Origin: Peptococcaceae bacterium
GTDB lineage: Bacteria > Bacillota > Peptococcia > Peptococcales > Peptococcaceae
DNA length: 36,974 bases
Assembly: GCA_030524315.1 (NCBI GenBank)
Contig: JAUNGU010000014.1
Span: 1-36,974 of the forward strand
Direction of reading: 5' to 3'
Shown: piece after piece, positions 1 through 36,974 of the stretch
Position numbering within the stretch: position 1 is the stretch's first letter
Layout of the letters: each line of letters opens with the position of its first letter
Made by a program: the position numbers and the translations under genes
Notes under the pieces: generated by a model
What the model was told of the DNA's origin: nothing
Database searches by the model: none
Seen by the model: the letters and a program-made list of their open reading frames with translations, nothing else

Positions 1-269
1 TTGAAGGCATGGCGACCTATGAGCCGCGCCTCATCCATCAGATGACCTACGGCCTGAACGCCATCGAGCAGGTCAACGAGCTTTTGGCTGCCATGCCCAT
101 CGAAAAACGCCAGGCGCTGCCGGGACTCGGCAGCGGCCGCGCCGACATTATCACCCAGGGGCTGGACATTGCCATCCGCGTCATGAAGCTGCTCGAGACC
201 GAGACCATCACCGTCAGCGTCACCGATCTCCTCTTCGGCCAGCTCCTGGAGCTCTGCCATGGCAACTGA
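1..269 (+). CDS. Ppx/GppA-type exopolyphosphatase, C-terminal fragment
   Basis: The frame is open from base 3 (the left window edge) to the TGA at 267-269, so only about the last 88 residues are present. The stretch running from LPGLGSGRADII through the following helix matches the conserved end of the ASKHA-fold domain of Ppx/GppA phosphatases, where a Pro-Gly-Leu...Arg-Ala-Asp motif precedes a Gly and a hydrophobic helix. Family members remove terminal phosphate from polyphosphate or (p)ppGpp in the cytoplasm. The Met codon at 9 lies inside this domain and is not the start. The stop overlaps the downstream tilS start by 11 bases, so the two are probably cotranscribed. Whether it acts on polyphosphate or pppGpp cannot be decided from this fragment. 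Confidence 0.8.
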   Translation, partial: EGMATYEPRLIHQMTYGLNAIEQVNELLAAMPIEKRQALPGLGSGRADIITQGLDIAIRVMKLLETETITVSVTDLLFGQLLELCHGN

Positions 270-1590
270 CGTTGACGCGCGCGTTCTGGCTGCCGCCGAG
301 AATAGCCTCGCTGCCCACGTCCGGCCGGGTGAAAAAATCGTCGCTGCCGTCTCCGGCGGCTGCGACTCGATGGCGCTACTCGATATGCTCTGGCGCCTGC
401 GCGAGAAGCTGGGATTTGCGATTGTGGTCTGTCATGTGCACCACCATCTGCGCGCCGCCTCGGACGCCGAGTGGGATTTTGTGGCGGCGGCTTGCGCGCG
501 TTACGGCCTGCCCTTCATCGGGCGGCGTGTGGATGTGGCGGCGGCCTGTGCAGCGGGCGGCAATCTCGAGGCCGAGGCCCATCGGCTGCGCCATGAGGCG
601 CTGGAGGCGGTGCGACAGGCCCAGGGGGCGCAGTGGATCGCCTTGGGTCACCACGCCGACGACCGCGCCGAGACGGTGCTCATGCACATTCTCCGCGGCA
701 CCTCGCTCAAGGGTCTGGCGGCGATGCCCCTAGCCAGCGGCCAGCTGCTGCGGCCCCTCATCACATGTAGCCGCACCGAGCTCGAGGCCTACGCGCGAGC
801 GCGCGGCATTCGCTGGGTCACCGATGAGAGCAACGCCGACACGCGCTATCTGCGCAACGATTTGCGCCATCGGGTGTTGCCCGAGCTGGAAGAAATCAAC
901 CCCGGCCTCGTGCGCGCTCTGGGGCATTTGGCCGATAGCAGCGCCTGCGCCTGGGAGTATCTCGCTCAGGAAGCGCAGAATCTAGCAGACAGCACCCGCT
1001 ATATGCGCGCGCCGAGTTGGTGCCTCCTGGAGCGGGCGCCACTCCTTTCTGCCCATGCGGCGGTGTTTTCGGCCCTCCTGCAAGCGCTCGTCGAAGGCTA
1101 CAGCAGCGGGCGTAGCACCCTGCGCTATGAGATGGTGGCGGCCTGTCGTCGCCTCTTGGCTGCGGGTCGCGGGCGCACAGACCTGGGCGGCGGTGTTGTC
1201 TTTGAGGTGACGCGGCGCTGGCTCTATGTGGGCCGCCGGCCCGAGGGCGAATGGCAACGCGTGGAGGATGGTAGCTGGCGACAGGAATTTTTGGCGGCGC
1301 AGCTTGCCCTCGGCGATGATTTTGGGGTACGCGCCGCCCGAAGTGGCGATGAGATTGCTGTGAAAAATCTTGGCCACAAATCCCTCAAGAAAATTTTTCA
1401 GGAACACGCCCTGCCGCCTCTCCTGCGCCAGGTTTGGCCGGTGGTTTATGACATAAAAATAAAAGAAGTAATTTGGATACCATTCCTTGCAGAGTCGCCT
1501 CGACTCATGTATTATAATAGTGTTACCTTTTTGAAGGTTCATCTGAATATTACACTCGCTGAACAATCGGCGTGTGTGGACGTAGAATGA
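259..1590 (+). CDS. tilS: tRNA(Ile)-lysidine synthase
   Basis: The 443-residue product is a TilS. It attaches lysine to C34 of the CAU-anticodon tRNA-Ile using ATP, which changes decoding from AUG to AUA. The N-terminal N-type ATP pyrophosphatase domain carries the PP-loop motif SGGCDS near residues 33-38. The conserved LGHHADDRAETVLMH segment is near residues 128-142, and the C-terminal part has the usual G-x-KSLKKIFQE substrate-binding segment. Length is normal for the family. The start ATG overlaps the end of ppx by 11 bases. The gene continues directly into ftsH as in many Bacillota, but the hpt gene often found between them is absent. The last 150 bases are markedly A+T-richer than the rest and contain a likely ftsH promoter. 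Confidence 0.93.
   Translation: MATDVDARVLAAAENSLAAHVRPGEKIVAAVSGGCDSMALLDMLWRLREKLGFAIVVCHVHHHLRAASDAEWDFVAAACARYGLPFIGRRVDVAAACAAGGNLEAEAHRLRHEALEAVRQAQGAQWIALGHHADDRAETVLMHILRGTSLKGLAAMPLASGQLLRPLITCSRTELEAYARARGIRWVTDESNADTRYLRNDLRHRVLPELEEINPGLVRALGHLADSSACAWEYLAQEAQNLADSTRYMRAPSWCLLERAPLLSAHAAVFSALLQALVEGYSSGRSTLRYEMVAACRRLLAAGRGRTDLGGGVVFEVTRRWLYVGRRPEGEWQRVEDGSWRQEFLAAQLALGDDFGVRAARSGDEIAVKNLGHKSLKKIFQEHALPPLLRQVWPVVYDIKIKEVIWIPFLAESPRLMYYNSVTFLKVHLNITLAEQSACVDVE
1487..1515 (+). promoter_or_regulatory. Putative ftsH promoter inside the tilS 3' end
   Basis: TTGCAG (1487-1492) and TATTAT (1510-1515) are separated by 17 bases in an A+T-rich patch, about 100 bases upstream of the ftsH start. 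This would give ftsH its own transcript in addition to read-through from ppx-tilS. It is a consensus match only. Confidence 0.4.
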
Positions 1591-1616
1591 TTTAAAGAGA
1601 TGAAATAGGAGGCTAT

Positions 1617-3737
1617 ATGAAAAAAACAGCGTGGAAAAGTTTCGCGGTGTACCTCGTCATTTTTCTGCTATTTTTTTCCATGATAGAATTTTTCGGCCGT
1701 AACGGCACCACAGAGCAGCAAGAGCAGGTCTATGGTCAAAATTACACCGAGTTCATGGAAAATGTGGAAAAGGGCAACATCAAAGAGGTCACCATCACGA
1801 CTTATGACAACTATCAGGAAATCAGCGGCCAAACCAACAAAGGCCAGGCCTTTTCGATGCCAATTTCCAAGAGCGACGACAATTTGACCCAGAAGCTCGT
1901 CGACCAGGGCGTCGAGGTGACCCAGGAGAAAACCCCTGAGCCATCAGCGCTGATGACCCTTTTGGGCAATCTCCTGCCAATCCTGCTCTTGGTGGGCTTG
2001 TTCTTCTTCTTTATGAGCCAGACCCAGGGCGGCGGCGGAAAAATTTCCCAATTTGGCAAGAGCAAGGCGCGCATGACCGTCGACAACGACAAGCGCATCA
2101 CCTTCAACGATGTGGCCGGGGCCGATGAGGTCAAGGAGGAGCTGGCGGAGGTCGTCGACTTCCTCAAGAAGCCACAGAAATTCAAGGCCATCGGCGCCAA
2201 GATTCCAAAGGGCGTGCTGCTCTTTGGCCCTCCGGGGACAGGTAAAACCCTGGTGGCGCGCGCCGTTGCCGGTGAGGCCGGGGTGCCATTTTTCTCGATC
2301 AGCGGCTCGGACTTTGTTGAAATGTTCGTCGGCGTCGGCGCCAGTCGCGTCCGCGACCTCTTCGAGCAGGCCAAGAAAAACAGCCCTTGCATCATCTTCA
2401 TCGACGAAATCGACGCCGTCGGTCGTCAGCGTGGCGCTGGCGTGGGCGGCGGCCACGACGAGCGTGAGCAAACCCTCAACCAGCTCCTCGTGGAAATGGA
2501 CGGCTTTGACGCCAACGAGGGCATCATTATCCTCGCCGCCACCAACCGTCCCGATATTCTCGACCCAGCGCTGCTGCGTCCGGGCCGCTTTGACCGTCAG
2601 GTCACCGTTGGCCGTCCAGATGTGCGCGGGCGAGAGGAAATCCTCAAGGTGCACGTGCGCAACAAGCCCCTCTCTGCCGAGGTGGATCTGGCCGTCATTG
2701 CCAAGCAGACCGCTGGCTTTACCGGCGCGGATCTGGCCAACCTCGTCAACGAGGCGGCGCTCCTGGCGGCGCGTGAGGGCCTGACCCGCATCACCCAGGA
2801 GCATTTGGAGCAATCCATCGAGCGCGTCGTCGCCGGTCCGGAAAAGAAAAACCGTGCCAAAATGAGCGAGGCGGAGCTCAACCTCGTCAGCTACCACGAA
2901 GCAGGCCACGCCGTCATTGGCCACTTCCTGCCGGGCTGTGATCCGATCCACAAGGTCTCGATCATTCCGCGTGGCAGCGCCGGTGGCTACACCATGAGCC
3001 TGCCGGAAGAGGATCGCAACTACATGACCCGCACCCACCTCTTGCATCAGGTGACGATGATGCTCGGCGGTCGCGTCGCCGAAGAAATCGTCCTCGGCGA
3101 AATTTCCACAGGGGCGTCCAACGACATTGAGCGCGCCACCAACACCATCCGCCAGATGATCACCCGTTGGGGCATGAGCGACGAGCTCGGCACGATCACC
3201 TTTGGTGAGGACCAGGAGCAGGTCTTCCTGGGCCGCGACCTGGGCCACAACCGCAACTATTCGGAGGCCATCGCCTTCTCCATCGATAAGGAAGTCAAGC
3301 GCATCATGGACGAGTGCCACAGCCGCGCCCACCAGCTCCTCAGAGAGCACCGTGACAAGCTCGAAGCCGTGGCCAACGCCCTCAAGGAACGCGAGGTCAT
3401 CAACGCCTTCGAATTCAAGGGCATCATGGATGGCAAGGACCTGGAAACCATCGACAAGGAAGAAAAGGAATACCTGGCCAAGCTCAACGAAGAAAAGCAG
3501 CGCAAAATTGCTGAAGAAGCCGCCAAGGAAAAACGCGACGGCACCTTGAGAACGCCAGAGGCGCCAGTGAATCATCCAATGCCACCACAAAACGAAGAAC
3601 CTGCCAAGTTCAACCAATGGGTGCGCAACGACACCGCGGCACGGACCAATCCGCCTGCCGAAGAAAAGAAAGCCCCTAGCGAGGACGCGCCAGAGAAAAA
3701 TCTCGGCCTGCCTTCCCAGGAGGATGAGGACAAATAA
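1617..3737 (+). CDS. ftsH: ATP-dependent zinc metalloprotease FtsH
   Basis: This 706-residue membrane-anchored AAA+ protease degrades misfolded and regulatory membrane or cytosolic proteins as a hexamer. Membrane segments lie at about residues 8-26 and 112-133, flanking a short extracytoplasmic domain. The AAA domain shows Walker A GPPGTGKT at 204-211, Walker B ending FIDEID near 261-266, and the second region of homology with RPGRFDR near 321-327. The zinc protease motif HEAGH is at 427-431 and the likely third zinc ligand is Asp503. The last 60-70 residues form a charged, Lys/Glu/Pro-rich tail longer than in Escherichia coli FtsH, probably disordered. The AGGAGG at 1607-1612 fixes the start. 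An intrinsic terminator follows. Confidence 0.97.
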
Positions 3738-3742
3738 TCACA

Positions 3743-3783
3743 GACCCTGTCTCAGCCATGTGCTGGGGCAGGGTCGTTTTTTT
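3743..3783 (+). terminator. Intrinsic terminator of ftsH
   Basis: GACCCTG (3743-3749) pairs with CAGGGTC (3769-3775). The stem extends inward through G-U pairs to about 14 bp around a CATGT loop, then G and a run of T residues follows. Confidence 0.9.
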
Positions 3784-3813
3784 GCGCAAATTCCTGACGA
3801 TTGTGAATTTAGC

Positions 3814-3864
3814 GTGACAATGGCCGTTTCCCGTCTTTATAAACAGCCATGAATATTATATAAT
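3814..3864 (+). promoter_or_regulatory. Putative nfnAB promoter region
   Basis: Two -10 candidates are visible. TTATAA (3837-3842) lies 17 bases after GTGACA (3814-3819), and a perfect TATAAT lies at 3859-3864 with a weak -35. The second overlaps the in-frame ATG at 3863, so that ATG would lie upstream of the transcript start. The leader that follows can form GCTCTC/GAGAGC (3880-3885 with 3891-3896) ahead of a T6 run at 3902-3907. This may be a weak attenuator or just a leader hairpin. Confidence 0.45.
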
Positions 3865-3925
3865 GACTAATAAGCGATCGCTCTCGATGGGAGAGCAAGG
3901 ATTTTTTGAGGAAGAAGGGGTTAGT

Positions 3926-4783
3926 GTGTATAAAATCGTAGACTATAAGCACCTTGGCGGTGCGACCCACGAATTGGTCGTTGAAGCACCACGCCTGGCA
4001 AAAAAAGCCAAGGCCGGACAGTTTTTGATTGTGCGTATGGGCGAAGGCGAGGAGCGGATTCCTCTGACCATTGCCGACCACGATGCCGACAAGGGCACTG
4101 TGACCATCGTCATCCAGGCGCTCGGCCATTCCACCCAGAAGCTTGTGACGCTGCGCCCTGGCGATGAAATTGCCGACGTTGTCGGTCCGCTCGGTAAGGC
4201 CAGCGAAATTGAAAAATACGGCACCGTCGTCATCGTCGGCGGCGGCGTCGGGATTGCGCCAATTTATCCGATTGCCCGCGATCTCAAGAAGGCTGGCAAC
4301 CGCGTCATCGCCATCATCGGCGCCAAGACCAAGGACCTGCTCTTTTGGCAGGACAAGCTCGCCGCTGCTGTCGATGAGGTGCGTGTCGCCACCGACGACG
4401 GCTCCGTCGGCCACAAGGGCTTTGTCACCGATTTGCTCGCCGATGCCTGCGACAACGAAGGCGTCGACATTGTTTGGGCGATTGGGCCGATGATCATGAT
4501 GTACAACTGTGTCAAGGTCACCAAGGCCCGCGGCATTCGCTCGGTGGTCAGCATGAATCCGGTGATGATCGACGGCACGGGCATGTGCGGCGGCTGCCGC
4601 GTGCGCGTGGGCGACGAGACGAAATTTGCCTGCGTCGACGGGCCGGAATTTGACGGCGACCTCATCGATTTTGACCTGGCCATGAAGCGCTCGCGTTTCA
4701 TGCGCGATCTCGAGGCAGAGGCCGTCGAGCGCGACCACGAATGCACCATCGGTCTCAATCACAAGGAAGGGGAGAGCAAATAA
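3926..4783 (+). CDS. nfnA: NADH-dependent ferredoxin:NADP+ oxidoreductase, subunit A
   Basis: This 285-residue small subunit of electron-bifurcating transhydrogenase NfnAB couples NADH and reduced ferredoxin to NADP+ reduction, or the reverse, in the cytoplasm of anaerobes. It has the ferredoxin-NADP reductase fold. The FAD-binding RIPLT is near residues 44-48 and the nucleotide motif GGGVGIAP is near 105-112. The C-terminal [2Fe-2S] site has Cys221, Cys224 and Cys236. I chose GTG 3926 because the protein then begins MYKIVD as family members do and a purine-rich GGAAGAAGGGG (3910-3920) sits five bases upstream. The in-frame ATG at 3863 overlaps a TATAAT box and is unlikely to be used. The stop overlaps nfnB by one base. 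Confidence 0.93.
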   Translation: MYKIVDYKHLGGATHELVVEAPRLAKKAKAGQFLIVRMGEGEERIPLTIADHDADKGTVTIVIQALGHSTQKLVTLRPGDEIADVVGPLGKASEIEKYGTVVIVGGGVGIAPIYPIARDLKKAGNRVIAIIGAKTKDLLFWQDKLAAAVDEVRVATDDGSVGHKGFVTDLLADACDNEGVDIVWAIGPMIMMYNCVKVTKARGIRSVVSMNPVMIDGTGMCGGCRVRVGDETKFACVDGPEFDGDLIDFDLAMKRSRFMRDLEAEAVERDHECTIGLNHKEGESK

Positions 4784-6174
4784 TGGCAAGCAAAGCACCA
4801 AGACATGAGATGCCCGTTCAGGACCCAAAGGTCCGCGTGACCAACTTCCAGGAAGTGGCCTTGGGCTATGACGAAGAAACGGCCATCGCCGAGGCGCAGC
4901 GCTGCCTCAAATGCGCCCGTCCTCGCTGCGTTGAGGGTTGCCCGGTACACGTGGCGATTCCAGATTTTATTGAAGCGGTGGCGCTGGCCGATCTCGACGA
5001 GGCGGCCCGCCGTCTCAAGGCGCGCACCAGTCTGCCTGCCATCTGCGGCCGCGTCTGCCCACAGGAAAACCAGTGCGAGGGCAAATGCGTTCTCGGCATC
5101 AAGGGCGAACCGGTGGCCATCGGCCGTCTCGAGCGCTTCGTTGCCGATTGGGACCGCGAGCAGCCACAAAAGCCTGTCGAGCTGCCAGCGAAAAATGGCA
5201 AGAAGGTCGGCATCATCGGCGCTGGTCCGGCAGGGCTCGCCTGCGCGGGCGATTTGGCCAAGCTCGGCTATGATGTGACGATTTTCGAAGCCCTGCACAC
5301 GCCGGGCGGTGTGCTCATGTATGGGATTCCCGAATTCCGTCTGCCAAAGGCCATCGTCCAGCACGAAATCAACAGCATCCGCGAAATGGGCGTGCACATC
5401 GAGGTCGACGCCATCGTCGGCAAGCTTTACGATATTCAGGAGCTCCACGAGGAGGAAGGCTTCGACGCCTTCTTCGTCGGCACCGGCGCCGGGCTGCCTC
5501 ACTTCATGAACATTCCTGGCGAGAATCTCAACGGCGTCTATTCTGCCAACGAATTCCTCACCCGCTCCAATCTCATGAAGGCCTACGATTTTCCACACAA
5601 CGCCACGCCGATCAAGGTTGGCAAGCGTGCAGCCATCATCGGCGGCGGCAACGTCGCCATGGATGCGGCGCGCACGGCGCTGCGCCTGGGCGCTGAGGAA
5701 AGCTACATCGTCTATCGCCGCAGCAAGGAAGAAATTCCGGCTCGCGCCGAGGAGCTCGAGCACGCCATCGAAGAAGGCGTCCAGCTCAAGCTGCTCTCAT
5801 CGCCAATTGCCTACACCGGCGATGAAAACGACGTCATCACCGGCATGGTCATGCAAAAATACGAGCTCGGCGAGCCCGACGCCAGCGGCCGCCGCAGACC
5901 GATTGCCATCGAGGGCGAAACGGAAGAAATGCCGATCGACACCGTCATCGTCGCCATCGGCCAGGGGCCAAACCCAATCCTCACCGAAAACACGCCGGGC
6001 CTTGAGCTCAACAGCCGCGGCAATATCGTCGCAAATGACGAGGGCCAGACCAGCCTGCCATACGTTTTCGCAGGTGGCGACATTGTCACCGGCGCCGCCA
6101 CCGTCATCAAGGCCATGGGCGCCGGTAAGGACGCCGCCGCTGCCATCGACGCCTATCTCAAGGCTCAAGCCTAA
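4783..6174 (+). CDS. nfnB: NADPH-dependent ferredoxin:NAD+ oxidoreductase, subunit B (GltD-like)
   Basis: This 463-residue large subunit of NfnAB carries the bifurcating FAD, the NADP(H) site and two [4Fe-4S] clusters. It is homologous to the glutamate synthase small subunit. Cluster cysteines appear as C41/C44/C49/C53 and C88/C92/C98/C102. The FAD dinucleotide motif GAGPAG is near 146-151, and a second Rossmann motif, IIGGGNVAMD, follows near residues 284-293. The ATG overlaps the nfnA TAA (TAATG), indicating translational coupling. A GGAAGGGGAG site precedes it. The close pairing with NfnA distinguishes it from a glutamate synthase subunit; no gltB is present. A UUCG-loop terminator follows 10 bases after the stop. 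Confidence 0.94.
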   Translation: MASKAPRHEMPVQDPKVRVTNFQEVALGYDEETAIAEAQRCLKCARPRCVEGCPVHVAIPDFIEAVALADLDEAARRLKARTSLPAICGRVCPQENQCEGKCVLGIKGEPVAIGRLERFVADWDREQPQKPVELPAKNGKKVGIIGAGPAGLACAGDLAKLGYDVTIFEALHTPGGVLMYGIPEFRLPKAIVQHEINSIREMGVHIEVDAIVGKLYDIQELHEEEGFDAFFVGTGAGLPHFMNIPGENLNGVYSANEFLTRSNLMKAYDFPHNATPIKVGKRAAIIGGGNVAMDAARTALRLGAEESYIVYRRSKEEIPARAEELEHAIEEGVQLKLLSSPIAYTGDENDVITGMVMQKYELGEPDASGRRRPIAIEGETEEMPIDTVIVAIGQGPNPILTENTPGLELNSRGNIVANDEGQTSLPYVFAGGDIVTGAATVIKAMGAGKDAAAAIDAYLKAQA

Positions 6175-6184
6175 TCAACCACAA

Positions 6185-6212
6185 ACGTCACGGTTCGCCG
6201 TGGCGTTTTTTA
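6185..6212 (+). terminator. Intrinsic terminator of nfnAB
   Basis: ACGTCACGG (6185-6193) pairs with CCGTGGCGT (6198-6206) around a TTCG tetraloop with one G-U pair. A T run follows immediately. Confidence 0.92.
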
Positions 6213-6251
6213 GTATGCGCGGCGCGTATGGCTGAGCATGAAGAACGGGTA

Positions 6252-6281
6252 TTGTACATGGTTTATGCGTGGTGCTAGGAT
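6252..6281 (+). promoter_or_regulatory. Putative extended -10 promoter for the cupin/CMD pair
   Basis: TTGTAC (6252-6257) is followed after 18 bases by TAGGAT (6276-6281), preceded by TGC, an extended -10 element. It lies about 30 bases upstream of the cupin ribosome-binding site. Confidence 0.45.
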
Positions 6282-6318
6282 GAGTGTAGAGAGAATAAGA
6301 GACATGGAGGGTTTTATC

Positions 6319-6765
6319 ATGAAAATCGTTGACGAAAAAGAATTTGCAGCGGCCAACGTCTTTGGCAAGGGCGCAGACAATGTGGCCTACGCCCAATATT
6401 TTATTGGCCAGTCCTTTTTGAAGCCATTGACCCAGGCGGGCGATCCCATCGCCATTTCTAACGTGACCTTTGAGCCGGGCTGTCGCAACAACTGGCACAT
6501 TCATCACGCGTCCAAGGGTGGCGGCCAGATTCTCATTTGCACGGCTGGTGAGGGCTGGTATCAGGAAGAAGGCAAGGACGCCGTGAGCCTGGCACCGGGC
6601 ATGGTCATCACCATCCCTGCCAATGTCAAGCATTGGCACGGCGCCAAGAAGGACTCGTGGTTCAGCCATCTGGCCTTTGAAGCGCCGGGCGAGGAGCTGT
6701 CCAACGAATGGTGCGAGCCGGTGGACAACGCCCAGTACGATGCATTGGAAGAGGGTAACGAATGA
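6319..6765 (+). CDS. Cupin domain protein
   Basis: This 148-residue single-domain cupin has the first motif within NWHIHHASKGGGQ and the second within PANVKHWHG. These supply histidines for a divalent metal in a small beta barrel. The family includes isomerases, dioxygenases and sensors, so no reaction can be assigned. The start at 6319 is supported by GGAGGG at 6306-6311 with seven-base spacing; the frame is open further upstream (from 6238) but without a comparable ribosome-binding site. The next gene overlaps it by four bases (ATGA) and encodes a carboxymuconolactone decarboxylase homologue. This pair is frequently found together, also as fusions, in bacterial genomes and is usually considered a small redox or detoxification unit. 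Confidence 0.85.
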   Translation: MKIVDEKEFAAANVFGKGADNVAYAQYFIGQSFLKPLTQAGDPIAISNVTFEPGCRNNWHIHHASKGGGQILICTAGEGWYQEEGKDAVSLAPGMVITIPANVKHWHGAKKDSWFSHLAFEAPGEELSNEWCEPVDNAQYDALEEGNE

Positions 6766-7460
6766 TGAACGACTATCAATCTCTACACACCACAGACCCG
6801 GATTTTATGGCGCGCTTTGAGCATTTCGCCTTTGACGAGGTGCCAAACGAGGAAGGTCAGACCTTGCCAGAGGAGACGCGTTACCTGGCGATTCTCGCAA
6901 GCCTCATCGGCTGCGGTGGCGAGGCGGCTTATCGCGAGCTCCTCAGCCGCGCGCTGGACGCTGGGCTTGCGCCAGCGGCTGTCAAGGAAACGGTCTACCA
7001 GGCCTTTGACTACCTGGGCATGGGCCGCGCCTGGCCATTTTTGGCGGTGACCAACGCGGTGTTTTCTGACCGCGGCATCGCCCTGCCGCTGGCTGATCAG
7101 ACGCGTACGACCATGGACGATCGCCTGGAAAAGGGCGCAGGTGCCCAGGCAGAAATTTTCGGCGAGCAGATGCGCAAGGCCTGGAAGGCGGGGCATATCA
7201 ACCGCTGGCTCGCGGCCAACTGCTTCGGCGATTATTACACCCGCGGCGGGCTGGATCTGGCCCAGCGCGAGCTCATCACCTTCTGTTTTTTGGCAGCGCA
7301 AGGCGGCTGCGAGCCGCAGCTCATCGCCCACGCCAAGGGCAATATGAACCTCGGAAGCGACGCCGCCTTCCTCGGCCGCGTCGTCTCCCAAATTCTGCCC
7401 TACATCGGCTATCCGCGCAGCCTCAACGCCATGACCTGCATCCAGAAGGCCAGCGAATAA
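6762..7460 (+). CDS. Carboxymuconolactone decarboxylase family protein
   Basis: The 232-residue product contains two CMD-like helical segments, at about residues 25-90 and 150-228. The second carries the conserved pattern of an Arg-Glu helix followed by LAAQGGCEPQL and a long helix. There is no AhpD-type CxxC pair, so peroxidase-like activity is not supported. It resembles gamma-CMD proteins, which are trimeric or hexameric alpha-helical enzymes. No other protocatechuate-pathway gene is near, so the substrate is unknown. ATG codons at 6762 and 6765 are adjacent and either may be used. Overlap with the cupin stop implies translational coupling. The unit ends in a strong hairpin terminator. Confidence 0.85.
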   Translation: MMNDYQSLHTTDPDFMARFEHFAFDEVPNEEGQTLPEETRYLAILASLIGCGGEAAYRELLSRALDAGLAPAAVKETVYQAFDYLGMGRAWPFLAVTNAVFSDRGIALPLADQTRTTMDDRLEKGAGAQAEIFGEQMRKAWKAGHINRWLAANCFGDYYTRGGLDLAQRELITFCFLAAQGGCEPQLIAHAKGNMNLGSDAAFLGRVVSQILPYIGYPRSLNAMTCIQKASE

Positions 7461-7472
7461 TATCGAACATTT

Positions 7473-7503
7473 ATCACATTGCCCCGCGCAATGTGATTTT
7501 TTT
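7473..7503 (+). terminator. Intrinsic terminator of the cupin/CMD operon
   Basis: ATCACATTG (7473-7481) pairs with CAATGTGAT (7489-7497) around CCCCGCG, followed by T7. Confidence 0.92.
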
Positions 7504-7518
7504 GTGACCAAATTGCCG

Positions 7519-7553
7519 TTGACAATTCCCTAGCCCAACCGATACCATATAAT
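7519..7553 (+). promoter_or_regulatory. Putative promoter of the LytTR regulator
   Basis: A perfect TTGACA (7519-7524) is followed after 18 bases by TACCAT (7543-7548). A perfect TATAAT overlaps that at 7548-7553, but at a 23-base spacing from the same -35. Initiation from one of these boxes is likely. Confidence 0.5.
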
Positions 7554-7574
7554 CAGAGAAAAAGGAGTGGAGGG

Positions 7575-8306
7575 ATGACAATGAATCTGGCAATTTGTGA
7601 CGATGAGGCGATTTTTTGTGAGATGCTGATCGAGGCGATCGAGGCCAACGCGCCGACAGAGGTGGACATCACCGTCTACAACAGCGGCGAGGCGCTGACC
7701 GAGGATTATCTCGAGGCGGGCAAGCGTTTTGATGCCGTCTTTCTCGATTTGGAAATGGGCGAAGGGCGAAAAAGCGGCATCATCACCGCCGATGAAATTC
7801 GCGCCCTCGACGAACGCGTCGACATCATCTTTGTCACCAGCCACACGAGCTACGCCAAGGACTGCTTTTATTGCAACCCCTTGCGATTTTTGACCAAGCC
7901 CGTCGAGGGCAAGTTCGTCCGAGAGGCCCTCAACGCCATTGACGCCCGCCTCAAAAGGGTGCGCGTGCCCTTTGTCATCGACAACAAAAAATGCCACGCC
8001 CGCCTCTATTGCGACGAAATCCTCTACTTTGAGAGCGCCCGCAATTGGATCAAGGTCCACACCAAGGACGAGGTCTATCTGGCGCGCATGTGCATGAATG
8101 CGCTCGAAAAAACCTTGCCAGAGGCAGAATTTTGCCGCGTGCACCGTGGCTTCATTGTGCGTCTCGACGCCGTGCGCAGCTTTGACAAGGACAGCATCAA
8201 GCTGACCCACGACGACATCACCATTCCCCTCGGCCGCAATTACAAAAATACCTTCCACGAGGTCTTCCTCAACCACACATACAACAGCCTGCGCAGACAT
8301 TTCTAG
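7575..8306 (+). CDS. LytTR-family response regulator
   Basis: The 243-residue protein has an N-terminal receiver domain and a C-terminal LytTR DNA-binding domain of the AgrA/LytR kind. The receiver shows the acidic pair Asp9-Asp10 and phosphoacceptor Asp58 in FDAVFLDLE. A Thr-Ser pair in FVTSHT and the conserved Lys-Pro in FLTKPV complete the site. The LytTR domain spans roughly residues 132-240, with RVHRGFIVRLDAV as its typical core. No sensor kinase gene is adjacent, so it is an orphan regulator here. Starts at 7575 (AGGAG at 7563-7567) and 7581 (GGAGGG at 7569-7574) are both plausible. A direct repeat resembling LytTR sites lies immediately downstream, in front of the membrane-protein pair, suggesting that pair as a target. 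Confidence 0.92.
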   Translation: MTMNLAICDDEAIFCEMLIEAIEANAPTEVDITVYNSGEALTEDYLEAGKRFDAVFLDLEMGEGRKSGIITADEIRALDERVDIIFVTSHTSYAKDCFYCNPLRFLTKPVEGKFVREALNAIDARLKRVRVPFVIDNKKCHARLYCDEILYFESARNWIKVHTKDEVYLARMCMNALEKTLPEAEFCRVHRGFIVRLDAVRSFDKDSIKLTHDDITIPLGRNYKNTFHEVFLNHTYNSLRRHF

Positions 8307-8317
8307 CAAAATCAATC

Positions 8318-8363
8318 AAGCCAGGGACCATTCGCAAAAAAATGGCCCCTGGCTTGTTGTTTG
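8318..8363 (+). terminator. Hairpin terminator after the LytTR regulator
   Basis: CAAGCCAGGGACCATT (8318-8333) pairs with AATGGCCCCTGGCTTG (8341-8356) with a single mismatch, followed by a T-rich but interrupted tract. The first downstream direct-repeat copy begins inside its tail. Confidence 0.75.
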
Positions 8364-8387
8364 TCCTTCTACAGATGTCGTTTGTCC
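8355..8387 (+). promoter_or_regulatory. Tandem direct repeat, candidate LytTR binding site
   Basis: TGTTGTTTGTCC (8355-8366) and TGTCGTTTGTCC (8376-8387) match at 11 of 12 positions and are spaced 21 bases start to start, two helical turns. LytTR regulators typically bind two such repeats containing GTTnRK cores on one DNA face. Both copies contain GTTTGT. The site lies about 30-60 bases upstream of a TATAAT (8418-8423) serving the next gene, whose -35 is poor, as expected for an activated promoter. Confidence 0.55.
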
Positions 8388-8417
8388 ACCTATATAGATT
8401 TCCGCAGCGCCATCGCG

Positions 8418-8423
8418 TATAAT
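8418..8423 (+). promoter_or_regulatory. -10 element of the membrane-protein pair
   Basis: A perfect TATAAT without a convincing -35 (TAGATT at 17-base spacing) lies 36 bases upstream of the start at 8460. With the upstream direct repeat this suggests activator dependence. Confidence 0.45.
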
Positions 8424-8459
8424 GGAGAAAAGAGTCGCGTTTCGCAGAGGAGGGATTTT

Positions 8460-8915
8460 ATGAACAGCGTGGGTCGCGTGGTGGGATTTATTGTGCTCAG
8501 TTGGTTGATTTTTGCTGGCTGCGAGCTGGCGGTTGATTGGTTCCAGGTGTCTAATTCGAGGCACTTCATGCCAGCATTGCTATGGTTGCAAATTCTCGCA
8601 AAAGTGCTGCCGTGGCTCGTGAACGGTTTGCTCCTGGCCTTTTTCTGGCGAGAGATGGTCAGCAAGTGGGCTGCGCCGATTTTTCTCATCGCTGCAGGGA
8701 TCGCCTTTCTCTTGTATTGGTGCGTTCGCCTGCCTTGGCAAATGCGTTTGCCGATGTCCATGGATGGGGCGCATGTCTATGGTTCCATCAGCAGTATCAT
8801 GCTGCCGACGGCACCGATCTATTGCTATCTCTTCCTGGCGTGCTTCACGCTGGGATGCTATTTACGAGGGAGGAAAAAGGATGGGAATGACAACACTCTT
8901 TCTGGCGACCTATGA
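8460..8915 (+). CDS. Uncharacterised four-helix membrane protein
   Basis: I do not recognise a family. The 151-residue product has four hydrophobic segments at about residues 8-28, 44-62, 70-90 and 112-134, and a short charged tail (RGRKKDGNDN). This fits a small integral membrane protein with both ends probably cytoplasmic. GAGGAGGG (8447-8454) precedes the ATG with good spacing; an upstream in-frame TTG at 8361 lies before the promoter and is not credible. Small four-helix membrane proteins encoded beside LytTR regulators are a recurrent arrangement (DUF3021 and the LytTR regulatory-system inhibitors), but the sequence does not clearly match either. It overlaps the next gene by 35 bases. 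Confidence 0.7.
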   Translation: MNSVGRVVGFIVLSWLIFAGCELAVDWFQVSNSRHFMPALLWLQILAKVLPWLVNGLLLAFFWREMVSKWAAPIFLIAAGIAFLLYWCVRLPWQMRLPMSMDGAHVYGSISSIMLPTAPIYCYLFLACFTLGCYLRGRKKDGNDNTLSGDL

Positions 8916-9141
8916 CGCCGGTGTTGCGTGGGGGTATATCTGGGCGATTCTTGTGATTTTCGTGGTGCTGCCACTGGTGATTGTTATCCGTTCGCATTTT
9001 TCGCGTAGACGCCGAGAAATGCAGGCCCAACTGCAAGCCCTTAGCGAATTGCAGCGCAGCGTCGACAGCCTCGGCGCGCGTTTGGATGCAATGCAGCAGG
9101 CAGTGGAGAATTTAGCGCGCACCGATGATAGACAGCGCTAG
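8881..9141 (+). CDS. Small membrane protein with one helix and a coiled coil
   Basis: The 86-residue product has a single transmembrane helix at about residues 15-37, a basic stop-transfer cluster RRRR at 42-45, and a heptad-patterned amphipathic helix at about 46-80. This is the topology of PspB-like or YtxH-like scaffold proteins, but no diagnostic motif is present, so I give no family name. The start ATG at 8881 follows GAGGGAGG (8867-8874) and lies inside the end of the upstream membrane gene in another frame, implying translational coupling. The two products probably interact. The gene ends at a bidirectional terminator shared with the convergent adenine deaminase gene. Confidence 0.7.
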   Translation: MGMTTLFLATYDAGVAWGYIWAILVIFVVLPLVIVIRSHFSRRRREMQAQLQALSELQRSVDSLGARLDAMQQAVENLARTDDRQR

Positions 9142-9155
9142 TTTGTGTGCATCAA

Positions 9156-9185
9156 AAAAGGACCGGAGAAAATTCCGGTCCTTTT
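9156..9185. terminator. Bidirectional terminator between the membrane pair and ade
   Basis: AAAAGGACCGGA (9156-9167) and TCCGGTCCTTTT (9174-9185) form a perfect 12-bp stem with A and T runs on either side. It can stop transcripts from both strands. Confidence 0.88.
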
Positions 9186-9201
9186 GCGTATCCAAATGAA
9201 T

Positions 9202-11010
9202 TTATTCGGCGTCGTCGACGACGAGGGGCACGAAGGAGAAGGTGCGGCAGTCGACGAGGCCGCGGTTGGTGAGGCGAAGCTCTGGGAGGCAGGCGAGGGG
9301 AATGAGGGCCATGGTCATGAATGGCGATGGCATGGTGCAGCCGATGGTTTTCCAGGCCTCTTCGAGGACGGCGACGTCGGCGGCCATGTCGGCGACAGGC
9401 TCGTCGTTCATGAGCCCGGCGATTGGCAGCGCGGCGCAGCCGAGAACCTTGCCGTCCTGGACGGCGACCATGCCGCCGCCACATTCGACGAGGGTGTTCG
9501 CCGCGAGTGCCATATCGGCGTCATTGGTGCCGACGACGAGGAGGTTGTGGGCGTCGTGGGCAACGGTACTGGCCATGGCACCGTTTTTGATGCCAAAGCC
9601 CTTGACAAAGCCGACGCCCATGGTGCCGGTTTCGTGGTGGCGCTCCAGGACGAAGGTTTTGAGGAGATCCTGGTCGGTGTCGCTTTCAAGCTGGCCGTCC
9701 TTGACGGCGAGAGTCGCAAAGACCTCTGTGTCGCCGACGCGGGCGGGAATGACCTCGATGGCGCGGATGCGGACACGGTCGGCGCCTGCTGGCGCCGGTA
9801 CCTTGAAGGTGTCAGGCGTGATGGCGTCCTTGAGATGGATGGAGTGGCGCGCCCAATCGGGATAGGTGTATGGCGCGAGCTCTGTTGTCATGGCGCCGTC
9901 CTTGGCGACGGTGTCGCCGTCGATGAGGGTGCGGAGGACGCGGAAGTGCTCGAGATCCTCCAAGAGCACAATGTCGGCGCATTTGCCCGGGATGATGGAG
10001 CCGAGCTCCTGATCCATGCGGTAGCACTGGGCGGTGTTGATGGTGACCATCTGGATGGCGGTGATAGGGTCGATGCCCGCCTTGACGGCCTCGGTGAGAA
10101 TATAGTCGAGGTGGCCCTTGCTGACGAGGGTGTTTGGATGGGTGTCGTCAGAAATCAGGCAGGCGAAGCGGGTGTCGACGTCGCGCTCGGTGATGGCGCG
10201 GGCGATGACCGGTAGATCCTGCCAGGCGCTGCCCATGCGAATTTGCGCATACATGCCCAGGCGCATCTTGGCGATGACGTCCTCGGGGCGGGTGGATTCG
10301 TGGCAGCAGCGGATACCGGCGGCAATGTAGGCGTTGAGGCCGCTGTCGGTTTCCGGCAGGGAATAGTGGCCGGTGACAACCTTGTCGGCCTTGAGGGTTT
10401 CGCCGACGATTTGGTGGGCGTGGTCGGTACCGGCGAGAATGCCAGGGAAGTTCATCATTTCGCCGAGGCCGACGATTTCATCCCACTGCATGGTTTCCTT
10501 GATGTCTTCGGGGCCAATGTGGCTGCCCGTGTCTTCAAAGCCCGGCACCGCCGGCACGCAGGATGGTGTGACGAACATGGTCTTGAGAGGGGTGCGTCCC
10601 GCATCGTCGATCATGCAGCGCACGCCGTCCAGGCCCAGGACGTTACAGATTTCGTGGGGGTCGGGATAGATGCCGATGGTGCCGTGGGGGATGACGGCCT
10701 TGGCGTATTCACCGACGCTGAGCATCGAGGATTCGATGTGAATGTGGCCGTCGAGAAAGCCCGGCGCAATGTAGGCACCGGCGGCATCGATGACCTCGGT
10801 GCCCTCGCCGATGCAGGCTGAGGCGTCGCCGACCAGGGCAATGCGGCCTTCGGAAATGGCCACGTCCTGGCCCTCGAGAATTTCGGCGGTGCAGACGTTG
10901 ACAAGCTTGCCGCCGCGGATGACGGTGTCAGCGGCAGCGCGGCCGCCAGCGACCGCGACGAGCTTCTGGCTGACCTCCCAGAGGGGCTTTTTGCAAAAAT
11001 GGTTTAACAT
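9202..11010 (-). CDS. ade: Adenine deaminase
   Basis: This 602-residue amidohydrolase converts adenine to hypoxanthine and ammonia in purine salvage. The N-terminal beta-sandwich region is followed by the metal-binding GFLDGHIHIESS motif typical of bacterial Ade. Further conserved segments include PDPHEICNV, and HDAHNLLVVGTND in the C-terminal Ade domain. Length fits the family (about 570-600). I chose the ATG at 11008-11010, where a GGAAGGGAG site lies just upstream on the minus strand. The frame remains open upstream to 11052 but without a good site. It lies 83 bases downstream of the Crp/Fnr gene with no terminator between, so cotranscription is possible; a TATGAT (11048-11053, minus) may be its own -10. 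Confidence 0.93.
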   Translation of the reverse strand: MLNHFCKKPLWEVSQKLVAVAGGRAAADTVIRGGKLVNVCTAEILEGQDVAISEGRIALVGDASACIGEGTEVIDAAGAYIAPGFLDGHIHIESSMLSVGEYAKAVIPHGTIGIYPDPHEICNVLGLDGVRCMIDDAGRTPLKTMFVTPSCVPAVPGFEDTGSHIGPEDIKETMQWDEIVGLGEMMNFPGILAGTDHAHQIVGETLKADKVVTGHYSLPETDSGLNAYIAAGIRCCHESTRPEDVIAKMRLGMYAQIRMGSAWQDLPVIARAITERDVDTRFACLISDDTHPNTLVSKGHLDYILTEAVKAGIDPITAIQMVTINTAQCYRMDQELGSIIPGKCADIVLLEDLEHFRVLRTLIDGDTVAKDGAMTTELAPYTYPDWARHSIHLKDAITPDTFKVPAPAGADRVRIRAIEVIPARVGDTEVFATLAVKDGQLESDTDQDLLKTFVLERHHETGTMGVGFVKGFGIKNGAMASTVAHDAHNLLVVGTNDADMALAANTLVECGGGMVAVQDGKVLGCAALPIAGLMNDEPVADMAADVAVLEEAWKTIGCTMPSPFMTMALIPLACLPELRLTNRGLVDCRTFSFVPLVVDDAE

Positions 11011-11093
11011 AGAATGACTCCCTTCCATCGTGATGTACAATCTTCTAATCATATCTTAGCCGCAGGTCGGAAAAATTACAAGCGCACAAACGA

Positions 11094-11756
11094 CTAATGA
11101 TGGAGAATGAAATGATTGCGCGAATAATCCAGGAGGCCGTCGTCGCGCATCTTCGAGAGCTCCACCGACAGCGCGCTGCGATCCACCGAGAGAAAATCCG
11201 CCAGCTCCTGGCGGTTGAAAGGGATGGTGAAATCGTTGGCGCCGTGGCGCTTGGATTCGTCGGAGAGGTAGGAAATGAGCTTGGCGCGGATGGTGCGCTG
11301 GGAGAGATGGCCGAGCTTTTTGACGAGGGCGCGGTTTTTTGCAGAGATGATAAAAAAGAGATGCTGCACGACGAGGCTGTGAAAACGGCAGGCGTTGGAG
11401 CAGACAGTGAGAATTTTGCGCGCCTCAAAAAAAATCAGGGTGCTCTCGACGGCGCAGACCACATCGCTGACAATCGGCGTGCTGTCCGGCGCGACGTAGG
11501 CTTCGCCGATCATGTCGCCGACGCCGATGACGTTCAAAATCGTGTGGTTGCCCCAGTAATCGTCGCTTTGGATGTGGACCTTGCCCTCGAGGACGATGGC
11601 GATCTGGTGGATTTGCTCGCCCTGGTGAAAAATCGTCGCGCCCTTGTCGTAGTGGACGACGGACGCCTGTAGACAGTCGAGCATGGCGAGGAGGTCCGAC
11701 GCATCCACGTCGGCAAAGAGGGGCGTGGCTTGGAGAATCGGCAGATATTTTTCCAT
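11094..11756 (-). CDS. Crp/Fnr-family transcriptional regulator
   Basis: The 220-residue protein has an N-terminal cyclic-nucleotide-binding-type beta-roll (about residues 10-125), a dimerisation helix, and a C-terminal winged helix-turn-helix. The FNRQELADFLSVDRSALSVELSKM segment (in two halves) is the classical recognition element. No N-terminal Cys cluster like that of E. coli FNR is present, so it is not an obvious oxygen-sensing FNR. Divergent placement beside a ferredoxin and hcp resembles the HcpR/nitrosative-stress regulators known in anaerobes, so control of hcp in response to NO is a reasonable inference. The start at 11754-11756 has AAGGAG seven bases upstream. A palindrome sits in its leader. 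Confidence 0.9.
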   Translation of the reverse strand: MEKYLPILQATPLFADVDASDLLAMLDCLQASVVHYDKGATIFHQGEQIHQIAIVLEGKVHIQSDDYWGNHTILNVIGVGDMIGEAYVAPDSTPIVSDVVCAVESTLIFFEARKILTVCSNACRFHSLVVQHLFFIISAKNRALVKKLGHLSQRTIRAKLISYLSDESKRHGANDFTIPFNRQELADFLSVDRSALSVELSKMRDDGLLDYSRNHFILHH

Positions 11757-11768
11757 GGGGACTCCTTT

Positions 11769-11784
11769 CGTTGGAAATACAACG
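11769..11784. promoter_or_regulatory. Palindromic operator, candidate Crp/Fnr site
   Basis: CGTTG-GAAATA-CAACG is a perfect inverted repeat with a six-base spacer. Its centre (11776.5) is 41.5 bases upstream of the start predicted from TATACT (11806-11811) for the ferredoxin-hcp transcript, the class II activator position. It also falls just downstream of the predicted start of the regulator's own transcript, suiting autorepression. Confidence 0.65.
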
Positions 11785-11798
11785 GAAAATCTCTGTTC

Positions 11799-11827
11799 AT
11801 CGTAGTATACTGGGTTCAGAAAGTCAA
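11799..11827 (-). promoter_or_regulatory. Putative promoter of the Crp/Fnr gene
   Basis: On the minus strand TTGACT (11822-11827) and TACGAT (11799-11804) are spaced by 17 bases. The transcript would begin near 11792, so the palindrome at 11769-11784 lies in its early transcribed region. Confidence 0.5.
11806..11811 (+). promoter_or_regulatory. -10 element for ferredoxin-hcp
   Basis: TATACT is preceded at the -35 position (11783-11788) by CGGAAA, a poor match. An activator bound at the palindrome centred at 11776.5 would compensate. This box overlaps the divergent promoter. Confidence 0.5.
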
Positions 11828-11856
11828 ATACTGCGACAGAAAGAGAGTAGAGAATC

Positions 11857-12567
11857 ATGATTAGACGCATTATCAAAATCGACGAGGAAAAATGCAACGG
11901 CTGCGGTGCCTGCGCCAAGGCCTGCCACGAAGGCGCCATCGATATGATCGACGGCAAGGCGCGTCTGACACGCGAGCATTATTGCGACGGCCTCGGTGAT
12001 TGCCTGCCAAATTGCCCAACCGGCGCCATCACCTTTGAGGAACGCGAAGCGCCAGCCTACGACGAGGCAGCGGTCAAGGCCGCGCAAGCCAAGAAAGCCC
12101 AGGCCAGCGCCTGTGCCTGCCCAGGCAGCGCGCCAAAAACCTTCGCCCCAAAGGCACCGGCGCCTGCAGCTGCCCCAAGCGCGCAGCAAGCATCCACAAG
12201 CCAGCTGCGTCAGTGGCCGGTGCAAATCAAGCTCGCACCGGTGAGCGCGCCCTTCTATGAAGGCGCAAAGCTCTTGGTGGCGGCGGATTGCTCGGCCTAC
12301 GCCTACGCCAATTTCCACGCCGATTTCATCCGTGGGCGCGTGACCCTCATCGGTTGCCCAAAGCTCGATGCCGTGGATTACAGCGACAAGCTCACAGAGA
12401 TTATTGCCTCTAACGACATCAAGAGCGTCACCGTTGTGCGCATGGAAGTGCCATGCTGCGGTGGCATCGAAAATGCAGTGAAAAAGGCTTTGCAGCAAAG
12501 TGGTAAATTTATCCCTTGGCAGGTAGTGACGATCGCTACCGATGGCCGTATTTTGGACGAGGCCTGA
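11857..12567 (+). CDS. Hcp-associated [4Fe-4S] ferredoxin with C-terminal domain
   Basis: The 236-residue product starts with a ferredoxin domain. The first cluster uses Cys13, 16, 19 and 23. The second motif has only Cys43, 49 and 53, with Leu at the position of the usual second Cys. An Ala/Pro-rich linker (about 65-115), containing C86 and C88, leads to a C-terminal domain with Cys145, Cys167 and a CCGG motif at 200-203. Such two-part ferredoxins commonly precede hcp in clostridia and are the presumed electron donor to Hcp. The ATG at 11857 has only a weak GAGAGTAGAG site upstream. It is separated from hcp by 30 bases and almost certainly cotranscribed. What the C-terminal domain does is not known to me. 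Confidence 0.87.
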   Translation: MIRRIIKIDEEKCNGCGACAKACHEGAIDMIDGKARLTREHYCDGLGDCLPNCPTGAITFEEREAPAYDEAAVKAAQAKKAQASACACPGSAPKTFAPKAPAPAAAPSAQQASTSQLRQWPVQIKLAPVSAPFYEGAKLLVAADCSAYAYANFHADFIRGRVTLIGCPKLDAVDYSDKLTEIIASNDIKSVTVVRMEVPCCGGIENAVKKALQQSGKFIPWQVVTIATDGRILDEA

Positions 12568-12597
12568 GCCCGTCCGCAAGGAGAGAGGAGACTCACT

Positions 12598-14172
12598 ATG
12601 AACAAAATGTTTTGCTTCCAATGTGAACAGACCGCCGGTGGCACTGGCTGCTGCGGTGGCGCCGGTGTCTGCGGCAAAAAGGCTGACACCGCCAATTTGC
12701 AGGATGCCCTGTCCGGCGCGCTGGTCGGCTTGGCCCGCGCCGCTGAAAAAGCGCCGACACGCGTGAACGCCGAGACCCACAAGCTCGTGCTCGAAGGCCT
12801 GTTTACAACCATTACCAATGTCAACTTTAACGACGAAACCATCACTGCCCTGAAAAATCGCATCGCCGCTGAAAAGCAGCGCCTGGCCGACGGCGCCGAT
12901 GTGGCCGACTACGACCTGGCAGCCCTCTGGCAGGCGAACGAAGACATTCGCTCGCTAAAATCCCTGATCCTCTTTGGCATCAAGGGCATGGCTGCCTATG
13001 CCTATCACGCCGCCGTCCTGGGCTACCACGACGCCAGCATCAACGATTTCATGCTCAAGGCGCTCGTTGCCATCGGCGATGACAGCCTCGGCCTTGACGA
13101 GCTACTGCCAATCGTTCTCGAGGTTGGCGAGGTCAACCTCACCTGCATGGCGCTGCTGGATCAGGCCAACACCGAAACCTTCGGCAATCCAGAACCAACG
13201 GAAGTGTCCCTGAATGTCGAAAAGGGGCCGTTCATCGTCGTCACCGGCCACGATCTCTACGACCTCAAGCTGCTCTTGGAGCAGACCGCCGGTAAGGGCA
13301 TCAATATTTACACCCACGGCGAAATGCTCCCAGCCCACGCTTATCCGGAGCTCAAGAAATACCCACATCTCAAGGGCAATTTTGGCACCGCTTGGCAGAA
13401 TCAGCAGAAGGAATTCGACGGCATTCCGGCGCCAATTCTCTACACCACCAACTGCCTCATGCCTGTGCGCCCAAGCTATCACGACCGCGTCTTCACGACG
13501 GAAGTCGTTTCCTATCCGGAAATGGTTCACATCGGCGAGGACAAGGATTTCACGCCAGTCATCGAAAAGGCGCTGGCCTTGGGCGGCTATAGCGAAGATC
13601 AGCATTTCACCGGCATCAACGGCGGTGACAAGGTTCTCACTGGCTTTGGCCATCACACGGTGCTTTCTGTGGCGGATCAGGTTGTGGACGCTGTCAAATC
13701 CGGTGCGATCAAGCATTTCTTCCTCGTCGCCGGTTGCGATGGGTCCAAGCCGGGCCGCAATTACTACACCGAGTTTGTCGAAAAGACGCCAGCCGACAGC
13801 GTCGTGCTGACCCTGGCCTGCGGCAAATACCGCTTCAACGATTTGGACCTGGGGACCATCGGCGGCCTGCCACGTCTCATGGACATGGGTCAGTGCAACG
13901 ATGCCTACAGCGCCATCAAGGTGGCGGTCGCCCTGGCCGAAGCCTTTGACTGTGGCGTCAACGATCTGCCACTGTCGATGGTGCTCTCCTGGTACGAGCA
14001 GAAGGCCGTCTGCATTCTGCTGACGCTCCTGCACCTGGGCATCAAAAATATTTTGCTCGGGCCATCCCTGCCAGCCTTCGTTTCGCCAAATGTGCTCAAC
14101 GTCCTCGTGGAAAATTACGCCATTGCGCCAATTTCTACGCCAGAGGCCGACATGGCAAAATGCCTCGGCTAA
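12598..14172 (+). CDS. hcp: Hydroxylamine reductase / hybrid cluster protein
   Basis: The 524-residue Hcp reduces hydroxylamine in vitro and has high-affinity NO reductase activity in other bacteria, acting in nitrosative-stress defence. The N-terminal cubane cluster cysteines are Cys6, Cys9, Cys18 and Cys25. By spacing against characterised Hcp proteins, hybrid-cluster ligands are His218, Glu242, Cys286, Cys380, Cys408, Cys433, Glu467 and Lys469, so the active site is intact. The region between is short, as in the class of Hcp found in anaerobes. AAGGAGAGAGGAG precedes the ATG. The gene is the second of the ferredoxin-hcp operon and ends at a hairpin terminator. Confidence 0.96.
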   Translation: MNKMFCFQCEQTAGGTGCCGGAGVCGKKADTANLQDALSGALVGLARAAEKAPTRVNAETHKLVLEGLFTTITNVNFNDETITALKNRIAAEKQRLADGADVADYDLAALWQANEDIRSLKSLILFGIKGMAAYAYHAAVLGYHDASINDFMLKALVAIGDDSLGLDELLPIVLEVGEVNLTCMALLDQANTETFGNPEPTEVSLNVEKGPFIVVTGHDLYDLKLLLEQTAGKGINIYTHGEMLPAHAYPELKKYPHLKGNFGTAWQNQQKEFDGIPAPILYTTNCLMPVRPSYHDRVFTTEVVSYPEMVHIGEDKDFTPVIEKALALGGYSEDQHFTGINGGDKVLTGFGHHTVLSVADQVVDAVKSGAIKHFFLVAGCDGSKPGRNYYTEFVEKTPADSVVLTLACGKYRFNDLDLGTIGGLPRLMDMGQCNDAYSAIKVAVALAEAFDCGVNDLPLSMVLSWYEQKAVCILLTLLHLGIKNILLGPSLPAFVSPNVLNVLVENYAIAPISTPEADMAKCLG

Positions 14173-14179
14173 AAAATTC

Positions 14180-14210
14180 ACAGCCGCTCGTCCTGGGCGG
14201 CTGTATTTTT
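14180..14210 (+). terminator. Intrinsic terminator of hcp
   Basis: ACAGCCGC (14180-14187) pairs with GCGGCTGT (14197-14204), followed by A and T5. Confidence 0.88.
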
Positions 14211-14222
14211 ATGCAACGGGGC

Positions 14223-14251
14223 TTGACAGCCCTTTTTGCGGATGCTATAGT
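14223..14251 (+). promoter_or_regulatory. trp operon promoter
   Basis: A perfect TTGACA (14223-14228) and TATAGT (14246-14251) are 17 bases apart, with TGC before the -10. This is the best sigma-A-type match in the window. Transcription should begin near 14258, leaving a leader of about 320 bases that holds the T-box. Confidence 0.8.
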
Positions 14252-14277
14252 AAAGGCAAATCATAAGAAACCGTTGA

Positions 14278-14542
14278 AGCGGAGATAACGGCGATGATGC
14301 CTTTACAGAGAGCCTGTGTTGCTGAGAGTCAGGTGAGAAACAAGTCGTCAAATGGACCGCTGAGGGTGCAGTCAAATGGGCCAGGCCCAGAGTATTCTGC
14401 AACGTGAGGCATACGTCAGTTGTCGAGAGTATGATGGTACTCTGCTAAGGGCGCAGCTTTTTTGGCTGCGAAATCAAGGTGGCACCGCGGATAGACTATT
14501 ATTCGTCCTTGACAGAACTTTTCTGTCGAGGGCGTTTTTTTT
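14278..14542 (+). ncRNA. Tryptophan-specific T-box riboswitch leader
   Basis: The leader has the hallmark T-box sequence TGGCACCGCG at 14480-14489. Stem I is closed by AGCGG (14278-14282) with CCGCT (14357-14361) and continued by GATGAT (14293-14298) with GTCGTC (14344-14349). In the specifier loop the triplet TGG at 14353-14355, followed by ACC, reads as a Trp codon. An AGAGAG motif at 14307-14312 and hairpins at about 14425-14442 and 14452-14470 fit the remaining stems. The terminator is CGTCCTTGACAG (14504-14515) with CTGTCGAGGGCG (14523-14534) and T8. Uncharged tRNA-Trp should stabilise the antiterminator and switch on trpEGDCFBA. Confidence 0.95.
14504..14542 (+). terminator. Regulated terminator of the T-box
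   Basis: A 12-bp stem with two G-U pairs is followed by T8. It competes with the antiterminator built around 14480-14489. Confidence 0.9.
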
Positions 14543-14580
14543 ATTGCCCCGACAGCGAAACCGTTGAAAGGGGATTGACC

Positions 14581-16047
14581 ATGAACATTTTGCCAAGCAT
14601 TGAAGACGTGCGCAAGCTAGCCGCGGCTGGCGATTACAGCGTGGTGCCGGTGAGCACAGAAATTATGTCGGATATTTGCACGCCGATTGAGGCCCTCAAA
14701 AAGCTCAAAAATATTTCCAACCACACCTATCTGCTCGAATCCGTCGTCGAAAAGGAAAAATGGGGCCGCTACACCTTCCTGGGCTTTGATCCCAAGCTCA
14801 GCATCAGCTGCGTCGACGGTGAGATGAAAATTGACAGCGTCCGTTTTCATACCGACGATCCATCGGTGCAGCTGCGCCAGGTGCTGGCCGATTACCGGAG
14901 CCCAAAATTTTCCTACCTGCCATCCTTTACCGGCGGGCTCGTCGGCTACTTCGGCTTTGATTACATTGGCTACAGCGAGCCGACGGTCGAGGGGCCGAGG
15001 GAGGACGAGGAAGCTTTCAAGGACGTGGACCTGATGCTCTTTGACAAGGTCATCGCCTTTGACAATTTCCGCCAGAAAATCGTCCTCATTGTCAATATGT
15101 CGTTGGAGGATGTGGAGACAGGCTATAATCGCGCTGTGCGCGAGCTCGAGCAGCTCCGCGATCTCCTGCAAAATGGCGCCCAGACCCAGGAAGCGCCGGG
15201 CAAAATTGCCGGGCCGGTGACGCCCCTCTTTGACAAGGCGACCTATTGCGCCATGGTCGAAAAGGCCAAGCACCACATCCACGAGGGCGATATTTTCCAG
15301 GTGGTCCTCTCCAATCGCCTGAGCGCGCCCTACGAAGGGAGCCTGCTCAACACTTATCGCATGCTCCGCACTGTGAATCCGTCGCCGTACATGTTTTATT
15401 TTTCCGGGACGGATGTGGAAATCGCCGGGGCCTCGCCGGAAACCCTCGTCAAGCTCGAGGACGGCGTGCTCCACACCTTCCCGCTGGCGGGCACCCGGCC
15501 GCGTGGCAAAACCGAGGACGAGGATCTCGCCCTAGAGGCAGCGCTTTTGGCTGACGAGAAGGAAATCGCCGAGCACAACATGCTCGTGGACCTGAGCCGC
15601 AACGATTTGGGTAAAATCAGCCGCTTTGGCAGCGTCGTTGTCGAGCAATTCCACACCATCGAGCGTTACTCCCACGTCATGCATATTGGCTCGACGGTGC
15701 GCGGTGAGATTTCGCCGGAGCACGACGCCCTCGATGCCGTGAGCGCCGTGCTCCCGGCAGGGACACTTTCGGGGGCGCCAAAGCTCCGCGCCTGTCAGCT
15801 CATTGCCGAGCTCGAGAACAACAAACGCGGCGTCTACGGCGGTGCCATCGGCTACATCGATTTCACAGGCAACATGGACCTCTGCATCGCCATTCGCATT
15901 GCCTACAAGAAAAACGGCAAGGTTTTCGTGCGCAGCGGCGCGGGCATCGTCGCCGATTCGGTGCCGGAAAAGGAATACGAGGAGTGCATCAATAAGGCCA
16001 AGGCCGTCGTCAACGCCTTGGAAATGGCAGAGGAGGACGCATTATGA
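14581..16047 (+). CDS. trpE: Anthranilate synthase component I
   Basis: The 488-residue TrpE makes anthranilate from chorismate, using ammonia supplied by TrpG. The N-terminal regulatory lobe contains LLESVVEKEKWGRYTFLG near residues 50-67, with the LLES motif linked to tryptophan feedback binding. The chorismate-binding catalytic domain shows GDIFQVVLSNRL, SPSPYMFY-like NPSPYMFYF, PLAGTRPRG and the LPAGTLSGAPK signature. The frame is open upstream into the T-box, but ATG 14581 is preceded by AAAGGGG and gives a normal TrpE N-terminus. The stop overlaps trpG by four bases (ATGA). Expression is under T-box control. Confidence 0.96.
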   Translation: MNILPSIEDVRKLAAAGDYSVVPVSTEIMSDICTPIEALKKLKNISNHTYLLESVVEKEKWGRYTFLGFDPKLSISCVDGEMKIDSVRFHTDDPSVQLRQVLADYRSPKFSYLPSFTGGLVGYFGFDYIGYSEPTVEGPREDEEAFKDVDLMLFDKVIAFDNFRQKIVLIVNMSLEDVETGYNRAVRELEQLRDLLQNGAQTQEAPGKIAGPVTPLFDKATYCAMVEKAKHHIHEGDIFQVVLSNRLSAPYEGSLLNTYRMLRTVNPSPYMFYFSGTDVEIAGASPETLVKLEDGVLHTFPLAGTRPRGKTEDEDLALEAALLADEKEIAEHNMLVDLSRNDLGKISRFGSVVVEQFHTIERYSHVMHIGSTVRGEISPEHDALDAVSAVLPAGTLSGAPKLRACQLIAELENNKRGVYGGAIGYIDFTGNMDLCIAIRIAYKKNGKVFVRSGAGIVADSVPEKEYEECINKAKAVVNALEMAEEDAL

Positions 16048-16610
16048 TTCTCTTGATCGACAATTACGACAGCTTTTCCTACAATCTCTATCAGCTCGTC
16101 GGCGCCATCAATCCCGACATCAAGGTCATCCGCAACGACGCCCTGAGCGTCGACGAGATCGCCGCCCTGGCACCGAGCCACATCATCCTCTCACCGGGGC
16201 CGGGACGGCCGGAGGATGCGGGGGTGATCATCGATGTCGTCAAAAAACTCGGCGGCAAGATCCCGATTCTAGGTGTCTGCCTCGGGCATCAGGCCATCTG
16301 CGCCGCCTTCGGGGCGACGGTCACCTACGCCAAGACCCTCATGCATGGCAAGCAGTCGCTGGTGACGCTATCTGGCGACTCGCCGATTTTTGCGGGGCTA
16401 CCTGATGAGATTCTAGTGGCGCGCTACCATTCCCTGGCCGTCGATCCGCTGACGCTGCCAGAGGAATTGACCACGACGGCCGTCGCCGACGATGGCGCGG
16501 TCATGGCAGTGCAGCACAAAAGCGCGCCGATTTACGGTCTGCAATTCCATCCCGAGTCGATTATGACGCCCGATGGCAAGACCATGCTCGATAATTTCTT
16601 GAACCTGTAA
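16044..16610 (+). CDS. trpG: Anthranilate synthase component II (glutamine amidotransferase)
   Basis: The 188-residue class I amidotransferase releases ammonia from glutamine for TrpE. It has the oxyanion segment SPGPGRPEDAG, the nucleophile Cys in GVCLGHQ near residue 79, and the His-Glu pair in FHPES near 170-173. It is a stand-alone subunit, not fused to trpD. It may also serve p-aminobenzoate synthesis as PabA does in many Bacillota, since no separate pabA is visible here. It overlaps trpE by four bases, and trpD follows after a nine-base gap. Confidence 0.95.
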   Translation: MILLIDNYDSFSYNLYQLVGAINPDIKVIRNDALSVDEIAALAPSHIILSPGPGRPEDAGVIIDVVKKLGGKIPILGVCLGHQAICAAFGATVTYAKTLMHGKQSLVTLSGDSPIFAGLPDEILVARYHSLAVDPLTLPEELTTTAVADDGAVMAVQHKSAPIYGLQFHPESIMTPDGKTMLDNFLNL

Positions 16611-16619
16611 AGGAGAACG

Positions 16620-17648
16620 ATGATGATAAAAGAAGCGATTATTAAACTCGTCAACAAAGAAGACCTGACCTATGACGAAGCCTATCAGGTCATGAACGAA
16701 ATCATGAGCGGCGAGACCTCCGCCACCCAGAACGCGGCGTTTCTCTCGGCCATGTCCACAAAAAGCGCCCGCGCCGAAACCATCGACGAAATTTCCGGCT
16801 GTGCCGCCGCCATGCGCGCCCACACTCTCAAGGTCGACACCGAGGGCATGGATGTCATCGAAATCGTCGGCACTGGTGGCGACAATGCCAACAGCTTCAA
16901 TATTTCCACGACCGCCGCTCTGGTCGTGGCTGCTGGCGGGCTCAAGGTCGCCAAGCACGGCAACCGCGCCGCCTCGTCGAAATGCGGCACCGCCGATTGC
17001 CTGGAGGCGTTGGGCGTGAACATTGATCTCTCTCCAGAGGCCTGCGTGCGCCTGCTCAAGGAGGTGGGCATGTGCTTCTTCTTCGCCCAGAAATACCACG
17101 CCTCGATGAAATATGTCGGCCCGATTCGCAAGGAGCTCGGCTTCCGCACCGTCTTTAACATTCTCGGGCCTCTGACCAATCCCGCCAGTCCCGAGCTGCA
17201 GCTTCTGGGTGTTTACGACGAATACCTCGTCGAGCCCCTGGCGCAGGTGCTCATGAATCTCGGCGTCAAGCGCGGTATGGTCGTCTACGGTCAGGACAAG
17301 CTCGACGAGCTCTCGCTGAGTGCGCCAACCACCGTCTGCGAATTCAAGGACGGCTGGATGAAGCGCTACGTGCTCACGCCAGAGGAGCTGGGCCTGGCCC
17401 GTTGCACTAAGGACGACCTGCGCGGCGCGGGCCCAGCAGAAAATGCCGCCACCACTCGCGCCATCCTCGGCGGTGCCAAGGGGCCAAAGCGCGACGTCGT
17501 GCTTATGAACGCGGGCGCTGCCCTCTACATCGGCGGCAAGGCCGAGACCTTCGCAGGCGGCGTCAAGCTTGCGGGCGAAATCATTGATTCCGGCGCGGCG
17601 CTGGCCACGCTGGATCAGCTCATCAAGCTGTCGCAAGAGGAGGCGTGA
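16620..17648 (+). CDS. trpD: Anthranilate phosphoribosyltransferase
   Basis: The 342-residue enzyme transfers phosphoribose from PRPP to anthranilate. It has the PRPP-binding GTGGD motif near residue 82, the [15 protein letters not shown] segment where most family members have Ser-rich KHGNRSxSSxxGxAD, and a normal C-terminal domain. Adjacent ATG codons at 16620 and 16623 follow an AAAGGAG site and give either MMIKEA or MIKEA. It is the third gene of the trp operon, with only four bases before trpC. Confidence 0.95.
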
Positions 17649-17652
17649 GGGC

Positions 17653-18435
17653 ATGACGATTTTGGATGAATTGGCGGCCCACGCCCATGCGCGGGTCCAG
17701 GCCAATATGCAGCGGCTGCCCCTCGCAGCGCTGCGCGCCCAGGCCGAGGCGCTGCCGAAGGGCGATTTTGCCTTTGAAAGGGCCCTGGCGGGCGACGACA
17801 TTGCCTTCATCTGCGAGTGCAAGAAGGCCTCGCCCTCTCAGGGGCTCATCGCTGCGGATTTTCCCTATCTGGAGATTGCCCGCGATTACGAGGCGGCGGG
17901 CGCGGCGTGCATCTCGGTGCTTACCGAGCCCAAGTGGTTCCGGGGCGCCGATGCTTATCTGGCGGAGATTGCGCAGGCGGTCCACATCCCCTGCCTGCGC
18001 AAGGATTTTCTCGTCGACGCCTACATGATTTACGAGGCGAAAATCCTCAGTGCCTCGGCGGTGCTCCTGATCTGCTCGATTCTTTCATCCGCGCAGCTCG
18101 CCGAGTACAGGGCAATTTGCGACGGGCTGGGGCTGTCGGCGCTGGTAGAGGTCCACGATGCCGCCGAAATGCAGATGGCCCTGGACGCTGGCGCGCGGGT
18201 CGTCGGCGTCAACAATCGCAACCTCAAGGATTTCTCGGTGGATACGTCCAACAGCCAGCGCCTGCGCCAGATGGCACCGGCGTCTGTGCGTTTTGTCGCC
18301 GAAAGCGGCGTGCAATCGGCGGCGGACGTGCAGGCGCTGCGGGCCATCGGCGCCGACGCGGTGCTCATCGGCACGCGCCTGATGCAGGCTCCCGACAAGC
18401 GCCAAGCCCTGGCAGAATTGCGAGGTGCGCAGTGA
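17653..18435 (+). CDS. trpC: Indole-3-glycerol phosphate synthase
   Basis: The 260-residue TIM-barrel enzyme closes the indole ring from carboxyphenylamino-deoxyribulose phosphate. Diagnostic segments are FICECKKASPSQG with the catalytic Lys, SVLTEPKWFRG, CLRKDFLVDAYMIYEA, VGVNNRNLKDFSVD, and the phosphate-binding FVAESGVQSAAD. The ATG at 17653 gives the standard N-terminus; the longer open frame upstream lies inside trpD. GAGGAGG at 17637-17643 provides the ribosome site. The stop overlaps the trpF GTG start by four bases. Confidence 0.96.
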   Translation: MTILDELAAHAHARVQANMQRLPLAALRAQAEALPKGDFAFERALAGDDIAFICECKKASPSQGLIAADFPYLEIARDYEAAGAACISVLTEPKWFRGADAYLAEIAQAVHIPCLRKDFLVDAYMIYEAKILSASAVLLICSILSSAQLAEYRAICDGLGLSALVEVHDAAEMQMALDAGARVVGVNNRNLKDFSVDTSNSQRLRQMAPASVRFVAESGVQSAADVQALRAIGADAVLIGTRLMQAPDKRQALAELRGAQ

Positions 18436-19036
18436 CGCGGGTGAAATTCTGTGGCCTGCGCCGCGAGGAGGACATTGCCACCGCTAATGCCCTCATGCCC
18501 GATGATGTGGGCTTCGTCTTTGCAGCGAAAAGCAAGCGTTGCCTGACGCCTGAGGCGGCGCGCGCCCTCAAGGCGCAGCTTGCGCCGGCGATTCGCGCCG
18601 TCGGCGTGCTCGTGGATATGCCTGTGCGTGATGCCGCAGCGCTTGTAAACAGTGGCATCGTCGACGTGCTCCAGCTCCACGGCCACGAGGACGAGGATTA
18701 CATCCAGCGCCTGCGGGCGCTGACGCTGGCGCCGATCATCCAGGCCTTTGCGGTGAGAAGTGTGGCAGACCTTGCTCGTGCCGAGGCGAGCAGCGCCGAC
18801 ATAATTTTGCTAGACGCCGCCCGCGCTGGCAGCGGCGAAACCTTTGACTGGAATTTACTAGCCCAGGTCCGCAGGCCTTATTATTTGGCTGGTGGGCTGA
18901 ACCTAGATAATATTGCAACGGCCGTGCGCACCCTGCACCCCTACGCCGTCGATGTCAGCTCTGGCATCGAGACCGACGGGTGCAAGGACGCAGAGAAAAT
19001 GGCGGCCTTTATTCAAATAGTGAGGAGTAATGCATC

Positions 19037-19040
<4 letters not shown>
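18432..19040 (+). CDS. trpF: Phosphoribosylanthranilate isomerase
   Basis: The 202-residue TIM-barrel enzyme begins [16 protein letters not shown] from a GTG codon at 18432 that overlaps the trpC TGA as GTGA. The catalytic Cys lies in KFCGLR, the catalytic Asp in the [15 protein letters not shown] region, and the phosphate-binding segment is [10 protein letters not shown] followed by VDVSSGIET. Its length is typical for a monofunctional TrpF. The end overlaps trpB by four bases (ATGA). Confidence 0.95.
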
Positions 19041-20219
<1,179 letters not shown>

Positions 20220-20227
<8 letters not shown>

Positions 20228-20996
20228 AATCAAAAATGCATTCAAAAACGGCAAGGCCATCATTCCCTTTGTGACCTGTGGTGATCCCGATTTGGCGACG
20301 ACGGCGGCAGCGGTGCGCGCTGCCGTGGCGGCAGGCGCTGACCTCGTGGAGCTGGGGATTCCTTTCTCGGATCCGACGGCCGAAGGTCCCGTCATTCAAG
20401 AGGCGAGCCTGCGCGCCCTCGAGGGCGGCGTCACTACCGACAAAGTTTTCGACCTCGTGCGCGAGCTGCGCCAGGATGTCACCGTGCCGATGGTGTTCAT
20501 GACCTACGCCAACGTCGTCTTTTCCTACGGCGCTGAGAAATTTATCGCCACCTGTCAGGAAATCGGCATTGACGGGCTGATTCTTCCGGATCTGCCGTAT
20601 GAGGAGAAGGGTGAGTTCATCGATAGTTGCCACGCCCACGACGTCGATCTCATTTCCTTGATTGCGCCAACCTCCCACAATCGCGTCGCGATGATCGCCA
20701 AGGAGGCTGAGGGCTTCATCTACCTCGTCTCGAGCCTCGGCGTCACAGGCATGCGCAGCGAGATCAACACCGACCTCGGCGCCATCATCGATGTCATCCG
20801 CCAAAATACCGATGTGCCGGTTGCCATTGGCTTCGGCATTTCCGGCCCCGAGCAGGCAGCGGCGATGGCGCGCCTGGCTGACGGTGCCATCGTCGGCTCG
20901 GCGATTGTCAAGCTGTTTGCGGCGCACGGCAAGGATGCGCCAGCCGCTGTTGGCGACTTTGTCGGATCCCTCAAGGATGCGGTGCGTGACTTATAA
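20220..20996 (+). CDS. trpA: Tryptophan synthase alpha chain
   Basis: The 258-residue TIM-barrel subunit cleaves indole-3-glycerol phosphate and channels indole to TrpB. The catalytic Glu is in [17 protein letters not shown] (normally DPxADGP). The catalytic Asp is in [12 protein letters not shown], and the phosphate site is [12 protein letters not shown] 20220 follows GAGGAGAGG and overlaps the trpB end by eight bases. The earlier in-frame ATG at 20148 lies deep in trpB and is not used. A long hairpin ends the operon. Confidence 0.96.
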
Positions 20997-21006
20997 TTGC
21001 ATAGAA

Positions 21007-21044
21007 AAACGGCCCTGACTGCATGTGTTCAGTCAGGGCCGTTT
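21007..21044. terminator. Bidirectional terminator between trpA and tmcAL
   Basis: AAACGGCCCTGACTG (21007-21021) and CAGTCAGGGCCGTTT (21030-21044) form a perfect 15-bp stem between two convergent genes. The trp-side T tract is short and interrupted. Confidence 0.9.
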
Positions 21045-21049
21045 GTTCT

Positions 21050-22228
21050 TTATGAAAAAATACGCGGCGGCTCGAGATAGTCGCGCTGGCGGATGGCGCG
21101 GCCGCTCAGCGCATCGGCGAGATTTTGGCGCTGGATGTCGATCCGGAGCACGGCCTGTGCCTCCGGTGGGAGCACGCGGCTGTCCCGTGCCACGTTGACG
21201 AGGAGGGGCGTGCGCCCCGAGCGCGCCTTGATGAGCGCTCGCCCGCGCGCGTTGAATCCAAGGACGCGCACGTATGGCGGTGCCTCTGGCGCGGCCGGGG
21301 CTGGCGAGAGCAGCGCCAAGAGCAGGCGTTGGCAGCGGGCGCGGCTGTAGTGGCGCGTCTGCGCCTGCGTGAGCCAAGCTTCGAGGCTGTCGGCTGCCAG
21401 CAGTGTCTCGAGAAAACGGTGCGCCCAGCCGTCGCGGATGGCAAGACGCGCGGCGATGTCATCGGCAGAGAGGCTACACGCCAGGAGTTTGGCGGCGGCG
21501 AAAAGCTTGCCCATATCCGGGAGTGCCTGTCCCGCTGCGCGCCAGGCGCTGATGCGTTCGTAGCTTGACGCTGGCAGATAGGGCGCGAGGGCCGTCAAAT
21601 CACCATCCAGGCGGGCGCGAATGGCGCTGGCGCTGAGAAAGCGGCTTTGCGGCGCGCTCGCATCGTGGGCGACGCCGCGGCGCACGAGATGGAGCGGCAC
21701 CGCATCAGCCAGCGCGAGACGATATTGCAGCGCCAGGCGATCGTTGGGGCAGTCCTTGCCGCTGGCGAAGGAAAATCCCGCCCGCGCGCAAAAATCCTGG
21801 CTCGCCTGCGCGTAGCTCGCGCCCGCTTGGCTCGCTGCGTGGATGGCAGCCTCGTAGTCGGCGCGGTGGCGCGTGAGATAGGCGGCAAGCGCCGCGAGTG
21901 CCGCCGCATCGCCGCTCTCGCTGCCACAATAGAGGGCGTCTAGCGGCGCGAAGGCCGCCAGCGTCGCCACGCCACCCCGGGCGAAGGTCTCGAGGCTTGC
22001 TGTCGCATAGACCTGCGCCAGCTCGAGCACCACGTCGACGCCCGCCGCTAGCGCCAGCTCTGCTCGCTGCCACTTGTCCAGGCAGGCCGCCTCGCCCCGC
22101 TGGCAAAAGCTCCCGCTCATTGCCGAGACGATGCACGCCTCGGGCGCGTCACGGCGAATCGACTCAATGAGATGCTGGTGGCCATTGTGGAAGGGATTCC
22201 ACTCGGCGACAATTCCGATGGTGGTCAT
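21050..22228 (-). CDS. tmcAL: tRNA(Met) cytidine acetate ligase (TmcAL/YlbM-type nucleotidyltransferase)
   Basis: The protein, about 392 residues, begins MTTIGIVAEWNPFHNGHQ, the nucleotidyltransferase signature of the TmcAL/YlbM family. This family activates acetate with ATP to form N4-acetylcytidine at the wobble base of elongator tRNA-Met. The following SGSFCQRGEAA and CGSESGD segments also fit. The Ala-rich composition of the middle is unusual but length is normal. The ATG at 22226-22228 overlaps the stop of the upstream LysR gene by one base; a GTG just before (22229-22231) is an alternative. It is the last gene of a three-gene minus-strand operon with two transcriptional regulators, an unexpected partnership. 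Confidence 0.88.
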   Translation of the reverse strand: MTTIGIVAEWNPFHNGHQHLIESIRRDAPEACIVSAMSGSFCQRGEAACLDKWQRAELALAAGVDVVLELAQVYATASLETFARGGVATLAAFAPLDALYCGSESGDAAALAALAAYLTRHRADYEAAIHAASQAGASYAQASQDFCARAGFSFASGKDCPNDRLALQYRLALADAVPLHLVRRGVAHDASAPQSRFLSASAIRARLDGDLTALAPYLPASSYERISAWRAAGQALPDMGKLFAAAKLLACSLSADDIAARLAIRDGWAHRFLETLLAADSLEAWLTQAQTRHYSRARCQRLLLALLSPAPAAPEAPPYVRVLGFNARGRALIKARSGRTPLLVNVARDSRVLPPEAQAVLRIDIQRQNLADALSGRAIRQRDYLEPPRIFS

Positions 22229-23148
22229 CACGCCTCACCGCCCTTCTCAAGCTGGCTGCGCAGCTTTGTGAGCAAGGCCGCGCTGGTGGCATCCTGCTGC
22301 CCCGCTGCCGCCAGCCAATAAAAGGCACAGCGTGGCGCAAAATCGCTTGCCTCAAGAAAGGTCAGCCCGTCCGCTTGCAGCGCATGGCGAGATTTTTCGC
22401 TGGCCGAGACCAGGCTCCAGCAATCGCTGTTCTGTAGCAGCGCATTGAGACAGGCCGTGTCCTGAATCTCCAGGGGCGACTGGGTGTAGCCGCGATGGGC
22501 CAAGGCCTCGGCCAAAAGCCGGTTGGTTTCCACATGGGCGGTGACAAAGGGATAAGCAAAAAAATCTGCAACCAGCGGCGCCTGTTTGTGGCAGAGGGGA
22601 TGCGCCCGGCGCACGAGAATGACCAAGGCGTGTGTCCCCAGCGGCGTGAGCTGGAGGCCTGATTTGCGCGCCAGGCGCGCGCGTTCCTTTTCGGGATCGA
22701 GGGCGTTGATTTGCAAAATTGCTGCGTCGACGTTGCCGTATTGCAGCTGATGGAGGAGGGCCGCATCGCCCAGCTCCTGCAAATGCACCGAGGTCTGGTC
22801 GGCGAGGCCGTCGTCGGCAAAGAGTGCCCGCTTGAGCACATCCATTCCGGCCAAGGTGTTGCTGGCAATTTTGATCTGCTCGGGATATTTTTGCGCCGCC
22901 TCGGCAATGGCGCGAATCTGCACAATTTCGCCGAGCATCTCGTGGGCCGTCGCCAAGGCGAGCTTGCCCTCAGCAGTAAAGGAGACGCCATTGTGATGGC
23001 GCAACACCAAGATGCAGCCCAGCTCCTCCTCGAGCTTTTTGAGGGCGTGGCTCAGCGACGGCTGCGAGACAAAAAGATGCTCGGCCGTTTGCGACAGGGA
23101 CCCATATTGCTCTAGGGCGCAGAGCAACGTCAGCTGCTGATATTTCAT
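22228..23148 (-). CDS. LysR-family transcriptional regulator (first)
   Basis: The 306-residue LTTR has an N-terminal winged helix-turn-helix (SLSQTAEHLFVSQPSLSHALKKLEEE in two halves, residues about 17-42) and a C-terminal periplasmic-binding-like effector domain from about residue 90. Its ATG overlaps the stop of the second LysR gene by four bases, and its TGA overlaps tmcAL, so all three are translated from one message. The effector is unknown. The nearest non-regulatory transcription unit is the divergent ferredoxin-flavoprotein-transporter operon, a likely target. Confidence 0.92.
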   Translation of the reverse strand: MKYQQLTLLCALEQYGSLSQTAEHLFVSQPSLSHALKKLEEELGCILVLRHHNGVSFTAEGKLALATAHEMLGEIVQIRAIAEAAQKYPEQIKIASNTLAGMDVLKRALFADDGLADQTSVHLQELGDAALLHQLQYGNVDAAILQINALDPEKERARLARKSGLQLTPLGTHALVILVRRAHPLCHKQAPLVADFFAYPFVTAHVETNRLLAEALAHRGYTQSPLEIQDTACLNALLQNSDCWSLVSASEKSRHALQADGLTFLEASDFAPRCAFYWLAAAGQQDATSAALLTKLRSQLEKGGEA

Positions 23149-24053
23149 GACCCGATCGCCTCCTTTAGCTGTTCGCAGAGGGTCGCTTCTTCATAGGATG
23201 GCTGGGCGCTCGTGATGCAGTAGAAGCGGCAGCGCCAGCGCGCGTCGGCAAGGCGCAGCGGCCGCAGCGCGTCGCCGTAGAGCTCGCGGCTGGAGGTGGC
23301 TGCCGCAAGCGACGTCCAGCAGCAATAATTCGTCTCGGCCATCATCGTGCGCTGAGAAATAATATTGGAAATCTGCACAATCGGCCCCGTGTAGCCGTGT
23401 TTGCGGAAAAATGTCGCCGTCAAGGGATCCACCGGATCCTTGGAAATCAGCCGGGAGCACGCGAGCACCTCTGTCAGCGTTGCCTCGCCCGCCGCATACA
23501 AAGGGTGAGCCGGCCCCAGCAAAAAGACCATCTCATCCTCGCCCAGAAGTGTCAGCGACAAGGGCAGCCCCTTGAGCACGTTGAGAATGAGCGGCGCCTC
23601 CACCTCGTGGAGCTGCAAAAATGCCACGTCCAGGCGCTGGGCCAATAGCTCCTGGAGCAGCGCCTGATTGTTCAGCGTCGCCAGGGAAAATTGAAAATGA
23701 GCGTGACGCTGCAAAATCTCCGCGATGATTTCTGTGAGCAGCAGACTGCCAAATTGACAGCTGCTCGCCAAACGCAGCGGCCGAGAAAAGGCCTCGTGCA
23801 AAAGATCCTGCAAGCGATAGAGGGACCGCGCGCCACTGCGCAGCTTGTCAATATGCGCCAGCATCTGCCGCGCCGCAGGCGTCAGCCCAATCCCCTTACG
23901 CCCAGTGGTCAACAGCGCGCAGCCCAGCTCCGCCTCCAGCACATGCACAGAGGCGCGAATCGTCGACTCCGGCACCTCCAACGCCGACGCCGCCTCGCGA
24001 AACGACGAAAACCTCTGTAAATCCTCGAGCAACAGCAATTGCTCCAAAATCAT
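23145..24053 (-). CDS. LysR-family transcriptional regulator (second)
   Basis: The 302-residue LTTR has its helix-turn-helix near residues 17-40 (FREAASALEVPESTIRASVH) and an effector-binding domain from about residue 90. It is the promoter-proximal gene of the LysR-LysR-tmcAL operon and diverges from the ferredoxin-flavoprotein operon across 154 bases, the classical arrangement of an LTTR and its target. It is only distantly similar to the adjacent LysR, so this is not a recent tandem duplication. GGAGGG lies 8-13 bases before the ATG, and a TATACT preceded by TGG (minus strand, 24090-24095) is the likely promoter. Confidence 0.92.
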   Translation of the reverse strand: MILEQLLLLEDLQRFSSFREAASALEVPESTIRASVHVLEAELGCALLTTGRKGIGLTPAARQMLAHIDKLRSGARSLYRLQDLLHEAFSRPLRLASSCQFGSLLLTEIIAEILQRHAHFQFSLATLNNQALLQELLAQRLDVAFLQLHEVEAPLILNVLKGLPLSLTLLGEDEMVFLLGPAHPLYAAGEATLTEVLACSRLISKDPVDPLTATFFRKHGYTGPIVQISNIISQRTMMAETNYCCWTSLAAATSSRELYGDALRPLRLADARWRCRFYCITSAQPSYEEATLCEQLKEAIGS

Positions 24054-24089
24054 CGTCCAATCCCTCCATCACAAAAATTCCATGCCCCC

Positions 24090-24095
24090 AGTATA
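24090..24095 (-). promoter_or_regulatory. Extended -10 element of the LysR-LysR-tmcAL operon
   Basis: On the minus strand TATACT is preceded by TGG, an extended -10. The -35 region is poor. Confidence 0.4.
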
Positions 24096-24138
24096 CCAAA
24101 CCCGCCATAAAAAATCCTGCGCACACGGCGGGAAAAAG

Positions 24139-24172
24139 TATATTTCACAACGCGCATATAAAATAATAAAAT
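24139..24172 (+). promoter_or_regulatory. Promoter and candidate LysR box for the first flavoprotein operon
   Basis: TTCACA (24144-24149) and TAAAAT (24167-24172), 17 bases apart, form a good promoter 36 bases upstream of the ferredoxin start. TATAT (24139-24143) and ATATA (24156-24160) flank the -35, and T24144-N11-A24156 fits the loose LTTR rule. The dyad is short, so the operator part is tentative. Confidence 0.45.
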
Positions 24173-24207
24173 CTAATACATAGAATAAATCAAATGGGGT
24201 GTAAAAA

Positions 24208-24426
24208 ATGATTAGCGCGATTAACAAAGAAAAATGTATTGGATGTGGCATTTGCGTCGAGCGGTGCCCGCTGGATGCGTTGCGAATTGATACAGATGGC
24301 AAGGCCTTCATTGCCTATCCCGAGGATTGCATGACCTGCTTCCTTTGCGAACGGTATTGCCCAAAGGGCGCAATTTTCGTTCATCCGTTTAAGGAAATTT
24401 TGCCACCAGTTTATCCGATTGCTTGA
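24208..24426 (+). CDS. AprB-like 2[4Fe-4S] ferredoxin subunit, copy 1
   Basis: The 72-residue protein has two complete cluster motifs, C10/C13/C16/C20 and C41/C44/C47/C51, each followed by Pro. Its pattern resembles the N-terminal part of the beta subunit of dissimilatory adenylylsulfate reductase, but it lacks that subunit's C-terminal tail that wraps the alpha subunit (about 72 versus about 150 residues). It is 60/72 identical to the copy at 28560-28778. GGGGTG lies just before the ATG. The flavoprotein start follows 11 bases after the stop, so this is almost certainly its electron-transfer subunit. Confidence 0.88.
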   Translation: MISAINKEKCIGCGICVERCPLDALRIDTDGKAFIAYPEDCMTCFLCERYCPKGAIFVHPFKEILPPVYPIA

Positions 24427-24437
24427 GGAGGAGATTG

Positions 24438-26165
24438 ATGATGAATAGAGAGATGATACAAATTGACACGGACGTGCTCATTATTGGTGCCGGTGCGTCT
24501 GGTATGTGGACGGCGAAGCATTTGAAGGAATTGTCACCGTCGCTGGAAGTGATGGTTGTCGATAAATCTGCTTCTGATTGGGGCGGGCTGATGACCATGT
24601 CCGAAGGGGATTTTGATGCGGTGCCACCAACAGAAAATGTCGATGATTGGGTCAAGGACTTGGTTTATTATTGGGACGGTCTCTGCGATCAGGAACTGAT
24701 GACAACCTTGTTTAGCACCTCCTATGATAGACTCTGCGACTACGAAACCATGAACTGTGCATATACGCGCAATGAGGATGGCTCCTTTAAGGGGATTCCG
24801 CAGCGAGGCTTGGATCATTTCAAGCTCTCGATCACAGAGGTCAAGGGCAATGGCGGTGAAAACATGCGCGATAGTCTCAATGGCGAAATGAAGCGTCTGG
24901 GCGTCAAGCGACAGGGGCGTGTCATGATCACCGATTTGCTGAAAGCGAATGGGCGCATTGTTGGTGCTGTCGGCTTTCACACACGCACAGGCGCGTATTA
25001 TCGGTTCAGCGCCAATGCTGTCGTCATTGCGACAGGGCGCGCAGGCTGGAAATCCTCCTATGGCAAGAATACTTCGACTGGGGAAGGGCTGCTTCTCGCG
25101 TACAATGCAGGCGCAGCCCTCACGAATATGGAATTTGTCGAGGTTTGGAATGTACCGAAGCTTTTTTCCTGGGAAGGACAGACGGTGCTGTTGCCACTGG
25201 GCGCAAAATTTGTCAACGCCGAGGGCGAGTCCTTTATGGATCGCTACTCACCGATTCTCAAGGGCAACACGGACCCGCATTATACCACCATGGCCATGGC
25301 GCTGGAAGTGAAGGCTGGTAGAGGGCCGATTTATTTTGACACGACAGACATTAAGGACGAAGATCGGAAATTTGTCCAGCCGGAGGGTGGCTGGCAGCTT
25401 CTCAATCATGAAAAGCTCAAAAATATCGGCATTGATTTCTTTAAGGGGCGTACCGAATGGCAGCCGCAGATTCTCAGCGACTTTGGCGGTATTGTCGCAG
25501 ATGCCTACGGGCGGACAGCAGTTGATGGACTCTATGCAGTGGGACGCGCGCGCTTTTTGGATGCAGGCGTCTATATTGGTGGCTTTGATTTGAGTACGAC
25601 GGCGACAACCGGTTATCTGGCAGCAGAAGGGATTTTTGACTATTTGCAGCAGGATTTAGCGCCATTTTCTCAGGAAGCATTTGAGCAAGAGGCCCTGCAA
25701 AAGCTGGAACAACTTGAAGCTGCGAATGCTCAAGAAGGAATTCCCTATAAAGGGGTCCTTCGACAAATTCAGGAATTGGTATTCCCATACAGCGTGAGCA
25801 TCCTCAAATCTGAGGCCGCACTTCAGGCCGCATTAGCAAGCTTGAAGCAGATTCAAGCAGAGCTGTTGCCACAGATGATGGCAAATGACCCGCATTATCT
25901 GATGAAATGCAAGGAAGTCGAAGCGATTGCGACCATGACAGAAATCTATTTGCGCGCAGCGATTGAGCGCAAGGAAACGCGCGGCGGCCATTATCGTGAG
26001 GATTATCCACAAAGAGATGACGACAACTGGCTCGGCTGGCTGTATATTAGCAAGGACGGTGAGGACATGCAATGCAAGTTCGTGCCAGTGCCATTGGCGC
26101 AATATCCACACGCCGTTGAGCGCTATTATCAGGATAATTTTGAGTTTCCTAGCGTCAGCGAGTGA
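24438..26165 (+). CDS. AprA-like FAD flavoprotein (succinate dehydrogenase/fumarate reductase superfamily), copy 1
   Basis: The protein, about 575 residues, has an N-terminal Rossmann FAD site (DVLIIGAGASG near residues 14-24) and a C-terminal ERKETRGGHYREDYP segment typical of the superfamily. The capping region has no HPTG motif, and the segment carrying the catalytic Arg of fumarate reductases (usually L-x-PRD) reads NTDPHYTT. The GRGPIYFDT sequence instead recalls AprA. No covalent-FAD histidine is apparent. It may therefore be a reductase or dehydrogenase of an unknown substrate, not a fumarate reductase. ATG 24438 and 24441 are both possible after AGGAGG (24426-24431). Codon use is A+T-richer than in copy 2. 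The transporter gene follows after 20 bases. Confidence 0.85.
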   Translation: MMNREMIQIDTDVLIIGAGASGMWTAKHLKELSPSLEVMVVDKSASDWGGLMTMSEGDFDAVPPTENVDDWVKDLVYYWDGLCDQELMTTLFSTSYDRLCDYETMNCAYTRNEDGSFKGIPQRGLDHFKLSITEVKGNGGENMRDSLNGEMKRLGVKRQGRVMITDLLKANGRIVGAVGFHTRTGAYYRFSANAVVIATGRAGWKSSYGKNTSTGEGLLLAYNAGAALTNMEFVEVWNVPKLFSWEGQTVLLPLGAKFVNAEGESFMDRYSPILKGNTDPHYTTMAMALEVKAGRGPIYFDTTDIKDEDRKFVQPEGGWQLLNHEKLKNIGIDFFKGRTEWQPQILSDFGGIVADAYGRTAVDGLYAVGRARFLDAGVYIGGFDLSTTATTGYLAAEGIFDYLQQDLAPFSQEAFEQEALQKLEQLEAANAQEGIPYKGVLRQIQELVFPYSVSILKSEAALQAALASLKQIQAELLPQMMANDPHYLMKCKEVEAIATMTEIYLRAAIERKETRGGHYREDYPQRDDDNWLGWLYISKDGEDMQCKFVPVPLAQYPHAVERYYQDNFEFPSVSE

Positions 26166-26185
26166 GAAGAGAGGGGTGTGCAAAA

Positions 26186-27592
26186 ATGTCTGATTATGCA
26201 GAGAAAAGAGGAAAACGTGCGGCGATTTTGTTGGCGATCATCGCGCTGTTTCTAGTGATCTACCTCTTGCCAACACCACAAGGCTTGTCTGTGGAAGGCA
26301 AGCGCTCCCTGGCGCTCATATTGTGTACGACCTTGATGTGGATGTCAGGCGCGTTGCCTGTGGGCATGGTAGCGATGGCGGCCCTTTTGCTTTTGCCATT
26401 ATTGGGGCTCTGCACGCTGCCGGAGGAGGCAGATTTATTCTCTGAGCCGGTACTGTTCTTCATGATTTCCAGCTACGTGGTCGCCAATGCCCTGTCGGTG
26501 AGTGGCCTGGATAAACGCATCACCCTCATTTTGGCGCTGGCCTCTCATGGCAACGCCAAACGGCTCCTCTTCATCATTATGATGAGCGCGGCCATTCTTT
26601 CGATGGTCCTTTCGGACATGGGCGTCGTCATGATGACCCTGCCGATTATTCTCTTGATTCTCAAGGCTACCGGCTGCACACCGGGGCAAAGCAATTATGG
26701 TAAGGCGATAATGATTGGTCTGCCGGTAGCGGCTCTTATTGGCGGCATGGGAACGCCGGCGGGCTCATCGACCAACGTCTTGACCTTGACGGTTCTGGAA
26801 AATACGGCCAATATTCAGATCTCCTTTTTACAATGGTCGTGCTTGGGGATTCCAATTGTGCTGATTCTCACGCCGATTGCCTATAAAATTGTTTCCTTGG
26901 TGTACAAGCCCGAGATTACCGAGCTCAAGGGCATGGAGGATGCGAGATCACAGCTGAATGCATTGGGCGCACTCAAAAGCAAAGAAAAGAAATTCATCGT
27001 CATCATGTGTTTGATCATCCTCGTCTGGCTGACCGAGAGCATTCATGGCTTGCCAATTGCCATCACGACCACCTTTGGTGCCATCCTCTTTTTCCTGCCG
27101 GGGATCGACATCCTCACCTGGGAAAACACCAAAAATCATATTCTCTGGGATGTCATCCTCGTCGTGTGTAGCTGCGTGGCGCTGGGCACCATCATCTGGC
27201 AAAGTGGTGCTGCAGAATGGATCGCGGGATATATTTCGATGCTTTTGGCAGGCAAAGGCCTCGTCTTTATGCTCATCGTTCTGGGACTGGTCATTGCCTA
27301 CGCCCATCTGGTGTGCCCTGTCAATCCTACGATTGTGTCCATCTTTGTACCGATTGCCTGCACCGTTGCCATGGCGCAGGGCATCAATCCAGCAACCCTC
27401 GCCATTCCAATCGGCTTTTTGGTATCGGCAGCATGCCTGATTCCCCTCGATGCGATTCCGCTGGTTTGCTACGCAACGGGCTATTTTAAGATGACAGAAA
27501 TGTTCAAGTCCGGCTTTTTCATTGTCATTGCCTGGGTGCTTGTGGTCACGGGCGTGATGATGGTCCTGGGACCAGTGTTAGGAATTATGTGA
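26186..27592 (+). CDS. SLC13/DASS-family anion transporter
   Basis: The 468-residue protein has about 11-12 hydrophobic segments. Features of the divalent anion:sodium symporter family are visible: a GMGTPAGSSTN motif near residue 190, in the first substrate/sodium hairpin, and a second, less typical repeat around CPVNPTIVSIFVP. Members carry di- or tricarboxylates or sulfate across the cytoplasmic membrane. Position directly behind the flavoprotein suggests it imports that enzyme's substrate or exchanges substrate and product. The start at 26186 follows GAGAGGGG. A bidirectional terminator follows. Confidence 0.88.
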   Translation: MSDYAEKRGKRAAILLAIIALFLVIYLLPTPQGLSVEGKRSLALILCTTLMWMSGALPVGMVAMAALLLLPLLGLCTLPEEADLFSEPVLFFMISSYVVANALSVSGLDKRITLILALASHGNAKRLLFIIMMSAAILSMVLSDMGVVMMTLPIILLILKATGCTPGQSNYGKAIMIGLPVAALIGGMGTPAGSSTNVLTLTVLENTANIQISFLQWSCLGIPIVLILTPIAYKIVSLVYKPEITELKGMEDARSQLNALGALKSKEKKFIVIMCLIILVWLTESIHGLPIAITTTFGAILFFLPGIDILTWENTKNHILWDVILVVCSCVALGTIIWQSGAAEWIAGYISMLLAGKGLVFMLIVLGLVIAYAHLVCPVNPTIVSIFVPIACTVAMAQGINPATLAIPIGFLVSAACLIPLDAIPLVCYATGYFKMTEMFKSGFFIVIAWVLVVTGVMMVLGPVLGIM

Positions 27593-27600
27593 TCAACAAT

Positions 27601-27652
27601 AAAAAAACTGCTCTGATCGGGAAGAAAAATTCCCTGTCGGAGCAGTTTTTTT
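27601..27652. terminator. Bidirectional terminator between the transporter and the b-cytochrome gene
   Basis: A7CTGCTC... (27601-27623) pairs with the complementary arm at 27630-27652, a stem of about 23 bp with few mismatches. An A run and a T run form its outer ends. Confidence 0.9.
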
Positions 27653-27683
27653 GTTTTCGGTATGGAAAATTGTTTTGTGAATG

Positions 27684-28325
27684 CTAAATAGAAGTCCGCC
27701 TTCTCCGCATTTGCTTGCTTGCCAGCTGGGTGAGCTGGCAGATGGCGAGGGTGATGAGGAGGTAGGTGAGGTAGGATGGTGCGTGGGAAGGGAGGCCCGA
27801 GGGCAGGAAGCGTGCCAGGAGGGGGCTGGTTGCCAAGAGGTAGAGGCCGAGGAGCAGTACGAGGGCGTCAATCAGTCTGTAGGCGTGGCGAAAAATCGAG
27901 GCATCGACCTTGAGCTGGAGCTTGTCGAGGTGCGGGGCGACGTGCCAGCCGGTGTGGATCATCACGAGGATGAAGCCGACGGCCGTCGAGGTGGCGTGGA
28001 AGGTGCGCGCCGAGGCGCTGCCGACAAGGGGCGAGAAGCTAAAAACATCCCCCGACAGGAGCACACTGCTCACCGTCGCGCCCAGACAGGCAACGACGAG
28101 CGGCAGATTCGTTACACAGAGCGCCAAGGCGACGCCGTGTTTGCGCCCGCGCACAAGGCTCTTGTACCAGCGGCGGTTGAGGACGTTGTGCCAGAAAAAG
28201 AGGGCGATCAGAAGGATGCCAAGGATGCCGTGGAGGAGGAGTCCCTGGCCTAGGTGATAATTCATCAGGTAGAGAAAGCACAGATACATGGCAATATCGA
28301 TGGGGAGACGGTGGTGTCGGCGCAT
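27684..28325 (-). CDS. DUF4405-like b-type cytochrome membrane protein
   Basis: The 213-residue product has about five to six hydrophobic segments. Histidines are placed as in heme b four-helix proteins. His32 and His46 lie in one helix (HGILGILLIALFFWHN), and His110 and His124/His128 lie in another (FHATSTAVGFILVMIHTGWH). This matches DUF4405/cytochrome b561-like proteins that pass electrons between quinol and an associated enzyme. It lies between the two ferredoxin-flavoprotein operons, which have no membrane anchor of their own, so it may be their partner. The ATG at 28323-28325 has AAGAGG upstream. The longer frame to 28367 has no such site. Confidence 0.7.
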   Translation of the reverse strand: MRRHHRLPIDIAMYLCFLYLMNYHLGQGLLLHGILGILLIALFFWHNVLNRRWYKSLVRGRKHGVALALCVTNLPLVVACLGATVSSVLLSGDVFSFSPLVGSASARTFHATSTAVGFILVMIHTGWHVAPHLDKLQLKVDASIFRHAYRLIDALVLLLGLYLLATSPLLARFLPSGLPSHAPSYLTYLLITLAICQLTQLASKQMRRRRTSI

Positions 28326-28386
28326 GATTATGACCTCTTTTCGATGTGATTGGCGGGCGTTTTGCAAGAATCATCCATTTTACTTC

Positions 28387-28414
28387 AGTATAAAGCTTTG
28401 TAGATGAACATCAA
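28387..28414 (-). promoter_or_regulatory. Putative promoter of the b-cytochrome gene
   Basis: On the minus strand TTGATG (28409-28414) and TATACT (28387-28392) are 16 bases apart. The rest of the 28326-28559 gap is A+T-rich. I see no convincing complete promoter there for the next gene, only isolated TATAAA (28510-28515) and TATAAT (28542-28547) boxes. Confidence 0.45.
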
Positions 28415-28559
28415 CAGAGGCATCCTCACAGAGCAGTAGCTATCAATATTTTTGCGCAAAAGTGGCGCTTATGCGGGATTTTTCGTTCTTCCGGATGAAT
28501 GCATTCCATTATAAAATTTTATTTATCAAGGAGAAGTTTTTTATAATGAGGTGTGAAAA

Positions 28560-28778
28560 ATGATTACCAATATTGACAAAGAAAAATGCATTGGCTGCGG
28601 CCTCTGCGTCGAACGCTGCCCGCTGGATACGCTGCGACTGGGCGAGGACGGCAAGGCCTTCATCGCCTATCCGGAGGATTGCATGACCTGTTTTATTTGC
28701 GAGCGCCATTGCCCAAAGGGCGCAATTTTCGTGCATCCGTTCAAGGAAATGCTGCCATCTGTCTACCCGATTGCCTGA
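28560..28778 (+). CDS. AprB-like 2[4Fe-4S] ferredoxin subunit, copy 2
   Basis: The 72-residue protein has all eight cluster cysteines at the same positions as copy 1 (C10, 13, 16, 20, 41, 44, 47, 51) and the same C-terminus ending VYPIA. Codon use is G+C-richer than in copy 1. GAGGTG precedes the ATG. The stop is 13 bases before the paired flavoprotein, with the same stop-AGGAGG junction as in copy 1. The two modules therefore arose by duplication of the pair, not of single genes. Confidence 0.88.
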   Translation: MITNIDKEKCIGCGLCVERCPLDTLRLGEDGKAFIAYPEDCMTCFICERHCPKGAIFVHPFKEMLPSVYPIA

Positions 28779-28791
28779 GGAGGTTGGAACC

Positions 28792-30513
28792 ATGCAAAGA
28801 GAAACGATTAAAATTGCCACCGACGTGCTGATCATTGGCGCGGGCTCCTCGGGTCTGTGGACGGCGAAGCATCTCAAGGAGCTGGACGCCGATCTCAAGG
28901 TGACGATGGTCGACAAATCTGCCGCCGATTGGGGCGGGCTGATGACCATGTCCGAAGGGGATTTTGACGCCGTTACCCCAGATGAGCACATCGACGAATG
29001 GGTGCAGGATCTGGTCTACTATTGGGACGGGCTCTGCGACCAGGCGCTCATGGAGACGCTCTTCAAAGCATCCTACGACCGACTCTGCGAATACGAAAAG
29101 CTCGGCTGCCGCTACATCCGCAAGGAAAACGGCAATCCGAAGGGCATTCCCCAGCGCGGGCTCGATCACATCAAGCTCTGCATCACCGAGGTCAAGGGTA
29201 CCGGCGGCGAGGACATGCGCGACAGCCTCAATGGCGAAATGAAGCGTCTGGAGGTCGACCGCATCGGCCGCGTCATGATCACCGAGCTGCTCAAAGAGAA
29301 CGGCCACATCATCGGCGCCGTTGGCTTCAACACGCGCACCGGCGATTTCTACCAATTTGACGCCAAGGCTGTCGTCATTTGCTGCGGTCGCGGCGGCTGG
29401 AAAACCTCCTACGGCAAAAATACCTCCACCGGTGAGGGCCTGCGTCTGGCCTATGAAGCGGGCGCCAAGCTCACCAATATGGAATTTGGCCAGGTCTGGA
29501 ACGTGCCAAAGCTTTTCTCCTGGGAAGGGCAGACGATTCTCCTACCGCTGGGCGCAAAATTTGTCAACGCCAAGGGCGAATCCTTCATGGATCGCTACTC
29601 GCCAGTGCTCAAGGGCAACACCGACCCGCACTACACCACCATGGCCATGGCGCTGGAAACGAGAGCCGGGCGCGGACCGATTTATTTTGACACAACTGGT
29701 CTCAAGGACGAGGACCGTCAATACGTCCAGCCAACCGGCGGCTGGCAGGTTCTCAACCACGAAAAGCTCAAGGCCATCGGCATCGATTTCTTCAAGGGCC
29801 GCACCGAATGGCAGCCACAGCTCTTCACCAGCTTTGGCGGCGTCGTCGCCGATGCCTACGGCCGCACCTGCGTCGACGGCCTCTATGCAGCGGGTCGCTC
29901 CCGCTTCCTCGACGCTGGCGTCTACATCGGCGGCTTTGACCTCAGCACCACCTCCACCAGCGGCTACCTCGCCGCCGAAGGCGTCGCCCAGTATCTGCAC
30001 GACAAGGGCGACAGCATCGTCGGCGCTGTCCCAGACGACGTCATCAATGAGAAAAAATCCGCCCTCGAAGCAGAAATGGACCACAACGGCATCGCCTGCA
30101 AAGACGTCCTGCGCAAAATCCAGGAAATCATCTTCCCACACAGCGTTTGCATCCTCAAAACCGAGGCCAGCCTCAGCACTGCCCTCACCCAGCTCCTGCA
30201 GCTCAAGGAAGAAATTCTTCCAGAAATGGGCGCCGGCGATCCCCACTATCTCATGAAGAAAAAAGAAGTTGAAGCCATCATGATGGTCACCGAAATGTTC
30301 CTGCGCACCTCCCTCGAACGCAAAGAAACTCGCGGCGGCCACTATCGCGCCGACTACCCAACCCGCAACAACGACACCTGGCTCGGCTGGCTCCAGCTGC
30401 AAAAACAAAATGACAACCTCACAATGACCTTCGCCCCAGTGCCAATCGACACCTACAAACACCCACTAGAACGGTATTATCAGGATAATTTCGATTTCCC
30501 TGTGGAGGGGTGA
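28792..30513 (+). CDS. AprA-like FAD flavoprotein (succinate dehydrogenase/fumarate reductase superfamily), copy 2
   Basis: The 573-residue protein is collinear with copy 1 and mostly identical over the FAD, capping and C-terminal domains. The two diverge most around residues 405-445. It shares the NTDPHYTT segment where fumarate reductases have their catalytic Arg, and the GRGPIYFDT sequence. The lack of an HPTG motif is also common to both, so both copies probably act on the same kind of non-fumarate substrate. The FAD motif is LIIGAGSSG near residue 20. ATG 28792 follows GAGGAGG. No transporter follows; a terminator closes the two-gene unit. Confidence 0.86.
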   Translation: MQRETIKIATDVLIIGAGSSGLWTAKHLKELDADLKVTMVDKSAADWGGLMTMSEGDFDAVTPDEHIDEWVQDLVYYWDGLCDQALMETLFKASYDRLCEYEKLGCRYIRKENGNPKGIPQRGLDHIKLCITEVKGTGGEDMRDSLNGEMKRLEVDRIGRVMITELLKENGHIIGAVGFNTRTGDFYQFDAKAVVICCGRGGWKTSYGKNTSTGEGLRLAYEAGAKLTNMEFGQVWNVPKLFSWEGQTILLPLGAKFVNAKGESFMDRYSPVLKGNTDPHYTTMAMALETRAGRGPIYFDTTGLKDEDRQYVQPTGGWQVLNHEKLKAIGIDFFKGRTEWQPQLFTSFGGVVADAYGRTCVDGLYAAGRSRFLDAGVYIGGFDLSTTSTSGYLAAEGVAQYLHDKGDSIVGAVPDDVINEKKSALEAEMDHNGIACKDVLRKIQEIIFPHSVCILKTEASLSTALTQLLQLKEEILPEMGAGDPHYLMKKKEVEAIMMVTEMFLRTSLERKETRGGHYRADYPTRNNDTWLGWLQLQKQNDNLTMTFAPVPIDTYKHPLERYYQDNFDFPVEG

Positions 30514-30521
30514 GGGATGAA

Positions 30522-30557
30522 GACCGCTGTCTGTATTCATGCAGGCAGCGGTTTTTT
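30522..30557 (+). terminator. Intrinsic terminator of the second flavoprotein operon
   Basis: GACCGCTGTCTG (30522-30533) pairs with CAGGCAGCGGTT (30542-30553) with two G-U pairs, followed by a T run. Confidence 0.9.
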
Positions 30558-30591
30558 CATTCTGAATATTGATTCTAAAAAAATTTTGTAA

Positions 30592-30618
30592 CAAAAGATT
30601 TTTTGTTGAGATCTTTTG
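30592..30618. promoter_or_regulatory. Dyad CAAAAGAT-N11-ATCTTTTG, candidate LysR operator
   Basis: The arms 30592-30599 and 30611-30618 are perfectly complementary. The inner bases T30599 and A30611 are separated by exactly 11 bases, the LTTR T-N11-A rule. It is centred about 50 bases upstream of the start predicted from TATACT at 30643-30648. No T run follows, so a terminator is unlikely. Confidence 0.6.
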
Positions 30619-30620
30619 CT

Positions 30621-30648
30621 GTTATTCATTAGAAATTTCTTTTATACT
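30621..30648 (+). promoter_or_regulatory. Putative promoter of the GH3 operon
   Basis: TATACT (30643-30648) is a good -10; GTTATT at 30621-30626 with 16-base spacing is a weak -35. The operator dyad lies directly upstream, suggesting activation. Confidence 0.5.
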
Positions 30649-30697
30649 GGATAGTAAGAACTTGCTGCGACGTTTTTGAGTTTGGGGAGCGTGTTTT

Positions 30698-32344
30698 ATG
30701 GCAAAGAGAAAATTTATTCCAGAAATTATTCAGGCGCATTTGGAAACCTTTGCGAGCCAAGGTTTGGTGCCGCTGTTTGAACAAGGGGTTGCCATTCAAG
30801 AGGCGGTGTTAGAGGACATCATTAGGCTTTCTAGTAAGAGCTGGTATGCCAAGGACCACGGTTTTTTTGGCATTCAAAACAAGGAGGAATTCTTTGCAAA
30901 GGTGCCGATTTCTGATTACGGAGATTATGCGCCGTATGTGGAAAGCAATATGCAAAGGGACGAGGGGCAGGTGAGCGAAGCGGAGACGGCGTATTACCTT
31001 TTATCCACGGGACGCAAGAAGCAGGGCAAATATTACATCGAAACGGCACTGGGCAGTCAGGCGCGTCAGCTGAGCATTCATCTGTGGAACATCAATCTCA
31101 TGCGCTGCGAGCCCAAAATGACCCAGCCGGATGTAAAAATGCTGGCAGTGACAAATTGTGCGCCGATTGAACATGCACCCAACGGAAAAAATGTGCGGCG
31201 CACGTCGAGTCAAGCGGCAAAAGAATTGTGGGAGGAAACGCCAGAGCTGTATATTTTTCCTTATGAATTTCTTGAGGCGGACATGTCCAATGACGACAGA
31301 GATTATCTGACGGCGCTCTATGCCCTCAAGGAAAAGCATCTAAACATGCTTTTTTGCAACAACCTCGGTTATTTTGGCGTGATCTTGGACATCATAGAAA
31401 AAAATGCGGAGCGACTGATCAGCGATATTGCCGAAGGGCGCATGAGTGTCGCCCTCAAGCCAGAAGACAGACAGCAGTTGGAGGGCATGCTGGGCGCAGA
31501 TCCTGCACGCGCAGAACAATTGCGTCGTCTCCTGTGGGAGCGTGGACGATTGGTGGCTGAGGATATTTGGCCGGACTTTTTCTTTACGGGTGCGTGGTTG
31601 GCTGGCACCGTCGGTGATTACGCACGGGATGTCATGGCCAAACTGCCAGCATCCATGCGCTATATCTCAGAAAGCTACGGCTGCAGTGAGGGCATGCTCA
31701 ATATTCCTCTGGCGTACAACGCAAAATATGGGCCTTTGGCAGTGTATTCCTGCTATTTTGAATTTCTACCACTTAAAAACATAATGGGGGGGGGTAATCC
31801 CCTATCTATGCAGGAAATCGAGGACGGTGGCTACTATGAGCTGCTGATCTCGACGTATTCAGGTTTGTATCGCTATAATTTGCACGATATTGTGCGCGTT
31901 TGTGGCTACACAGGTGACACGCCGAATATCGAATTTTGCTGCCGCAGTAGCGAAACCATTCGTATTGGCGAAAAGTTTTGGTATGGCTTTGAGCTGTCGA
32001 ATATGATCAAGAATGTGGAAGCCGATTGTCATGTGACCTTTGATTTTTATCAAGCGCTGGTTGAAGAGGAGCAGCTGTCACTGATTGTCGAGCTGCGCCA
32101 AGAGGACGCCATTATGGCTGTGTGGCGTGATTTGTGTAGGGTGGCGGCTGAAAAACAGATGCCGCTGGATAAAATATATTGGGTTAATAGCGATTATCGC
32201 AATCATCTCTATCGAGGCATGATGGACCATGGTCGCACGATTCAATGCATCAAGCTGCCAATGCTCAGCCAGGAAGTCCCGACAAATGCCTACGTCGAGG
32301 CCATCTATGATGCCAAGCGGGAGGTGCGCCCATGCCAGAAATAA
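30698..32344 (+). CDS. GH3-family acyl-adenylating enzyme, first (altered nucleotide loop)
   Basis: The 548-residue protein belongs to the GH3 branch of the ANL adenylating superfamily. Plant members join amino acids to hormone acids through acyl-AMP; bacterial members are largely uncharacterised. Conserved are YGCSEG near residues 328-333 and STYSGLYRYNLHDIVRV near residues 386-402. The ATP-binding loop, normally like TTGSTGKMK in the next gene, reads LSTGRKKQGK (about 102-111), so activity may be lost or changed. A G9 run at 31786-31794 encodes MGGG around residues 363-366. ATG 30698 has GGGGAG eight bases upstream. It overlaps the second GH3 gene by 13 bases. Base composition is A+T-richer than the trp region. 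Confidence 0.83.
   Translation: MAKRKFIPEIIQAHLETFASQGLVPLFEQGVAIQEAVLEDIIRLSSKSWYAKDHGFFGIQNKEEFFAKVPISDYGDYAPYVESNMQRDEGQVSEAETAYYLLSTGRKKQGKYYIETALGSQARQLSIHLWNINLMRCEPKMTQPDVKMLAVTNCAPIEHAPNGKNVRRTSSQAAKELWEETPELYIFPYEFLEADMSNDDRDYLTALYALKEKHLNMLFCNNLGYFGVILDIIEKNAERLISDIAEGRMSVALKPEDRQQLEGMLGADPARAEQLRRLLWERGRLVAEDIWPDFFFTGAWLAGTVGDYARDVMAKLPASMRYISESYGCSEGMLNIPLAYNAKYGPLAVYSCYFEFLPLKNIMGGGNPLSMQEIEDGGYYELLISTYSGLYRYNLHDIVRVCGYTGDTPNIEFCCRSSETIRIGEKFWYGFELSNMIKNVEADCHVTFDFYQALVEEEQLSLIVELRQEDAIMAVWRDLCRVAAEKQMPLDKIYWVNSDYRNHLYRGMMDHGRTIQCIKLPMLSQEVPTNAYVEAIYDAKREVRPCQK
31786..31794 (+). repeat. Homopolymeric G9 tract inside the first GH3 gene
   Basis: Nine consecutive G residues follow ATAAT within the coding region. 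One added G gives an immediate TAA. One lost G gives a TGA after about 18 codons. The paralogous gene lacks the tract at the aligned position. Confidence 0.85.
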
Positions 32345-34014
32345 TGCGTGGCAAAATGCGGGCAGCCATGGAGCGTTCGGATCGCACCTTGCCTGAGCGG
32401 CTTTTGGAAATTCCTAGAGAATGCTTGTATTGGGACAGAGATGAGTTGTTTTCGGATTGTCGGGCACTACAAACCAAAATCCTGCGTGAAATATTGTCTC
32501 AGGCAGAGGGCAGCGTCTACGGCCAAACTCATGGCATTAGTGGGAAGATGACGCCGGAGGCCTATCAAAATCAGGTGCCAATCTCCACCTATGGCGATTA
32601 TCTGCCCTATATTACTGCCGAATGTGAGCAAGGCGAGGCCAACCAGCTCTATCATGCAGATACGGAGATGGTCGTTGCCACCACGGGGAGCACAGGGAAA
32701 ATGAAGCTCTTTTTGGAAAGCGCTGCTGGCAATGCGGCCAAGCTTCTCGTCATGGCCATTCGCGGCATGTATATGAGCGATGTGTTGCCGATCACTCGCG
32801 ACAACGAGGCGAAAAATCTCACCATTTCTAATTATGAGCAGCTCGGCCATACGCCATCGGGCAAGCCGATTTTGCGGGCGTCTGGTCAAACCGCGCGCAA
32901 TTTGCGCAAGAAAAGCAGCAATATGAACATCCTCACGGTGGATTTTTGGGAAACGGCCGGGTTGACTGCTGGTGATAGAGATTATCTCATGGCGGTTTTT
33001 GCGCTGTCAGAGATTCGCCTGAGCAAAATTTTTTGCAATAACCTCATTCATTTTGGCAGGCTCCTGGACCTCATCAACGCGCGTGGGGCAGAGATGATCG
33101 CAGATCTGCGCAAGGGCGCGTTTTCATTGCCGTTGCCTGCTGCCACCAAGGCGCGATTGGATGGGATGCTTGTCGCTGATCCTGCGCGTGCAGACCTGCT
33201 CCAATCCATATGGGACCGTCAGGGCAAGCTCTTTGCGACGCCTGAGGATATTCACGCCGTTTGGCCGCAATGTCGTATGGCCAGCTGCTGGCTATCGGGC
33301 TCGGTGGGACGCGATGCACGCGAGGTCCTCGCACGTATGCCAAAGGGCATCAAGTGCTTCGACATGGGCTATGGCGCCAGTGAGGGTAAGCTCAATGTGC
33401 CCATGAAGCTGGCGTGTTCCTCGGGAGCAGCAGCGGTATTTTCGGTTTTCTACGAATTTCGTCCACTGACAAAGGGGGCGCGTCCGCTCTTTATGTGGGA
33501 GGTGGAGGATGGCGCCTATTATGAGCTCATCATTACCACCTATTCCGGCCTGTATCGTTACAATATGCTGGATGTGGTGCGTATTGATGGCTTTTTCGGC
33601 GATACGCCAAATATTGTTTTCTGTGGCAAGAGCACCGAATATGTAACGGTGGATGGCCAGCGTTTATACAGCTACGAAATCTCCGATCTAATTTTTCAGC
33701 TGGAACAAGCCCGCCGCTGGCGGTTTGATGTCATGCAGGTAACGGTAGAAAACGGGCAGTTGATGTTTGTTTTGGGCAGCGGTGCACCCGTCGACTATCA
33801 AGAAGTGTTTGCCGTATTAGACGACGCCTTGCGACAGCGCTGGCATTTTGGCTGCGGTGGTCTTTATGTAACCTGTGCAGCGTACAAGACCCGCGCCTTT
33901 GATGCGCGCGTGCGTGACAATCGCGGGGCTTGTGGTATCAAGCTGCCAATTGTGCTCACTGCGCCGCCAAAAGCAGAAGACATTGCTCAGTTTATTCCAG
34001 CGGATTCAAAATAA
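32332..34014 (+). CDS. GH3-family acyl-adenylating enzyme, second
   Basis: This 560-residue GH3-family protein is homologous to its upstream neighbour along most of its length. It retains the nucleotide-binding loop VATTGSTGKMK (about 115-125), the YGASEG motif and the TYSGLYRYNMLDVVRI motif, so it is expected to be catalytically competent. By analogy it would activate a carboxylic acid as acyl-AMP and transfer it to an amine or thiol; the substrates are unknown. GGGAGG at 32319-32324 supports ATG 32332, and ATG 32344 is a less favoured in-frame alternative. The overlap with the first gene suggests coupled synthesis, possibly a hetero-oligomer. A 19-bp hairpin ends the operon. Confidence 0.86.
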   Translation: MPEIMRGKMRAAMERSDRTLPERLLEIPRECLYWDRDELFSDCRALQTKILREILSQAEGSVYGQTHGISGKMTPEAYQNQVPISTYGDYLPYITAECEQGEANQLYHADTEMVVATTGSTGKMKLFLESAAGNAAKLLVMAIRGMYMSDVLPITRDNEAKNLTISNYEQLGHTPSGKPILRASGQTARNLRKKSSNMNILTVDFWETAGLTAGDRDYLMAVFALSEIRLSKIFCNNLIHFGRLLDLINARGAEMIADLRKGAFSLPLPAATKARLDGMLVADPARADLLQSIWDRQGKLFATPEDIHAVWPQCRMASCWLSGSVGRDAREVLARMPKGIKCFDMGYGASEGKLNVPMKLACSSGAAAVFSVFYEFRPLTKGARPLFMWEVEDGAYYELIITTYSGLYRYNMLDVVRIDGFFGDTPNIVFCGKSTEYVTVDGQRLYSYEISDLIFQLEQARRWRFDVMQVTVENGQLMFVLGSGAPVDYQEVFAVLDDALRQRWHFGCGGLYVTCAAYKTRAFDARVRDNRGACGIKLPIVLTAPPKAEDIAQFIPADSK

Positions 34015-34026
34015 TTCATTGCATAC

Positions 34027-34071
34027 AAACGACGCCATCATTTGCGCGAATTGCAAATGATGGCGTCGTTT
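34027..34071. terminator. Bidirectional terminator between the GH3 operon and the third LysR gene
   Basis: AAACGACGCCATCATTTGC (34027-34045) pairs perfectly with the arm at 34053-34071 (19 bp), with T-rich sequence after it. The genes on either side converge. Confidence 0.92.
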
Positions 34072-34076
34072 TTCTT

Positions 34077-34973
34077 TTATAACAAAGAGGTCACAATGTT
34101 GACCAGCTCTTTTGTCAGTGGATTTGGTGGATTGCTCGGATAGAGGGCCGTATGATAAATAATCTGCTTGGCGCCGTCGAGGTATTTTGAAACATAGCGC
34201 TTGCTGTCAAATAAGTGCATATAGACGTAGCGTGGCATGAGGGAGACAATGTCCATTTCACACAGCGCGCGACGGTGGAATTCGATATTATCCGAGGTGT
34301 AGAGTGCCAGATTTGAGCGGTCGTCGCTGTCAGGCTTGAGGGGCACAATATCCAAATAGGTGAAGGTGCGCTTGATGATATCCTCCTGCTCGACGATTTC
34401 TTTTTTTGCCAGCTCTGATTGCGAGGACACACAGGCCACCAAGCGATCGCTGAGCAGTACATGATGGTGGAAGGCGTTCTTATCCAGGCTTTTTAGCTGA
34501 TCGAGAAAGAAATGGTCGTTGATGCTCAAAAAAGCCAAGTCGCATTTGCCTTCGATGACGCTCGGAAAAATATTTTTGTAAGAGATTTCTTTGACTGATA
34601 GACGAATGTTGGGGTAGGTTTTCTGGAAAATCGACAGCGCCTTCGGCAGCATATTTGCCAGGAGTACCGATGAGCTGTAAATATTGAGACGCTTAATTTT
34701 CAAGCGTCCTTTTTTTTGTTCAAGAGAAAAATTGGTTTTCAGATCATCCACCTGGCGAATGAAGGGATCGCTGATTTTCAAGAGCTCCTCAGCCTCATTT
34801 GTGAGTGCAACGCCAAAGGGTGAGCGCTCCAAAAGAATGGTATCGAGTTCCTTTTCGAGCTGCTGAATATTATTAGACAGCGATTGCTGTGAAATATAAA
34901 AACGTTTCGCTGTTTTTGATATGGAATGGGAAAATTGTAAATCACTTAAATAACGCAGTTGATCGATTCTCAT
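34077..34973 (-). CDS. LysR-family transcriptional regulator (third)
   Basis: The 298-residue LTTR has its N-terminal helix-turn-helix in the SISKTAKRFYISQQSLSNNI region (about 17-36) and an effector domain from about residue 92. It is strongly A+T-biased and Lys/Ile-rich compared with the two LysR proteins at 22-24 kb and is not closely similar to them. GAGAGGAG precedes the ATG at 34971-34973. It converges on the GH3 operon and diverges from the phosphodiesterase-like gene. Both are plausible targets: the GH3 promoter carries an LTTR-type dyad, and the divergent promoters here overlap. Confidence 0.92.
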   Translation of the reverse strand: MRIDQLRYLSDLQFSHSISKTAKRFYISQQSLSNNIQQLEKELDTILLERSPFGVALTNEAEELLKISDPFIRQVDDLKTNFSLEQKKGRLKIKRLNIYSSSVLLANMLPKALSIFQKTYPNIRLSVKEISYKNIFPSVIEGKCDLAFLSINDHFFLDQLKSLDKNAFHHHVLLSDRLVACVSSQSELAKKEIVEQEDIIKRTFTYLDIVPLKPDSDDRSNLALYTSDNIEFHRRALCEMDIVSLMPRYVYMHLFDSKRYVSKYLDGAKQIIYHTALYPSNPPNPLTKELVNIVTSLL

Positions 34974-35049
34974 TGATGCGTCTCCTCTCGCTCAAATCTG
35001 CCACAACGTCCCGGCGTAACCACACAGGATTATTTTGTAGCCTGCATCT

Positions 35050-35078
35050 ATTTTAAACAAAATCTAACTGTTTGTAAA
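35050..35078 (-). promoter_or_regulatory. Putative promoter of the third LysR gene
   Basis: On the minus strand TTTACA (35073-35078) and TAAAAT (35050-35055) are 17 bases apart. Its -35 overlaps the -35 of the divergent promoter, so the two are likely coordinated. Confidence 0.5.
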
Positions 35079-35101
35079 TTATGAAAATTATAAATTACAA
35101 T
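35072..35101 (+). promoter_or_regulatory. Putative promoter of the phosphodiesterase-like gene
   Basis: TTGTAA (35072-35077) and TACAAT (35096-35101) are 18 bases apart, giving a start near 35108. TTGTAA and TTACAA (35095-35100) form an inverted repeat flanking the spacer, a possible regulator site. A T8 tract follows in the leader at 35129-35136. Confidence 0.5.
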
Positions 35102-35158
35102 TGAAGCATGAAATAACGTTGCAATCGATTTTTTTTATGAGATATGGAGGAGTCAAAA

Positions 35159-36974
35159 ATGCCTAAAGCAGAAAAAATTGCCGTTCTTGGTGTAGATGCA
35201 ATGGATCCACGCCTAACAAGAAAATATGTGGACATGGGCATCATGCCAAATGTCAAAAAACTCATCGAATCTGGTTCAGCACGTCATGACCTGATGCTCT
35301 TGGGTGCGCTGCCAACCGTTACCCCACCACAGTGGACCACCTTGGCAACCGGCGCATATCCATCGACCCACGGGATCACCGCTTTCTATCGCCAGGGTGG
35401 CGACCTGGATATGGTCAATCTGAACTTTAGCTCAGAAAATTGCCTGGCTGAACAGCTTTGGAATGTGACCGCAGAAGCGGGCAAGAAAACTCTCGTTTGG
35501 CACTGGCCAGGGAGCGCTTGGCCACCAAGCAGCGACAGCCCAAATCTGCACGTCGTCGATGGGACATCCCCAGGGGGCGTCAACATGAGTTCTGCACAGG
35601 TTGACGTCGAGTTCCTCGTCATTGCCAACGAAGAAAACGACACCATCGCTTATCGCTCCGGTGCCATGACCTCCGATGCAAAAGTGCCTTGCGTTGTCAC
35701 TGGCTTGGGCGATGAAAAGAAGCAAAAGAAAAACACCGGTATGGCCGGTCTGATGCAGAGAAAAATGGACAATGGCTTCCGCCTCTACATTATGGACCCT
35801 TGGAAAGACGGCCAGGGTGGTTCCAACCGAATCCCTGCCGACGTTGCCTACTCTTCCCTGAAGCCAGCACAAAAATGGGCCTTCGACGTACCGGAAGGCG
35901 CCAAGGAATTTGTGATTTTGCTCTCCGGTGGTTTGATCAGACGTCCAGCGCTGGTGCTGAAAAACGAAGATGGCATCTATGACCACGTAGCCATCTACAA
36001 GAACAAGAAAACTGAAGAGCCAATGGTCACCATCAAGAATCGCGAATATGTCCGCGACATCATTGATGACTGCGTCAAGGATGACGACATGATCAAGGCC
36101 TCCAGAGACATGCGTGTGCTGGAAATTGCCGAAGATGGTTCGAAGGTTAGAATGTGGGTTTCCGCATCGATGAACATCAGCGCCGACATGATGTGGTCGC
36201 CAAAGAGCCTCTACAAAGAAGTTGTCGACAATGTCGGTTATCCATCCCCATGCTCGACCTTGGGCTTTGGTGATTTTGAGCTGATCTACGACTGCATGCA
36301 TCAATGCTGGCAGCACGTTGCCGACTTCCAGGCAGATGCGCTGAACTATCTGATGGAAAACGACGGCTACGAAGTGGTCTTCTCTCACTTCCACGCACCA
36401 GACCTGCAGAAGCACATGTTCATTCGTGACCTGGCAAAGGGTACCGAAAATGTCACCCCAGATCAGTATGAATTCATCATGGAAGCCATCTATAAGCAAA
36501 CCGACGAATACATTGGTAAATTCATGCACTTCCTCGATGAAGGCTGGACCCTCATGGTCGTCTCTGACCACGCACAGGTTTGCCCTAAATATGGCCTACG
36601 CGGCCTCGGCGACACCGGTATGAACGTTCAGATCATGGAAGACCTCGGCTACACCGTGCTCCAGGTCAACGAAGAAACCGGCAAGAAGAAAAAACGCGTC
36701 GACTGGACCAAGACCAAGGCTGTTGCAAACCGCGAAATGCACATCTACCTCAATATCAAGGGCCGCAACCAGCACAAGGTTGGCGATGAAATCATCGATG
36801 GTCTCGTAGATCCAGAGGATCAGTACGAATTGGAAGAACAGATCATCACCGACCTCTACAATATCAAGGACAAGGAATCCGGCAAGCGCATCATCGCTTG
36901 GGCACTGCGTAGAAAGGATGCCCTGCCACTCGGCCTTGGAGGCACCTATCCAGAATGCGGCGACATTATCTACT
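35159..36974 (+). CDS. Alkaline-phosphatase-superfamily protein, type I phosphodiesterase/nucleotide pyrophosphatase-like (3' truncated by window)
   Basis: The frame runs from ATG 35159, after GGAGGAG (35146-35152), off the right edge without a stop, giving at least 605 residues. Metal-site features of the superfamily are in order: Asp13 in VLGVDAMDP, the nucleophile-like Thr55 in LPTVTPPQWTTLATG with His71 in PSTHG, Asp415/His419 in SHFHAPDLQKH, and Asp470-His471 in VVSDHAQ. No signal peptide or membrane helix is seen at the N-terminus, so it is probably cytoplasmic. Members cleave phosphate mono- or diesters or phosphonates, and the substrate cannot be predicted. It diverges from the third LysR gene, its likely regulator. 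Genes beyond the window would clarify its role. Confidence 0.8.
   Translation, partial: MPKAEKIAVLGVDAMDPRLTRKYVDMGIMPNVKKLIESGSARHDLMLLGALPTVTPPQWTTLATGAYPSTHGITAFYRQGGDLDMVNLNFSSENCLAEQLWNVTAEAGKKTLVWHWPGSAWPPSSDSPNLHVVDGTSPGGVNMSSAQVDVEFLVIANEENDTIAYRSGAMTSDAKVPCVVTGLGDEKKQKKNTGMAGLMQRKMDNGFRLYIMDPWKDGQGGSNRIPADVAYSSLKPAQKWAFDVPEGAKEFVILLSGGLIRRPALVLKNEDGIYDHVAIYKNKKTEEPMVTIKNREYVRDIIDDCVKDDDMIKASRDMRVLEIAEDGSKVRMWVSASMNISADMMWSPKSLYKEVVDNVGYPSPCSTLGFGDFELIYDCMHQCWQHVADFQADALNYLMENDGYEVVFSHFHAPDLQKHMFIRDLAKGTENVTPDQYEFIMEAIYKQTDEYIGKFMHFLDEGWTLMVVSDHAQVCPKYGLRGLGDTGMNVQIMEDLGYTVLQVNEETGKKKKRVDWTKTKAVANREMHIYLNIKGRNQHKVGDEIIDGLVDPEDQYELEEQIITDLYNIKDKESGKRIIAWALRRKDALPLGLGGTYPECGDIIY

Follow-up and report, generated by a model that had tools for sequence, protein, structure and literature searches.

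A conserved dyad between divergent genes as the probable operator of an HcpR-like regulator of frdX-hcp

What is the role of a perfect palindrome that separates the gene for a Crp/Fnr-family regulator from a divergently transcribed ferredoxin-hcp gene pair? The question is raised by a contig of 36,974 nucleotides from a Peptococcaceae bacterium (assembly GCA_030524315.1, contig JAUNGU010000014.1), which was analysed as a whole and is referred to here as the window. For this locus, it had been predicted that a single site could activate ferredoxin-hcp and repress the regulator.

The locus and its two promoters

The features of the locus are as follows:

11094 to 11756, minus strand: regulator gene, Crp/Fnr family, HcpR-like, 220 aa (start codon 11756-11754; PF00027 and PF13545)
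11762 to 11768, minus strand: ribosome-binding site of the regulator, AAAGGAG, adjoining the dyad (the C/T-rich plus-strand block is conserved)
11769 to 11784, no strand: putative operator dyad, CGTTG GAAATA CAACG, centre 11776.5 (conserved core 11770-11783, GTTG-GAAATA-CAAC)
11783 to 11788, plus strand: poor -35 position of ferredoxin-hcp, CGGAAA, overlapping the conserved core by one base (11783)
about 11792, minus strand: predicted transcription start of the regulator, derived from its -10 box
11799 to 11804, minus strand: -10 box of the regulator promoter, TACGAT, with a 17-base spacer to its -35 and a single base between it and the ferredoxin -10
11806 to 11811, plus strand: -10 box of ferredoxin-hcp, TATACT, 29 bases past the dyad centre
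11818, plus strand: predicted transcription start of ferredoxin-hcp, an A after C, counted from TATACT
11822 to 11827, minus strand: -35 box of the regulator promoter, TTGACT, from a promoter scan (a conserved block at the same offset in relatives)
11857 to 12567, plus strand: frdX-like protein with a 4Fe-4S dicluster ferredoxin domain, 236 aa (PF12837, PF12838)
12598 to 14172, plus strand: hcp, hybrid cluster protein, 524 aa (NF003658, PF03063)

The regulator matches PF00027 with 56.1 bits and PF13545 with 37.5 bits, both above the cut-off. With a cyclic-nucleotide-binding-like domain and a Crp-type helix-turn-helix, it belongs to the Crp/Fnr superfamily, and its predicted structure matches CRP-family folds in Foldseek. 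The name of the frdX-like gene is derived from domain matches. The hcp product matches NF003658 with 770.7 bits (cut-off 367), and no other prismane match occurs in the genome. Downstream of hcp, a T-box leader (14265-14513; Rfam RF00230, 97.4 bits) lies 5' of an anthranilate synthase-like gene, which was named by eye.

The sequence confirmed the dyad and also the claim that it is the sole strong one in the divergent region, as no other perfect 5+5 dyad with a spacer of 0 to 10 occurs within 11757-11856. By itself, the dyad does not exceed chance expectation. CGTTG-N6-CAACG with at most 1 mismatch has 1 match in the window compared to 1.63 expected from shuffled windows, and the motif has 7 occurrences in the genome (2.1 Mb) compared to 4 for the reversed control. 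Moreover, a perfect 5+5 dyad is found in 8.2% of first-order Markov 100-mers if the spacer is 6, and in 56% if any spacer from 0 to 10 is allowed. The significance of the dyad derives from its conservation in relatives and not from its own improbability.

The -10 box, the start at 11818, the dyad centre at -41.5 and the poor -35 all agree with the original prediction. A site centred at -41.5 is in the class II activator position, which is established for CRP and FNR, and a dyad centre at about -41.5, a weak -35 and a good -10 constitute the class II layout. On the opposite strand, both boxes of the regulator promoter occur at the window's offsets in 74 of 96 loci, with the next best offset reaching 5; the window's own -10 (TACGAT) is weak. 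Counted from the predicted regulator start, the dyad covers about +9 to +24 and its core about +10 to +23, so that the proposed position just inside the regulator's own transcript is supported by the conservation of this promoter. A single base separates the two -10 boxes, and the two promoters lie within each other's footprints, so that they should be mutually exclusive; a literature search on overlapping promoters returned no papers.

It should also be noted that a block of about GACTTGTT, located to the right of the centre at offsets 8-15 (11785-11792 in the window), is conserved in relatives. The window departs from its consensus, and the block coincides with the start of the regulator transcript.

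Conservation of the dyad and of its register

Related loci were picked by homology to the regulator, independently of the site. They came from two sets of genomes related to that of the window (60 and 21), from 80 named loci, mostly clostridial, and from 79 regions found by sampling 398 genomes of the phylum, of which 85 had a hit. As RSA was among the scan patterns for the 80 named loci, S181 proteins are favoured among them. A plasmid collection was left out, its relatives all being under 60% identity. The pooled set comprises 192 rows, including the window's own; for the count of half-sites and register, 31 of these are without a dyad by the criterion used and 1 is too short.

Within 420 bases, the regulator faces frdX (ferredoxin) or hcp in 134 of the 192 rows, and a matching dyad is present in 132 of these 134. 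Among the 58 rows in which the regulator lacks such a neighbor or the contig ends, 28 have the dyad. Failure of conservation before hcp in relatives had been named in advance as grounds for abandoning the original prediction; the dyad proved to be conserved. Adjacency to hcp and/or frdX, in the window as at the 134 loci, and the conserved palindrome before these genes both support the designation of the regulator as HcpR-like, as does the lack of an FNR-type N-terminal cysteine cluster, the N-terminal 34 residues holding C28 only.

The exact GTTG-N6-CAAC core occurs in 86 of the 97 distinct S181 loci of the first sets and with one mismatch in 2 more, while 9 with at least 2 core mismatches were dropped. 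The profile of 84 loci with S181 and a residue other than arginine at position 185 (S181/non-R185) reads yGTTGTaaawACAAC, with an effective number of 32.6, many of the loci being related by descent. The family motif is best written as GTTGT-N4-ACAAC. The motif of the original prediction was therefore one pair too wide: its GTTG-N6-CAAC core is conserved, but the bases at its outer C/G position form a Watson-Crick pair in just 19 of 96 relatives, fewer than the 30 predicted by the column composition. In the window, the left arm (GTTGG) deviates from the GTTGT consensus, and affinity may therefore be lower.

The same columns bear on the alternative that the dyad forms a hairpin within the leader RNA of the regulator gene and functions either in translation control or as RNA bound by the regulator. 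The dyad does lie within the predicted leader, beside AAAGGAG, and in a Bacteroides thetaiotaomicron promoter complex, a reported RNA hairpin aligns with the HcpR site (PMC13370916; this and the other papers cited here are represented by the accessible parts of their text). However, compensatory changes were not found: four pairs of the arms hardly vary, the pair just outside them shows the shortfall given above, and the innermost pairs are mostly unpaired across relatives. Furthermore, the leader fold is not significantly more stable than those of shuffles (z -0.88), the best fold is without the dyad hairpin, and the constant distance to the frdX -10 would be left unexplained. We therefore rejected this reading, which we regard as very improbable, on covariation and folding.

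The distance between dyad and promoter is kept as well. With the base immediately to the right of the centre taken as offset 0 (11777 here) and the -10 scored as TATAAT-like at 5 of 6 positions, a -10 is found at offset 29 in 85 of 96 S181/non-R185 loci, 37 of 47 P181 loci and 7 of 10 S181/R185 loci, whereas in 300 shuffles the highest count at any offset was 10, 7 and 3, respectively. Of the 96 S181/non-R185 loci, 94 agree with the -10 in 4 or more of 6 positions at offset 29, and in 88 of these 94 a pyrimidine at -1 is followed by a purine at +1, which supports the predicted start at 11818. The relatives' -35 position reads C(A/C)GA(C/T)T in the profile, i.e., it retains the G and A of TTGACA. 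The proposed -41.5 placement with a poor -35 thus gains comparative support from a register kept in three subclasses.

This fixed register in many genera, together with the conservation of the dyad, makes it extremely unlikely that the palindrome arose by chance or that it is merely a weak hairpin of the terminator type. While the dyad alone is not improbable and a terminator scan flags 11766-11787, a plus-strand terminator at this position would stand upstream of the plus-strand start. The comparison indicates that the dyad is a real, conserved control site that many gut and rumen bacteria have retained at an equivalent position.

Half-site letters and the recognition helix

In the structure model of the regulator (mean pLDDT 92.4), helix 193-205 is the recognition helix, and R193, S194 and V198 correspond to CRP positions 180, 181 and 185 by profile alignment. 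Sorting the loci by residues 181 and 185 separates the half-sites. The 48 P181/R185 loci have GTAAC in 58 of 96 half-sites, GTAGC in 28, GTATC in 7 and others in 3. The 10 S181/R185 loci have GTTGC in 19 of 20 half-sites and GTTGT in 1, base -3 being C in 19 of 20, and among the 194 half-sites of the 97 S181/non-R185 loci, base -3 is T in 163, G in 19 and C in 12. Moreover, an A181/V185 relative (L198) has the half-site GTTTG, and the K185 paralogues L127 and L168 have GTGG. By this comparison, the half-site tracks residues 181 and 185, with GTA(A/G)C for P181/R185, GTTGC for S181/R185, and GTTGT or GTTGG for S181/non-R185. As these residues belong to the adjacent regulator, the site would be tied to that protein, which gives comparative support to the original proposal that the neighboring Crp/Fnr regulator binds the dyad.

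Binding of the dyad by another transcription factor is, in contrast, a poor explanation for the observation that the dyad follows the divergent regulator gene and that its letters follow the recognition helix of the product. Binding by the adjacent regulator is itself a prediction, and the genome does encode a second homologue (C120:194-826). However, no GTTG-N6-CAAC site was found in C120:1-3000, and we consider it highly unlikely that a factor other than the adjacent regulator is responsible.

Position 185 was examined on a tree of 105 thinned rows out of 155, with the recognition helix masked. In this tree, the P181 relatives carry the published HcpR2 motif, and R185 changes only twice; both independent pairs (2/2) go in the expected direction (sign test p 0.5). 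We offer the link between residue 185 and base -3 as a hypothesis only, because it rests on about two evolutionary changes. The exceptions to the rule are L071 (K185, with GTTGC in both arms) and L145 (R185, with one GTTGT arm). L187 (R185, GTTGC) is placed inside the non-R group and would represent a return, but its branch is long. In addition, L010, L107 and L114, which have VERSAMSAEL in the recognition helix, carry GTTGG in both arms, a possible further specificity step.

An arginine at recognition-helix position 185 is normally kept in CRP and FNR. We consider it about as probable as its opposite that a large gut and rumen clostridial clade lost R185 of its HcpR-type regulator together with the half-site -3 C/G pair, shifting GTTGC-N4-GCAAC to GTTGT or GTTGG. 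This would constitute a private code within a compact two-way switch, in which one dimer chooses between divergent promoters with adjoining -10 boxes. The natural series of P181/R185, S181/R185 and S181/non-R185 proteins suggests that the DNA specificity of a Crp/Fnr protein was shifted in two steps. A correlation of the motif with residues 180 and 181, with other motifs for S181 proteins, was described by Rodionov 2005 (PMC1274295). We did not find the 185/base -3 link in the accessible parts of that paper or of the other HcpR papers cited here, nor anything on the HcpR-like family among the listed matches on the CRP/FNR recognition code. A literature search for the motif strings, with RegPrecise, figures and supplements outside its scope, found no paper; the S181 motif may already be drawn in a figure of Rodionov 2005.

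A genome-wide search for GTTGT-N4-ACAAC with 1 mismatch revealed 30 sites compared to 80 for the reversed control, i.e., no enrichment. When a -10 at the right distance was also required, 4 sites were obtained compared to 0 in the control, and that of the window is among the 4. One site (C87:3661) lies inside a long hairpin between convergent genes and was rejected as terminator-like. Imperfect sites with a -10 precede a DASS-type anion transporter gene in the window's own genome (C114:8916, L267) and a phosphodiesterase-like gene (C57:15814, L268); both are weak candidate targets. In a further locus (L271, genome G001; 1425 and 3677-4300), an in-frame TAA interrupts the regulator gene, which is separated from hcp by about 2.2 kb, and a GTTGT-N4-ACAAC site with a -10 at the right distance is still present before hcp.

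Proposed mechanism and known systems

We propose that the dyad is, with high probability, the operator of the adjacent HcpR-like regulator, serving class II activation of frdX-hcp and repression, or a roadblock, of the regulator's own gene. A regulator dimer would bind GTTGG-AAAT-ACAAC at -41.5, beside the -35 position of frdX-hcp, and would act there as a class II activator, a role suggested by the good -10 and the lack of a proper -35. Judging from position alone, the same dimer, at about +9 to +24 of the regulator transcript, could repress or roadblock its own gene. RNA polymerase would occupy one divergent promoter at a time, and the regulator would tip the choice.

The direction of this control could also be the reverse, with the regulator binding the dyad and repressing frdX-hcp until nitric oxide (NO) relieves repression. 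Such a repressor could work where the dyad abuts the -35 position, and it would resemble the model for Desulfovibrio desulfuricans HcpR2, in which hcp is repressed until NO damages an Fe-S cluster (PMC5701242). Moreover, C28, C119, C123 and H126, kept in 91, 92, 91 and 90 of 92 S181/non-R185 proteins and nearly invariant in P181 relatives too, could carry an NO-labile metal site. However, a frdX promoter without a -35 is expected of an activated gene, and in three subclasses the site is centred at precisely -41.5, which for CRP and FNR is the established position of a class II activator. Furthermore, an hcpR insertion lowers hcp and frdX expression in Clostridioides difficile (PMC12915319), and deletion of hcpR abolishes hcp transcription in B. 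thetaiotaomicron (PMC13370916), which makes activation the known direction. We therefore regard repression of frdX-hcp as unlikely and retain activation by the adjacent regulator.

The signal is probably NO, or nitrosative stress, as suggested by the regulon content and by one NO-reductase-type neighborhood, and what the regulator turns on would probably be a protection against NO. The core of the HcpR regulon, as published, consists of frdX-hcp (PMC1274295; PMC545781). In a genome of the same family (G003, locus L270; 1174-2735 and 3313-5973), the gene for a K185-type relative stands opposite a cupin ORF, behind which lies a flavorubredoxin-like NO reductase gene, a match of 596.8 bits that is under the cut-off of 635, and a second GTTGT-type site precedes the gene for a DUF1858-DUF438-hemerythrin-PAS protein. 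That C28, C119, C123 and H126 form a metal or Fe-S sensor site is a guess. For a little-studied nitrosative-stress switch of many anaerobic gut bacteria, the analysis supplies a well-supported putative operator, the promoter layout and a likely target.

Class II promoters of CRP and FNR share with this locus the dyad centre at -41.5, the weak -35 and the good -10, but the window's half-site is neither TGTGA nor TTGAT, and its single site is common to the adjoining divergent regulator promoter. The structural match to HcpR of Porphyromonas gingivalis (9DAY; PMC12750200), likewise a regulator of hcp, reveals the same Crp/Fnr fold (Foldseek E 2.7e-14, TM 0.64) at 18% identity to the window's regulator. 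The proposed heme ligands of that protein, Met68 and His149, have no conserved counterparts in a profile alignment inspected by eye; window-type regulators conserve C28, C119, C123 and H126 instead. C. difficile HcpR, whose gene lies beside a frdX-hcp pair with one predicted shared site, is needed for frdX and hcp expression (PMC12915319). The HcpR2 branch (Rodionov 2005, PMC1274295) also has a Crp/Fnr regulator beside frdX-hcp, an FNR-like operator before ferredoxin/hcp, and R180, which is kept here. Its published consensus is GTAAC-N4-GTTAC with P181, whereas the window's regulator has S181 (S194 in its own numbering) and V185, with GTTGG-N4-ACAAC in the window and GTTGG/GTTGT half-sites, and falls outside this subgroup; the S181 proteins of C. 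difficile and Clostridium thermocellum are likewise described there with motifs other than that of HcpR2. The HcpR-frdX-hcp system is of a known kind, and its variant part is the half-site.

Follow-up and report, generated by a model that had tools for sequence, protein, structure and literature searches.

The stretch of DNA analysed here (the window, 36,974 nucleotides of a Peptococcaceae contig) carries two modules, each with a small ferredoxin-type gene (beta) followed by a flavoprotein gene (alpha), together with a symporter gene, two LysR-type regulator genes and two intrinsic terminators (Table 1). In both alpha genes, the first ATG (24441 and 28792) lies downstream of the TTG codon at which the ORF list began. 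The symporter gene probably shares a transcript with alpha1, and the tandem LysR genes are divergent from module 1 in what appears to be an arrangement typical of LysR control. Two GH3 genes downstream of alpha2 were considered as members of module 2 and ruled out, because a strong terminator lies in between, making them a separate unit.

Table 1 Genes and terminators at the two-module locus (window coordinates)
Feature	Position	Strand	Description
LysR regulator 2	22228..23148	-	306 aa; PF00126/PF03466; 4-bp overlap with adjoining LysR gene
LysR regulator 1	23145..24053	-	302 aa; PF03466/PF00126; ~154 bp from module 1, divergent
Module 1 beta (beta1)	24208..24426	+	72 aa, 2[4Fe-4S]; CMTC where AprB has CWEC
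Module 1 alpha (alpha1)	24441..26165	+	574 aa, FAD flavoprotein, clade A
DASS-family sodium-coupled anion symporter	26186..27592	+	TIGR00785 above cut-off, PF00939; ~20 bp after alpha1
Intrinsic terminator 3' of symporter	27598..27655	+	-34.9 kcal/mol; z -7.9 (+), z -8.2 (-); folds on both strands
Module 2 beta (beta2)	28560..28778	+	72 aa, 2[4Fe-4S]
Module 2 alpha (alpha2)	28792..30513	+	573 aa, FAD flavoprotein, clade A
Intrinsic terminator directly 3' of alpha2	30521..30554	+	-28.7 kcal/mol; z -6.2

Subunits and cofactors of the two modules

Both beta proteins contain the CxxCxxCxxxCP motif twice. The alphas exceed the Pfam gathering scores of FAD_binding_2 (PF00890, ~108 bits, gathering 20.4) and Succ_DH_flav_C (PF02910, 60-67 bits, gathering 20.8), and are thus members of this superfamily. 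The original prediction of two paralogous modules, each pairing a 72-aa 2[4Fe-4S] beta with a flavoprotein of ~575 residues, was borne out by these matches and by the identity between the copies, which is 83% for the betas and 71% for the alphas (dS 1.9, dN 0.23, dN/dS ~0.12). Alphas and betas alike are under purifying selection, and the alpha stretch 241-280, containing the WEGQ and NTD motifs, is 93% identical between the two copies. The low dN/dS and this conserved stretch indicate that both copies are maintained, probably for similar substrates.

No transmembrane segments were detected in the modules by hydropathy scan, and the alphas begin right at the FAD motif. The position of the covalent-FAD His44 of FrdA is Gly in all nine alphas of the clade described below, so the FAD is probably non-covalent. 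The module operons encode no FrdB-type subunit or membrane anchor; the partner is the 72-aa ferredoxin-type beta, plus the transporter. As had been noted, the window betas are without the AprB tail (72 aa versus 132 positions in the TIGR02060 AprB model). An AlphaFold2 model of alpha2 based on a 4-row alignment reached a pLDDT of 48.9, too low for pocket mapping.

Distribution and phylogeny of clade A

Relatives were gathered from genome searches (running total of 1012 genomes) and from a one-protein contig scan that yielded one locus. The clade including alpha1 and alpha2 (hereafter, clade A) has nine full members: two in the window host (G000), one each in G005 and G008, two in G342, and three in G428, an Oscillospiraceae MAG. 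Its spread is patchy, with clade A-level matches (E<=1e-90) in 2 of the 398 phylum genomes sampled, host included. Relatives from the plasmid search were all <30% identical, three of them being used as tree references, and the viral-contig search returned none. The host assembly (87% complete) contains only four superfamily flavoproteins at E<=0.001, two from clade A and two from a second module type (B), which comprises a ~558-aa flavoprotein and a ~80-aa beta. No FrdA, SdhA or NadB relatives were seen in this assembly, and no AprA was found above the curated cut-off, in agreement with the earlier remark that no sulfate-reduction gene is visible nearby. A description of clade A was not found in the open-licence literature searched.

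In the alpha tree (37 sequences, IQ-TREE LG+C20), the nine clade A sequences from five genomes formed one side of a branch with support of 100/100. Their neighbours (95/92) are an Ilyobacter protein and two other uncharacterised proteins, and the opposite group (96/92) includes AprA, AprA-like, PRK08275-type and B proteins. The AU test rejected clade A joined with AprA and AprA-like sequences (p=0.0003), leaving unsupported the claim that the modules are nearer to adenylylsulfate (APS) reductase, against which the missing AprA residues, the beta Met and the low aprA score (all below) also count. Clade A joined with B was rejected too (p=0.001). When clade A was held together with FrdA/SdhA/NadB the result was borderline (p=0.0515), and the best tree sets clade A apart. 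As far as could be tested, placement inside the AprA or FrdA clade with the substrate residues kept, which would have refuted the original reading, was not observed.

No curated family model covers clade A, and its best NCBIfam matches are far below cut-off. The highest score of the window alphas was to PRK08275 (NF006131; cut-off 587 bits), at 202 bits and, for alpha2, 217 bits; alpha2 also scored 190 bits with TfrA (cut-off 718) and 75 bits with aprA (cut-off 642). Members of PRK08275 at two sampled loci (L038 and L039) are likewise flavoprotein and ferredoxin gene pairs, but they retain the active-site His column and the beta Trp discussed below and are located near ABC transporter genes, one also near a sulfite exporter gene. 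The tree neighbours of clade A, namely the FAD proteins of an Ilyobacter polytropus plasmid (L040) and those of L018/L027, share a beta without Trp but differ in their gene neighbourhoods; Ilyobacter retains the His column, and these proteins are likewise uncharacterised. Among solved structures, the clade A profile matched the PAPS reductase alpha 8a8o best (177 bits), followed by SdhA (170), FrdA (150), NadB (146) and AprA (127), and alpha2 alone scored 84 bits with 8a8o.

Active-site residues

Columns were compared in an alignment at 25% identity, with exact columns somewhat doubtful in the gapped cap region; FrdA numbering follows E. coli FrdA (reference locus L028), first Met not counted. 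All five FrdA substrate residues (His232, Glu245, Arg287, His355 and Arg390) are missing in 9/9 clade A alphas, confirming the predicted lack of fumarate reductase active-site residues, and the Arg390 column is Tyr in every one of them. The column of AprA Arg265 has T/S/I/L in clade A and that of His398 has L/F/M/T/Q (9/9 in both cases), against R and H, respectively, in 10/10 AprA and AprA-like sequences. At the His355/398 column, His is shared by AprA, AprA-like, PRK08275-type, Ilyobacter, FrdA, SdhA and NadB proteins and is found in 0/9 of clade A. At the G[DE] column, clade A has Arg in eight members and Thr in one, whereas 25 of the 28 other rows have D/E (the remaining three I, M and N).

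Clade A has its own signature (WGGLM, PQRxL, WEGQ, NTD, R371 and YxGGF, all invariant). Across the nine sequences, which are 46-71% identical to alpha2, 125 columns are invariant, and together with the 100/100 monophyly this indicates that a conserved pocket has been retained. The sequence motifs highlighted originally (GRGPIYFDT, NTDPHYTT and the lack of HPTG) were all recovered; the His of NTDPHYTT is an unsafe catalytic candidate, since two clade A members carry NTDNN. As the pocket has been rebuilt, fumarate/succinate and APS are both improbable as substrates.

The betas follow the same split as the alpha tree. CMTC is found in 9/9 clade A betas, with Met in the position of the AprB electron-transfer residue Trp-B48 (named in PMC2211403), which lies between cluster I and FAD. 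All four AprB betas examined have CWEC, CWxC is found in the AprB, AprA-like, PRK08275-type and B betas examined, and the tree neighbours of clade A have CMCC, CMSC or CQLC.

That the alphas are genuine FrdA or SdhA flavoproteins, the label that automatic annotation would give, is very unlikely on this evidence. The shared fold family is evident from PF00890 and PF02910, and NCBIfam Frd/Sdh models were matched as well (far below their curated cut-offs), but the substrate His/Arg set and the covalent-FAD His are gone, no FrdB or membrane anchor is encoded, and UbiA was not found in the host. A diverged AprBA acting on a sulfur compound (APS, PAPS, sulfite or sulfonate) also seems improbable. 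It would fit the profile match to 8a8o, the small-beta PRK08275-type relatives located near ABC transporter genes and once near a sulfite exporter gene, and the Pfam name of the symporter, Na_sulph_symp. The PAPS reductase 8a8o of Methanothermococcus thermolithotrophicus resembles clade A in its alpha-beta build with a ferredoxin-like beta; however, the match is remote, and the enzyme is described as APSR-derived (PMC10322725) while clade A lies outside the AprA/AprA-like clade of a tree from which 8a8o is absent. The loss of Arg265, His398 and the beta Trp, the AU rejection, the lack of AprA above cut-off in the host and the lack of sulfur genes among the scanned neighbours all argue against a sulfur enzyme. 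Clade A is a real uncharacterised clade that shares the AprBA build (soluble, an FAD alpha with a small 2[4Fe-4S] beta, a GRGP-type cap motif) without AprBA membership. The original warning that fumarate reductase or AprBA labels would mislead is upheld, as the tested features contradict both.

Gene neighbourhoods, electron transfer and proposed function

A transporter gene is directly adjacent to 6/9 clade A modules (raw count), and the types differ: DASS (window), MFS (L005), CitMHS/DASS-type (L012 and L013) and TRAP (L011 and L023). The three modules without one are window module 2, one of the L011 modules and L024. The adjacency of several unrelated transporter kinds suggests that organic anions are imported, although members of the DASS and TRAP families transport inorganic or sulfonate anions as well. 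LysR genes occur near the modules in the window (by Pfam) and in L005, L011, L013 and L024 (by BLAST similarity or by eye), and in L013 a tandem LysR pair precedes the clade A module, as in the window. The L013 amidohydrolase is closest to gamma-resorcylate and 5-carboxyvanillate decarboxylases, and an old-yellow-enzyme (OYE) homologue is encoded near the L024 module, both hinting at unsaturated or aromatic acids.

B modules were found within ~5 kb of clade A modules in 6/9 cases (L005, L011 twice, L012, L023 and L024). In the host, two B modules are encoded on other contigs. This proximity would suit clade A alpha-beta as an electron-transfer partner of B with no catalysis by itself. We see little likelihood of this, given that the clade A modules of the window and L013 have no B nearby and that the clade A pocket is strongly conserved.

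A UbiA prenyltransferase was not found in G000 (87% complete) or G428, and was present in 14/14 controls; the genomes with clade A are incomplete. Quinone-linked respiration is thus unlikely in the window host, which makes a ferredoxin-type donor the simplest inference. UbiA-type genes are present in G005, G008 and G342, where quinone coupling may occur. The sole RnfC-like match in the window host was rejected as evidence of Rnf, being part of an apparent microcompartment operon (by eye); no RnfC was above cut-off in G000, and among the clade A genomes only G428 has one. The proposal of a distinct respiratory reductase or dehydrogenase therefore stands for the distinct oxidoreductase, and its quinone-type respiratory part is unlikely.

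With the catalytic residues of FrdA and APS reductase lost and organic-acid importers usually adjacent, an imported organic acid is probably reduced (or oxidised). The best explanation, to which we give about even chances, is that clade A is a soluble cytosolic reductase of an imported organic carboxylate, linked to ferredoxin or flavodoxin and controlled by LysR. Its observed basis is the gene anatomy, the cofactor motifs, the residue losses, the clade, the pattern of neighbouring genes and the lack of a quinone prenyltransferase in the assembly, whereas the substrate class, direction and electron donor are what we infer in it. The co-encoded symporter would import the carboxylate, perhaps unsaturated or aromatic-derived, and the alpha would reduce it with electrons from reduced ferredoxin or flavodoxin, the two [4Fe-4S] clusters of the beta exchanging electrons with the non-covalent FAD. 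The reaction would serve as an electron sink of a fermenting anaerobe under LysR control. Counted against this explanation are the 3/9 modules without an adjacent transporter, the UbiA-type genes of three genomes, the incompleteness of the genomes and the inorganic or sulfonate anions that DASS and TRAP transporters can also carry.

The opposite direction, in which the imported acid is dehydrogenated and its electrons pass to ferredoxin for fermentation, is unlikely. The anatomy would be identical, the transporter and LysR context equally fits catabolism, and FrdA-type flavoproteins catalyse both directions; on the other hand, oxidation of saturated acids with ferredoxin as acceptor is usually uphill, and no downstream CoA or hydratase pathway was seen in the window operons. 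A stronger form of the reductase explanation, which we offer tentatively and with some doubt, is that clade A forms an enzyme class of its own, with a novel substrate and a novel pocket chemistry in which conserved Trp/Glu/Asn/Asp/Tyr residues replace the His/Arg set, and that it is one among several cytosolic ferredoxin-linked organic-acid reductases serving some anaerobes as quinone-free electron sinks.

These genes are matched by family models whose names, fumarate reductase and APS reductase, are contradicted by the residues, and a metabolic reconstruction that adopted either label would be in error. A large set of fumarate reductase flavoprotein paralogues without explanation, 19 in Desulfitobacterium hafniense, has been noted before (PMC3306737). 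If the reductase explanation is true, a soluble flavoprotein family that has no curated model name and was not found in the literature searched would allow quinone-free fermenters to dump electrons on imported organic acids.

Genes beside module 2

The two tandem GH3-family genes behind module 2 share 36% identity with each other and score far under the OlsH cut-off. Such acyl-adenylating genes are uncommon among bacteria, and no homologue of the pair was found among the fetched neighbourhoods of clade A, the flavoprotein clade of window modules 1 and 2. They are a separate transcription unit, located beyond the terminator of the module 2 flavoprotein gene. The membrane-protein gene between the modules is divergently oriented relative to the beta gene of module 2, and its homologue was not detected at the other A loci. 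Its product, with three hydrophobic segments in a simple scan, could be a heme-b membrane protein.

Features in the window and at the fetched loci
Feature	Locus	Position	Strand	Remark
Two tandem GH3-family acyl-adenylating genes	window	30698-34014		
Small membrane protein, DUF4405 match under threshold	window	27684-28367	-	between the two modules
AprBA-like alpha + beta, directly followed by glycyl radical enzyme, then activase-like gene	L025	5602-9941		
Small ferredoxin, three FAD proteins, Tat genes (operon)	L040	4033-10466		Ilyobacter polytropus plasmid
OYE (old yellow enzyme) homologue, two amidohydrolase_2 genes, DASS-like transporter	L014	507-5571	-	host genome
GRE- and activase-like genes, PduS-like RnfC homologue, BMC-type shell genes	L053	11-11414		by-eye sequence reading

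Relatives outside clade A

The AprA-like alphas of L048-L052 scored 414-450 bits against the AprA model TIGR02061 (cut-off 642) and form an AprA-like clade of their own within the phylum, with CWDC in all three betas read. At L025, the glycyl radical enzyme matched TIGR01774 under the cut-off, and the gene beside it reads like its activase. A PRK08275-type flavoprotein, a ferredoxin and a HEAT-repeat protein are encoded at L038 and L039 together with ABC transporter genes, and L039 additionally has Mrp and sulfite exporter TauE genes; this gene set is a candidate sulfur-compound operon. The Ilyobacter plasmid operon has an FMN-binding protein upstream.

Family B and the host-genome clusters

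A second uncharacterised beta-alpha family (B; alpha ~558 aa, beta ~80 aa carrying CWHC) was seen at L004, L005, L011, L012, L014, L023 and L024, with two copies in the host genome. B modules often lie near A modules, and also near anion transporters. Next to the L014 cluster lie a MatC carrier and a B module; the cluster appears to serve aromatic- or unsaturated-acid catabolism. The host-genome L053 operon looks, when read by eye, like a glycyl-radical microcompartment.
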